Shown here in pieces: positions 1 through 52,889 of a DNA stretch of 52,889 nt. The notes under the pieces were generated by a model. That model made no database searches and had not been told where the DNA came from. It worked only from the letters and a program-made list of their open reading frames with translations. Positions within the stretch are counted from its first letter, which is position 1. Each line of letters opens with the position of its first letter. Both the position numbers and the translations under genes were made by a program. The DNA comes from a virus. The stretch lies in IMG/VR virus record IMGVR_UViG_3300006754_000026, positions 1 to 52,889 of that record. One strand, 5' to 3'.

Positions 1-140
1 AAAAAGACCCCTACCCAAAATCCAATACACATAGGACATGTCCAAAAATATCCTTCTGGGCGGATTTTTCCAAAAATCTTACCATAACAAAGTAACTGCG
101 TTAAACCGTAAGCACTTAAAATAAAATAGAAAAGATCCAT
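1..140 (-). CDS. DUF1360-like small membrane protein, 3' end outside window
   Basis: An open frame begins with ATG at 138-140, directly after the TAG of the upstream gene at 141-143, and stays open for 46 codons to the window edge. The visible peptide starts MDLFYFILSAYG, continues with a YGKIFGKIRPEGYF stretch and then has CPMCIGFWVGVF. A hydrophobic N-terminus followed by a CPMC-x-GFWVG motif is what I associate with the DUF1360 family of small membrane proteins, which also occurs in phages. The function of that family is unknown to me. The junction with the preceding gene suggests translational coupling. The protein is truncated only by the window boundary, so total length cannot be judged. 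Confidence 0.7.
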   Translation of the reverse strand, partial: MDLFYFILSAYGLTQLLCYGKIFGKIRPEGYFWTCPMCIGFWVGVF

Positions 141-395
141 CTATTCCTCGCCGGGGAAAAAATCTACTACCAATTGATGACCATCTCTCTCGGATGCATC
201 TGGGTCTTCTATTAGCTGGATTAACTCATAAATCAAATCCAAAGTATCTTGGGTACCCAGTGGCGTGTTGTCTAGGATCGCGGTTTTGGCTTTATCTTGC
301 GTAGTATCGGAAGCTCGTTCAAAACCCTCATCCTCTCCCAAGTGAGACACCTCTTCTTGAATAAGTTTTTTTAAATATGCTTTTGATATCTTCAT
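141..395 (-). CDS. Small acidic phage protein with MKISKAYLKKLIQEE leader
   Basis: This 84-aa protein has a basic, amphipathic N-terminus (MKISKAYLKKLIQEEV) followed by a very acidic remainder ending in FFPGEE. I recall similar Met-Lys-Ile-Ser/Thr leaders with KxxLKxxIxEE on many structural or assembly-associated genes of marine T4-like phages; that is memory, not a search. It sits just downstream of portal and two unknown proteins, where T4-like genomes place small prohead-core genes (67/68 in T4). A role as prohead core or decoration component is therefore an inference from position. It ends in TAG immediately followed by the ATG of the next gene. No enzymatic motif is visible. Confidence 0.65.
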   Translation of the reverse strand: MKISKAYLKKLIQEEVSHLGEDEGFERASDTTQDKAKTAILDNTPLGTQDTLDLIYELIQLIEDPDASERDGHQLVVDFFPGEE

Positions 396-399
396 TTAC

Positions 400-945
400 T
401 TATTCCTTTTTTAAATTTTCAAGCATATAACTCATCCAATACGGAGCATAGTTATAACCGGGGCGGATAGTCCCTTTTTGGGCGACTTGAGGGACTTCAC
501 CAAGCTCAGTTGAATCTCTATCGGTAGGTTCCGTCAAATAATCATCCATCATTTGCTCATAGTCTTTAATATAATCCATATAGGGTTTTTCTTGAGTTAT
601 AAATTCGGAAATTCCATACAAGACATAACTTAAAGTATCATAATCTTTGTCTTGAGATTCGGCAATCATGGCCTCGATAGATCCAAAAATATTACCACCT
701 CGAATCGAATCTAAAACCACCAATCCCTTTTGTCTTAAAAATTCAAATAAACGATTTTGGGAATCGTAAAGAGCCTCGGATGCTTTTTCTTTGGGGAAAG
801 TTAAGATTTTCTTTTCTTTCAACAACAAGGCAATATCCATATCGTCATGGTCATATATTAAAATATTACCATCTAAAGTTCGGCGGGCTTCTAGGTGAAG
901 GGTTACTTCTTCTTTTTTTCTTCCAACTTTGATAGTAATAGGCAT
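400..945 (-). CDS. Conserved-looking phage protein of unknown function, head region
   Basis: This is a 181-aa soluble protein. Its ATG overlaps the stop of the preceding gene by one base (TAATG). The N-terminal third reads like a small beta-rich domain (MPITIKVGRKKEEVTLHLEA, then a DGNILIYDHDDMDIALLL segment). The middle is helical and acidic, and the C-terminus carries a GTIRPGYNYAPYWMSYMLEN segment rich in aromatics. I see no catalytic motif, signal peptide or membrane segment. Its place in a tight run portal - 273 aa - 181 aa - 84 aa suggests a head-assembly or virion-internal function, but nothing in the sequence proves this. Confidence 0.65.
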   Translation of the reverse strand: MPITIKVGRKKEEVTLHLEARRTLDGNILIYDHDDMDIALLLKEKKILTFPKEKASEALYDSQNRLFEFLRQKGLVVLDSIRGGNIFGSIEAMIAESQDKDYDTLSYVLYGISEFITQEKPYMDYIKDYEQMMDDYLTEPTDRDSTELGEVPQVAQKGTIRPGYNYAPYWMSYMLENLKKE

Positions 946-1766
946 TAGCGTTTAATTTCCCTTACCAAATTTTGAATTTTTAAAATATCCTGAATAAATA
1001 ATGCATCCACGGGTCGTTGAGACGTGTTATTTAAAATATCCAGTACAGCAGTCGTTTTTTCCAACATGGTGGCATCATTTTTAATTTCTTCTATTTGGAG
1101 GGCTTCTTGAATATTGCCTTTTAATCGCGTGATTTCTTCATTTAAAAATACACGCATTTCCACTCCGTTGTCCGAAAAAGAGGAAATATATTTATTAAGA
1201 AGAGTTTTTTGTTCACTGACAAGATCTTTATTATATTTGTGATTGAAAGTTTTAATAAAAGTTTTTAATGTGAGGTTATTGATAGATTTCAAAAGAGGTT
1301 TTTGTTCATCACTGGAAATAATCATTTGATTAGCTATCTGCTTCTCTAAAAGTACGCGTTGTTTGGTTTTGGTACCCGGATTAAATATTTGATATACCGT
1401 GGCTACATTACGATAATTGGGTATAAACATCGTGAAAGCATCTTTAGAGACATATTTATTAATCTTATTTATAAGAGCAGTTTGTTCTTGGAATAAAGCT
1501 TGCCGATTAATGGTGCAGCGTTGCATGCGGCATTCAAAAATAAGTTTTTCGGCTGTATCTTTTTCAATGTTTTTGGTATCTAATAAAGTTTTGTAAAGCT
1601 CTAAATCTCGGGCCAGTGCCGTGTTACTTTTAAAATTTTCTTTGATAAGAGTTATGATAATTTGCTTTTTCTTGCCATTTTTATCAACAATCGCTTTGGT
1701 CAGCTCTCTGATCAACACTTCAAAAATGAAAGCCGTATTACGTTTTTTATTATGCTTCATTTTCAT
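945..1766 (-). CDS. Lysine-rich helical phage protein, possible prohead core component
   Basis: This 273-aa, basic and almost entirely helical-looking protein starts MKMKHNKKRNTAFIFEVLIREL. I recall the MKHNKKRNTA opening from uncultured marine T4-like phages, where it lies next to portal genes without an assigned function. Two starts are possible, at 1766 and at 1760. Both follow a GGAG at about 1777-1780; I keep the longer form. The gene overlaps the portal 3' end by 17 bp and the next gene by 1 bp. The position directly downstream of portal matches the prohead core and scaffold genes of T4, so a scaffold or core role is plausible, but it is only an inference. No enzyme motif, membrane segment or zinc ligand set is visible. 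Confidence 0.65.
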   Translation of the reverse strand: MKMKHNKKRNTAFIFEVLIRELTKAIVDKNGKKKQIIITLIKENFKSNTALARDLELYKTLLDTKNIEKDTAEKLIFECRMQRCTINRQALFQEQTALINKINKYVSKDAFTMFIPNYRNVATVYQIFNPGTKTKQRVLLEKQIANQMIISSDEQKPLLKSINNLTLKTFIKTFNHKYNKDLVSEQKTLLNKYISSFSDNGVEMRVFLNEEITRLKGNIQEALQIEEIKNDATMLEKTTAVLDILNNTSQRPVDALFIQDILKIQNLVREIKR

Positions 1767-3750
1767 TTGTTTTAATCTCCAAGTTACTTAAATCGGCTAT
1801 TAATTTTTTTACTTCATTATTAGATTCAAACAATAGCTGCTCTTCCTGGTTATAAGTAGATTCTTTATTTTCATAAATCCCTTTTCCTAGACTCTTGAGA
1901 CCGGGAGAACCAGGGTTCCATGTTTTTGGTTGGGGGTATCCTTTTGCTACATAATTTTGTGGGCGCCCGTTTCGGCCGTCGCCCTCTCTATATTTAACGG
2001 AAGTGTAGCGATGTCCCTTAGATTGGGGCTCGGTTGACTTTCTAGTTATTTTCTTGCCAGTTTGGGTATCTCGTTTGGCTGGCGGGGTTGCCAAAAGGGC
2101 GCCCGAATCTTCTTCTCCTCCAAGGTCTCCTCCAAGGTCTCCTCCAAGGTCTCCTCCAAGGTCTCCTCCAAGGTCTCCCCCAAGGTCTCCCCCAAGGTCT
2201 CCTCCAAGGTCTCCTCCAAGGTCTCCTCCCAGATCACCCCCAAGATCACCGCCAAGATCACCTCCTCCTGCGCCTGCTGTTGCTTCGGCTTCGGCCATAG
2301 ATTCGGCTGCAGCATTCACCTGCGCTTCATATTTACGATCAAAGAATATTTCTCGCTGGTTGCGTAAAAATTCTTCTTCCGACAAACCAAAAATATGCTC
2401 GGAAACCCACCGCCTGGAAAAATAATTTTCAGTTGCACCGCCGGCTATTTCAAATTTAGCCTTCCAGTGTTCCATTTCTTGGAGTTCCGCAATTTTAGAA
2501 GGATTATTTAATGTAAGTCGGAAACTTACTAAATCATCGCCGCGAAAGCCCAATGTATATAAATGTACAATCCCTATTTTTTCTAACTCAGAAATGATAG
2601 CGCGCTGCAAACGTTGCACCGTTCGAGAAAAACGAACATCTTTTTGGGCCAATGTTGTTTGATCTTCGGAGGATTCCCGATCGGCCGATAAATAAGCCGG
2701 AGGGATTTTGATAGCTGCAAAAAGTTTATCGCGTAAATACTTTACATCATCAATATCCCCAGTAAAAGCGCCTCCTTGTAGTTGTTCGATTTTAGATGAT
2801 TCCCCTCCCCGGATGGGTACAAAAAAGTCTTCTTCGACTGATAGGGGGTTATATCGTAAATCCACGCGGCCGGTCTTCGCATCTACAACTTGATTTCTTT
2901 TCATAGCTGTAATAGTTTTTTGAATATATTGCTCAACGTCTTGAGGCGCGATATTACCCACATCCATATAAAAGACGCGTCTTTCGGCGGAACGAACAAT
3001 ACGATAGGCCATCATTGCATCCTCCATAAGAACTAATTGGCGCCAAATGCGGCGGCCGCCCTCCAGAACAGAAGTCCCATAGGGGGCATATTTGTCATTA
3101 CCTAAAATCCTAAAATGTGCCACTTGCCAGTTTTCGAAAGTCATTCCGGCCGAGTTCCACTGATATTGGATGTATTGGGGGTTCGTGGGGTCTTCCCCCT
3201 CAAGCCGCTCCACTTCTTTGAGCGGCAAAGCAATAGTGCTTTTAACTCCTAATCTTTCATCGATATCTAAATAAAGAATAAAATCTCCAAATTTGCACAT
3301 AGATCGACACCACCCAAACAAATTATGTTCAATATTTAAAACATTATTATATAACGAATGTAAAACAGCCCGGATTTCTTCATTCGGACATTTAATGTGC
3401 AACATAGGCTCTAACGATGAGTGGGTGGTCATTTCATCGGCATATATATCCAGACCAGACGCTAATTCTGGCATATATTCCATTTGCTCATAATCCGTAT
3501 ATCTTTCGGCCCTATTTTGTTGAGCCATAATTTTAGAATGCATGACATCGAACGGACTATATTCCGATTTTCGAAATTGTTGTCCCGAAGCCGATCTAAA
3601 TTCAGTGGCAAACCTATCTAATGAAGTTCGTCGTATTTTACGATTTTGCTGCGTGCGCCAATTAGTGATGGGCCCAGAAAAGAGGCGAGTCAATCGCCTG
3701 AAAAGTTCCGATTGGGCATTCGCGGGATTATTTTTTGATGAGTCAGCCAT
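1750..3750 (-). CDS. 20: Portal vertex protein (T4 gp20-like) with DLGG repeat tail
   Basis: The portal ring occupies one capsid vertex, anchors the terminase and is the DNA channel. I start it at 3750 (MADSSKNNPANAQSELF), preceded by AAAGGATAACA, rather than at the upstream ATG at 3771; this gives 666 aa. The body carries gp20-like segments: YEQMEYMPELASGLDIYADE early on, a wing/stem region with RIWRQLVLMEDAMMAYRIVR, and a DVKYLRDKLFAAIKIPPAYL segment. The gene lies directly downstream of the large terminase, as in T4. Unusual is the C-terminal region: after an Ala/Glu-rich stretch come twelve consecutive Asp-Leu-Gly-Gly units, then a basic tail (KRDTQTGKKITRKS). The repeat lies outside the conserved core, so the core should still be functional. 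Confidence 0.9.
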   Translation of the reverse strand: MADSSKNNPANAQSELFRRLTRLFSGPITNWRTQQNRKIRRTSLDRFATEFRSASGQQFRKSEYSPFDVMHSKIMAQQNRAERYTDYEQMEYMPELASGLDIYADEMTTHSSLEPMLHIKCPNEEIRAVLHSLYNNVLNIEHNLFGWCRSMCKFGDFILYLDIDERLGVKSTIALPLKEVERLEGEDPTNPQYIQYQWNSAGMTFENWQVAHFRILGNDKYAPYGTSVLEGGRRIWRQLVLMEDAMMAYRIVRSAERRVFYMDVGNIAPQDVEQYIQKTITAMKRNQVVDAKTGRVDLRYNPLSVEEDFFVPIRGGESSKIEQLQGGAFTGDIDDVKYLRDKLFAAIKIPPAYLSADRESSEDQTTLAQKDVRFSRTVQRLQRAIISELEKIGIVHLYTLGFRGDDLVSFRLTLNNPSKIAELQEMEHWKAKFEIAGGATENYFSRRWVSEHIFGLSEEEFLRNQREIFFDRKYEAQVNAAAESMAEAEATAGAGGGDLGGDLGGDLGGDLGGDLGGDLGGDLGGDLGGDLGGDLGGDLGGDLGGEEDSGALLATPPAKRDTQTGKKITRKSTEPQSKGHRYTSVKYREGDGRNGRPQNYVAKGYPQPKTWNPGSPGLKSLGKGIYENKESTYNQEEQLLFESNNEVKKLIADLSNLEIKTNENEA
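2116..2259 (-). repeat. 12-unit, 12-bp tandem repeat (DLGG) inside portal gene
   Basis: Twelve direct copies of a 12-bp unit encode Asp-Leu-Gly-Gly on the minus strand. The nine units at 2116-2223 use GAC for Asp and are nearly identical in sequence (plus-strand unit TCCTCCAAGGTC with a few T/C changes). The three at 2224-2259 use GAT and have diverged at the glycine codons. This pattern looks like recent expansion by slippage from an older, diverged end. Because the period is a multiple of three, copy number can change without breaking the frame. Confidence 0.95.
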
Positions 3751-3752
3751 TG

Positions 3753-5342
3753 TTATCCTTTTATTAACCAAGCATATTGTTTGTAATCTTCTTGGGCTTT
3801 AAATAATTTTTCATCTAAAGCCTCTTTGCGATTATAACCTTGCATTCCTGGCATTGTTGTATTTAGTTTGGTATTTACAGTTATCATGGAATCCAAGCAC
3901 GCCTTTTTATATTCTATATCGCGTTTATTGACAGTCAGAGCCGTGTCTCTTATCCAACATCCTATTGCGAGGGCCATGATTAAATCATCATTATATCCTC
4001 GCATAGCTTGGGGCTTCCCGTTGTGCCAAATAAAAGTTTTAAACTCGTTAATCGTTCGTAATGAATATATAGTAATTAGTTTATTTCTGATAAACTCTTC
4101 TAATTTTGCTACAATTAGGGGGCGTGTTTTGAGAGAAGTAGTAAACCCCGGTACGGCATTGGGATCTCTTTCTCCTCGGTGGCTATCTACAAATTCGTGT
4201 GTACCTTTGATAGAATAATAGATATTAGGATATTCTAATTCAGTTAATTTTTCGAGAATGGAAATCCCAATTCCTACATTTTCCACAACCAGTAAGCACC
4301 CCCCATATTCCTTGCCAGTTTGAAATAAAATATTAGCATACATATCCAAGCTAGGTTTCCCCTGGTATTCAGCTACTATTTCCATGGTGTCTAACTTTAT
4401 AATATGGAAGACCGAATAATCGGCGCCGTCGCCTCGGGCCACATCAGCCACCAAAAGATAGGAGCAATCTGCTTTATATTCTTCCCATATCCACATGTTG
4501 CGATCAAAAGATGTTCTATGTTTGGGTTCTTGAATATTAGAATATAATCTCTGTATATCATCGGGGTGGATTACTGTTTCGCCAGATGTATTAAAGTTGC
4601 ATTCCAACTCTTGGGCTATTTCCCGCCGTGACATATTCCTGGTTTCTTTCTCAAACCACGCCATATCTCTATTAGGATGAGCATCCCACAAAAGTTTAAT
4701 AGGATGGAAATCATTAGCGCCTTCTTCGGATTCGGCATAAGTTTTGTGAAACCAGTTACCAACCCCATTGGGGGTAGATAACGCGATGACGCGTCCACCC
4801 GTGGAAATGGTAGGATATAATCCGGCCCACAAATCATTTAAATTATCAATATGAGCGGCCTCGTCGATTACTAATAAAGACAAAGCCTCCGACCGGCCGG
4901 CGTCACCGGAAGTCGAGGCAGCTTGGATTTGAGAGCCATTAGATAATTCAAAAGAAGCGCGATTATCAATAGCAATATCCGCTATTAACAGCCAGTCAGG
5001 AATATTTTTAAGAATAGCTTTAACTTTTTTTACAAGATTGGAGGCCGTTTTAAATTTGGTGGCCATCACAAGAATATTTTTATCACGATGGAATACCATC
5101 ATCCATACAATGTAGGCTGCTGCAATCGTGGATATCCCCAATTGGCGCGCCTTTAAGATAACCGTGAAACGATAATCATTAAAATCGTTCAAAAGATCAC
5201 TTTGATAAGGATAAGTTTTAAACGGAATCAGCCCCTCAACTGGATGTGAGATCCGGGCATAATTATTGATAAAATAATTAGGATCTTTTCCACATTTGAG
5301 AATCTCCGTAACGATCTCTTTTTTGGAAAGAGTATAAGTCAT
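3753..5342 (-). CDS. terL: Large terminase subunit (T4 gp17-like)
   Basis: This is the ATP-driven DNA-packaging motor and headful nuclease that docks on the portal. It has 529 aa. The N-terminal ATPase shows an atypical Walker A as in gp17 (VILKARQLGIST, about residues 61-72) and Walker B with the catalytic Glu (LLVIDEAAH, about 156-164), followed by an ALSTPNG coupling-type motif near 187-193. The C-terminal RNase H-like nuclease shows the first acidic cluster VADVARGDGADYS (about 298-310) and a late NDDLIMALAI motif. The ATG overlaps the previous stop by one base (TAATG) and the portal follows 2 bp downstream. I see no separate small-terminase gene with confidence; the 99-aa protein at 48937-49236 is only a weak candidate. 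Confidence 0.95.
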   Translation of the reverse strand: MTYTLSKKEIVTEILKCGKDPNYFINNYARISHPVEGLIPFKTYPYQSDLLNDFNDYRFTVILKARQLGISTIAAAYIVWMMVFHRDKNILVMATKFKTASNLVKKVKAILKNIPDWLLIADIAIDNRASFELSNGSQIQAASTSGDAGRSEALSLLVIDEAAHIDNLNDLWAGLYPTISTGGRVIALSTPNGVGNWFHKTYAESEEGANDFHPIKLLWDAHPNRDMAWFEKETRNMSRREIAQELECNFNTSGETVIHPDDIQRLYSNIQEPKHRTSFDRNMWIWEEYKADCSYLLVADVARGDGADYSVFHIIKLDTMEIVAEYQGKPSLDMYANILFQTGKEYGGCLLVVENVGIGISILEKLTELEYPNIYYSIKGTHEFVDSHRGERDPNAVPGFTTSLKTRPLIVAKLEEFIRNKLITIYSLRTINEFKTFIWHNGKPQAMRGYNDDLIMALAIGCWIRDTALTVNKRDIEYKKACLDSMITVNTKLNTTMPGMQGYNRKEALDEKLFKAQEDYKQYAWLIKG

Positions 5343-5890
5343 TATTTTTCTTCAGTATCACTAAATCCACCTTCTGTGAGAAATTTATAATAATTAACAG
5401 CAAGTGGATCTGTTACACTCTCTCCCAAAGTTCGCGGGAGATCATCTAAAGTATCTACACCTTTGAGACCCCCAATTTTAAAAAGCTTATGGGCCATTAC
5501 GAAAGTTCGAACACGGGATGTATTTTGAACTATACAAGTGGCCTCTCCTACCCCCGTCAATGACACACGTTTGCCAGTTAAATTTTTATATTCTTTTTTT
5601 AAAAAATCACCAATGGCTTCCAACCTACGGTCACATTCTTCTTCAAAACCCTTAGCGTATACATCTTTAAGGCGCACATCTCCTTGATAATTGATTTGAA
5701 GCATATTACCAATAAATTTAACACCAAAGCCGTCGATAACACGACTGTCTACAATGGGGCAACCCTCCTCTCTAGAGAGACCTATTTGTTTAGTTTTGTT
5801 ATCGGGCACAAAACGTGCATCGTGGGCGCCATCGTATGCATTCGCAGCCGCCTGAGCAATCCCTTGTATAATTTCTAATGTTGTCGCCAT
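5342..5890 (-). CDS. Conserved phage protein of unknown function next to terminase
   Basis: I place the start at 5890 (MATTLEIIQGIAQAAANAYDG) because AAAGGAGACGCAAATA precedes that ATG; the longer frame from 5941 would begin inside the previous gene. This gives 182 aa. It is an alpha/beta-looking soluble protein with segments such as REEGCPIVDSRVIDGFGVKF, LQINYQGDVRLKDVYAKGFE and a helical FEEECDRRLEAIGDFLKKEY. It ends in an acidic GGFSDTEEK. No known catalytic motif is recognisable. Its stop overlaps the terminase start by one base, so co-translation with terminase is likely, and a packaging or head-completion role is an inference from this coupling. Confidence 0.65.
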   Translation of the reverse strand: MATTLEIIQGIAQAAANAYDGAHDARFVPDNKTKQIGLSREEGCPIVDSRVIDGFGVKFIGNMLQINYQGDVRLKDVYAKGFEEECDRRLEAIGDFLKKEYKNLTGKRVSLTGVGEATCIVQNTSRVRTFVMAHKLFKIGGLKGVDTLDDLPRTLGESVTDPLAVNYYKFLTEGGFSDTEEK

Positions 5891-5904
5891 TATTTGCGTC
5901 TCCT

Positions 5905-6288
5905 TTATTTTTCCTTCTGTGGGCGCCAGCCCGTTTTCCATCTGTCTTCGCGATTTTCAACCCATTGAATATAGCATTTAAAACAACAATCAAATTTGTT
6001 CATATAAATATTGTCTCGTATTTCAAAAGAATAAATATTACAAATAGGACAATTCCGATTATTATCTCTATTAAGTAGTTTTTTAGATACTAAAAAGCCA
6101 TCAACTTCTACTTTATCCAGCGTCTCATCTTGTGCCCCTTCTTTATGATAGAGTTCCTGCAACTGTTTTTGATAATCGGCTTCCTTATCTTCAGACCAGT
6201 CCTTCTGTGGATTTTGAATGGCTTCTTCCCCATATTTTTGGGAAATAGCCTTTTCATATTGAGCTAATTTATTCCACTTATCGCTCAT
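5905..6288 (-). CDS. Small zinc-ribbon-like phage protein
   Basis: The protein has 127 aa. The N-terminal two thirds are charged and helical (MSDKWNKLAQYEKAISQKYG). The C-terminal third has a putative zinc-binding set: Cys80-x2-Cys83 (CPIC) and Cys101, Cys102-x2-Cys105 (CCFKC), spaced as in a zinc ribbon, then a Trp/Arg-rich tail. The ATG overlaps the previous stop as ATGA. It lies between the lysis-type genes and the terminase-linked gene. A nucleic-acid binding or virion-assembly role is possible. It has no HNH residues that I can see, so I do not call it an endonuclease VII type enzyme. Confidence 0.65.
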   Translation of the reverse strand: MSDKWNKLAQYEKAISQKYGEEAIQNPQKDWSEDKEADYQKQLQELYHKEGAQDETLDKVEVDGFLVSKKLLNRDNNRNCPICNIYSFEIRDNIYMNKFDCCFKCYIQWVENREDRWKTGWRPQKEK

Positions 6289-6725
6289 TTGCCATCCACC
6301 GCATATACGATTGCCACAGCAGTTAGAACTCCCGCTACAAACCCACCTGCGATTATTAATCCGGTTCCGACCTTGCTTGGTTTTTTAGCAATGATTTTTC
6401 TTAGATCCTCCACTTGAGCGTCATAGATAGCCAAGGAAGCCTCGTAGTGTTCTTTCTGAAACCGGATCGTGATGTTGAGTTGTTCGACCTGAAAATCGTA
6501 TTCTTCTTTCTGAACTGCCAAGCGATAGGCCATTTCCAACTCATAATCTTCTTTGAGAAATTCGTGATCCGACAACATTTTCGCTGTGGCTTCAGGATCA
6601 AAGAGCGTGCCAGTAAATGGCACCTCATTTCCCTCTTGAACGAATGTAAATTTCCCATCTGCTGCATATGCACCGCTCGTGAAGAGAATAAAAATTAAGA
6701 ATGTTTTGATAAAATTATTCCACAT
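6285..6725 (-). CDS. Secreted coiled-coil protein with C-terminal membrane anchor, spanin-like
   Basis: This 146-aa protein has a typical Sec signal peptide (MWNNFIKTFLIFILFTSG, predicted cleavage after AYA at residue 21). A mature helical, Glu/Gln-rich region of about 90 residues follows, and then a C-terminal hydrophobic segment (GLIIAGGFVAGVLTAVAIVYAV) that should span the membrane. There is no lipobox cysteine, so it is not a classical outer-membrane lipoprotein spanin. Topology (export signal plus C-terminal anchor around a coiled coil) and position next to a holin-like and an inner-spanin-like gene suggest a part in disrupting the envelope at lysis. It overlaps the upstream gene by 11 bp. 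Alternative: a membrane or virion protein unrelated to lysis. Confidence 0.55.
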   Translation of the reverse strand: MWNNFIKTFLIFILFTSGAYAADGKFTFVQEGNEVPFTGTLFDPEATAKMLSDHEFLKEDYELEMAYRLAVQKEEYDFQVEQLNITIRFQKEHYEASLAIYDAQVEDLRKIIAKKPSKVGTGLIIAGGFVAGVLTAVAIVYAVDGK

Positions 6726-7116
6726 ATTCTAATCCGAATGTTTCAGAAATTTTATCAGCTAAGACCTGGGGTTGTTTTTCGAAGTCGCGAAGATGGCTTG
6801 CTGCTCGTTCTTGCCGAGCTTCTTCTAAATCTTCGCGAGTATCATTATAATCTTCTTTGAGTTGATTTAACATTTCTTCGTAATTTTTCAATGTGTTGTC
6901 GCGTAATGCCAACTCTTCAGCGTAAAGAGCTTTCATAGCTGCTATTTCACTTTCATAAGAATCCACGGCCACGTCAAAACTATCTTTAAGCGCCGAGTAA
7001 TTATTCCGCGATAAGAACACAAACCCCAACAAGCCGACCAGGGCAATAGTTTGCCAATACTTTGCCAAAAATTTGCCGATTCCGCCTATGAGGTCACCAA
7101 AATTAATGTTAATCAC
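6715..7116 (-). CDS. Membrane-anchored coiled-coil protein, inner-spanin (Rz)-like
   Basis: The protein has 133 aa and starts with GTG at 7114-7116, which overlaps the upstream TGA as GTGA; AAGGGGGG lies just upstream. An N-terminal segment YWQTIALVGLLGFVFLS (about residues 19-36) is a single membrane span. It is followed by a long, charged, heptad-like helix (about 40-120) with many Glu, Asp and Leu. This N-in, coiled-coil-out organisation is that of inner spanins such as Rz. The holin-like gene lies directly upstream, supporting a lysis cassette. Sequence similarity to named spanins cannot be judged by eye, so the call rests on topology and context. Confidence 0.55.
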   Translation of the reverse strand: MININFGDLIGGIGKFLAKYWQTIALVGLLGFVFLSRNNYSALKDSFDVAVDSYESEIAAMKALYAEELALRDNTLKNYEEMLNQLKEDYNDTREDLEEARQERAASHLRDFEKQPQVLADKISETFGLEYVE

Positions 7117-7316
7117 ATTCCCCCCTTGAGTTTCACAATTGCGTCAATTACGGATTGACCACCGATATATAATGCGCTTAAAATTAACCAATCTCCGCTA
7201 TCGATATGAGCCGTGAACATTAAAGCTGTTGCCATACTCCATACCAATAGTTTTCGTGAAACCATTTTTTCTAATACGCGGTCCAAAAGACCTTTTGCTA
7301 CTTGTGTCATTGTCAT
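7113..7316 (-). CDS. Holin-like small membrane protein
   Basis: This 67-aa protein has two predicted membrane segments, KLLVWSMATALMFTAHI (about 23-39) and WLILSALYIGGQSVIDAIV (about 44-62), joined by a short acidic turn (DSGD). The N-terminus is charged and the C-terminus basic (KLKGG). Small size, two spans and location ahead of spanin-like genes fit a class II-type holin that makes the inner-membrane lesion at lysis. Start at 7316 is supported by AAAGGAG five bases upstream; a second ATG at 7310 in frame could be a dual start as in some holins. No endolysin gene is adjacent. Confidence 0.55.
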   Translation of the reverse strand: MTMTQVAKGLLDRVLEKMVSRKLLVWSMATALMFTAHIDSGDWLILSALYIGGQSVIDAIVKLKGGM

Positions 7317-7348
7317 GTATTCTCCTTTAGCCTATATAATTAGTTTCT

Positions 7349-10300
7349 TTACTGCTGAACGAATGCATAACCTTCCTTTTTATCAATGGTGACTTGCATG
7401 TCTACACAGTCTTTTAAAGAATCCACATGAGAAATCAATAAAACTGTTTTAAAATATGATTTGATTAAATCTAAGATATCAATAAAGCCTTGCATATTTT
7501 CTTCGTCCAAAGCAGTCCCCGGCTCATCCAGAACGAAAATATCGGATTTTGGTAAACTCGAAACTGATAGGAGTGCCAATCGGATAGCGACCGCAGCGAT
7601 GGTTTTTTCAGCGCCGGAACCCATTTCCAGCGGGCGCGGATTATACTCTGCATGCTTAATAAAGATATTCAATCTTTTTCCATCATCCTCAAAGAAGACT
7701 TCGAAATCGACAATATTAGCCAAGATTTTAGCTATTTCTTCATTAATAACCGGAAGTCTTTTTTTGATAATGTCGTAGGCTATCCCATTTGGATGCAGAC
7801 ATCGCAAGTAAAGATCATAAGCCGCATATTCATCGCGCAAATCCATAAACTGTTGCTGTTGTTCTTTTATATTTTCTATTTTTTGTTCATAAGAGCCGAT
7901 TGTTTTATAGAGAGTCAACACTTCCTCTTGACACCCCTCATATAAACGTTGTAATTTGGTCGCCTCCCATTTAAGAGATTTTTTTGTTTTGATCAAACTT
8001 TCTAAGTTTTCAATAGCGTCTTTATTAAGTTCATATTCGGATACCTTCTCTTCAAGCAACATTATTTGGCTCATCAAATCTTTGATAATGGAAGAATTCT
8101 TTTCTACCCTCAAATCAGCATTGGTTATATCATTAGAAAGTATATTTTTCTTCTCCACTACTTGATTATATTTAGCGATATGTTCCTCGACTCTTTCTGG
8201 ATTAATCACTGCTACTTGATCAGACAAATCTTCAATAGAGTCTTCAAAAATTTCAATTTTTTGTTTATTGCTTGGAATGGTGGCTTTCGAAACATATGCA
8301 TCTTTAATAAATTTACACGTAGGAAACTCGGTCCCACATGGGATTCCATTTAACAGTTGAACACGATTTCTATTGCGATCCAATTCCTCTTCTTCTTTAT
8401 GTAGTCCAGCCTCTAATACTTCTAATTCAGCCACCATTTCATCAATTTCGTATTGTTCTTCATATAAACTTTTAATGTCAAAATTTTCAATAAAATCAGT
8501 AATTTTTTGATATTGTAGTTTCTTTTCGTCGCGATCTAAAAGCAACGTTTGATTCGCATCCGATAAAGAAACTATTTGGTTCCTTTTGTCTCGCAAATCC
8601 CCCCTCACGGTGACCACATCAATGATTTCGGCTGGGATAGATTCAATTTGGGCAGTAATATCCTCTCGTTGTTGGTTTTTTTCTTTAATGGAGAGGTCAT
8701 ATTTATTGCAAGCGTTTTGTTGTTTGGTAAGTTTTGCATTATAATCCTCCAGATCGAGTTCGGCAGCGATTATTTCTTCATCATAGGCGCGCCCCTCCAA
8801 TTTATTGAGGGCGCCCCTTGTGTCAGCTACAGACTCCTTTGCTAATTTAAATTTCTTGTCAAAAAACTCCAAATCAAGGAATTTGGCTAAAATTTCTTTT
8901 CGGCGCGTGGAACCCTCACTAATAAATGCTAAGGCTCCCAACTGAGAAGACATTGAAGAAAAAAGAAAGTCATCCAATGTTCCGAAAGTTTTTCGAATGT
9001 TTTTATCAGTCTCATTTCGCGTGAGGCCGTTCAATGGTTGGATATGATCTACGGATGCGTTATACATCTTAAAATCCACATTCGTGCGTGCTTCTTCAGT
9101 CACGATGCCTTTGAGTTTACGCGTGTATTTTTCCGATTCTCTCTCGACAAAATAATCGTTTTCCCCAATAGAGATTTTTATTCGACCTCGTCCGGTGCCC
9201 CTGTTCTGATTAATAATATTTAAGTTCTTCCTATCATTTTTAGAAGTCGAGTTAAAAATGGTATATAAAATTGAATCAATTATGCTAGATTTGCCCGAAA
9301 AGTTCTTTCCGAAGATACCAACGATTCCATTCAAATTATCAAAATTAATAGAGTTTCCCTCTCCATAGTTAAAAAGATTATCCCATTCAATTTCTCGCAA
9401 TTTCCAATTAATATTACGAGAGACCTCTTCATTCTCCTCGGCTAGTTGATTATATTTCAAGTTTAACTGTTGAACTTTCTTTAATAAATTTTCCGATGGC
9501 TCATAATCTTTCAAATATTCGTTTATCAAATCTTCTTGAACAGTAATATCGCGGAGATCCTCTGTCTGTAATCCTGATGCTAGTTCATTCACAGTCCCAT
9601 GGTCGCCTGCTGCACGATTTAGGAAAGTAACACTCTGCGGTTGAAATTGACTTTTCGCAATTTCAATAGCTTTTCGCATTACATTGAGTGGAAGGTTATT
9701 ATGAGATACAAGACGCAAACGAGCGTTAGGGGGAAGATGTGTGTTGGGGGGCAGTTTCCCCTTAGAGGTTAAATCAATAGTAATAAACGGGCGGGGATTA
9801 TCGATCTGAATATGTCGGCAAGTAAAGTCTTGTTTACTATCGATTTCCCAAATTAAGAAGCCTTTATCATTGGTTTCTCCAAAGTTTTGTTGAATGGTCG
9901 AGCCAGGATAACGAATATATCCTTTTTCATCTAAACATTGATTGGTCTTGTGAATGTCCCCCAAAAATCCATAATCTAAACCTTCAAAAATTTCCACAGG
10001 ATGGTCGCCATGTTGCATGATCCAACCGGTATCGGTTTTAACACCCGAGATAGAGCCATGATATAAAGCAATATTCACTTTGCTCAAATCACTTGGCGTG
10101 ACCCAATTGTCTTCATCGAAAACTGACAATATATTTAACACAAACTTCCCGTCTAGCTGGACTTCTCCAGAATTCTTCAACAAATGAAGATTACGGTGAT
10201 TCAAGGCTTCCACAATGGGAGTTAAAGCATCCTGACGACTGGAATTTTTTAAATTCCCGTCATGATTACCCAGAATTATATATGTGGGTGCAATATCCGC

Positions 10301-10501
10301 CAAACTTCGGAAGAAGTTTGTACACATCTCCACGAATTCGGGACTGATTTGCGTTTTTGTATGAGCTATATCACCGCAATGGATGATATAATCTACCTTT
10401 TCGTCTTTCAATGTTTGATACAATTTGTCAAACACTATTTTATATTCGTAATGATATTTTAAATTACGAATGTGCGTATCTGCAATATGTGCAAATTTCA
10501 C
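7349..10501 (-). CDS. Fused SbcD-SbcC (gp47-gp46-type) recombination nuclease/ATPase
   Basis: A single 1050-aa protein carries both halves of the Mre11-Rad50 type machine, which resects and repairs DNA ends and feeds recombination-dependent replication. The N-terminal metallophosphoesterase has motif I HIADTHIRN (residues 5-13), HCGDIAH (about 41-47) and LGNHDGN (about 77-83). After about residue 370 the SMC-type ATPase begins: Walker A GIFGKNFSGKSS (about 395-406), long coiled coils, a CGTEFPTC cysteine pair near residue 720 that may act as a zinc hook, ABC signature EMGSGAEKTI (near 955) and Walker B IFVLDEPGTALD (near 990). In T4 these are two genes (47 and 46). The continuous open frame and intact motifs argue for a genuine fusion. 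It precedes the lysis genes. Confidence 0.92.
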   Translation of the reverse strand: MKFAHIADTHIRNLKYHYEYKIVFDKLYQTLKDEKVDYIIHCGDIAHTKTQISPEFVEMCTNFFRSLADIAPTYIILGNHDGNLKNSSRQDALTPIVEALNHRNLHLLKNSGEVQLDGKFVLNILSVFDEDNWVTPSDLSKVNIALYHGSISGVKTDTGWIMQHGDHPVEIFEGLDYGFLGDIHKTNQCLDEKGYIRYPGSTIQQNFGETNDKGFLIWEIDSKQDFTCRHIQIDNPRPFITIDLTSKGKLPPNTHLPPNARLRLVSHNNLPLNVMRKAIEIAKSQFQPQSVTFLNRAAGDHGTVNELASGLQTEDLRDITVQEDLINEYLKDYEPSENLLKKVQQLNLKYNQLAEENEEVSRNINWKLREIEWDNLFNYGEGNSINFDNLNGIVGIFGKNFSGKSSIIDSILYTIFNSTSKNDRKNLNIINQNRGTGRGRIKISIGENDYFVERESEKYTRKLKGIVTEEARTNVDFKMYNASVDHIQPLNGLTRNETDKNIRKTFGTLDDFLFSSMSSQLGALAFISEGSTRRKEILAKFLDLEFFDKKFKLAKESVADTRGALNKLEGRAYDEEIIAAELDLEDYNAKLTKQQNACNKYDLSIKEKNQQREDITAQIESIPAEIIDVVTVRGDLRDKRNQIVSLSDANQTLLLDRDEKKLQYQKITDFIENFDIKSLYEEQYEIDEMVAELEVLEAGLHKEEEELDRNRNRVQLLNGIPCGTEFPTCKFIKDAYVSKATIPSNKQKIEIFEDSIEDLSDQVAVINPERVEEHIAKYNQVVEKKNILSNDITNADLRVEKNSSIIKDLMSQIMLLEEKVSEYELNKDAIENLESLIKTKKSLKWEATKLQRLYEGCQEEVLTLYKTIGSYEQKIENIKEQQQQFMDLRDEYAAYDLYLRCLHPNGIAYDIIKKRLPVINEEIAKILANIVDFEVFFEDDGKRLNIFIKHAEYNPRPLEMGSGAEKTIAAVAIRLALLSVSSLPKSDIFVLDEPGTALDEENMQGFIDILDLIKSYFKTVLLISHVDSLKDCVDMQVTIDKKEGYAFVQQ

Positions 10502-10509
10502 TTTTTCTC

Positions 10510-11448
10510 CTAAGAGACATCGGAAAGAAGAGAAACAAGAATATCGTCTTCTTGAATAAAAGAAGCGGTGGATGATAAACGGTTAAACTCATCCTTCGAC
10601 ATTTCACCAACGTCTTCATATTCTTCTAAATCTAGTTCTCTTACTTCGATGCCATATTTTAATAGCAAACGTTTAATTTTAACTGCCTTCCATTTAGCAT
10701 CTTTGTCCAATGCTAAAAGAATGGGCGTATCATGCTTAATAATCTTCTTAAAAAGCAAAGAATTCTCTGATAATGTTGATCCCAAAATAGGAACGGCATT
10801 TCCAGCTTTCATAGCATCAAAGATGCCTTCGACAATCGTTATCTCTTTATCAAAATCCAAGTACAACTCATTAAAAATAATGTTGCGACTGGCTGCGGGG
10901 TTAAGATATTTAAAATCCTCCTCCGTAATAGATCGTGCAACAAAATAATTAGGATTCCCACTCTCATTAAAAGACGGAAAAATGACCCTATCCCGATATC
11001 GACCTTGCGAACAATAACCAATCTTCCATTGAAGAATATCTTTTTTATCAATTCCTCGGTTTTCTAGATATTTGGCCATGCGCTTTCCACGTTGGTCAAG
11101 TTTTTTACGGGTCAAGCTCTTAAAGTCCTTTGGAAGATCAACCACCTGGATAATCTCTTCCTCCTTTTGGGCCTCAAACAGGGTTTCAAAGAGGCTTAAG
11201 TCCTCTCTGGGCGCGCCCGTGAGGGCCCTCCAGCCTTCCTGGTCCTTGAAGGAGCCAAATCGCCTGACGACCCTATATAGGCTTCTTCCGCGCTGATTGC
11301 ATATCCAGCACTTGTAGACATTGCGCCTCAGATTGACAGAAAATTTTCTCTTTTCGTGCTTACAATAAGGGCAAAAGAACAAATGTTCGTCGTTCGTTTG
11401 ATAATGTGATCCAAGGATACGAGAGAGAATAGATAGCTTTTCATTCAT
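10510..11448 (-). CDS. DnaG/T4 gp61-like DNA primase
   Basis: This 312-aa protein would lay down RNA primers for lagging-strand synthesis. It has an N-terminal zinc ribbon with Cys26-x2-Cys29 (CPYC) and Cys47-x2-Cys50 (CWIC). After a linker comes a TOPRIM catalytic region: EITIVEGIFDAMKAG with the conserved Glu near residue 205, then LALDKDAK with the acidic pair near residue 247. There is no helicase domain, so a separate gp41-type helicase is expected elsewhere. The only sensible start is ATG at 11446-11448. It has no Shine-Dalgarno sequence and sits exactly where the promoter at 11455-11483 should initiate, so a leaderless transcript is likely. Resolvase lies upstream and SbcCD 8 bp downstream. 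Confidence 0.88.
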   Translation of the reverse strand: MNEKLSILSRILGSHYQTNDEHLFFCPYCKHEKRKFSVNLRRNVYKCWICNQRGRSLYRVVRRFGSFKDQEGWRALTGAPREDLSLFETLFEAQKEEEIIQVVDLPKDFKSLTRKKLDQRGKRMAKYLENRGIDKKDILQWKIGYCSQGRYRDRVIFPSFNESGNPNYFVARSITEEDFKYLNPAASRNIIFNELYLDFDKEITIVEGIFDAMKAGNAVPILGSTLSENSLLFKKIIKHDTPILLALDKDAKWKAVKIKRLLLKYGIEVRELDLEEYEDVGEMSKDEFNRLSSTASFIQEDDILVSLLSDVS

Positions 11449-11454
11449 ACTACT

Positions 11455-11483
11455 AATATAACATACTTCTGCGCCCTTGTCAA
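11455..11483 (-). promoter_or_regulatory. Sigma-70-type promoter for primase, probably leaderless
   Basis: On the minus strand TTGACA (11478-11483) and TATATT (11455-11460) are separated by exactly 17 bp. The -35 box contains the TGA stop of the resolvase gene. Counting seven bases past the -10 box places +1 on the A of the primase ATG (11448). The region between lacks any Shine-Dalgarno sequence. A consensus match this close, in one of the few intergenic gaps, is unlikely to be chance in my judgement. Confidence 0.75.
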
Positions 11484-12001
11484 GTCTTTTTTAATCCCTC
11501 TTGTAAAATATATCCGGCGCGGGCGACAATAATAGCATCGGCAATATCGTAACAATATTTCTGAATATTGCCTTTTTTGGTATAAATAATGCCAAAATCT
11601 TCGTTATCTACGAAGTGCTTCATGACAATTTCTTTGGCTTTTTCGCCTCTCTTGATCTTAATCCCACATTTCGAGCGCGCTGTGATTGGGGTTACATAAT
11701 TCGGTTCCATATCATATATATTATAACATATCCAGGATACAATACCATTAAATCGTTGAAGAATTGACATAGTTTTAGCAGTTGAGCCTCCTCGGCGGAA
11801 AAACATAAGGGCTTGCTCGATATAAATGTATTCAATTTTAAAATCCTTCTTTATGTCTTTTAGGGCCGCTTCAACACGGTGTGCTTTCTCAAAAAAGTTT
11901 TTGATTTTTCTCAAATCTATATAAGCAGTGTGAACAATTTTATCATTTTCAAGAACACAAACACCAACGATGCTCGTACTAACATCTAATCCCAATATCA
12001 T
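11480..12001 (-). CDS. RuvC-like Holliday junction resolvase
   Basis: This 173-aa protein has an RNase H fold typical of RuvC. The opening strand MILGLDVSTSIVGVCVL contains the first catalytic Asp (Asp6), IEQALMFF provides Glu62, and YDIADAIIVARAGY provides Asp152 and Asp155. Length is the usual one for RuvC. The likely role is resolution of four-way junctions before packaging, equivalent to gp49 endonuclease VII in T4 but from a different fold. The start overlaps the stop of the 411-aa virion gene by one base; the stop codon forms part of the primase -35 box. It heads a three-gene DNA-metabolism block placed between virion and lysis genes. Confidence 0.85.
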   Translation of the reverse strand: MILGLDVSTSIVGVCVLENDKIVHTAYIDLRKIKNFFEKAHRVEAALKDIKKDFKIEYIYIEQALMFFRRGGSTAKTMSILQRFNGIVSWICYNIYDMEPNYVTPITARSKCGIKIKRGEKAKEIVMKHFVDNEDFGIIYTKKGNIQKYCYDIADAIIVARAGYILQEGLKKT

Positions 12002-13236
12002 TAAAAATCCAACTTTAATTTGAAAGTATAATCTAGCTCTTCAGTTTTTTTAACTGGTGTGGCTATAGATGTGATGCCTATTAGGTTCCCCATATCATCA
12101 TAAATACCAATTTTAGAGATATAGGTGATTTTTTTAAAAGATCCAGTAGGGTCCGGGTAGGGAGTCTGAACAGTGTTTTTAATACTTAAATTGGGCTCGA
12201 TATAGGTATAGGCCCCCGTCAGTGGCAACATAGTTTGATCATGAGCCACATATGTAGGATTATTAGAATAATTAAATTCGGCCTTATCGGCATGGGCGAA
12301 TAATGTGACCGTAGGAATATATTGAGTGCCCTCGAATTCCATACGGAAGCTGGCGGAAGGTACACTTCCATGGGGTAATGGCCCCCCTGTGGTCGTTTCG
12401 TGACCACCCAATCCCGCACCAAAATAGACCCATGCTGATATTTCTGTGGAGGCGCCGCCTAAATAGTTACGTGTGACCCCGTTTTCGAGTGGCCAAGAAC
12501 CCGTCAATATCAAGAACCCTTGATTATAGAGAACCACACCCGCTACCGACCCGGAGCCCTGACTTTGAGCGTAAGGGGTTCCATCAACTTGAATTAACTC
12601 TCCATTTTGACGACTATCTTGTAGGCGCCCTATGAGCGTCCCGGAAATATAAAATTGCAAATCTACCGTCCCCTTCTTTATGGAGGACCCATAAAAAATA
12701 GAAGGAATGGAAATAAGAGACAAAGATTGCGTTCCCTTATTTCCCAAACTAGAAATAAAGGCATAATGAGAACTTAAAAATATATTATAATTTAAAGTAT
12801 TCTGTAATGCATACAAGTGGCTCCGGCGGTGGCCCGCTGTCCATACACGCGATGCTATATTATATACCCCGGCGCCAGGTAAAAAATATTCACGACTCAC
12901 CGATGCTTCAAGAGGATAGGAGCCAGTTAAAATATCCCCATATTGGAATCCCTCGACGAATTCGCTCGTGGAGATAGTTTTAAAGTTTGATAATGTCCCA
13001 TTTTTCACCAAGAAGGGATATATGAACCCTGTATCATCTTCATTCCGATCCACATTCAACTCATATAGAGAAATATAGCCCGTAGGGATACACGGTACAT
13101 TCGGCGCAAAGGCGCCCGATATGGCCCCGGCATTTTGGTAATATGTTTGACTATCATAGACATCCAGTTGGACGCTAGGATATGTTTTTACCGTATTATA
13201 AAAAATATCATTTGATGTAAATTTTTTAAGCGGCAT
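12001..13236 (-). CDS. Virion structural protein, paralogue of the adjacent 333-aa protein
   Basis: This 411-aa protein is rich in Ser, Gly, Thr and Tyr and looks beta-structured. Its C-terminal 100 residues align by eye with those of the neighbour at 13252-14253: FNYSNNPTY, then a strand ending in ITYISKIGIYDDMGNLI, then KLKLDF at the end. The middle also corresponds (IKKGT followed by GSGSVAGVVLYNQGFLILTGS). Such proteins recur near tail and baseplate genes of marine phages, to my recollection, without a proven role. A fibre, decoration or adhesin role is possible. No enzyme motif is visible. The stop overlaps the resolvase start. Confidence 0.65.
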   Translation of the reverse strand: MPLKKFTSNDIFYNTVKTYPSVQLDVYDSQTYYQNAGAISGAFAPNVPCIPTGYISLYELNVDRNEDDTGFIYPFLVKNGTLSNFKTISTSEFVEGFQYGDILTGSYPLEASVSREYFLPGAGVYNIASRVWTAGHRRSHLYALQNTLNYNIFLSSHYAFISSLGNKGTQSLSLISIPSIFYGSSIKKGTVDLQFYISGTLIGRLQDSRQNGELIQVDGTPYAQSQGSGSVAGVVLYNQGFLILTGSWPLENGVTRNYLGGASTEISAWVYFGAGLGGHETTTGGPLPHGSVPSASFRMEFEGTQYIPTVTLFAHADKAEFNYSNNPTYVAHDQTMLPLTGAYTYIEPNLSIKNTVQTPYPDPTGSFKKITYISKIGIYDDMGNLIGITSIATPVKKTEELDYTFKLKLDF

Positions 13237-13251
13237 AAGAGCGCCTCCGTA

Positions 13252-14253
13252 TCAATAATCAAGTCGGACGCGGAGTGTCATCTCATTGGTGGGATCTTTT
13301 TTGAGAGGCTCGGAAACTTTGGCCACCGCCAATAGCTCGTTATCAGCTGAATAAAGTCCCACAGTAGTAATGTAAGAAACCGGATTGGAATCGCGGGTTT
13401 GTTTTACATTAATCCGGCTCCCACTCAAATAGGTGGGGTTAGAGGAATAATTAAATTCATTGTTGTTTACTCTGCAAAAATAAATAGTGGAATTGAGTTC
13501 TGTGGTATTATTAAAAAAGTTATTTTGCCAAATATGTCTCATATCATCACATGTCCCTGAGATATTCCACGGGTTACCTCCCACAGCGGCAACGGACCCA
13601 GTATAGAGAAGCGCGTTTTCGATAATATCGGTGGAGGCTGTGAGGACTGCGATGCCAGCCTGATAATAAATCAGCCCCACTCCAGACCCGGGGACGATGG
13701 GAGACGATGCCGTATAAAGTATTCCGTATTCACCTGCTGGGGAGTTGACCCGATATTCATTGGCCGCGCCATAATCTCCAATTGTAACTGTTCCGGGTGC
13801 TCCGTCATTTTTCAATGTGAGCGTATAAGATCCTTTCTTAATTTCATCTTTGGTTAATAGGCGCGCATAATTTATGAACACGCATGCTTCTAATTTATCG
13901 CCTCCGGTTAAGTCTCCGTCCCGGTCAAACCGAAGTACCGACCCAGTAAGGCTATATCCTACCAACACTTGTGCCATTTGATTATAAATATTAAGTTTTT
14001 TAGAGTTCATGGAATGGGCAGTATCATCATATTTGGCCGAGTACCCGTAAGTAAGATCAAAAATATGATTTGCGGATGAGCTTAAAATAGGATAATCATA
14101 CACACTTTGAAACATTCCGTGCGCGTAGTTCCTGATATTTAAATCATCATAGGTGCCCGATACGATGGTCCCAGTAATGGGGATTGCTTCATTAAGAAGA
14201 GTCCGAGTAGTTGCAACATCGTTGCTTAATAAGTTCTTATATACTGTAGCCAT
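13252..14253 (-). CDS. Virion structural protein, paralogue of the adjacent 411-aa protein
   Basis: This is a 333-aa, beta-rich protein. The C-terminus has FNYSSNPTY, ITTVGLYSADNELLAVAKVSEPLKK and ends LRVRLDY, closely parallel to the 411-aa neighbour. An upstream segment IKKGSYTLTLKND and a SGVGLIYYQAGIAVLTAS strand pair also match. It lacks about 80 residues of the longer copy, mostly from the N-terminal and middle parts. Tandem duplication followed by divergence is the simplest reading. No catalytic residues, signal peptide or membrane segments are seen. Start ATG at 14251-14253 follows AAGGATTAAAG. Confidence 0.65.
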   Translation of the reverse strand: MATVYKNLLSNDVATTRTLLNEAIPITGTIVSGTYDDLNIRNYAHGMFQSVYDYPILSSSANHIFDLTYGYSAKYDDTAHSMNSKKLNIYNQMAQVLVGYSLTGSVLRFDRDGDLTGGDKLEACVFINYARLLTKDEIKKGSYTLTLKNDGAPGTVTIGDYGAANEYRVNSPAGEYGILYTASSPIVPGSGVGLIYYQAGIAVLTASTDIIENALLYTGSVAAVGGNPWNISGTCDDMRHIWQNNFFNNTTELNSTIYFCRVNNNEFNYSSNPTYLSGSRINVKQTRDSNPVSYITTVGLYSADNELLAVAKVSEPLKKDPTNEMTLRVRLDY

Positions 14254-14277
14254 TCTTTAATCCTTCTGATTTTCCAA

Positions 14278-15222
14278 TTAATTTTTCTTTTTCACATAAC
14301 GAACCGGAATATCCATTCGATATCCAGTAGTAACACCTGTGATACGGACGTTACTATCAATAACATAGCAGTCTACGGTGCTGCCGCCCGCGATTGCGAT
14401 TGATTTTTCACTTCCTATCAAATTAAAATAATAGGTACTTGAAAGCAGATCCAAAGAAGCCTGGATTCCCATTTCAAAAATAGTTCCGCGTGGTCCTCGG
14501 ATTACCTGACTAGTTGTTTGGCCTGCTTGGCCATCGCCCCCGATTATTAAGATGGAATCATTGTCCGTGACAAATCGAGGATCTGTTCCTAATGATAAAT
14601 AGTAACTAGCCACCTGATCATCATCAATATAAGAAATGGTAGCTAGAGTATTCCCACTCTTATCCACAGCCTGACCCAATCGCGAATCCATTTCCACCAG
14701 ATATTGGGTTTCAACTAAACTAGCGTCTAAAGTCAAGCTCGGAGATACGCGCGCGGTGTCCAAACCCTGATCGACGCGGATGAAGGCCGAGACATCTTTT
14801 GGAGAGGAACCATTGATAAGGCCAGTGAAATCAGCCCCAAGGGCCGTGATAGTGTCAAAATCGACGCCCACATAAAAAACACCATCACTGTGCATTTTTG
14901 TAACAGTCAGGTTAGACACTTGGTTTAACATTAATATAGGCAAATAAAGAAGATTAGTACGCGGAACTGTCAACAGTTTAGAATGAAGCTGAGACATGTT
15001 ATTGGTAAAAGCCTCTAAGACGGGAGTTTGCATAATCTCCAAATCAAAATAAGCCGAACCACTAGGGTTAGTGTAATCATATAATTCATAATTGATTTCA
15101 TCATCTCCTAAAGCAAATTTTTGTATTTTGAAGGAGCCGTCTGCTTTTGCCAAGCGCATGCGACCCGTGTCAGTCAAAACGGCATCTAAAATGATGTCTC
15201 CGCTATTATCTAAAAAAGCCAT
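14278..15222 (-). CDS. Conserved virion structural protein
   Basis: The protein has 314 aa and starts MAFLDNSGDIILDAVLTDTG, an opening I recall from tail or baseplate regions of marine myoviruses with no assigned function. It continues with a short RLAKADGSFKIQKFALGDDE stretch and then a mostly beta-structured body. A late segment SLGTDPRFVTDNDSILIIGG and a positively charged end (RYVKKKN) are notable. There is no catalytic motif. A 79-bp gap precedes its coding start and separates it from the 970-aa gene, one of the longer gaps in the window. It groups with the two paralogues downstream as probable tail-associated components. Confidence 0.65.
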   Translation of the reverse strand: MAFLDNSGDIILDAVLTDTGRMRLAKADGSFKIQKFALGDDEINYELYDYTNPSGSAYFDLEIMQTPVLEAFTNNMSQLHSKLLTVPRTNLLYLPILMLNQVSNLTVTKMHSDGVFYVGVDFDTITALGADFTGLINGSSPKDVSAFIRVDQGLDTARVSPSLTLDASLVETQYLVEMDSRLGQAVDKSGNTLATISYIDDDQVASYYLSLGTDPRFVTDNDSILIIGGDGQAGQTTSQVIRGPRGTIFEMGIQASLDLLSSTYYFNLIGSEKSIAIAGGSTVDCYVIDSNVRITGVTTGYRMDIPVRYVKKKN

Positions 15223-15301
15223 AATATATTCCCTTTCTTCATATAAATAGTATGTTCTACATATAAGTGTTTAATTATTTTTTACCTTTCGCAGTTGTAA
15301 A
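15223..15301 (-). promoter_or_regulatory. AT-rich intergenic gap, possible weak promoter or operator
   Basis: This 79-bp gap precedes the 314-aa gene. It is AT-rich, holds a GAAAGGGAAT ribosome binding site close to the ATG, a TATTTAT that could be a poor -10 box, and a short dyad TATGT-TCT-ACATA at 15251-15263. No good -35 box is visible. I see no terminator hairpin. It might contain a weak or middle/late promoter, but the sequence does not decide this. Confidence 0.25.
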
Positions 15302-18214
15302 TTAGTGGTCGGAAGGAAAGACGGGGTTTAGGGCAAAGTTGGGACTTTCGCCCATGCTGTCGACTCCGCAGTTTGCCGAATCTTGTGGAGTGAATTCCAC
15401 CTTAAAAGCCACATTTAAATCCATCTTTTTACCACTCTTTTTAGAAGTTAATCTAATTTTAAATTTATTTCCAAATAAATCTTCATCCTCTCTTCCTAGT
15501 CTCACTGGAGTTCCGTTGGCCCCCACTGGTGTATCCATATCAGTACGGTCATAATCTATAATCGACTGGCCCATGGTCGGTTGAATATTTAACATTTTTT
15601 TAAGTGGTTTCGAATTTCGTCGTGGCGAGAGAGCGGGCTTCATCTGTATTACTTTAATAATAGGAAAAATAATACCATCATTGCTTACCATCAAAACGGA
15701 AAAAACCGAGGTAGGATTAGAAAAATGACCATGTCGGTCTATACACCGAAACATATAATAATACATAACATTAGGCTGAATCATGTCAACATAAGATGCT
15801 GCGGATGCCTTTTGGGGGCTTTTGACATCTACATCCGTCTCTACCGTCGTATGAAGCATTTCTTTAAAATCACTATATTTTTCGGGTAGTTTGGTGGTGC
15901 GAAAAATCTCAAAACGATCAATTGGATCATCGGTAGTATAGCGTAGGCGCATGGTGCCTGGTAATTGTTTTCCTTGGCGTAACCTCTGGATAGCTTCAAT
16001 TTCGTAAGGCTGATCTAAAATAATGGGGTGCAACAGATATGACCCAATATTGGTATTTAAATTAATCTTTATTTTGTTATCGTGACCCTTTAAAGCTACA
16101 AAATATGCATCGGGGAAAACGGGGGGATTATCAATAATCCTTCCACGGCGGCCGTAAAGGGGGGTTTCAATAATTCGCAAAGAGGGACGCGTGATGGCGA
16201 CAAATTTGGCTTCGTAAAGAGGTTGATCGATACCATCCAGATTGGGAGCGGGCAATGTAAAGTCAGGCTTAGTCGCGGGCCTCACTGGTATCTTCATGCC
16301 ACCGATCGGTGGACGATATCCTGTATTATGTCCGGTAATTCCGTCTTTCTCTGGATTGGGGGTTTGGCCCGGGGCACCGGGTGATGTATAGTTATCATAT
16401 GCATGTTTGTACGTCGGCTTGGCGGCAAAAGCAAGTCGGAGTTGACCGTTGGCAACAACACCTCCATCGATGGCCCCTTTATAATAAGCAGATCGAGTTT
16501 CGGCCGAGATCGACGAGGGTGACGGGCTTGATTGTACTAAGATTTCATTGGGCGCCTCGTCTGGATTGGTACCCCCATATCTCCTATTTCCACTGGCGAC
16601 TCGCGCATCGGTGTCCGAATCTTGTTGAGATTGAGACCCGCCGCCTATTACGGTTCCCTTGTAGGTATTGGCGGGAGCGGGGGCGCGGCCGTCTCCGCGA
16701 CCGCTAGGCAGGTCACCGGGAGTTTTCAAAAGCGGCTCATCACCTTCAGGTCCATCGGTAAATGCGGTGCGTCCATATCTTATTAAAGAACCTATTACCA
16801 GATTATACCCAAAGATTATATAAGTATATTCTCTATCATATTTGACTTGACTGTCAAAATATTTAACTATATCCATATCGTTGGAGTTGGGTATCCATAT
16901 ATTTTGGATAGGGGTACCTGTCGTAGCTCCATTTTTATATTTGGCGATACGATAGGCCACAGTTTCATTATAACATTTCTTACCGTTAGTAATCTCTGCG
17001 AAGCTTCGCATGTGAGTTTCGATTAAAGTTTGAATCTTTCCAGCAAAAATCAATAAAGATAAAATTTTCGCAAAACCGGATTGGATATTTTTTGCAGTTA
17101 AAACAGCTTGACACTGATCTCCCATGAATATTTCATTTCCTGCAGAAGAATTCGCAATCTGATCATTTAAAAAAGCGGCCCACCAGTCTAACAATTTAAA
17201 TCCAGGCATTGCGGTGCCCACCTCGGCATTCACGTTTAAAGGATTAAAATCACCTATACCAAAAAAGGAACCGTTGCCGCTCATATCACTACGATCGCCG
17301 CTCTGTAAAGTTATATAATCGTGACGATCAAAAGAGTGAGAGGGAGACAAATTCCTCACCAATAATGAAATATATTTTAAAAGCGAACTGCTCAATTTAG
17401 AATCTTTTAAAATTTGAGCAAATTCAGTCCGACTATCAGTACTAAACTCTATTTTACTTACCATCGGAAAGATATTAACATATTGCTCTATATCTTTTAA
17501 AATATCAATATTTTCCATTGGAAAAATAATATTAGCATAGCGACGAGCGATTTGCATTCGATTGGTGCCCGTGGTTTGGGCGAGTTTTTGAGCCACCTTT
17601 TGATAGAAGCCCTTACTCCGACATTCTGATGAAGTTTTCATTAAACTGGTTAATTCAGCTTCTTGTAGGGGTAGGATACCGGCTCCTGTCATTAACCATT
17701 CAAAGAATGGATCGGTATTATCTGCGTCATTAGAAATATCCGCATAAATGTTAGGCAAAATAGTTTCAGGAATACTTGGCATACTCGTTACAAATTCATA
17801 ATCCCGGACAAAAAAATTATATATAAAATCTACATTTCCATACGCTGCGCCATGTTGTTGGGCGGCCATGCTTTTTTTCGGAACCAAGGCTTTTAAATCA
17901 AAAGCAAAATCTCTAAAGGGAGTAGACTGAGTATGGGAAGAAAATTGTTGTACATATTTCTTCCAGGCGGCCATATCTTTAAAATAAGCGGGATTTCCTG
18001 TAATTTTAATCTCTTGTCGACCCTCAAACCATGGTGGATAGTTTAATTTATAAACTTGTTCAGTTCCGAAAGTAATATTAGTTATAATTTGCTCGTCTGA
18101 AGCTATGGGGTCCCCATATGTTTCGCCGTTCCAGTAATTCCCCGTGTCTCGACGAAATATATCACGAGTAGCTTCAGTGCTCTCTGCAGAAACTATAATT
18201 TTAGTGTCGGCCAT
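15302..18214 (-). CDS. Large virion protein with C-terminal fibronectin-III-like region
   Basis: This 970-aa protein has no recognisable enzyme. The N-terminal two thirds are mixed alpha/beta with long helical stretches (for example QKLAQTTGTNRMQIARRYAN). The central part, about residues 500-640, is Gly/Pro/Ser-rich and low in complexity, like a linker. Around residues 755-840 it has a fibronectin-III-like repeat: RLRYTTDDPIDRFEIFRTT, then YYYMFRCIDRHGHFSNPTSV. A final strand-rich part contains FKIRLTSKKSGKKMDLNVAF. The start overlaps the stop of the preceding 1203-aa gene by one base. Placement in the tail/baseplate block and FN3-like domain support a structural, surface-exposed role. Confidence 0.65.
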   Translation of the reverse strand: MADTKIIVSAESTEATRDIFRRDTGNYWNGETYGDPIASDEQIITNITFGTEQVYKLNYPPWFEGRQEIKITGNPAYFKDMAAWKKYVQQFSSHTQSTPFRDFAFDLKALVPKKSMAAQQHGAAYGNVDFIYNFFVRDYEFVTSMPSIPETILPNIYADISNDADNTDPFFEWLMTGAGILPLQEAELTSLMKTSSECRSKGFYQKVAQKLAQTTGTNRMQIARRYANIIFPMENIDILKDIEQYVNIFPMVSKIEFSTDSRTEFAQILKDSKLSSSLLKYISLLVRNLSPSHSFDRHDYITLQSGDRSDMSGNGSFFGIGDFNPLNVNAEVGTAMPGFKLLDWWAAFLNDQIANSSAGNEIFMGDQCQAVLTAKNIQSGFAKILSLLIFAGKIQTLIETHMRSFAEITNGKKCYNETVAYRIAKYKNGATTGTPIQNIWIPNSNDMDIVKYFDSQVKYDREYTYIIFGYNLVIGSLIRYGRTAFTDGPEGDEPLLKTPGDLPSGRGDGRAPAPANTYKGTVIGGGSQSQQDSDTDARVASGNRRYGGTNPDEAPNEILVQSSPSPSSISAETRSAYYKGAIDGGVVANGQLRLAFAAKPTYKHAYDNYTSPGAPGQTPNPEKDGITGHNTGYRPPIGGMKIPVRPATKPDFTLPAPNLDGIDQPLYEAKFVAITRPSLRIIETPLYGRRGRIIDNPPVFPDAYFVALKGHDNKIKINLNTNIGSYLLHPIILDQPYEIEAIQRLRQGKQLPGTMRLRYTTDDPIDRFEIFRTTKLPEKYSDFKEMLHTTVETDVDVKSPQKASAASYVDMIQPNVMYYYMFRCIDRHGHFSNPTSVFSVLMVSNDGIIFPIIKVIQMKPALSPRRNSKPLKKMLNIQPTMGQSIIDYDRTDMDTPVGANGTPVRLGREDEDLFGNKFKIRLTSKKSGKKMDLNVAFKVEFTPQDSANCGVDSMGESPNFALNPVFPSDH

Positions 18215-21200
18215 TAAAAAATCTCCATTTTAATTTTGGCGCCCTGTTCGACGCGAAGGTTACTCTGAAACGAGGGATTTGAATCTCCATCCGCTCTACT
18301 CTGAGCTTCCAGTGCTCCCAAACATTTATATCCGCTGCTTAATCTCGCAAGTTCGAGAGGGTTATCTACTTGCGCCGGGGCAGATTCCGAAGGTTGTATT
18401 TTCCAGTCATTAGGCGATTTAGATAAAAGGAAATATTGATCAAAATATTTAACATCGATGCCGGGGGATGTGCCAATGCCTAAAATTGTATTAGTATATT
18501 GTCTAAATCGGCACAAAAGGAGCTTTCCAAGCATTAAGGAATTAAAATGTTTTTCTTCGAGAGATTCAAACATGGGAGACATCATTAAAGGGAGGTCACG
18601 TCCTGGAGTAACAGTACCGCGAGATCGCTTGCCCGGGTTAGAAAAAGAATTTGTAGTATTATAACCAGTAAGAACATCTACTTTTGCAATCATATTATAA
18701 TTATATCGGGCGAATTCGGATGTTTCAACGTTGGTGAACACATCAATCTCTAAATCTGACCAATTATTTATGGCCACGGGTGTTTTTTCCAAGATTAGTG
18801 CTCTGTATTGCATGGGGACCTCTTTCATAACAGTCCTAGCTTCTTCGGCAGAAAGAGGGGGTGCGGATTGTTCGGCGCTCGTAGGTGGGCGTGACCCTCT
18901 TTGGGAGGTGTTCTCAGATCTCCCTCCGCCATATCGGCGCGCATAAAGTAGTTTTTGGACTACATTGGAACTATCATTTAAATTATAATTATTTTGTGTC
19001 GTAATGGAAGATGGAGCATAGGGGCTCGGATATCCATCGTCACTTTGGGTGTTGGATAGATTTAAATTACCATTGTTAACCACTGTTTGAATAAATAAAA
19101 CACTTAAAGGCTCTATTTGTTCATCGTTGGTGATTGTGTCTGTTTCTACTATTTTTTCTTCGCATCCCGATTGGGCGCGGGAGCCTATATTTTGATATCT
19201 TTGTAAATCCGAAGATCCCAAAATCTCTCCCACTCCAACAAAACCTGGATCCGGTGATGAAGATTTTTCATAAATTTGTCCTACTATTTCTTGAAATTGG
19301 GTCACCGTGTTTCCCACTAACCTAACTCCAAGCTTGCTCAATATGAAGTCGCGTGCATTATTTCCATTATCCGATGTACTCTCATTTGCTTGGGGTCCCG
19401 TTGGAGAGGGACACGGGGGCGAATCATATTCGCCTGTTGAAGAAGCCACCAAAGCATTGGTTAAATCTATATAAGGAGCAAACGGGGGATTACAATCGGC
19501 TCGGGATCCTCGATTAACTACCTGATCGTTTCCACTATAGCCACCCCGAGCGGTACAATAAGAATATTGAACATCTTCTAAATGTTCCAGTCCTTTGGTT
19601 CCTTCGGAGATCCCCGAAGTTGACGTGTCTCCTAGCTGTTCTTGTACAGAGGCTAAATCATCTAGTGTCCAATATAGAGAATTTTCCTCGCGGATTCGGT
19701 TTTTAAAATCATTCGTAGTAATTCCTTTCAAACCAATAGCTCCGGCCTGATTGGGGACTCCCAGATAATCAAGCCCCAGATCGCTGGATTTATTGCTATT
19801 CCAGATTTCATTAAAATAGCGACTGACGGTTATTAGCGCGGGCTTTGTTTGGTGTCTTATATTTTTTTTCGCGGCGCCTCCGGAGCCAGCTTGTTGGGTA
19901 TGAATTTTGGGCCCCAGGATATACGTCAGCTTGGTTTCCAATGTTTCGAGCAAAGTCTTAAACGACGCGATGCCCTCCAAACTCCCTGTTTGGGGGTTTA
20001 TAAAAGAATAAAGTCGCAGAGCTAAAGCGATTATCTCAGGAACCGTTACTAAGGAAGTTAAGATATCCACAAAAATAGCTATTGTTTTAATCCACGGTTT
20101 ATTAGCAAGCCTAATCTTAGAATAGTATTTCTTAATATAAGGGGTTTTAAAGCGTTGAGAGGTGCGATTATAGGATTTGGGCATATTAGCAATCGAATAA
20201 TATAAATCGAGTTCCTCTTTAATCTGAATGAGTCGTTTAAGTTGTTTATTTACAAAATCAACGGTCCCATCTCTAATCTCTAGCTGTATCCCATATTGAT
20301 AATAACCGTCCGTCAAGTCAGTCGCATTATAATCGCTTACCGTAAACGTTCTAAAGGTGGTTCCCATTATAGGGGGCAACTCTTTGATGGCTCCGATGGG
20401 AGATAAATCATGCCGCGTGATCTGGATTGCCGTTGGGTTCAAGACTGTGCGTAGTTCGTGGGCCCGACCGGATTTCGAACGCTTATCGCCCGACATCACT
20501 ATTATATCCTCCGACTCTTGAGAGTCTATTTTAATCTGACCTCGGACGGGGGTCCCTAAGCGATTTTGGCCAGTTCCGACATGGACGCGTCTTCGCATTA
20601 TTTTTAAAATTTTAATAGGAGAGTTTTTATAAATTTCGATTAAAGCCTGTGGATTAGAAGCTTGGTCAATAATGCTGCCAAATTGACTCTGGTCACGTAA
20701 AATACGATTATAATCCATCTGGAAAAGTAGCTTACTTTCCCCTTGTTTATTCCCCTTTATTCCATACGAAATAAATGCGTCTGAAAAATAAACATCCGGA
20801 GAATTTTGAATAACCCTTTGGGTGCCTGCCTTTCCTTGCTCGATAGTGGAAAATATATTGGCGGCTGGGGTTAGATCGAAATCCATAAGTTGAAGCATGT
20901 CTAATTCGCGGTAATCTTGGATTTTAGTGTTGGCCATTTTTGTGCGTATTAAATAACGAGAATTCGAAGTATGAACCGCGCCAGTCATCCACTTTCTACC
21001 TGAAGATTTAGTATATCCCAGCGCGTTGGCGTCGTCAATGGCAGCGCGGGCGGCTGTAGCGTTGGGGCGCATGCGATGGACTGGTCCCGGCCAGACTTCA
21101 CCACCCTTCTCTAGCCTATATTCATACGTTTCTAATTGTAGTTCTCCTCCTTTGATAACTCGTTCTCCAACCACTTTTCCTCGTACTTTATCAGCCTCTC

Positions 21201-21825
21201 CTTTCCCCAAAAGAAAGCCCATATGATAATCATCTACAAGGGATCTTAAATCTAAATAACAAAAAGCAAAGTAAGAAAGATGAGGAGGCTTCAGTTTATT
21301 GATAGAGAAACTCACATGATAATCAACACTAAACATTCGTTTATTGTTTGCGGTATCAATACTAATAAAGTCTCCCAAAGAAGTATTTTCTTTTTTAACA
21401 GATATATTTTTAATATCATAGAACTGTTTATTGTTCTCATTGTTTAGAGCATTCCATTGACCTTTTGCCAAGGCTGCGCTTAATCCTGGTGCTTTACTTT
21501 GAATGACTTTAATGGTCAAATATTTGGTTAAATCTTCGTTATAAAACCAACTTGTGAGTCCATTTTCATCTACATGATCCATCATACTTAAAGATAATAT
21601 TATTTTTAAAGTTTTATCAGGGTCATCGGATGCTCTCCAAAAATCCGCAGTAGACCCCGCTAATTGTTGGAAATTCATGGGTGCATTCCATGTACGGCCT
21701 TTTCCCAATAGGCGCTCTTCAGCTGTTTTGGTATTTTCGGGGGTAGCACTTGTTTCCAGCAATATATTAGTTATAAATACATCGGGTAAGAAAGCACTAT
21801 CTAAATTGTCAAGATTAATATTCAT
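18214..21825 (-). CDS. Giant virion structural protein, 1203 aa
   Basis: This is a long protein with no recognised domain. The first 500 residues look compactly folded, with segments such as LTKYLTIKVIQSKAPGLSAA, YFAFCYLDLRSLVDDYHMGF and EVWPGPVHRMRPNATAARAA. About residues 540-650 are helical with a hydrophobic stretch (IKTIAIFVDILTSLVTVPEI), which is more likely a buried helix than a membrane span. The last 450 residues are Ser/Asn/Gly-rich with linkers (SENTSQRGSRPPTSAEQS). Such architecture suits a tail or baseplate hub or fibre-attachment protein. The stop overlaps the next start by one base. I recall partial resemblance to unassigned structural proteins of uncultured marine phages, nothing firmer. 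Confidence 0.6.
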   Translation of the reverse strand: MNINLDNLDSAFLPDVFITNILLETSATPENTKTAEERLLGKGRTWNAPMNFQQLAGSTADFWRASDDPDKTLKIILSLSMMDHVDENGLTSWFYNEDLTKYLTIKVIQSKAPGLSAALAKGQWNALNNENNKQFYDIKNISVKKENTSLGDFISIDTANNKRMFSVDYHVSFSINKLKPPHLSYFAFCYLDLRSLVDDYHMGFLLGKGEADKVRGKVVGERVIKGGELQLETYEYRLEKGGEVWPGPVHRMRPNATAARAAIDDANALGYTKSSGRKWMTGAVHTSNSRYLIRTKMANTKIQDYRELDMLQLMDFDLTPAANIFSTIEQGKAGTQRVIQNSPDVYFSDAFISYGIKGNKQGESKLLFQMDYNRILRDQSQFGSIIDQASNPQALIEIYKNSPIKILKIMRRRVHVGTGQNRLGTPVRGQIKIDSQESEDIIVMSGDKRSKSGRAHELRTVLNPTAIQITRHDLSPIGAIKELPPIMGTTFRTFTVSDYNATDLTDGYYQYGIQLEIRDGTVDFVNKQLKRLIQIKEELDLYYSIANMPKSYNRTSQRFKTPYIKKYYSKIRLANKPWIKTIAIFVDILTSLVTVPEIIALALRLYSFINPQTGSLEGIASFKTLLETLETKLTYILGPKIHTQQAGSGGAAKKNIRHQTKPALITVSRYFNEIWNSNKSSDLGLDYLGVPNQAGAIGLKGITTNDFKNRIREENSLYWTLDDLASVQEQLGDTSTSGISEGTKGLEHLEDVQYSYCTARGGYSGNDQVVNRGSRADCNPPFAPYIDLTNALVASSTGEYDSPPCPSPTGPQANESTSDNGNNARDFILSKLGVRLVGNTVTQFQEIVGQIYEKSSSPDPGFVGVGEILGSSDLQRYQNIGSRAQSGCEEKIVETDTITNDEQIEPLSVLFIQTVVNNGNLNLSNTQSDDGYPSPYAPSSITTQNNYNLNDSSNVVQKLLYARRYGGGRSENTSQRGSRPPTSAEQSAPPLSAEEARTVMKEVPMQYRALILEKTPVAINNWSDLEIDVFTNVETSEFARYNYNMIAKVDVLTGYNTTNSFSNPGKRSRGTVTPGRDLPLMMSPMFESLEEKHFNSLMLGKLLLCRFRQYTNTILGIGTSPGIDVKYFDQYFLLSKSPNDWKIQPSESAPAQVDNPLELARLSSGYKCLGALEAQSRADGDSNPSFQSNLRVEQGAKIKMEIF

Positions 21826-21836
21826 ATCGTTGATAA

Positions 21837-22913
21837 CTAGTCTTTTTTATTATATGTGACGTGAGGAATTTCATCAGGAGAGTCCGTGTTGCATACTTCA
21901 GTATCCGCGAACCCAGAGGGTCCATAGAGAGTTTTTCGTCGAGGCGGAATCGGAATGTCCGGGCAGTTAAGTTCCTCGTCCACATAAATCCCCAATGATT
22001 TCAAACGAGTGATCGATTGGCATATTTCCCCTTCATCTATTTCATGATCTACATATAAATTAAAGTAATATTCCACAAACGAGGGATCCGGTACATATAG
22101 ATAGGATAAGTCGGGCCTTGGTGTTAAAATATTATTACTAATAGGGGAAGGATCCGGTAAAAAAGATAGGGGAATTAATATTTCTTTTATTTCTTGTTTA
22201 ACGGGGTCAAATTCTTCTTCTATTTTGAAAACTTCCATATCAAAATTTTCTCGACTAAAAATACCATTCTCTTCTTCTAAGGTTAATAGAATGCTGGCCG
22301 GAGTAACTTCTATATAATTCCCCTCCGACGAAACCCCCAAATTCAATTCTTCTGCTTGCTCATATCTATCAAAAACACCCTCATTTATTTGAGCTTCGGA
22401 TGCGTTGGCAATATTCATTATTTTTGTTTTATAAACAATTTCCATTTCTATTTGAGGAATCTGGAGTTGTTGAAATGAATCAGATGTGACAGCTGAAGAG
22501 CCACTAATCTCTCCATCGTAGACTTGTAATTTGAGCCGGGGCGCTTTATTGAAATCTAAGTTAGCAGTCCCCAGCGGTGCCGTTAAAGAATAAAGTTTCT
22601 CTGGGACCGATTGCATTTTAATCCGATCTAGTTCGCTCATTTTGGGATCTTGGCGAGCATTATAATATTGAGCAAAATCAGTTTCCCGACTAGTAAAAGA
22701 GTGTTGAGTTTTCATGCGGGGTGTATTTTCCTGGATCCGGGGCTCAATGTCATTTTGTACTTCTCTAATATCTCCACATTCTCCATCATATAAAATATCA
22801 TTATCAAAAAATGCATAATATACGGGCTTCCATTTTCCAATAGATAATAAATATTTACCATATTGAGTTAATTCAATATCTAATACTTCTTCTTTGGGAT
22901 TAAAAAACGTCAT
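21837..22913 (-). CDS. Conserved virion protein (FNPKEEVLDIELTQYGK family)
   Basis: The protein has 358 aa with the distinctive opening MTFFNPKEEVLDIELTQYGK followed by PVYYAFFDNDILYDGE. I have seen this opening in structural regions of several large marine myoviruses, where it is unassigned. An acidic C-terminal half carries EEEFDPVKQEIKEILIPLSF and a DRYEQAEELNLG segment. The start forms ATGA with the stop of the 525-aa frame upstream. There is no catalytic motif. By location between large tail proteins I infer a baseplate or tail-tip component. Confidence 0.65.
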   Translation of the reverse strand: MTFFNPKEEVLDIELTQYGKYLLSIGKWKPVYYAFFDNDILYDGECGDIREVQNDIEPRIQENTPRMKTQHSFTSRETDFAQYYNARQDPKMSELDRIKMQSVPEKLYSLTAPLGTANLDFNKAPRLKLQVYDGEISGSSAVTSDSFQQLQIPQIEMEIVYKTKIMNIANASEAQINEGVFDRYEQAEELNLGVSSEGNYIEVTPASILLTLEEENGIFSRENFDMEVFKIEEEFDPVKQEIKEILIPLSFLPDPSPISNNILTPRPDLSYLYVPDPSFVEYYFNLYVDHEIDEGEICQSITRLKSLGIYVDEELNCPDIPIPPRRKTLYGPSGFADTEVCNTDSPDEIPHVTYNKKD

Positions 22914-24487
22914 GATTTATCTTTATCGTCCTTTGTAGTTAGGCCCCAGGCGCCTTTTTTATTCTTTTCTTCGCGCTTTTCTTTCCTTCTCTCTTTGCGT
23001 TGTTGGTTCTTCTCTTCACTGGTAAGACCAGCATCTTCGGCCTGAAGTTGGCCCACGGGATCCTGTAGGGCGCGGGTTGATTTAACCCCCACATTTATTA
23101 GATTAGACACACCATCTGGTGCCACTTGCTCGGTTCCACCCGGACCCGGTAGTTTTCGTTCGTTGTGTAATTCGGTACCAAACCCCACGGTTGCCTCTAT
23201 TTTTGCACATTCTACCAAAGAAAAATAGTCGTAAGGCCAGTTATAGCTCTTCTCATATTGTGTATTGCGTTTCTCATCAGTATTATATTTGACCACTTTA
23301 CTAAAATATTTATTATTTGCGCGTTGCTTTACTTTAAATACCATCCATTGAACTTCGTTTTTAAGAGATTCTTGATGGAGGCCGACAAAACTTCCCATTA
23401 ATTCGTGTGATAATAATTTGTGCGCGATTGATGCTTCTTGGTAGACAACCTTCTCCCCTATAGAGGGCAACACATTTTGCCATATCTTGGCCAAGTCACA
23501 TTGAGATAAGGTGTAGGAAAAATCAAAAATATACATAGCAAAAGGAGTAATATCTGTATAAGTAAGAAAGTCCATGCGAGGCGGAAATATAAACTTTTTC
23601 ATCTTATTTACCATATTTAGGATAGTAGGTTGCTGTACAAAACCCACGTTATCTGTTACGGTGTTCGCTCCGGCATTCGCTGCTCCTTGAGCCACCGCGT
23701 CTCCTACTTGTTCCTCCGTTAAAACATCATTTTCGGCAAGCTCTTCCAACCCATCGGCTACGGCTTGCGCTGTGGCAGCTACAGCAGAAACGGCTTGAGA
23801 AACTGCATCCGTGCCGCTTAAATCACCTGACGCAATGGCAATATGTGCTCGCGGGATTTCAAAAAATTTTCTTTCCCCATCTCTTTCTAAAAATGGGACT
23901 GCAACAATGGCTTCGGATATAACGCGGCTGTGAGAAGTTTTACCCAATCTGACTTTCTTTTTAAATCCCATAACGTCAGCCAACGAATGAAGACCGGGAT
24001 CGGTGGTCTGTTGCCAGGGTGGGGGAGTCATGGTGGCATCGCGACCATAAAACCATCCTTGCGGATCCGTAATCCCCGGTCCTTCTTCTGATCCCCAGCG
24101 AGTGGCGCCCGGGAACCAATGTGGGGGGCCCAATGGCGTATGACCTCCAGCGAAGGTATCCCACACAAAATGAGTATTCAAACGCCCTTCCCTATAGCGC
24201 TCTGGGATACTGTCAACTTCTAAATAGATACCGCGTTGATCATCTATAACTCCAAATTGATGCCACATCCCGCGCGGTACAGATTCGGATCCGTGTGTTG
24301 GGATCAACAAGGTATTGGGAACCAAAGAACTCGTTGTCGTGGATCCCTGGCTACTCTTAATATGATTAAAATTATAATGAGGAGTTTCAAATTTAGTTTG
24401 AATGGTCCACCTATCATCTTTTCTGCCAAATAGATTAACCGAAGCATTTATTTGCATAGCATAAGAGTTCGCACATAATCCATCCAT
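22910..24487 (-). CDS. Downstream part of a TGA-interrupted virion protein
   Basis: From the first ATG (24485-24487) this frame encodes 525 aa, but the same frame is open for another 65 codons up to the TGA at 24683-24685, and those codons read as ordinary protein (NNLTLPYVYPPPSAFNNW, then a Gly/Ala-rich stretch, then GNWGADRYPMDGLC). That ATG has no purine-rich Shine-Dalgarno sequence. The conserved-looking core includes CDLAKIWQNVLPSIGEK and a YNWPYDYFSLVECAKIEATV motif that I recall from unassigned tail-region proteins. The C-terminal tail is extremely charged (QQRKERRKEKREEKNKKG). I infer this is the C-terminal part of one protein with the frame at 24683-26878. Confidence 0.65.
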   Translation of the reverse strand: MDGLCANSYAMQINASVNLFGRKDDRWTIQTKFETPHYNFNHIKSSQGSTTTSSLVPNTLLIPTHGSESVPRGMWHQFGVIDDQRGIYLEVDSIPERYREGRLNTHFVWDTFAGGHTPLGPPHWFPGATRWGSEEGPGITDPQGWFYGRDATMTPPPWQQTTDPGLHSLADVMGFKKKVRLGKTSHSRVISEAIVAVPFLERDGERKFFEIPRAHIAIASGDLSGTDAVSQAVSAVAATAQAVADGLEELAENDVLTEEQVGDAVAQGAANAGANTVTDNVGFVQQPTILNMVNKMKKFIFPPRMDFLTYTDITPFAMYIFDFSYTLSQCDLAKIWQNVLPSIGEKVVYQEASIAHKLLSHELMGSFVGLHQESLKNEVQWMVFKVKQRANNKYFSKVVKYNTDEKRNTQYEKSYNWPYDYFSLVECAKIEATVGFGTELHNERKLPGPGGTEQVAPDGVSNLINVGVKSTRALQDPVGQLQAEDAGLTSEEKNQQRKERRKEKREEKNKKGAWGLTTKDDKDKS

Positions 24488-24682
24488 GGGGTAACGATCG
24501 GCCCCCCAGTTGCCCTCGATGCTGACGGCTCCGGCTGCTCCCGAAGGAGATCCCCAAATAGCTATCTGCCGCGCGCCGCCTTGAGAGCCTCTGCCGAAGA
24601 GATACCAGTTGTTGAAAGCTGACGGCGGCGGGTATACATAGGGCAGAGTCAGATTGTTAACAGTTTCTCCGTTGGGGGCGCA

Positions 24683-24685
24683 TCA
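24683..24685 (-). other. In-frame TGA joining two halves of one open reading frame
   Basis: The context is TTA AAT TGA TGC GCC. The frames on both sides are in register (195 bp, 65 sense codons, between TGA and the next ATG). TGA is a normal stop elsewhere in this window, for example at 6285, 7113, 22910 and 49233, so global recoding is excluded. A Trp (TGG) to TGA change would restore a continuous ...FFLN-W-CAPNG... protein. Confidence 0.85.
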
Positions 24686-26878
24686 ATTTAAAAAAAAGAG
24701 AGTTTGGTCACCGCACAATAAAGGATCAATCCTCTGTAATATTACCATTGAGTTGTCTTCAATTTCAGCAATTGTGGGGCGGCCGGTACGTTTGGGGCGA
24801 AAAATAATATCGGCCCACCCTTCACCGTCTTTATAGGCAGGCGTAAATGCACTATAAAGACCTTGAGTACTATCTGAAAGTTTACGCCCATAATTATGCG
24901 TTCGGAGGGCGCCCCCTTTTGTTGGCCAGTGCTCACCCCCCTCAAATCCCCCTGCGCCTGCAAGAGGAGGGCCAAAGGCCGAAGGTCGGGAATATAAAGT
25001 AAAGGTTTCTCGCAAAGTAGATGCTCGGTGGATCGGGTCTTGAGGCATATCCCAATCAATAAATTTTTCTGCTGGATTTTCCGGTGTGCCCCACCATCGT
25101 ATATGATTCATGCTTCTATAAAGTTTAACGCGCATTGCATAGTAATTCCCCGATGTGACCGTTTGAAAATTTTCTTCTTTCTCGGACTGCAGGGAACTAA
25201 ACTCACCATCTTGTAAAAAGAATTCCGGAATAGCGGCTAAATAATTATTAATTGCTCTTTCATATAAATCATTTTCACGAGTTCCATCCCACGTATTACT
25301 CAATGAAATCCAGTGACTCGCACTGGTGGGATAGTTTTTCCATCCTTGGGGATTGCCGACGATTCCGCCGGGGCCCGGGATGCCCGAAGGCATGCCAGCT
25401 AACGAACGATTATAGAATCCATAATTATATCCCGCATCGGGATTCGGCTCCATATCAAAAATTTCTTTATTTGCCAAATAATTTTGGGGTTCTAATAAAG
25501 CTTCAAATGGTATTCTATAATCAAATCCTGCCATTCCGGTACCAGAAGACGTTCCCAAAGCGAACACTTGAGTCCCAGTTACATCCGGGGCGGCGCCGGA
25601 GACTGCAGTTGTATAGTTTACGATTCCGAAGGAAGATGTATAAATCGGGTAATCTACTGCCATACCAGCTTTGATAGTATTATATAAGAGGCCCGGGCCA
25701 AACAAAGTACTAAAAAAGGGACGATTTTTAAAAGCTACAGCTTCATTATAAACTGGTGAGGAGACACTCAACAATGAGTCGATCCAAAATCCATACGTGA
25801 AAGTTACAGGATCCGCATCCAATGTTTGTATAAGGTTGGGCGCAATGGCTCGTTTGGCCAAATGAGCAATCTGGAGGCTTCTTTCTGAAGGATAAAACCC
25901 ATCATAGGGGATCATTTTCATTAAAACTTTGCAAGTTAATTTAATAGTAGTGGGGTCCACAAAATCCTTATGATCTGATTGAACACGTTCGAAATGATTC
26001 ATAAAATCAGAATTAGAATATATTTTATAAAAATTGTTTTGTGAACTATTTTGGATATTTTTGGCCTCAATTTCAATGGCTTCATTGTTGGTACCAGGTA
26101 TCCACATTTTATCATTTCCGGTGACGCCCGGAATAGTGAACTCGGACGGATTGGGAACTAAAAAGTCTCCCCTATTTTCTATTAAATAATGTTCTAACCA
26201 CTCACTCAACCGGAATTCGGGAATAATAGAAAAATCTTTATTGCTGGGGCGGATATCTTCACTATAACCTTCATAGTCGTTATAAGAAGGATCAATGGTT
26301 TCTCTCAATCTTGTGACGAGGCCCTGTTGGGAGCTTGATACCACGAGTGGATACGATCCTAGACAATCAGCTAGTTTGTTCGATTCCCATAAAGCGGTTC
26401 CCCCATAAAGTTGGGGCGCGCCCATGGGGTGAGATTGGGTAAGGGGAGAAGCCTCATTATATCCATCAATATTCTTCATTTGAATGCTTTGAGTTTGATG
26501 AATATTCATCCCCGATGAGGGTGAGAAGGAAAATAAAGACGAAAGAGTGTGGCGCCGATTGTAGATGGGCCCTGATCCCGGAGAATCACGGTCGCTGACG
26601 AGGAGCGTTCCGTTCGCAAAAAATGTACCAGTAAAACTGCAGGTTATATTCGTATATATATCCCCCAGATTGGAATGAACAGTAGTATAATAATTCTGTA
26701 ACTCGCCTGGGTCTGGGGGGTTTAACACAACAACTGAAGATCCTCCTATTTCTTGAGAGGCGGGGCAATAACAAGCCGGGGCGACCTGCATATTTAAAAA
26801 ACGCATAGAGGCATCTAGAGACCACGCACTTTGGGAGCAGATGAGTTTATCTTGTGAATTATATACATTAGCAGCCAT
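24683..26878 (-). CDS. Upstream part of a TGA-interrupted virion protein
   Basis: The start at 26878 (MAANVYNSQDKL) is chosen because GGGGAGGGCTATA lies just upstream; it overlaps the stop of the 2132-aa gene by one base. The 731-aa product is rich in Ser, Tyr, Asn and Pro and looks like a large beta-structured structural protein. It has an early PACYCPASQEIGG segment, a middle with KVLMKMIPYDGFYPSERSLQ, an AGFDYRIPFEALLEPQNYLA segment and an end near SMVILQRIDPLLCGDQTLFF. It stops at a TGA after which the same frame continues for 65 codons and then through the 525-aa frame. Whether the phage makes a 731-aa product, a full-length readthrough product, or both cannot be told here. Confidence 0.7.
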   Translation of the reverse strand: MAANVYNSQDKLICSQSAWSLDASMRFLNMQVAPACYCPASQEIGGSSVVVLNPPDPGELQNYYTTVHSNLGDIYTNITCSFTGTFFANGTLLVSDRDSPGSGPIYNRRHTLSSLFSFSPSSGMNIHQTQSIQMKNIDGYNEASPLTQSHPMGAPQLYGGTALWESNKLADCLGSYPLVVSSSQQGLVTRLRETIDPSYNDYEGYSEDIRPSNKDFSIIPEFRLSEWLEHYLIENRGDFLVPNPSEFTIPGVTGNDKMWIPGTNNEAIEIEAKNIQNSSQNNFYKIYSNSDFMNHFERVQSDHKDFVDPTTIKLTCKVLMKMIPYDGFYPSERSLQIAHLAKRAIAPNLIQTLDADPVTFTYGFWIDSLLSVSSPVYNEAVAFKNRPFFSTLFGPGLLYNTIKAGMAVDYPIYTSSFGIVNYTTAVSGAAPDVTGTQVFALGTSSGTGMAGFDYRIPFEALLEPQNYLANKEIFDMEPNPDAGYNYGFYNRSLAGMPSGIPGPGGIVGNPQGWKNYPTSASHWISLSNTWDGTRENDLYERAINNYLAAIPEFFLQDGEFSSLQSEKEENFQTVTSGNYYAMRVKLYRSMNHIRWWGTPENPAEKFIDWDMPQDPIHRASTLRETFTLYSRPSAFGPPLAGAGGFEGGEHWPTKGGALRTHNYGRKLSDSTQGLYSAFTPAYKDGEGWADIIFRPKRTGRPTIAEIEDNSMVILQRIDPLLCGDQTLFFLN

Positions 26879-29800
26879 TATAGCCCTCCCCATTTTGTTT
26901 TTCCAAGAAGAGTTCTTTCAGCTCTATTGTCTTTCCAATAATCATTATTATATCCTATTCTTTGTCTGGTGTGTTTTTGATAAGCATTAGAGGCGGCGGG
27001 ATAAAGTTGTTCCATATAGCGCATTTCTATAAAACTATAAATTGGTAGCTCATTCTGCTCCAACTGACCGTTTAAATACCACGAAGTAATTAGATCATAA
27101 GCTGAATAATCACATTTACCCACATGGGTACAAAAATTTAATTCTTTAGTCGTAAATAAATCTAAATTGTTACCAAAAGTATGAAGGATAGTTAAAGGCT
27201 CAACTGTGGCAAATGGAGTACCCATTGGACCGGTCATTTTGATCCGGGTGCCCAACGTATGTCGCAGAAGGGCCGGTTGAGATGTAACGGCCGGTTCTTT
27301 AAAAATTTTCATAGGCGCGAACCTATCTCTTATACTAACTTTTCCATCCTCAATCAATCTTATTTTTCCAGGAGTGCTATTGCATGTTATAAGATTATTA
27401 TTACGATAATAGCGAACCAGCGGATTTTGATAACCACGAATTTGTTTCCACGTTGGCCAGCCATATGGGCCCTGGCGATGGAGAATTAACGAGTTAAAAA
27501 GTTGGGCCGTATATACAGGTCCCGAACCTGTCGTTGCTAGAGGAACAAATGTACGGTTCAAATATTCAGGACCGCTTATATTAATCTGATCCAAGCCCCA
27601 GTTGACGGTGCTGTTATAGTTTGCAGGATCTTGCTGAAATTTGAATTTTAAACGTCCCGTGAGATAACTAAAAGAAACTTCCTGAAATCCAATGGTCTCC
27701 CCCTGATCTCTGGCATCTGGATTAAATGTGGGGATGACGCGGGCGTCGATGGCCGATTGAGTAAGCCATGTGGTACCATTGTCTTCGCTATATAATAAAT
27801 TCATGAATTTAAACGTGGGCCCGAGTTGGCTCGTGGGGTCTAAATCATATCCAGGGGAAGAAAAACCATCTTCCCAGGCGCCCTGAGCATAGCGAATGGT
27901 GATAGTTAGCGGAGTTTGATAAGTTTGTACGGTTTGCAAGTATCGAGGTCCCGTTAAACCACTAAAGGCTAATATCCAATTATTTTGAGCAATATTCTCT
28001 CGAAGCTCCATCTCAGGGTCGACTTCCCAGACTTCCGGATTTAAACCTCTGTTTGCCACGAACGCCGATCGGGAAATAAAATTTTCGGACATTCCATTTC
28101 GAATCAATGCGCTATTTTCGGGATATAGTCCCCGGAAAGCCTCTAAGGCATGAATGGGTTCTTGAATATTTGTATTTAATCCAGCGAAATCAGTAAATAA
28201 AAACCCTTTGCGCGGGGTGACAAAACCTCCATGTTTTTGTTTATGGGCGCCCCAAATCCGTGGATTTATAATATAACTGCCAAAATCACTGCCACTTACA
28301 AAGGCGACAGCGTCTACTCCGTTCACTTCTCCGCTATATGGCCAATATCCCAAAGGACACGCACAGCCAAAATATGCGCCCTCGCAATCAGCGGGAGGTA
28401 TTTTGGGGACGCCGCAATGTTTGTCGACTGATTTCTTAGTCCATGCATACTGACAATCCGACTGAGGGATCGGGTGATTAATATAATAATTGTCATAAAC
28501 CTTCTTGCACTGAAAGCTTTTAGATCCTGAAACCAGTCGGGTATTCGGATTCCTATTGACTTGATATAGAGATCCAGTTCCGGCATAATTGAAGGGATTG
28601 ACAGCAGAGCCTGGTAATCCATTAATATTCTGACTGTTTGTATAATAGCCGAATTGCCCCACATGTGAAGTATATAGCCATTGTAAAACTTGACGAGTAA
28701 AATTATTTCTATAGTTTAAATCATTTCTAGAAGAGTATTCCCCCGAATAACGATCTAATCCGGGGCCCCCATTCGCATCGCCAGCCGTATCTGGACCACC
28801 TGGGGCCGAGAATCTATTGACGAATACCCATGGAGTTCTGCCTCTTTGGACTTTAGCATATTGAATGGCGGCTATGTCTAAAACATAATCCGAATATGTT
28901 AATGCGGGAACCAGATTAAATCCTCCAGCTTTTACAAACGCATGATTATTCGTATATCTACCGCACGTTTGGACAACGTCGTATATTTGATCATAGTTGC
29001 CTATAATGGTGGTCCGATATCTGGGGTTTGGGTTGGGGCGCGATCCCGTGGTATGATGAATGTTGCGGATATTGACCGGTCGTTTGGCTATAAGGTCTCG
29101 ATAATAAACACCCCTCGGTTGGTTGACGCGAGGATAAATAAATTTATTACCTTCGAATCGCCACCCCTCCATTCTTTCAGTAAATCTTAATGGCTCAACG
29201 TGACGATATTGGAGTCCTCCTACGGCATAATCAGTAAAAGGCCCTTGCATGGGCACATCTTTGTCGTCCCCATAAGTATCGGTATGAAGGTTGGTCACTT
29301 CGGCGGCGCCGATACCCGGGGTGACAACAATATTAGTAGATTTTTGATGAAGAGAGGAAGAGTATAAACTAAAAGGTACAAAAAGATCACCTTTTCCAGA
29401 AAAATAACTATTTTCATTAATAATAGCTTTAAAATCTAACTTAGATTTTTTTAAAGGATTATAAACATCATCACATATAGGTAATGGTTTTACTTCTCCC
29501 ACCGAAACTCCATCGGTAGTTCCAAATTTCATAGTTGGTCGGATATAATCTATCTTTTTATTGCGTGAAAAGTTGACGCCCCCACGAATTTCTTTAACCT
29601 CATCTACTTTAAAACGATAAGGGGTCGTATAACTCCGTTCCAAAACCTGGAGAGATGCACTCAAATATTGATTTTTATCAAAATCTACATGACTGTCGCC
29701 AGAAGATAGGACCGGGCTGGCGCGATTGGCTCTTTCTTTCCACCAAAAACAACTTTCATCTTGAGAGGGAACCCCCGAGGGCCCGGGTAGCGGAGCATGT

Positions 29801-32800
29801 CCGAATTTCCAGTTATAAAGAAGCTCGTTAATACCATTAATCCCGGCTTCGGGATCGGTGGGGATCATTTCCAGAGTGGGGAACTTGGTTTGATATTTAT
29901 TTCTTTCCAGAACATGACTTTCCACCATATGGCGAATATTATCACTAAAATTGGCTGATGCTGGTAAGAGTTGTTGAAGCATTATATTTAAAGAAGCATC
30001 AATCCATTCATAAAATTTAATATAAGCATCTAAGCTTGAAACCTCCTGCACTCTTCTGAAGAAAAGTTGGCGTAGTTTTTCCATCGCTTTATAATCGAGA
30101 CGATACCGATTAACAGGTTCACCAATAAGATTATTGAAATCGACAATAGTAGCAAATATATTTAACATTTCATCAGAGATATTTTGATACATGCTTTTTT
30201 CGATTTGAAAATAATAATCTACAGGGCGGCTATCTTTAGTGAATACAACATCATCGCTGCTCATAATTTGAATCATGTCGCTGCTATAAACTACTTCGGG
30301 GATGGTTTGTTTACCGCTATAAACATAACGTAAGTCAACAACCTTCGGATCGTTAGCTAAGAAAAAATCCCCACGGCCAGTATGTTGGAGATTAACAATT
30401 TCTCCAAAATGCTTATAGGAGCTTGTTAGTTCTAGAGAACCAGACGAAAGATCTTGGACTTCGAATCCGGCATCGCGGGCGTTTGCCACCAACCCATCGC
30501 CCGAGGAGGTAACATTATTGAAATTCCAGTTAAGGGCCAATGTGTCTACTTGAGGAATATGAATATCACTTAAGGAGGTAGGATATAAATAAGTACTTTT
30601 ATAAGGATGCTTAGTACCAAAGTTGCTGCCATCCCGAGCATGTGCCCGGATTGTCTCATTATCTAAATAACTGGCCCAATATCTTACTGAAGAGATTTTT
30701 AAATCAGTTCGTGTGAGAATGGAGCCAGTAAAATTCTCATGATGGGCGCCCGCATAAATACGCTTGGCTGAAGTTAAGAGAGAGGTGCCGAGCACCCCCG
30801 CTCCGATGGATTGTGTTAAATAAAATTCATTGGCGACAATATCTACCTCAGAATTGACACCATAAAATTCTATTAAATATAAAGGATCCATGGGGCCATC
30901 GGTACTTCCGCTTACTAAATCCATTCCCATCTTCTGAGGGGTAACTCTGATGGCTAAATTCCATTTTTTATTATCATAGATGTCGTAAAAAAGGCTACTT
31001 GTTAAATTGACGTTGGCACCGATGCTTCTTAGTTGGAAATAAGCATTCTTGGATTCTAATTTGTCACGGACGGCATATGCTTGCAGACCCCAAGCAATAT
31101 CTGGCGCCGTCCAAGTAAAATCTTCTTGATCGGCTGCATTGGCTAGGTGATAACCATAGATTGAGGCGCTTAAAAAGGGAGTTCTGAACCACTCAGGATC
31201 ACTGATTTCCCATTTGTGGGGGAAGATTACCTCACATTCGTGAGTGAAAGATGTGTAAGCCAGAAAAGGAACATCGCTTTCGGATGCAGCGCACGGGACG
31301 AGAGTGGGATTATTGCAGCTACCAGTTATAAGAGAGGTGCTATTGGGATTCCCACTTGCAGTTTGCTGGTAAACTGTTCCTATAAATCGGTCCGGATCAT
31401 TAAAATCGATGAATTTCTTACGTTCGGCTTTTGGACGAAAGTTATCTTCAAATGTATAGGTAACATTGTTTCCATAAGCGTTGATTCTAATTAAATCGGT
31501 ATCAATACCATAACAATGAATCAGATTACGCAATGATTTCATTGTACCTTTGGATTTATAAATATAAATAAGATTATTGTATATATTTTTATAAATTAAA
31601 TTTTTGATATCTTCTAACTGTTCTTGGAATTCTCTGTCTTCGTCGCGGTTGAGTATTTGGGCGATAATACTAGAATCAACAAATATTTCTGGGGCCTGTA
31701 ATCCATTAGATTCCAACAATTTATTAGAAAATGGAGCCGGTTTAATATAAGAGAGGTCATATACCCTATCTTTAATGCGCGGGAGCGCATCAATTTGAAG
31801 ATAGAGGGTGTCCAGATAGCTGGATAGGATTTGTGTTAGTTCTAAAAGATTGGAGTTAGATTCCTCGTCTTCTTCTACAATCCAATAAGGTAGCGATGAA
31901 AAAATGGCCGAATTATTATTCCTGTCGTACAGCGAGCCAGATAGAGTTAATGTATTATATAACTTCTGAACGGCTGGATGGAAGGGATACATAATAGGAT
32001 CTTTGAACTCGAATTTCGCGGCGCCAGCCTCGACTATAGCCGATTCGATTGAGCGCGCGTTGGATCCCGGGTATCCTATCCAGCTACCATTTGAAACGCG
32101 GCCGGAATAATCAAGAGTGGTGCCATCGGTATGTCGATTGCCAGTAATCCCTTCATTAAATTTGTAATAAACACCCAAATGAGTATTCGCCGTATCCGTA
32201 TTGGTACCACCCCCTATTTGAGTAAACCAATAACGGCCAATATCTTCTGAAGATCGATGTGTTTTCCAATATCGGAACTCGTCAAAAGATCCCGAAGTTT
32301 TTCCATCCCCCCGTGCGCCGCCTCCCTGGGGTGCACATAAAGCACCCAATGTTCCAGAAATAAAATCAACGCCAACCTTTTGGGTTGCACTTGAATCGGT
32401 AGTGGTCAAAACTCCATCAATATAAAATTTGAAGGCTGTGCCGCTACCGGAGTTAACTGATGTAAAAGCATAATGATGCCAACTGTGGAGATCGGATAAA
32501 TCATCACTAAGCCACACTGTATTGGTGATACCATCATCCTGTCTTATCCGGAAATTGATTGGGCCGGCGCTGCTGGATTCTAGTGCAATCAGTTGGCGCG
32601 CCGAGCCTGATATCATATCTAAAAGATATTGGCGGCTTCCTAAGCCGGAACCGGGAGGGAATTGTGGTCCTTGCTTGAACCAAAATTCAATACTAGTACC
32701 CTGGGCATTATCCATTCGCAGATTGTTGCCTCGGTGGACTTCGGGGTCCCACTTATTGGACCACTTAAACTGTTGTTCCACAGATTCATCAGAGAGCGGG

Positions 32801-33276
32801 GCGGCCGCCGAGCACGGCTCCGCCGGTGGGTGAGAGGGTCCATGTGGGCCACCAAAAAACTCGATATATTCGTCGAAGCCTGGGGCCGTTAGGGGTATGA
32901 AACCTCCGGGTAGCCAATGGGCGCCGTCGGCGGCAAGAGAAACAAATCCATTTCGCCTGGGGTATTCTTCCGCTAAAATATAGGTATCTAAAAAAGTCGA
33001 TTGGTTTAAAAACTCTGTTCGTTCTTTTAATGAGCCATCATAAGGATATTGAGTATAAACCCTTTCCAAAGAATCCTTATAATATTTTTCAGCTGAACCA
33101 AATTTGGCAAAAGTACCTGGGGCACTATAATCCACATCGGGGATAAATGTCCTTCTTTCGATATATTTCTCTTTTATATTATCAACAGATTCTACTTGAC
33201 GACCCAAATCGGTCATATCCGTAGCAGAAACTACTGAATAAGGAGTTTTTTTATCGAAAAGGTCTCTAATACTCAT
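26878..33276 (-). CDS. Giant tail/baseplate protein with LamG-like domains, 2132 aa
   Basis: The N-terminus (MSIRDLFDKKTPYSVVSATD) leads into a conserved-looking helical region. A LamG/concanavalin-like sandwich follows at about residues 190-400: GTSIEFWFKQ, LHSWHHYAFTSVNSGSGTAF, KFYIDGVL, GSFDEFRYWKTHRSSEDIGR. A second, more diverged one spans about 675-875: SSLFYDIYDNKKWNLAIRV, AKRIYAGAHHENFTGS, ISSVRYWASYLDNETI. Around residues 1050-1130 is a helical QLFFRRVQEVSSLDAYIKFY region. The remainder is repetitive, Tyr/Asn/Arg-rich and long. LamG folds usually bind glycans, so a receptor- or polysaccharide-facing role is plausible. It is the longest gene in the window, overlaps the 752-aa gene by 11 bp, and belongs to the baseplate/tail block. 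Confidence 0.7.
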   Translation of the reverse strand: MSIRDLFDKKTPYSVVSATDMTDLGRQVESVDNIKEKYIERRTFIPDVDYSAPGTFAKFGSAEKYYKDSLERVYTQYPYDGSLKERTEFLNQSTFLDTYILAEEYPRRNGFVSLAADGAHWLPGGFIPLTAPGFDEYIEFFGGPHGPSHPPAEPCSAAAPLSDESVEQQFKWSNKWDPEVHRGNNLRMDNAQGTSIEFWFKQGPQFPPGSGLGSRQYLLDMISGSARQLIALESSSAGPINFRIRQDDGITNTVWLSDDLSDLHSWHHYAFTSVNSGSGTAFKFYIDGVLTTTDSSATQKVGVDFISGTLGALCAPQGGGARGDGKTSGSFDEFRYWKTHRSSEDIGRYWFTQIGGGTNTDTANTHLGVYYKFNEGITGNRHTDGTTLDYSGRVSNGSWIGYPGSNARSIESAIVEAGAAKFEFKDPIMYPFHPAVQKLYNTLTLSGSLYDRNNNSAIFSSLPYWIVEEDEESNSNLLELTQILSSYLDTLYLQIDALPRIKDRVYDLSYIKPAPFSNKLLESNGLQAPEIFVDSSIIAQILNRDEDREFQEQLEDIKNLIYKNIYNNLIYIYKSKGTMKSLRNLIHCYGIDTDLIRINAYGNNVTYTFEDNFRPKAERKKFIDFNDPDRFIGTVYQQTASGNPNSTSLITGSCNNPTLVPCAASESDVPFLAYTSFTHECEVIFPHKWEISDPEWFRTPFLSASIYGYHLANAADQEDFTWTAPDIAWGLQAYAVRDKLESKNAYFQLRSIGANVNLTSSLFYDIYDNKKWNLAIRVTPQKMGMDLVSGSTDGPMDPLYLIEFYGVNSEVDIVANEFYLTQSIGAGVLGTSLLTSAKRIYAGAHHENFTGSILTRTDLKISSVRYWASYLDNETIRAHARDGSNFGTKHPYKSTYLYPTSLSDIHIPQVDTLALNWNFNNVTSSGDGLVANARDAGFEVQDLSSGSLELTSSYKHFGEIVNLQHTGRGDFFLANDPKVVDLRYVYSGKQTIPEVVYSSDMIQIMSSDDVVFTKDSRPVDYYFQIEKSMYQNISDEMLNIFATIVDFNNLIGEPVNRYRLDYKAMEKLRQLFFRRVQEVSSLDAYIKFYEWIDASLNIMLQQLLPASANFSDNIRHMVESHVLERNKYQTKFPTLEMIPTDPEAGINGINELLYNWKFGHAPLPGPSGVPSQDESCFWWKERANRASPVLSSGDSHVDFDKNQYLSASLQVLERSYTTPYRFKVDEVKEIRGGVNFSRNKKIDYIRPTMKFGTTDGVSVGEVKPLPICDDVYNPLKKSKLDFKAIINENSYFSGKGDLFVPFSLYSSSLHQKSTNIVVTPGIGAAEVTNLHTDTYGDDKDVPMQGPFTDYAVGGLQYRHVEPLRFTERMEGWRFEGNKFIYPRVNQPRGVYYRDLIAKRPVNIRNIHHTTGSRPNPNPRYRTTIIGNYDQIYDVVQTCGRYTNNHAFVKAGGFNLVPALTYSDYVLDIAAIQYAKVQRGRTPWVFVNRFSAPGGPDTAGDANGGPGLDRYSGEYSSRNDLNYRNNFTRQVLQWLYTSHVGQFGYYTNSQNINGLPGSAVNPFNYAGTGSLYQVNRNPNTRLVSGSKSFQCKKVYDNYYINHPIPQSDCQYAWTKKSVDKHCGVPKIPPADCEGAYFGCACPLGYWPYSGEVNGVDAVAFVSGSDFGSYIINPRIWGAHKQKHGGFVTPRKGFLFTDFAGLNTNIQEPIHALEAFRGLYPENSALIRNGMSENFISRSAFVANRGLNPEVWEVDPEMELRENIAQNNWILAFSGLTGPRYLQTVQTYQTPLTITIRYAQGAWEDGFSSPGYDLDPTSQLGPTFKFMNLLYSEDNGTTWLTQSAIDARVIPTFNPDARDQGETIGFQEVSFSYLTGRLKFKFQQDPANYNSTVNWGLDQINISGPEYLNRTFVPLATTGSGPVYTAQLFNSLILHRQGPYGWPTWKQIRGYQNPLVRYYRNNNLITCNSTPGKIRLIEDGKVSIRDRFAPMKIFKEPAVTSQPALLRHTLGTRIKMTGPMGTPFATVEPLTILHTFGNNLDLFTTKELNFCTHVGKCDYSAYDLITSWYLNGQLEQNELPIYSFIEMRYMEQLYPAASNAYQKHTRQRIGYNNDYWKDNRAERTLLGKTKWGGL

Positions 33277-35524
33277 CTAATTCTTCAATCCTAAATTTCC
33301 AACTATATGGCTGTTCTACCCAAGATTTTTCGTCATAAAAGGAAATTTTAATACCATAAGCATAACCAGGATCAAAAAAGCTCATATCTAAATCAAAATA
33401 ATTACCTTTCTCGTCATAAGACATCGCCGTACAATTGTCTCTCGTCATTCCATAGGGAAGGACCGGAAGGTCATCAATAACACGATAAATCATATAAGAA
33501 GCGCTTGCTACAATCGTGGTTTCTATATCGGCTGTAGCTACTGTATAAATAGTAGGAGACCAATTTTTCAATCGAGTGAATAATCTCAAGCGCACCGTCT
33601 CATCGGATGCGTAAGCAGGTTGAAGATTTGTGATGGTGGAAACATATTTTATGCTGGCTGGATGATATGAAGAGGCTTCATGAGATATTACGTCAAAGCT
33701 GCCTGTGTGAACGGGTACTAATCCTGCGCCGCTTGGACACACACCTGCGCACGTATACCATCTGTCGTACAGCGTAAAAGGCAACGTAATAGCGGGGAAT
33801 TGGTTTGGAAGATCAATATCGAGGGAACAGGAATATATTCCAGGTGATACATAACCCCCGGTAACAACAGTGGGGTTTAGCGGTGTGCCGCCTGCAGAGG
33901 CGGAATAGAAATTAATATAAATCTCGCCAGTTCCGGCATCCGGGATATTCCGTAAACGACCTGCATATATATTATAAATGTAGAGGTTATGCAGATTTTC
34001 AGCATCCGATAACAAAGGGCTGCTGTTATAAAATCTACCACGATCATCCTTGATTGATGCATCCCAACATGCTTCTAAAATCGGACGTTTATAATACCAC
34101 TCGGACCCTCGGGCAAAAAATATTTTAGTGTAATAACTTGTTTGGGCGCCAACGTAGTTAATAAGTTCTCCAGTCGATCTGTCGCCTCCTGGTGCTTGCT
34201 CTGCGCAGGTAGCTGAATCGATAGCCATTCCGCCTGTTCCTGTGGCATAAAGATTCAAGGAACCTACTTGGTCATAGATGCTTACTTCGGTCGGGGGTGT
34301 TCCTAATCGAATGGCGTCATTGGGGTCGTCTCCATTGATCCACCAATGTTGCAGTGAAGAAACACTATCCAAGGATTTAAGATCGGTAGGGCAGCCCTTA
34401 TTATAAATTTCCAAAATATCTGCGGCCGACAGTACGGAATCATAGTAAGCCACATCATCAATTGACCCACTCCAATCTCGGAGATGATCTCCCCAGCCTC
34501 CTACCGAGAAACCAGCGGCGAGTTGGGGTACACCTGTCGGGGCCCCTGTCGGCACAGTGATAGAAGATGATATCCCATTAATATATAGGGTGGGTAAAGC
34601 GGCAAGATCGGATGGATCATGGCTAACTGCCACATGAGTCCACACGTCTTGTGGTATGGCTCCAGGAAGTGTGTATGCATTCATGTTGTTGCCTGTATAA
34701 ACATTCGTATAAAGCAGCTTTCCAGAGGAATTTCTATAAAAATAGCGTACACCAGTGCCAAGTCCCGTAGCGGTCCAGAAACCAATATATCTGGAGGTTA
34801 TTGAGTCAGCGGGGGATACCCACACTCCCACAGTAAAGGGCTCTGTCTGAGTCATGGTCCCTAGAGCGCCCGATAAATAAGCATACGTGTCATAATTGAC
34901 CGATTCTCTTTTATCGAACATAGGGAAGTAAGCTTCTTGACTTGCGGTTAAATGAATCCCAAATCCGTAATTTTCCTTGGTGCCAGCTATCCATTGCTCC
35001 ACCAACTCAGTGACATCAATATCTAAATCTTCGTAGCCGCGATCAAAATAAGCTGAATAAGCGGGCGATGTATGATAATCTCCCCCCATCAAAGTCCACG
35101 CTTCGGTACTAGAGGCCGACATCCAGGTGGCCCCGATGTTCCCGGGGTATACTGTGTCTTGATAATCAGACATGTCAAGCCCTATGCCTTCCTGCCACGA
35201 TCTTGATACAGCAAATATGTTAAGTGTCATATGACGTGGAATAGTTTGACTATTGGGAGCATTATACATTTTTAAATAAAATTTAACTGAACCACTTGCA
35301 GGTACTTCATCTTTGGCGCGGGCAGCGGTGATCTCATCAATGGGAAATTTTATTAATAATCTTTCTAGTTCCGTCGAATCAGAGGAGGCTTGTCCATAAA
35401 TGGAAAAAGTCTCCAAAATATCTGATGCGCCCATGTTAGCATCAATCCCGCGTGTTGTCAAATTAGTCTTGAACGCGTTGGTTATGGTAGTATCAGCGTC
35501 AGCAAAATATTTTTTAACTGCCAT
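33266..35524 (-). CDS. Virion protein with DNRLRE-like fold interrupted by LamG domain
   Basis: The protein has 752 aa. The first 210 residues resemble DNRLRE-type adhesive domains: ADADTTITNAF, RLLIKFPIDEITAARA, VSRSWQEG, TELVEQWIAGTKENYGFGIH. A LamG-like domain follows at about 218-375 (FTVGVWVSPADSITSRYIGF, DVWTHVAVSHDP, TLYINGI, SIDDVAYYDSVLSAADILEI), then a linker to about 460. The text then resumes with YYTKIFFARGSEWYYKRP and ACWDASIKDDRGRFY, which I would expect to follow directly on FPMFDKRE of the first part. I therefore read the LamG as an insertion in an older structural domain. The stop overlaps the next gene. A host-surface or glycan-binding role is inferred. Confidence 0.7.
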   Translation of the reverse strand: MAVKKYFADADTTITNAFKTNLTTRGIDANMGASDILETFSIYGQASSDSTELERLLIKFPIDEITAARAKDEVPASGSVKFYLKMYNAPNSQTIPRHMTLNIFAVSRSWQEGIGLDMSDYQDTVYPGNIGATWMSASSTEAWTLMGGDYHTSPAYSAYFDRGYEDLDIDVTELVEQWIAGTKENYGFGIHLTASQEAYFPMFDKRESVNYDTYAYLSGALGTMTQTEPFTVGVWVSPADSITSRYIGFWTATGLGTGVRYFYRNSSGKLLYTNVYTGNNMNAYTLPGAIPQDVWTHVAVSHDPSDLAALPTLYINGISSSITVPTGAPTGVPQLAAGFSVGGWGDHLRDWSGSIDDVAYYDSVLSAADILEIYNKGCPTDLKSLDSVSSLQHWWINGDDPNDAIRLGTPPTEVSIYDQVGSLNLYATGTGGMAIDSATCAEQAPGGDRSTGELINYVGAQTSYYTKIFFARGSEWYYKRPILEACWDASIKDDRGRFYNSSPLLSDAENLHNLYIYNIYAGRLRNIPDAGTGEIYINFYSASAGGTPLNPTVVTGGYVSPGIYSCSLDIDLPNQFPAITLPFTLYDRWYTCAGVCPSGAGLVPVHTGSFDVISHEASSYHPASIKYVSTITNLQPAYASDETVRLRLFTRLKNWSPTIYTVATADIETTIVASASYMIYRVIDDLPVLPYGMTRDNCTAMSYDEKGNYFDLDMSFFDPGYAYGIKISFYDEKSWVEQPYSWKFRIEELDEY

Positions 35525-37320
35525 TATCTAATAGCTCCTTTTATATCGAGGAGAGGAAATTTTATTTCAAAAGCTGCATTTATAGGGGCGGACACATAAC
35601 GACCGTCTCCGGACATAAGTTCGGATAGAGTAGTCAAACTCGAATCAGCATAATCGGCGCCTCGTCGCAACGTTATTTTGACTTTTTTAGTATCTACCAC
35701 CCCATAGATACTGTTGAGCAATGTATAAATATCCGATATATAAAACGGTTCTCCTAACATTAAAGGCTCATTATATTTAGCTGCCAGGGCGGATACACAA
35801 CTCTGTAAAACATCATATTTATTAACATCTGGATCAGTGTAGATTTCGAAATCTATACCAATATTGATAATTTGGCCATCCAAAATATCAATCGTATCAT
35901 TGATCATTTTGTATTGACTTAACCAAAGTTTTAAATTTTGTTTTAAACTTTGACCTGCATGGTCTAAATTCCCGTCAACTCCTTCGGCCAATACATATAA
36001 ATTTAGATTTCTTTTAAAAGAGTCTGGGTCTTGTACAACACTGCATCGCTTAAGAGCACCAAATTTGGGTGGCAATGCATAGATAATAGCCTCATAGTCT
36101 TTTTTGGTGACAGCACGATTTTGGGTAGCAAAAAAATCCTGTGTCCGGATGCGTATTTCTTCCGAAGTGGATCTTTCTATATCCCCCAGAATAGGATCAT
36201 TGTTGAATGTTTCAATAGAGGTCATAATATTATTTACCACCCCTTGATCCAGTTTACGTGCGTCTTTAAATGAAAAGAGGGGATTCATAGCCCGAGTTAA
36301 AGAACCAACGGGTGCATTAACGTTCCCCGCCAAATTGACTCGATACTGTACTTTTAGTGTAGTTTGAGAAGGCGCGACTCCCAATTTATTACTTTGTAAA
36401 AGCTTGGAGGGATCAAACGCCACATCAGAAATATAATCTCTGGCATGCATTTGTAAAACAAAGTTAGAAGGTTCCACCGGAGAAATACCTGCGTCTTCGG
36501 CATCTGAACCAAAACCAAATTGAAGATACGAAGAAACTCCTTCGGTCTCTAACGTAAACCGGCGTGGAACTGCATAGGGCCGCAAAACCATAGGAGTGTC
36601 TAATCTATCTTTTGCTCGATTGGTAACTTCTTTGTATATTACATCATGAGAAAGATAATCTACTTGATAATATTCATTACCATCTGTATCAAAAACTGAC
36701 AAAACCTCCGATACATACGGGGCTGCCAAGCGAACTCGTCGAAACCGCACATAGTCCTCTAAAACAAAAGCTTGAGTTACTATTTTCCCAGAAATAACAT
36801 GGCCGCTAGCTTTGATAGCATATGACAGGGGTACTCCGGTTATGGAATCGACGCGTCCGACGACCACTTCATTGTTGGGATTGGAAAAATCTATATTTTC
36901 AGTTAATATAAAAGTAACGCCATTGGTGGCTTGAAAAGTGCTCCCCTTTTTTAGAACTGGCATATAAAGCATATTTGGGCCCATGCCCCCCGTGTTGGCA
37001 GGAACTACAATGTAAAAGCTTATAATACCACTGGATGATGGGTTTCCTCGGTGTACATAACCTAGCTGTTTGGATAGCCGCAATACATTATTATATTCGG
37101 CGGCGGAATCCAAAAACGATTCATTGGCTTGATAATCTATGTAAAAGGATAAAACATCTCCCACATAAGCAACCGTGTCCATCATCAAGGATCCGAATGA
37201 AACTTCTTTGAAATCCTTGTAAGTTTGGGGATAATATCGCTTCGCATAATCTACCAAATCTTTCTTAATTGATTGAAAATCACGTCCTGTGTAATTAATA
37301 GGTACTTTTTTCTTGGCCAT
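35524..37320 (-). CDS. 6: Baseplate wedge protein (T4 gp6/J-like)
   Basis: This 598-aa protein opens with the characteristic INYTGRDFQSIKKDLVDYAK, then TYKDFKEVSFGSLMMDTVAY and VLSFYIDYQANESFLDSA, which are hallmark segments of gp6-type wedge proteins of contractile baseplates. The middle has the RIRTQDFFATQNRAVTKKDY segment typical of the J-like core. A late part (LMLGEPFYISDIYTLLNSIY) resembles the C-terminal dimerisation arm. In T4 gp6 ties neighbouring wedges into the ring around the hub. The gp25-like gene directly upstream in the operon strengthens the call. Start is backed by AAGGAG eight to ten bases upstream. Confidence 0.92.
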   Translation of the reverse strand: MAKKKVPINYTGRDFQSIKKDLVDYAKRYYPQTYKDFKEVSFGSLMMDTVAYVGDVLSFYIDYQANESFLDSAAEYNNVLRLSKQLGYVHRGNPSSSGIISFYIVVPANTGGMGPNMLYMPVLKKGSTFQATNGVTFILTENIDFSNPNNEVVVGRVDSITGVPLSYAIKASGHVISGKIVTQAFVLEDYVRFRRVRLAAPYVSEVLSVFDTDGNEYYQVDYLSHDVIYKEVTNRAKDRLDTPMVLRPYAVPRRFTLETEGVSSYLQFGFGSDAEDAGISPVEPSNFVLQMHARDYISDVAFDPSKLLQSNKLGVAPSQTTLKVQYRVNLAGNVNAPVGSLTRAMNPLFSFKDARKLDQGVVNNIMTSIETFNNDPILGDIERSTSEEIRIRTQDFFATQNRAVTKKDYEAIIYALPPKFGALKRCSVVQDPDSFKRNLNLYVLAEGVDGNLDHAGQSLKQNLKLWLSQYKMINDTIDILDGQIINIGIDFEIYTDPDVNKYDVLQSCVSALAAKYNEPLMLGEPFYISDIYTLLNSIYGVVDTKKVKITLRRGADYADSSLTTLSELMSGDGRYVSAPINAAFEIKFPLLDIKGAIR

Positions 37321-37343
37321 TTATTATTTTCTCCTTCCAATAA

Positions 37344-37817
37344 TCATGAATAATCCGGCTCATAAGAACTGGCTCCTGGGTCCGCATACCCAAACGGTAA
37401 ACTTAAGATATCGCTTATACTAATTGGGACAATGGTAAACATAATAGTTATAGCTAGAGCGTTTTCGTCCACTGCTTTTTTCCCGTCATTAAATACAACA
37501 TTATCTATAGTAATATAATCCATATATTTTTTTGTTTGGGCTATTATGCTTGCATATATTTTATCATAAGTCTCGGCCGTATTGGGTTCAAAAAGATAGT
37601 TTCTTATGCAGACTCCAAAATCTATATACATACATCTTTCTTCAGGACATGTTAAAAGTAAATGTTTTAAATTTTGTTTGACTTCTTCTTGAAGAGATTT
37701 AGTCAAAACATAAACCCCATCCACATCATCGCTTTCTAAAGGTAGAGAAGGACCTACTCCACCCGCCTTCGCCCGAGTAGCCCCCATATTTTTTTCTCTT
37801 TCTGAACGTTTTGCCAT
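37344..37817 (-). CDS. 25: Baseplate wedge protein (T4 gp25-like, lysozyme-like fold)
   Basis: This 157-aa protein has the gp25 core: LKHLLLTCPEERCMYIDFGV, then RNYLFEPNTAETYDKIYASI and an ITIDNVVFNDGK strand, ending in PFGYADPGASSYEPDYS. gp25 is the smallest wedge component of contractile injection systems and initiates sheath contact. The N-terminal 30 residues (Lys/Arg/Gly-rich) are an extension. It is followed by the gp6-like gene, the same order as in T4-like baseplate clusters. An AAAGGATT stretch supports the start. Confidence 0.9.
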   Translation of the reverse strand: MAKRSEREKNMGATRAKAGGVGPSLPLESDDVDGVYVLTKSLQEEVKQNLKHLLLTCPEERCMYIDFGVCIRNYLFEPNTAETYDKIYASIIAQTKKYMDYITIDNVVFNDGKKAVDENALAITIMFTIVPISISDILSLPFGYADPGASSYEPDYS

Positions 37818-37823
37818 TTTTTA

Positions 37824-40800
37824 TTAATCCTTTGGTTTAAGGGGGTCCCCCTCTTCTTGGCGTCGGACTACCTCACATGCATCTTTGGGTTTGGGTCTTT
37901 GTAATCTCTTTTTCCACCAAGGAATTTTCCAGTCAAGATTGGCCCTTACCCGGGCATCTTTTCGGACTTTTTCTTTCTTGGAATCTGTTTCGGGATCTTC
38001 ATAATCCATATCTCTTACATGATAATTAGCTCTAAACATACCTCTCAACATTTTTTTTGTCCTCATAAAAGTTTCCCTATCCCAGCCCCGGAACGCACTC
38101 AAACCTCCTCCTCCGGACTTTCCTCCATTTTTTTCATATTCACCCCACTCTTCTCCCAAAGAAGGTATAAATCCTTCTATGGTATAAATAGTTGCTAGTG
38201 AAAGTAAACTAGGCAAAGCAAAACAATAATTGAATAAAGTTTGATATTTGGGATCTTTTATTAGCTGGTTTATTAAACATGTGGTGATGTGTTCATCATA
38301 GTTTTGCATTAAATCCGCATTCACCACTTGATCTCCCTTGATTTCAACTTCGGTCGAAACTAGCGGAAAGATAATTTTTCGGGGGTCCGAATCATCAATG
38401 GTGGTTATCGGGGCGCCCAACTTTAAGGATTTTAAAGCCAATGCATCATTGGCTTTAATAGAATCTATAAAATCGGGGGATATGTGGTATTGTTTTTCCT
38501 CCGGAAGAATGAACGAAATGCGCAAGCCAAAGCTCCAACTTTTCCAGATGTCAGTAATTTTATAAGAGGTAGCGGGGGGAGTGTTCGCCGCAAGAAATTC
38601 CTCCCAATCTTGCAAATTTACTACCGGGGAGACCGCGTTACTTCTATTAGCGGGAGAATTTAATATCAGGTCGGCTGGAGGATTATAATCTTCGGGCTCA
38701 TCATCCTGCGAATATCGGTTAATTTTAATATATTTTTCCAATGCAAATGGGAAATATCCTGAACCTTTTAAAAATTTATCGGTCGTTATTTCGGTCTGGA
38801 GGTTGTTGCTGTCGATAAACCCCGAAAATTTCTCAGGCGCATAAATATCTTCTAAAATCCCCGATGTTTCTATTTCGCGAGGGACATGAAGCGGGCCAGC
38901 GCTTGTCAAAGCTCCCATCATCCAATCTGGCGACCCGAATACCAAACTAGACAGATCATGAATGGAGGGATTTAACGCTGTTTTAAAAGCGGCGGAAACC
39001 TCTTTCAGTTCGTCCGATATATATCTTCTTAATATTATTTTGGCATAATCTTTAGTCGCTGCCATATATTCATCAAATTTTTTCCGCTTTTTTTTCTTTT
39101 TAAAGATGGGATGTGTCGGCTCGCGATAAGTTGATAAACTCTTTCTAAGTTCAGTCAATGCTTCCGTTTCCTCGGCGGTGGGAACAAGAAGTTCTAAATC
39201 TCTTTTACGTTCAAAATTCTGAACTACTTGCTCTAGAAAAATATAATAAAATGTCCATTTTTTAATTTCTGGGCGAAATAATACATTACCCCCCAATGTA
39301 TAGATATCTTGTAACATGGTTTCGGATATATAAGCAAATAAAACTTCATCAAAAACACCCGTTTTAGCCTCAAAAAGAGAAAATACTGGCATGCCTTTTA
39401 TAAAGTTTTCTACAATATAAAGCCTACACAATGCTAGAATTGTCCCCTCAATTGCAGAGGCGGCTTCTTTTTCTAAAATTCTCGAATAAGGAGGCTCGAT
39501 GGCACAATCTGGATTATATTTTAAGCGGGGATCATCGACAATTTTACCATCAAACTCCTTGACTTTATCACTAATCTGTTCAAAATCTATAATGGGGGTT
39601 CTCTCGCACGCATCTACTTTTGGGGCCATGGCTTCATAAATCCCAAGCCACCCACCGTATTCGGGCTCCTCAATCCAATAAGGAGGATTGTCTTCATCAC
39701 CTCCGTAAGTTTCATAATCCGTTAAAGGATGAATAATAGGTGCCAAAGTGGGGTCAAATCCATAATCAAAGGCGCGGCTATTTTTAGTTATCTTGACTAA
39801 AAACTTTTTGATAATGGCCGAATTAATATAATCAAATAAGTAATCTCGGCAATAATGGCTAATAGAATCCACATCTGAGGTATATGGTTTCCAAATATCT
39901 GCTACTATTTTTCCAAAAATGGTAGCTTGTGGAGAATGTTCTAATTTGGGGAGCGAAGGATCGGGATCACTACTCGGATCTACTGCGACCGTTCCAGCAG
40001 ATCCTGATACTCCTTTATCGGAGGTGGCAGATGAACCAAAAGGGGGAACTACTCCGGCGCCAGGGGTAGTGGGAAGAGCATATTCTGAGGATAAGAAACT
40101 TTCAAAAGGAGTGGGCATAGAATATATGTCATCTATATAATCTTGAGAAGCCGTTGGGATGGATCTTATTCCCTCAAAACTTAAACTGCCGTCTCGTCCA
40201 AATGAATTCTTCCTTTGAAACCGGAAGGCGTTCCCCCACTCGGGTTGACCCATTTGATTTAAGGTAAAATAATCATAATTTAATGTAAATGAATAGCTGC
40301 CCGGATTGTCATAGAACGCGTCTTTCCACGCAGAGTATTCCATTACAACATCAGGTTCTTTTACAACTAAAGAATTATCGCCATAGACCACACCTGGCGC
40401 AATGAAATATTTCAATGTAGTTTTGAAAGGGGGCGCCAAAGATTCCAGAGTATTTTTTAAATGGATGGCAACCGTTTCAGGTAATACGTGACCTACTTTA
40501 TTTTGAATAGTTAAAAAATCGTGGTTTCGACCAGTATCTGCATCCGCGAATAAATCAAATATTCCTAACTCTCCAGAATCAGAGGCGCCAAAGAATTTAA
40601 GAAAAAATTCCTTGTGCCACTTATACCCAGTTCCTTTGGTATCGGCCAAAATCATATCCAAAAGTCCCTTGCGGCCGAGCCGCCCCCCTCCAATTAAATC
40701 TTTCAAGAAAACCGCGTTAACCAAAGTGAATGTATCACCTATAGCGTTTTTAGTGACTTTTTGAGTTTCCGGCCCTACATTAGGTAATAATCCTTGTTCG

Positions 40801-42974
40801 GGACATTCCGGGTCTGGGCTTACAAGGGGGATGGGTAATAGATTGTCTAAAGTGGTAGCAATATTCCCAAAATCTTCCAACATTTGCTGTTGTCTTTCGT
40901 CAGATGCCTTTTGTTGTTGCATTATTTGATCGGGATTAAATCCTTTGCCCGATAAGGCGGCAGCACGGAGATTGTGCCATTGGTTTTGTGCTTCGGGTTC
41001 ACATAAAGAAGGATTAAGGGGCCGTACAGGGCCCTCGTCTAAAATAGTATTTATAATATTGCTATCCAAAACAGCGCCCAGGTTAGAAAACATGTTCTTA
41101 ATTTGGGCTTGACTAGTAACAAGCGCTGCAACTTCTCCGCCCGGTAGCGATTGTATAATTTCTTCCACATATTTCAAGGCTTCCGGGGATGGATCTCCGT
41201 CTAATAATCCTTTTGTTTCTTGATTTGTCAAAGTATTTCCCACAGCATCGATGAAATCCCCTACGGCCTCATCAGAAGGAGGAGGGGGATACGACCCCAC
41301 ATTGGCGCCAAAGTCTCCCAGCGCAGATAAAATACTATTAACACCTTTGGCCAATTCTTCATCGTTGGCCGATGGGCCGCAGACAGCAGTTCTTAACGCA
41401 TCTTTAAATTGTGAGGGGCCGCCAATGATTTGGCCTATATCACCGATAGTTTCACAGCCCGCATTCATACTTACAGTTAAGATATTTTTAAAAACTGATT
41501 GGAGAAGATTGAATAGCATTTGTTGGGCTGCATCTTCTGCCGCCTGGATGATCATTCCCCCAATATTGTTCATTGGACCAATGGGGAACCCATCGAACCT
41601 CGGGAGTGTTATTTCGGCATGTAGTTTTGATTTGGCTCGACTACAGTTATTGCCTGTCTCTCTTCCATCGGGGTCATCTTTCCTGCTAAGATCAAGAGTT
41701 TTGAAAAAATCACTTACAGGAGGAGACCACATCGGAGGTCGGGGACAATCTTTAGTTCCAAGACCGAGCATTGCGGCGCCTGCTTCTTTTACGATGGGTC
41801 CCATAAGAAGTTCTCCGCCGGGGATATCTTTTAGCGCACTCATGAAAGCGTCCACTGAAATAAAATTATTTTGAACTAAATTATTAATACCCTTTTTAAT
41901 GTGATCGTAACTTTGGTCCCAAATTTTATCCAAAGCTATACCAACTGATCCTGGTTGTGAGGTACTACTGTCTGGTTTTTTGCCCGAAGGGCCAATAACC
42001 GTCTTATCTCCCCCAACCTCAACTTCAATACGCTGGTCAGCCTCTTCGGCGGCCTGCTCTGCTGTAGTCAGAACCTTTGGTTCCGGTCCTCGGATATCCA
42101 TTTCTCCGGTCGGTGGAGGAGTACCTGTCTCCCCTTCCTCGGCTGTGTCAGCCTCCGGGGGCTCGGCTTCATGCTCATCTAGAGTTTCTTCTAAAAATTG
42201 GACATTGCCGTCGGCGTCGAGGGTTGCATAAGGCACGTACTCTATACTTCCATTGCCCCCTCGGGCATGCATCCATTTCGAATCGGATGCCCAGGGCCGG
42301 TCGGCTTGGGCAGTTGTTATGTGAACATGGCCACCCCCCTCTTGGTCATACCATATCATCTGATCAAATGCTAAATTCTTTTCTACTACCCATTGAGTAA
42401 ACCTTTCAGCCGGGGTGCCGAAGCCATCCACATTGGGTACAGTAATATCCGCTGCTAGACCATGTAAATGTTGACTACTATCAGAGCCTCCGACGGCTTC
42501 ATTAACCTCATCGGATCGATATGCAGAGCTAACTTGAATCTTGCCTTGTCCGTCGGCGTCCAAAGCTTCCTGGATGGGCTCCAACACTTTATCGATAAGA
42601 CTTTGAAGATTATCCAACTCTAAAGCTGAAGGGATATTAGTCTTGTTCGCAGTGCTGGAATGTCCTGTAAGCGTTTGGTAACTAAATTGATCCCGGTAGG
42701 CGGGATTAGCGGTAGTGAGGGCCGTTGATAAAAGTTCTTCTGGTTTCTGACAAATAGCATCGCCCGGATAGGCACGGCAATAAACTTTGAGATCCTTCTT
42801 TTTATTAAAAGATAACGGGCCTGGATGGGGGTAGTCTTCGGAAAAGACAATAGTGGTACCGCCCAGTTGAGTCCACAGTGCGTCCAGGTCTTGGTTGCTC
42901 GCGCGATAATACACGCTTTGCAGATATTGGAAATTTTTAAATAGTTTATCTAGGCGTTCGGTTTCGTCAGCCAT
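37824..42974 (-). CDS. Giant virion protein with N-terminal M15 peptidase domain, 1716 aa
   Basis: After an N-terminal 115 residues comes an M15A-type D,D-carboxypeptidase-like domain (about 120-225): SSAYRSDEVNEAVGG, then SSQHLHGLAADI with the zinc ligands His169 and Asp176 in S-x-H-x-x-G-x-A-x-D, and GGGHVHIT with the third His near 216-218. It is followed by a Glu/Pro/Ser-rich linker (about 255-340). A very long structural part without recognisable domains follows, including helical segments around 460-760 and a Lys-rich FKKKKKRKKFDEYM. A zinc peptidase on the tail would cut peptide cross-links of peptidoglycan during entry. The stop is 6 bp before the gp25-like start, and the start overlaps the previous gene by one base. 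Confidence 0.75.
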   Translation of the reverse strand: MADETERLDKLFKNFQYLQSVYYRASNQDLDALWTQLGGTTIVFSEDYPHPGPLSFNKKKDLKVYCRAYPGDAICQKPEELLSTALTTANPAYRDQFSYQTLTGHSSTANKTNIPSALELDNLQSLIDKVLEPIQEALDADGQGKIQVSSAYRSDEVNEAVGGSDSSQHLHGLAADITVPNVDGFGTPAERFTQWVVEKNLAFDQMIWYDQEGGGHVHITTAQADRPWASDSKWMHARGGNGSIEYVPYATLDADGNVQFLEETLDEHEAEPPEADTAEEGETGTPPPTGEMDIRGPEPKVLTTAEQAAEEADQRIEVEVGGDKTVIGPSGKKPDSSTSQPGSVGIALDKIWDQSYDHIKKGINNLVQNNFISVDAFMSALKDIPGGELLMGPIVKEAGAAMLGLGTKDCPRPPMWSPPVSDFFKTLDLSRKDDPDGRETGNNCSRAKSKLHAEITLPRFDGFPIGPMNNIGGMIIQAAEDAAQQMLFNLLQSVFKNILTVSMNAGCETIGDIGQIIGGPSQFKDALRTAVCGPSANDEELAKGVNSILSALGDFGANVGSYPPPPSDEAVGDFIDAVGNTLTNQETKGLLDGDPSPEALKYVEEIIQSLPGGEVAALVTSQAQIKNMFSNLGAVLDSNIINTILDEGPVRPLNPSLCEPEAQNQWHNLRAAALSGKGFNPDQIMQQQKASDERQQQMLEDFGNIATTLDNLLPIPLVSPDPECPEQGLLPNVGPETQKVTKNAIGDTFTLVNAVFLKDLIGGGRLGRKGLLDMILADTKGTGYKWHKEFFLKFFGASDSGELGIFDLFADADTGRNHDFLTIQNKVGHVLPETVAIHLKNTLESLAPPFKTTLKYFIAPGVVYGDNSLVVKEPDVVMEYSAWKDAFYDNPGSYSFTLNYDYFTLNQMGQPEWGNAFRFQRKNSFGRDGSLSFEGIRSIPTASQDYIDDIYSMPTPFESFLSSEYALPTTPGAGVVPPFGSSATSDKGVSGSAGTVAVDPSSDPDPSLPKLEHSPQATIFGKIVADIWKPYTSDVDSISHYCRDYLFDYINSAIIKKFLVKITKNSRAFDYGFDPTLAPIIHPLTDYETYGGDEDNPPYWIEEPEYGGWLGIYEAMAPKVDACERTPIIDFEQISDKVKEFDGKIVDDPRLKYNPDCAIEPPYSRILEKEAASAIEGTILALCRLYIVENFIKGMPVFSLFEAKTGVFDEVLFAYISETMLQDIYTLGGNVLFRPEIKKWTFYYIFLEQVVQNFERKRDLELLVPTAEETEALTELRKSLSTYREPTHPIFKKKKKRKKFDEYMAATKDYAKIILRRYISDELKEVSAAFKTALNPSIHDLSSLVFGSPDWMMGALTSAGPLHVPREIETSGILEDIYAPEKFSGFIDSNNLQTEITTDKFLKGSGYFPFALEKYIKINRYSQDDEPEDYNPPADLILNSPANRSNAVSPVVNLQDWEEFLAANTPPATSYKITDIWKSWSFGLRISFILPEEKQYHISPDFIDSIKANDALALKSLKLGAPITTIDDSDPRKIIFPLVSTEVEIKGDQVVNADLMQNYDEHITTCLINQLIKDPKYQTLFNYCFALPSLLSLATIYTIEGFIPSLGEEWGEYEKNGGKSGGGGLSAFRGWDRETFMRTKKMLRGMFRANYHVRDMDYEDPETDSKKEKVRKDARVRANLDWKIPWWKKRLQRPKPKDACEVVRRQEEGDPLKPKD

Positions 42975-45900
42975 TATTCGCCCCCCTCATCGCCTTCAGC
43001 CAGCAAGTCGGTATCATTTTCAGAATCCGAAAGCCATTGAGCTTCGGCCACCATCATGGGGCGCCCAGCGATGGCGCCTTGTGGCGCGGTTTGCCAACCC
43101 ATTGTTCCGACATCCGTCCACACATCGGTACTCAGCAGGGTCCGCGTTCGGTACTGCAAATTATTTTCATCAATCCAGGAGTACTCGGTATCGGTATCGC
43201 CTCCAACGGCAAACCATTCGCCCTCTTCGTATCCTTCGGGCCATTGGAGCACATCTTTGTATTTTTCTTCAAATATAATCTCAATATTGGCTTCGTCTTT
43301 GAAGAATCTTTCTACTTTTCGCTCGATATTACGCATATTCTCCCCGAACTCATTTATATCTGGATCATTATAGCTTCCGGGACGGTAATCGGCATCCCAA
43401 GGGAAGGGAATTTCCGTTAGTTCTTTTACCGCATCAGTTATTAACTTTTGCAATCCTGGGTTCATGGCAAAAAAGATGCCTTCTACTTGTTTTTGAGTAA
43501 AGTTGTTGATGGTAGCGGCTAATAAAGTTTTTGCTGACATTTCTATATCAAATCCACCCACTACACAATCGGACACCTTTTCCAAAACTGCCAGAAACCC
43601 ACAAAAGCCCAATTTATTGATTAAAAGTTCAAACATTTCAAAAACATTGGCCGTGTCATCTATAATAGCTGGAATGCCAGTAAAAATTGGGTCTCCGGCT
43701 TCAATTTGGCGATGCCATTGATCTTTTATTCGCTTCATTTGTTCTTTGGGGTCTTCCAGTTTCTTTTCCTGTTCGATTACTCCATCATACGAAGTGCAAA
43801 GTTGCTCGTTGAACTCATCGGCCCATAGTTCAAAAAAAGTTAATCCTTCTCCAAGCGCTTGGGCACTGAGGGCCAGTGGACCTTTAAAAATATTTTGTAA
43901 GACATGACCTACATTACAATCGTCTCCTTCGGTCAAAGGTTGTTCGTCTAGTGCATCGCGTTTTTCCGTATCGAGCGCTGGATAAATGTATTTATCAGCA
44001 AACTCTCCATACCTAATGGGATCCGATTTACTTAAATCATTTACAAGTTCTGGTAGTTTGGCCACTAAAGCTGATATAGTTTCATTATTAACCATATTTT
44101 TATTTTTAAAGGTCTCAAATCCTTCTTTCAACTGTTCGGCGGGGCATCCCATCTTGTTGGCCCAAACTTCTACCAGGTTATATTCAGAATCAAATTTTAA
44201 TTTAACTTCATCAAGGGCTGCAGTTTTGGCGGCGATGGGATTGATTTTAAATTTATTTTTGTTCAAAAATTTAATAAGTGCCGATCGATATTGCTGTAAA
44301 CCCTCCCTATAAAAAGGACAGTTTAATAGATATCGACCCGCATCCTTCCCTTCCGCGTCCTTTCTCAAGAAAGCAAAGATATGTTCGCGTCCTATTTTAC
44401 GCATCCCCTGAATGGCGACCTTAAAATATCGACGAATCTCAAATCCTTTCAAAACTGTTTCGGTGGTGGCTTCAGAATTTCCCGGGGCTTCGTCTCGTGA
44501 CTCGGCTTCTTTTTCATCTGCGGTGGGTTCAAGGGGAGGTCCCACTTTATCCATAAGTGCGGCTGGTAGGGTTACCAGAACTCTTATTTTTAACCCGGAA
44601 CGTACAGGGACATAATAATCTTTTGCTGTAGCCAGAGGAACAAGTTCATCTAATGTTTTTTCTGAAGTGTCTTTATCATAATTTGTTAATAATAATTCTA
44701 ATCCTGGCCGGATGGCTTTAACTAAAATATCTCCCAAGGGGACCGTAAACACATTCTCTTCAGTGGAGAGGGTTGTGATGGAATATTCGCATGTCTTTCC
44801 ATTTAAAAAAGGTTCACTTTCCGATAAAGTCGTCCAATCAGGAACAATGGCTTTGGGATTAGGAATACAACTAGCACACCCGGTAGCGCTCGGCGCAAGT
44901 GCAGGAGCGGGCCCGCAATCACTAAAGTCTAAATTTTCAATATCTTCAGTTTCTTCTTTGGCCGCAAGGTCGTCAAGTTCTTTGTCGGATGCTTGTCGAA
45001 GGGCAGATTCGGCCACTTGCTGCCACCAAGATAAAATAGTTTGAGTATTTAAAACTGCAGCAGAATAAATACCCCCTTGCGTAATTCCCGCATTATTAAT
45101 GACATTATCAGGGCTCATGACCGTATAAGTATGATTTTCATAAGCATATCGATATTGCTCCACATGTTGTGTTAACTCAGTTAATAGCTCGGCTTTAAGC
45201 CAATATGCAATGCTATCAAATGTAACAAAACTTTCAGGCAATTTTCTTAAAAATATATTGGCCCAAAAATCCGGTCCGGATTCATATCCAGACGAGGTAT
45301 GGCCGGAAGCGCCGGCGCTGTAATCTAGATTGCCAATATCATACTCACCTCCATATTCGGGAATGTTGACGGGGGGTTGTCCTTCATAAGGAGTACCTTC
45401 AGTTATACCCAAAGGCCGATAAAGGACGGTGCGACTAGGCTGCCACGGCACACCGGACGCGTCGGTACCAGTTTTTGTACTGTCACAATCTTGAGTGGGA
45501 TAAACCTCGTCATATTTAGGCTCCCTTACCATTACTTTAAATGATGGTTGTTTATACCAAGTAAAAATTTGAGGAACGCGGGTATATAAATAATAGAGGG
45601 TCTCCGGTGAATGTACATCCGTTAACATATGTAAATAATAATATAAAATCCCCATAATTTCAGGTTGTGGTAAATCTCGATCTGCTTTTGGAATTTTATC
45701 AATATAAGATCTAATAGAGCGGGATATTTCTGTTTTTAAGAAAAGATATATTAAAACAGAGAATTCATCATCAGTTAATCCGTCTACGCAGTCTTCCACC
45801 ATAAATCGATGAACATTAACATAACTGCTATGATTATATTGAACTTTGTCGACCTTTTTGCCGGCGTATAATTTCCACGAATCTGTTTTACCATCAGGAT

Positions 45901-46273
45901 GACATGGGTTTAAAGTATTTTGGATATCGGCCGAGGGCTCCATTAAGGTGGCGAGCGAATAGTTGCCCCACGGCGTGCCGCCTGTGGCGTTCCACTTGGT
46001 AGCATCTGTGACTCCGCGATAATAGGCGGAGATATCCACATAATGGGGTGTGGGGTGTAAAACTTTATCAAATTGTCCACCGAATTCTTCTTCGAAAGCC
46101 TCTCTCTCTTTCTCGGTGATCTCCAAGTATCCCATCCATCCTCCCCACATAGGAAGATTAAAGCCCGCGAAATAACGGGCTATATGGATCAGAGAGCTTT
46201 CCCCGGATGCTGGGAATATATTTTCCCATTCAAAAAAGTCCCAGTCTATGGGCTGCGTGAGAACATCGGTCAT
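42974..46273 (-). CDS. Giant virion structural protein, 1099 aa
   Basis: This is a large protein in the baseplate block with no recognised enzyme motif. The N-terminal half is aromatic-rich and globular (SSLIHIARYFAGFNLPMWGG, DEFSVLIYLFLKTEISRSIR, FVTFDSIAYWLKAELLTELT). Near residue 450 a Cys-rich patch occurs (CGPAPALAPSATGCASCIPN). The C-terminal third is helical and acidic (DIEMSAKTLLAATINNFTQK), resembling the helical middle of the 1716-aa neighbour in composition, though I cannot show homology. The ends are tight: stop TAG one base past the upstream... junction with the 321-aa gene, and a one-base overlap with the 1716-aa gene. A baseplate or tail hub role is inferred from position only. 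Confidence 0.6.
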   Translation of the reverse strand: MTDVLTQPIDWDFFEWENIFPASGESSLIHIARYFAGFNLPMWGGWMGYLEITEKEREAFEEEFGGQFDKVLHPTPHYVDISAYYRGVTDATKWNATGGTPWGNYSLATLMEPSADIQNTLNPCHPDGKTDSWKLYAGKKVDKVQYNHSSYVNVHRFMVEDCVDGLTDDEFSVLIYLFLKTEISRSIRSYIDKIPKADRDLPQPEIMGILYYYLHMLTDVHSPETLYYLYTRVPQIFTWYKQPSFKVMVREPKYDEVYPTQDCDSTKTGTDASGVPWQPSRTVLYRPLGITEGTPYEGQPPVNIPEYGGEYDIGNLDYSAGASGHTSSGYESGPDFWANIFLRKLPESFVTFDSIAYWLKAELLTELTQHVEQYRYAYENHTYTVMSPDNVINNAGITQGGIYSAAVLNTQTILSWWQQVAESALRQASDKELDDLAAKEETEDIENLDFSDCGPAPALAPSATGCASCIPNPKAIVPDWTTLSESEPFLNGKTCEYSITTLSTEENVFTVPLGDILVKAIRPGLELLLTNYDKDTSEKTLDELVPLATAKDYYVPVRSGLKIRVLVTLPAALMDKVGPPLEPTADEKEAESRDEAPGNSEATTETVLKGFEIRRYFKVAIQGMRKIGREHIFAFLRKDAEGKDAGRYLLNCPFYREGLQQYRSALIKFLNKNKFKINPIAAKTAALDEVKLKFDSEYNLVEVWANKMGCPAEQLKEGFETFKNKNMVNNETISALVAKLPELVNDLSKSDPIRYGEFADKYIYPALDTEKRDALDEQPLTEGDDCNVGHVLQNIFKGPLALSAQALGEGLTFFELWADEFNEQLCTSYDGVIEQEKKLEDPKEQMKRIKDQWHRQIEAGDPIFTGIPAIIDDTANVFEMFELLINKLGFCGFLAVLEKVSDCVVGGFDIEMSAKTLLAATINNFTQKQVEGIFFAMNPGLQKLITDAVKELTEIPFPWDADYRPGSYNDPDINEFGENMRNIERKVERFFKDEANIEIIFEEKYKDVLQWPEGYEEGEWFAVGGDTDTEYSWIDENNLQYRTRTLLSTDVWTDVGTMGWQTAPQGAIAGRPMMVAEAQWLSDSENDTDLLAEGDEGGE

Positions 46274-47239
46274 CTAAGTTGTCCTATTCACCCTACTGTT
46301 GATCCACATATTGGAGATTGGGCCAGTCAAATAATTTAATTTGACCGCAGATGCATTAACAGGATTTTTCCACGATGACGGGATCGCACCGTGTATGAGT
46401 TGACTTGGCATAATGGACGCGTACTTTATCCCTAGCGGGGTTGACAGAGAGACCGGCATAGGCTGCTCTAGGTGGGTATGGGTGGCGATTGACCAGTTAA
46501 ATTCCATTTGTTTTCGAATAAAATTAGACATGATTTTTGAGTTTCCTTCAATCAGTTTTACTATTTCTTTTAAACACTCTTCCAAATATTCCCCTCTAGG
46601 AATAGGTTGAAGAACCGGCTTGCCATTTGTATCGGTGGCGGCGTTGGGGCCCCCATAATTACCCGATATTAGATCAATCCCGTATCGGCTTTTGGGTTGC
46701 CCAGACGCTCCTGCCGTAGACGGGGGCCCAGGCATTGATGAAACAATTTTAATTCCTTGGCGGGCCATGATTCGAATTGAATCGGCCTTCATACCTATGG
46801 CTGACCTATTTTGAGATAAACCCACATAACCCTCGCAGATACCAAAATGTTGATCAATGTTAGTTTTTTGGCAAATATAAATACGAGCAGCATCAGCTGA
46901 AAAGCTGGGTGAGACATATGCATCGCTATTTTCGCTAGCTACTGATGATGCCAATCGTCCCACCACTATATCAATCATGCCACATTTTCCATGACCAGCT
47001 CCGCCATTTCCAGAAGCTTTACTGGCGGGCCTGTCTCTTCCCAAAACAATCCATGAATTGTTTTTGTTTTTTATAACTTTTTCACCTTTGGCGCGGTCAA
47101 AGATAGGAACCGTTTCTGTCAGTGGTCCGCAATTTAAACCTTGTCCGGGGTTTTTTTCCACAGCAGCCTTGGCGGTCCGGGAAAGCCCCTTATCGGTTCT
47201 TGCATCCTTTTTATTAGAAAATATTTTTAGCTTACCCAT
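46274..47239 (-). CDS. Baseplate-region virion protein, unknown function
   Basis: The protein has 321 aa. The N-terminus is basic (MGKLKIFSNKKDARTDKG), followed by a Gly/Ala/Ser-rich beta-looking part with CGMIDIVVGRLASSVASENS, ARIYICQKTNIDQHFGICEG, and SAIGMKADSIRIMARQGIKI. This motif series is familiar to me from baseplate clusters of large marine phages where it is unassigned. The C-terminal part is helical (LEECLKEIVKLIEGNSKIMS) then has a THTHLEQP stretch. The beta segment resembles the repeats of a spike-associated OB or beta-helix protein, but I cannot confirm a gp5 homology. It overlaps the M15 gene by 8 bp. Confidence 0.6.
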   Translation of the reverse strand: MGKLKIFSNKKDARTDKGLSRTAKAAVEKNPGQGLNCGPLTETVPIFDRAKGEKVIKNKNNSWIVLGRDRPASKASGNGGAGHGKCGMIDIVVGRLASSVASENSDAYVSPSFSADAARIYICQKTNIDQHFGICEGYVGLSQNRSAIGMKADSIRIMARQGIKIVSSMPGPPSTAGASGQPKSRYGIDLISGNYGGPNAATDTNGKPVLQPIPRGEYLEECLKEIVKLIEGNSKIMSNFIRKQMEFNWSIATHTHLEQPMPVSLSTPLGIKYASIMPSQLIHGAIPSSWKNPVNASAVKLNYLTGPISNMWINSRVNRTT

Positions 47240-48947
47240 ATTCTACCACTCCCATTTCAGTCTGTCTTACCTTTCGTTCATTTTCCTCATCTTGGTCCCA
47301 ATACTCATCGAAAGATTGATCATTTGGATCATCATAATAATCCATTCCTCGCTGATTAAATTGATTATCCCAAGAGCCGTTTCTTCTGGAAATCGCTGAA
47401 AACATACGCGGGCGCGGTGTCTGATCAAGCCGGCATTCCCAATGCCAGCGTTCCGTATCTACGGTGCGAATAAACCCAAATTTATAAGCATTCAGGCACA
47501 TCCAGCGGTATGCTTTGGAAATAGGATCTTGGGGTTTAGTTCCTGCGTGGCGATCCATGTTCATCCCAATGTCATTCGCCCAGCCAGCGCCATGAGAAAA
47601 AGCATATGCTGGACGATCTGTTGGGGGCCCGGTTTTGGGTTTACAAATAGAGGGACTTGTTAATACATCATCTCCCTCTTTTATGGGTGTACAATGTGCA
47701 ATACGCAGCTTTTTTTGTGAGGCCGCAAAACTTCCTTCGGGGCGCGCCCACACTTTGGCTAAAAATCGTTTACTTAGGGGTTTACCGTCCCACCCCACAT
47801 AACCCCCATATGGTTGGTCTACGGCGCCTTCAGGGGCAAACTTGTTAACCAAATGGGGTTTCAACATATTACCAGTGACATTATCCCATGCTGTTCGGTA
47901 CAGGCTGGATGAATATAATCTGATGCCGTCCTTTAAAGCGGCCTGACATAAGGCTATTAAATAGGGGGCGTCTTTTGTGTATACCGGGCGCCCGTTTTCC
48001 CAAATTAAAGTTTGTATATATTCTTCTTGGGGAGGGTCACTATCAAAAGTTCGTCTTGGGGTGCCTGTTTTGAATCTTAAAGTATTTGGAGTTTTCCCAT
48101 CTAAATAATCGGGTATATATTCCTGGTTTCGGACTTCGGGACCGGGTGCCATGAAAGCCATAACGTTAACTGCGGCTTTTAATTGTTCAGCAGTTGGTTC
48201 TCGAATCATAGGGCCCTCATCATCTTCAAATACGTCAGAAATACTTCTTTTAGGATCAACAAAAGATTCGTGGGCTGAAGCTATGTCTGGCGATGTCCCC
48301 GCAGGAAATGAAGTTGGTACTAGTTGCAAATCTGATTGATCAACAAATCCTAATATTTTCCCTCCAGTTTTGGATATTTTATGTTCGAAAGTAACAGCCA
48401 TTATATCTCCCACATGAGGAGTTCGTTGAGAGCCCCACTCTTCCTGAGAAACAATGTATGTAGGGTACATATTGATGAGAGCGTTACGTTCTTCGGCGCT
48501 TTGGGCCTTAAATTGTCGGGTGGGGGTTGCATATTCGCCCCCTAAATAAGACCAATCAGGTTGAATGCGCCATTGATCAACACTGGGGCGTTGTGCCCAT
48601 ATTTTGATATATTTTGCAGATTTAGAGTTTCGGCGGGTTGGACGAAGTCCGCCCGCTTGGACTGGTGCATAGAACCTCTCTTCATCTCCATAATAATATA
48701 CAAAGGCCACCTTTAAAACAAGCGCGGCCCACGGACCATCGGGGTCGACGCGAACGGCGCGGCTCATTTCACGAGCAGTTTCTTTCCATTGGATAAGCCC
48801 ATCGTGGTTGGCAGTCCAGTTAGCTTCCAATGTAGATAACGGAGTTAAGTAAGGATCGACCGACCCATTAACTTTATAAAGTCGAGAACCAAATATATTC
48901 TCGCCTGCCGCCACTTGATTAACTGGTATTTTGACTTTAGTTCCCAT
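47232..48947 (-). CDS. Tail-associated M15 (VanY-type) peptidase, 571 aa
   Basis: The C-terminal domain has the complete M15 zinc-peptidase signature: His452 and Asp459 in FSHGAGWANDIG (H-x-x-G-x-A-x-D) and Glu499 and His502 in TERWHWEC. Family members hydrolyse D-Ala-D-Ala or related peptide bonds in peptidoglycan. The first 430 residues are a structural part with KIPVNQVAAGENIFGSRLYK at the start, which should attach the enzyme to the baseplate. The strongly acidic C-terminus (DEYWDQDEENERK) is unusual. It precedes the 321-aa gene with an 8-bp overlap and follows the 99-aa gene with an 11-bp overlap. It could serve cell entry or release, since no free endolysin is seen in the window. Confidence 0.75.
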   Translation of the reverse strand: MGTKVKIPVNQVAAGENIFGSRLYKVNGSVDPYLTPLSTLEANWTANHDGLIQWKETAREMSRAVRVDPDGPWAALVLKVAFVYYYGDEERFYAPVQAGGLRPTRRNSKSAKYIKIWAQRPSVDQWRIQPDWSYLGGEYATPTRQFKAQSAEERNALINMYPTYIVSQEEWGSQRTPHVGDIMAVTFEHKISKTGGKILGFVDQSDLQLVPTSFPAGTSPDIASAHESFVDPKRSISDVFEDDEGPMIREPTAEQLKAAVNVMAFMAPGPEVRNQEYIPDYLDGKTPNTLRFKTGTPRRTFDSDPPQEEYIQTLIWENGRPVYTKDAPYLIALCQAALKDGIRLYSSSLYRTAWDNVTGNMLKPHLVNKFAPEGAVDQPYGGYVGWDGKPLSKRFLAKVWARPEGSFAASQKKLRIAHCTPIKEGDDVLTSPSICKPKTGPPTDRPAYAFSHGAGWANDIGMNMDRHAGTKPQDPISKAYRWMCLNAYKFGFIRTVDTERWHWECRLDQTPRPRMFSAISRRNGSWDNQFNQRGMDYYDDPNDQSFDEYWDQDEENERKVRQTEMGVVEYG

Positions 48948-49236
48948 CTTCCTGGGTTCCTTCTTTGATCATATCAAAAAGATCATTTTTATCATCCATC
49001 GTTAATCCAATATCACTTTTCTGTTTTCGTTGAATTATAGATGATATTTTAACGAGTTGTTCATTTGATCGTTGTAGGGTCTCTACATATTTTGCTGCGG
49101 TGAGTCCGACTGTCATATGCCGCTCTTCGTCTCCACTCAAATAAACCACAACATCATCCAATAATCGACGAGTTATATCGCGATCATCTTCAATATTTTT
49201 AATAGCTTTTTCTAAATATTTTTCTAAATCTTTCAT
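48937..49236 (-). CDS. Small helical protein of unknown function
   Basis: This 99-aa, highly charged protein is predicted to be almost all helix (MKDLEKYLEKAIKNIEDDRD, then LTAAKYVETLQRSNEQLVKI). It starts in an ATGA overlap with the stop of the sigma factor gene and ends 11 bp inside the M15 gene. Small helical proteins of this kind in T4-like phages include the small terminase subunit and transcription co-activators, and both are conceivable given the neighbours. Neither can be demonstrated by motif. I consider a small-terminase role a weak option only, because the large subunit is 44 kb away. Confidence 0.6.
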   Translation of the reverse strand: MKDLEKYLEKAIKNIEDDRDITRRLLDDVVVYLSGDEERHMTVGLTAAKYVETLQRSNEQLVKISSIIQRKQKSDIGLTMDDKNDLFDMIKEGTQEDGN

Positions 49237-49979
49237 AAATCGCCTTTATTCCATTTAGTTTTGAAAATACGATATCTGTGCCTCAACTTATTAAGCGAAT
49301 TAACAATTTGCTTAGTATTAAGTCCAGTGATTTCGCGTATATACAAATAAATAGCTTTCTTATTAAAAATTTCAATATCTTCGGAGCTTTGAAGCAATAT
49401 TTTTATGGCTTCTAAAACTTTTCGTTCGTTAGGTTTTAATTTTAACTTATCCCAAGTATCAATTTCAACCCACAAAAGAGACCAAAATTCTTTCCATTCT
49501 CTTTCGGTATCATAAGTCATTTCTGAAGAAATGAATTTCATTTCTAATTCTTTAGTTAAATCCTCAAATTGAGTTTCCCTCTGTCGACTACGTTTATTTT
49601 TTTTAACTTTTTGAATAAACCAATTTTTGGTGATCACTGAAAAATATGAAAAAGCTTTTGATCCTTTTGAGGGGTCAAACTTATCCAGCACAGTCGTTAA
49701 CCACACTTTGCAATCGTCTCGCAATGTATCAATATTTGGCAAAACTGTAAAACGATAAGTAAAAACAATTTTATCCACCATTTCATTAAAAGCTGGCTGA
49801 ATAAATTGAATATATAATTCTGTGCGACGTTTGTTGTCGGTAATGTTATTGTATTCTACAATGGCATCTTCGTGTACTTGCGTAAAGTACATACGAGGAT
49901 TTTTGGTTCTTCTTATTCGTCTATATTTGGTCTTTTTAGTTTTCTTCTTGGATACGGTAGGAGTATTTTTCGTCGTCAT
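49233..49979 (-). CDS. 55: Late-transcription sigma factor (T4 gp55-like)
   Basis: This 248-aa protein has a very basic N-terminus (about residues 10-30). The central DKFDPSKGSKAFSYFSVITK and following NWFIQKVKKNKR (about 99-130) match the region 2-type core of T4 gp55 and its relatives. The C-terminal part holds an LKLKPNERKVLEAIKILLQ helix pair and a helix-turn-helix-like YLYIREITGLNTKQIVNSLN. gp55-type factors redirect host RNA polymerase to late promoters and lack full sigma region 4 contacts. The gene is read from the same operon that starts at the sigma-70 promoter near 50800, so it should be made before late transcription. Its 5' end overlaps the membrane-protein gene by 44 bp; GAAGGAA sits about ten bases upstream. 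Confidence 0.8.
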   Translation of the reverse strand: MTTKNTPTVSKKKTKKTKYRRIRRTKNPRMYFTQVHEDAIVEYNNITDNKRRTELYIQFIQPAFNEMVDKIVFTYRFTVLPNIDTLRDDCKVWLTTVLDKFDPSKGSKAFSYFSVITKNWFIQKVKKNKRSRQRETQFEDLTKELEMKFISSEMTYDTEREWKEFWSLLWVEIDTWDKLKLKPNERKVLEAIKILLQSSEDIEIFNKKAIYLYIREITGLNTKQIVNSLNKLRHRYRIFKTKWNKGDL

Positions 49980-50304
49980 CGTACATTATTTCCTTCATTT
50001 CTAAAATGGGGAAATAATCGACCTTATAATCTTCGAAAGTCTCTATTAAAGCTTTTCCGTGACGTATAAGATCTCGCAATGTTTCGTCCCCATAAAACAT
50101 CTCCATTTCATGAACCCCGTCGACATGTTTTATATATGTTTCCATAACTTCTTTTAACTCTTCTATGCCGGAAATTAAATCAAATGTATATTGTTCGGAG
50201 GCTCGAATTTGACTAAGAGCTTCTTTAATATACCATATTAAAAATATAATAATAGAAAACAACAAAAAAGAAGTCACACTTAACAGGATGGATAAAATTG
50301 TCAT
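49936..50304 (-). CDS. Single-span membrane protein with acidic cytoplasmic helix
   Basis: This 122-aa protein has an N-terminal hydrophobic segment ILSILLSVTSFLLFSIIIFL (residues 3-22, continuing to about 26), then a long charged helical domain with LISGIEELKEVMETYIKHVD and MFYGDETLRDLIRHGKALIE, and a Tyr/Asp-rich end. The long span without a cleavage site suggests a signal anchor. It overlaps the FmdB-like gene by 1 bp and the sigma factor by 44 bp. The function is unknown; a membrane-bound regulator or an inner-membrane phage protein fits the layout. No enzyme motif. Confidence 0.65.
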   Translation of the reverse strand: MTILSILLSVTSFLLFSIIIFLIWYIKEALSQIRASEQYTFDLISGIEELKEVMETYIKHVDGVHEMEMFYGDETLRDLIRHGKALIETFEDYKVDYFPILEMKEIMYDDDEKYSYRIQEEN

Positions 50305-50561
50305 TAATATTCCACCTTTTTTAGCCGATCTTTTTCTTGTTGCAACTGTTGTTTATTTTTTTCAATATATTCTTCAACTAATGATCCCACCTTCTTACCT
50401 TTCAGCGGTTTATCTTGCGCAAGAATCGTCGGCATAGAAATAAGCTTTTTAAGAGTATTATCCGAGGCGCAAAAGGTACAGTTTTCTAATCTCTCTTTAA
50501 TAGAATGACTTATTTCAAATTCTGTTTTGCAGTTTTCGCAATAATAACAATATTTAGGCAT
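50304..50561 (-). CDS. FmdB-like zinc-ribbon protein
   Basis: The protein has 85 aa. The N-terminal zinc ribbon has Cys5, Cys8-x2-Cys11 (YCYYCENCKTEFEI) and Cys28-x2-Cys31 (CTFC), the arrangement of the FmdB/putative regulatory zinc-ribbon family. The C-terminal half is a charged helix (EEYIEKNKQQLQQEKDRLKK). Members are widespread in bacteria and phages and are suspected regulators of unknown mechanism. It overlaps the preceding gene by 8 bp and the following membrane protein by 1 bp. Its position in the promoter-proximal part of the sigma factor operon suits a regulatory protein, but this is inference. Confidence 0.8.
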   Translation of the reverse strand: MPKYCYYCENCKTEFEISHSIKERLENCTFCASDNTLKKLISMPTILAQDKPLKGKKVGSLVEEYIEKNKQQLQQEKDRLKKVEY

Positions 50562-50754
50562 TCTCGGGAGTTCCCTCTTCGGATTCGTTGTCTACCTCAT
50601 TAAAATGTACTACGGGAGGATTTTCCACCATCAATCCATTCTCTGTGTCGACTAAATCAAACCCAGCCAGGACTGGCCCGATGTCTGATTGTTCCATGAT
50701 TGATTTTTGAAGAGCCATCATGATTGCTCCAAGTGCTTGATTGCTAAGTTTCAT
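50554..50754 (-). CDS. Small conserved phage protein (MKLSNQALGAIMMALQ)
   Basis: I start this at 50754, giving 66 aa (MKLSNQALGAIMMALQKSIM), because AAAGGAG lies nine bases upstream. The longer frame from 50799 runs back across the -10 box, so its start would lie upstream of the transcript. The N-terminal half is an amphipathic helix (LGAIMMALQKSIMEQSD); the middle reads FDLVDTENGLMVENPPVVHF and the end is acidic. I recall the MKLSN-ALGAIMMALQ pattern from marine T4-like phages, function unknown. It is the first gene after the promoter at 50788-50816. Confidence 0.7.
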   Translation of the reverse strand: MKLSNQALGAIMMALQKSIMEQSDIGPVLAGFDLVDTENGLMVENPPVVHFNEVDNESEEGTPENA

Positions 50755-50787
50755 TATATATATCTCCTTTATGAACTTACTTACTAT

Positions 50788-50816
50788 ATTATAACCCATT
50801 ATTAACTAAAAGTCAA
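50788..50816 (-). promoter_or_regulatory. Consensus sigma-70 promoter for the sigma-factor operon
   Basis: On the minus strand the -35 box TTGACT (50811-50816) and a perfect -10 box TATAAT (50788-50793) are separated by exactly 17 bp. Initiation at about 50781 would give a leader of roughly 27 bases that ends with AAAGGAG before the ATG at 50754. It lies in an 83-bp gap after the UDP-sugar dehydrogenase stop. It should be read by unmodified host RNA polymerase, in contrast to what a gp55-type factor would use. Confidence 0.85.
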
Positions 50817-50837
50817 GGTTTTAACTGAAAAGTGTGT

Positions 50838-51659
50838 TTATTTCCCATTAACAACTCCCGGTATAGCTAACCAATCGCTATTAATACGAACTTCTAAATT
50901 TTTTTCCCATGCTGCTTCCAGCATTAGCGGCGAAATGCCTAAAGATTTACTATATTCTATAAAAGCATTTAAATCTTTGGGAAAACATTTGCCGCCGAAT
51001 CCTTTTTTTCCATCCGGGCCAGGGCATTGAGTATGCATGTGATTTACCCACCCGGAGGATAATAAACCCCCCAATGCGACAGGCCAATCTATATTCTCTA
51101 TTTCTGCGGTCTGTTTAAACTCATTAATAAGTGAAATTTTAGCCGCGAAGAAGCAGTTACAAAAATATTTGATAAAACAGGCGGTTTTTGCATCTGTTAA
51201 GATATAGTTGGTATAGGTATCAGGAAAGATTCTTTCATAAATATTAAAAATATGGTTCACCGCCTCCGGGTCTCCCCCTAATACTATGCGGGAAGGATTT
51301 TTAAAATCTTCTACAGCAGTGCGCTCGGTAAGAAACTCAGGATTAAATACAAGTGTGTGTTGGGAAAAGGATTTTATTAAATCAAGGGCGCCAGCAGGAG
51401 TGATAGTAGATTTAATTATTAGAGTTTTATGACCTCCCAACTCTTTGATGGCCGCTTTGACTATCGAAAGATCGAGATTACCTTTATTATCCATCGGAGT
51501 TGGTACACAGATAAAAATATATTTTAAATTGTATAACTCTTGAAGAATATTTGGGCTCTTTTGGGGATTCTTATCATAAACAATCATATTATAATGATTT
51601 TTGAACCCTTCATTAATAGCATTTCCTACAAAACCATTGCCGACAATTCCTATTTCCAT
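50838..51659 (-). CDS. Short UDP-sugar 6-dehydrogenase (WbpA-like)
   Basis: This 273-aa protein resembles enzymes that oxidise UDP-glucose or UDP-GlcNAc to the uronic acid with two NAD+. The NAD-binding motif GIVGNGFVGNAI is at residues 4-15, followed by CVPTP (51-55), KSTITPAG (83-90), NPEFLTERTAVEDF (106-119), a KYF-NCFFAAKISLINEF segment (164-181) and the catalytic GFGGKCFPKDL with Cys225. The family is usually about 390-440 aa with a C-terminal UDP-binding domain; here it ends about 45 residues after the catalytic motif, with no remnant before the promoter. It may be a short functional form or depend on dimerisation in another way. The stop of the WbpB-like gene abuts its ATG. Substrate cannot be decided. 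Confidence 0.8.
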   Translation of the reverse strand: MEIGIVGNGFVGNAINEGFKNHYNMIVYDKNPQKSPNILQELYNLKYIFICVPTPMDNKGNLDLSIVKAAIKELGGHKTLIIKSTITPAGALDLIKSFSQHTLVFNPEFLTERTAVEDFKNPSRIVLGGDPEAVNHIFNIYERIFPDTYTNYILTDAKTACFIKYFCNCFFAAKISLINEFKQTAEIENIDWPVALGGLLSSGWVNHMHTQCPGPDGKKGFGGKCFPKDLNAFIEYSKSLGISPLMLEAAWEKNLEVRINSDWLAIPGVVNGK

Positions 51660-52598
51660 TTATTTGATTTCCTTTTTAATAAAATGATGGCTATCTTCGT
51701 CTATCGAGACCACTCGGCACCTGCGCAGATTAGATACCAGATCTATTGAGGGTTTCACGGCGTCGATTCCAAATCCATGTCCCTCTAAAATATGGTGATA
51801 ACTTTTAGTATGGAGATCATTAAAGCCTTTGCTGAAATCGAATTCCTTTTCTTCTATTTTTAACGACCGATATGTCCTTTCGCCTTTTTCCTTGACGTTG
51901 GTGGGGAGATATTTCTCATTGCAGCTCAAAAACCATCGGACATTGGCACGCTCTAAACGAAGATATCCCGACATTATATCTTTTTTGGAGACATAAAGTT
52001 TATTTTGCACGACCGGACCGAAGATCCACGTTAACATATCAAAAAAATGTACGCCAATGTTGGTCGCAAGGCCGCCAGATTTACTTTTATTCCCTTTCCA
52101 CGAATAATGATACCACAACCCGCGCGAGGTTATGTAAGAAAGATCGATATCATAGATTTTATCAGGCTCAATGTCTCTTTTTAGATCCTCAATGGCGCCG
52201 TGAAGACGAAGTTGTAAAATATTATTGATTTTTTTACCGCTTTCTTGTTCTAAAATGTTCAAAAAATGAATATTTTCAGGATTCAATACCAAAGGTTTTT
52301 CACAAATTACGTCGCAATGATTGCGGAGACCCATGCGAATGTGTGAATCGTGTAAATAATTGGGAGAACAGACGGAAAGATAGTCTAAACCATTCCCTCG
52401 TCGTCTTAATTTATCAATATGTCGGTCAAACCTCTCTATTTCGGTAAAAAAAGAGGCTTTTGGATGATAAAAATCTAAAATTCCCACTGAATCATGGGGA
52501 TCTAAGGCCACTTCTAAAATATTACCGGTTTCTTTAATGGCTTTCATGTGTCGGGGTGCGATATACCCGGCGGCGCCAATTAATCCGAATCTTTTCAT
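51660..52598 (-). CDS. Gfo/Idh/MocA-type oxidoreductase (WbpB-like)
   Basis: I start this at 52598 (MKRFGLIGAAGYIAPRHMKA), where ATG overlaps the aminotransferase stop as ATGA; the longer frame to 52694 would be inside that gene. The protein has 312 aa. The Rossmann motif GLIGAAGYIAPRH (5-17), SVCSPNYLHDSHI (75-87) and CEKPLVLN (99-106) define the Gfo/Idh/MocA family. The middle includes a conserved RLHG motif (LQLRLHGAIEDL). In Pseudomonas O-antigen synthesis WbpB oxidises C3 of UDP-GlcNAcA and WbpE transaminates the product. Neighbouring WbpE-like and WbpA-like genes make this assignment likely. The exact sugar is an inference. Confidence 0.8.
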   Translation of the reverse strand: MKRFGLIGAAGYIAPRHMKAIKETGNILEVALDPHDSVGILDFYHPKASFFTEIERFDRHIDKLRRRGNGLDYLSVCSPNYLHDSHIRMGLRNHCDVICEKPLVLNPENIHFLNILEQESGKKINNILQLRLHGAIEDLKRDIEPDKIYDIDLSYITSRGLWYHYSWKGNKSKSGGLATNIGVHFFDMLTWIFGPVVQNKLYVSKKDIMSGYLRLERANVRWFLSCNEKYLPTNVKEKGERTYRSLKIEEKEFDFSKGFNDLHTKSYHHILEGHGFGIDAVKPSIDLVSNLRRCRVVSIDEDSHHFIKKEIK

Positions 52599-52889
52599 GT
52601 TTGCTCCATAAATTTGGTGATATATTGGACTACGTTTTCTCTTTCGTTCTCGGATAAGCCTGGATAAATAGGAATTGAAATGACTTCTGCACATCTTTGT
52701 TCCACATTGGGCAATCTTTGGCCATTTTCGAATAAAGGTTGTTTGTGAAGAGGTATAGGATAGTAAATGGCGTTCCCAATGCCTTTTTCATCTAAAAATT
52801 CTTTCAATTTATCTCTCTTGGGGGTGCGCAAAGTATATTGATTCCATGAATGACCCAAAATATGTCTAGGCGAGATAAGATTTTCCATA
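52595..52889 (-). CDS. DegT/DnrJ/EryC1/StrS aminotransferase, C-terminal part (WbpE-like)
   Basis: Only the last 97 or so residues are in the window; the reading frame is open to the edge, so the Met near 52888 is internal. The C-terminal family signature is visible: SWNQYTLRTPKRDKLKEFL, then EKGIGNAIYYPIPLHKQPLF and RCAEVISIPIYPGLSENERE. The family uses PLP to aminate keto-sugars on UDP or dTDP carriers. The PLP lysine lies outside the window. The stop TGA overlaps the ATG of the oxidoreductase (ATGA), showing operon structure. WbpE-like specificity (C3 amination) is inferred from the adjacent WbpB- and WbpA-like genes. Confidence 0.85.
   Translation of the reverse strand, partial: MENLISPRHILGHSWNQYTLRTPKRDKLKEFLDEKGIGNAIYYPIPLHKQPLFENGQRLPNVEQRCAEVISIPIYPGLSENERENVVQYITKFMEQT

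Follow-up and report, generated by a model that had tools for sequence, protein, structure and literature searches.

A lone in-frame TGA interrupts a long virion-protein reading frame in an uncultured phage. Sequence comparison indicates that the parts on either side of it (N and C) and the 65 codons between them are one gene, which would encode a virion protein of ~1,320 residues. It is very probable that the TGA is a lesion private to this record, lying in an ordinary virion-protein gene and playing no regulatory role. Found in one record only, and in a gene that is otherwise conserved, the stop points either to an error in the contig consensus, which has about an even chance of being the source, or to a nonsense mutation that arose recently in the virus sampled, which is possible but less favored. 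Both options had been raised in the original prediction and gain support here, the stop being private and the relatives carrying one uninterrupted gene.

The window, the whole stretch of DNA analyzed, is a complete IMG/VR virus record of 52,889 bases. Its genes include a T4-like portal and terminase, gp25-like and gp6-like baseplate genes and large virion-type genes, and the interrupted gene would belong to the T4-like baseplate/tail region. The phage is probably marine, given matches such as an "uncultured marine virus" protein. Elsewhere on the minus strand, an SbcD-like nuclease and an SbcC-like ATPase are fused in a 1050-aa ORF (7349–10501; PHROG 100 and 77), a fusion also found in the closest relative, G001, with 87% identity, and a 1716-aa ORF (37824–42974) has an endolysin-like domain (PHROG 894) toward its N-terminal end.

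The interrupted reading frame

The minus-strand register that starts at 26878 is open on both sides of the TGA as far as 22910 (Table 1), so that one virion frame is indeed split by this codon, as originally proposed. Its 3969 nt make up 1323 codons including both stops, one fewer than the 1324 first given. The TGA is followed by 65 open codons up to ATG 24487 and then by 525 codons to a second TGA. ATG 26893 is an alternative upstream start for the same frame. ATG 26878 is likely the true start, because it is preceded by GGGGAGGG and overlaps the stop of the upstream gene (A) as TAATG.

Table 1. Features of the interrupted gene and its upstream neighbor, in window coordinates.
Feature	Position	Strand	Description
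N part	24683–26878	-	N-terminus of virion/tail-region protein up to the TGA; 731 aa from ATG 26878, 736 aa from ATG 26893
In-frame TGA	24683–24685	-	T8 run before, base T after; missing from all relatives spanning the site
65-codon piece, TGA to next ATG	24488–24682	-	Homologous to single-gene sequence in relatives
C part	22910–24487	-	525 codons from ATG 24487, without Shine-Dalgarno sequence
Upstream gene (A), 2132 aa	26878–33276	-	In many relatives, part of one ORF with N+C

The 65-codon piece had been described as protein-like, and its codon log-odds bear this out, being +0.12 in frame, whereas the other two forward frames, both of which contain stops, score -0.23 and -0.17. A frame of 65 codons would be open by chance with p ~0.08 and one of 590 codons with p ~1e-10; it is homology to relatives that makes the coding status of the post-TGA frame certain. 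The high GC content of the piece (0.60) was considered as a special feature and rejected: equally GC-rich stretches occur elsewhere in the window, and the G001 counterpart also lies above that genome's average.

Two shifts of frame at the site were also considered and rejected. Whether the ribosome shifts by -1 on the slippery T-rich sequence (T TTT TTA AAT) or slippage occurs in the T8 run, either alternative frame closes within roughly a dozen codons.

Homologs across the site

G001 is collinear with the window, its core genes being 83–96% identical, and a single 1333-aa ORF covers the whole region there, including the 65 codons, with no stop (52% identity). No other lesion was found among the window genes aligning to G001. 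In a second relative (L209), 47% identical over the modeled region, the frame also runs uninterrupted across the site. Profile searches of all fetched loci find N and C together in a single ORF at 167 loci, corresponding to 131 distinct sequences, and a stop at the position of the TGA occurs in 0 of the 131.

The original prediction left room for homologs that are truly two genes; every relative spanning the site is instead in one frame, with the exception of L210. Here a one-base frameshift within the otherwise conserved motif FTPPYYDGE (L210:7803-7840) splits the same protein ~45 codons ahead of where the window has its TGA, and is itself a private lesion or error. An ORF for C alone is confined to L210 and the window, and in no relative does C form a gene of its own with a convincing start. 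The one other break of N+C is frameshift-like and lies in the N part of G040. Because the G040 and L210 breaks are each unique to one record, they fit private lesions arising at a low background rate.

Over aligned codons, identity between the window and G001 is 57.8% for N and 57.6% for C; the 65-codon piece, compared in the same frame, reaches 42.9% where it can be aligned. Third codon positions are the most changed in all three. Since identity and codon-position bias are equal before and after the TGA, the C part is, by this measure, not decayed.

Several searches returned nothing: no relatives were found with N736 in viral_contigs or the phage collection, with C525 in the phage collection or with the C part in genome_contigs, no near-identical record was found by an exact DNA scan, and neither N nor C has a match in PHROGs.

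Predicted structure and the variable loop

In an AlphaFold2 model built for the read-through protein (pTM 0.77), the TGA corresponds to residue 548 and falls at the edge of a stretch of low confidence (residues 537–609) that separates well-predicted folded blocks. In the relatives examined, alignments are gapped around the TGA, marking a hypervariable loop, and no residue aligns at its position even in the closest relatives; an ancestral Trp is thus not inferable. Given the alignment gaps and the low-confidence stretch, the lower identity of the 65-codon piece fits a variable loop. Predicted viral protein structures match the read-through model over nearly its whole length, as single chains, while the PDB holds nothing credible for the protein by sequence or fold.

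Architecture of the giant virion gene

In 15 of the 20 relatives examined, gene A and N+C are spanned by a single ORF of 2854–3996 aa; other relatives have N+C as a stand-alone gene of ~1300–1440 aa, as in the window. Splits inside A occur near residue 1150–1290 in three relatives (G029, G022 and G028; loci L115, L116 and L117), and in G029 the upstream gene is divided by an in-frame TAA directly followed by ATG in the same register (L115:6556-6561). The comparison thus shows that this phage group encodes a giant virion protein in either of two ways: in a single ORF reaching ~4,000 aa, or in two genes divided at the A|N junction or inside A. Two cultured phages, immuto and Mel-JY01, match only approximately the first 1,200 aa of A.

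Origin and consequence of the stop

The natural splits of the giant protein at other places (the A|N junction of the window and G001, and sites inside A in three relatives) lend some appeal to a true gene fission, in which C would be an independent gene, translated from ATG 24487 or by ribosomes reinitiating past the TGA. The TGATG at the site even forms a stop-start overlap, but its ATG is out of frame and opens an ORF that ends after ~8 codons. In genuine splits of the family the start lies at or near the stop, and the A|N junction has a Shine-Dalgarno sequence in both the window and G001. ATG 24487, by comparison, lies 65 codons downstream of the TGA, and these codons are still conserved in frame; it has no ribosome-binding site, as first observed, although most window genes do. 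No relative is split at the same place, and the nearby split in L210, the sole other C-only ORF, is due to its one-base frameshift in a conserved motif. A fission is accordingly very unlikely, and ATG 24487 is probably just an internal Met codon.

Translation through the TGA fares little better. Regulated UGA readthrough, yielding a short (731 aa) and a long (~1,320 aa) tail protein, was among the explanations first offered; it finds no support here and is very improbable. Beyond the TGA an intact, conserved frame runs to the next stop, and UGA is the leakiest stop codon (PMC5289835), but the stop is present in no relative and lies in a hypervariable loop. The next base is T, a low-readthrough context: readthrough of UGA-U is low, and higher with C or A at +4 (PMC5289835). 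It is a shade less probable still that the TGA is real and fixed in one lineage, with low-level UGA misreading setting the ratio of short to long baseplate/tail protein. An alternative code in phage or host, with TGA read as tryptophan, has next to no chance. One in-frame TGA within a conserved frame is what such a code would produce, but many would be expected, and the 14,099 codons of 20 other genes contain 186 TGG and 0 internal TGA. Six other genes end in TGA, in keeping with the earlier view of it as a normal stop; at the TGA codons ending at 11480, 13252, 6285 and 22910, the G001 protein stops there or within a few residues. The window also lacks a tRNA gene.

A lesion private to the record thus remains the preferred reading. 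Against it stands the rarity of such events: two other genes of the relatives show no internal stop in ~190,000 codons and a frame change at one locus, so that lesions in contigs of this kind, and nonsense lesions in particular, are rare but do exist. A rare lesion is nonetheless unsurprising, because the site was chosen for study as one oddity of a 53-kb window. In-frame stops that persist only briefly on an evolutionary scale are widespread across bacterial genomes, with the mobilome as an over-represented category (PMC7918605).

A local error gains some plausibility from the T8 run next to the stop. No single change of its length restores the frame, which upholds the earlier argument that one indel cannot explain the stop. 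Two nearby compensating indel errors around the run, or another assembly artefact, are an unlikely sub-case of the consensus error, and the probabilities of the two overlap. The homopolymer before the TGA is among the five longest in the window, and in a hypervariable loop a brief loss of frame would escape notice; on the other hand, two events are needed instead of one, and the register on both sides of the site agrees with the relatives.

If the TGA is real, the protein would be truncated at ~731 aa, with little or no C-terminal part made, and the virus would probably be defective or dependent on low-level UGA misreading. The main importance of the case lies in annotation hygiene: gene callers report two genes for one, with a false start at 24487 for the second.

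Relation to known systems

Readthrough of UGA in phage coat genes (Q-beta A1 type) shares with the window a stop followed by a long conserved frame. In contrast to that type, the window's stop is not conserved, and TGA-T is a low-readthrough context. Among cultured phages, Immutovirus immuto gp109 (1265 aa) and a 1336-aa protein of Microcystis phage Mel-JY01 occupy the same place after the gp6-like baseplate wedge gene. They match the profile of the upstream 2132-aa protein only and have no detectable N+C part. The closest likeness is to the large virion proteins (1,300–4,000 aa) of uncultured, probably marine myovirus-like phages (IMG/VR; BFVD, e.g. A0A0F7LAZ6), which are of the same family and fold over the whole length. 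The read-through protein joins them by full-length homology and by its gene neighborhood, and differs in the TGA, at the place of which their frame is uninterrupted.
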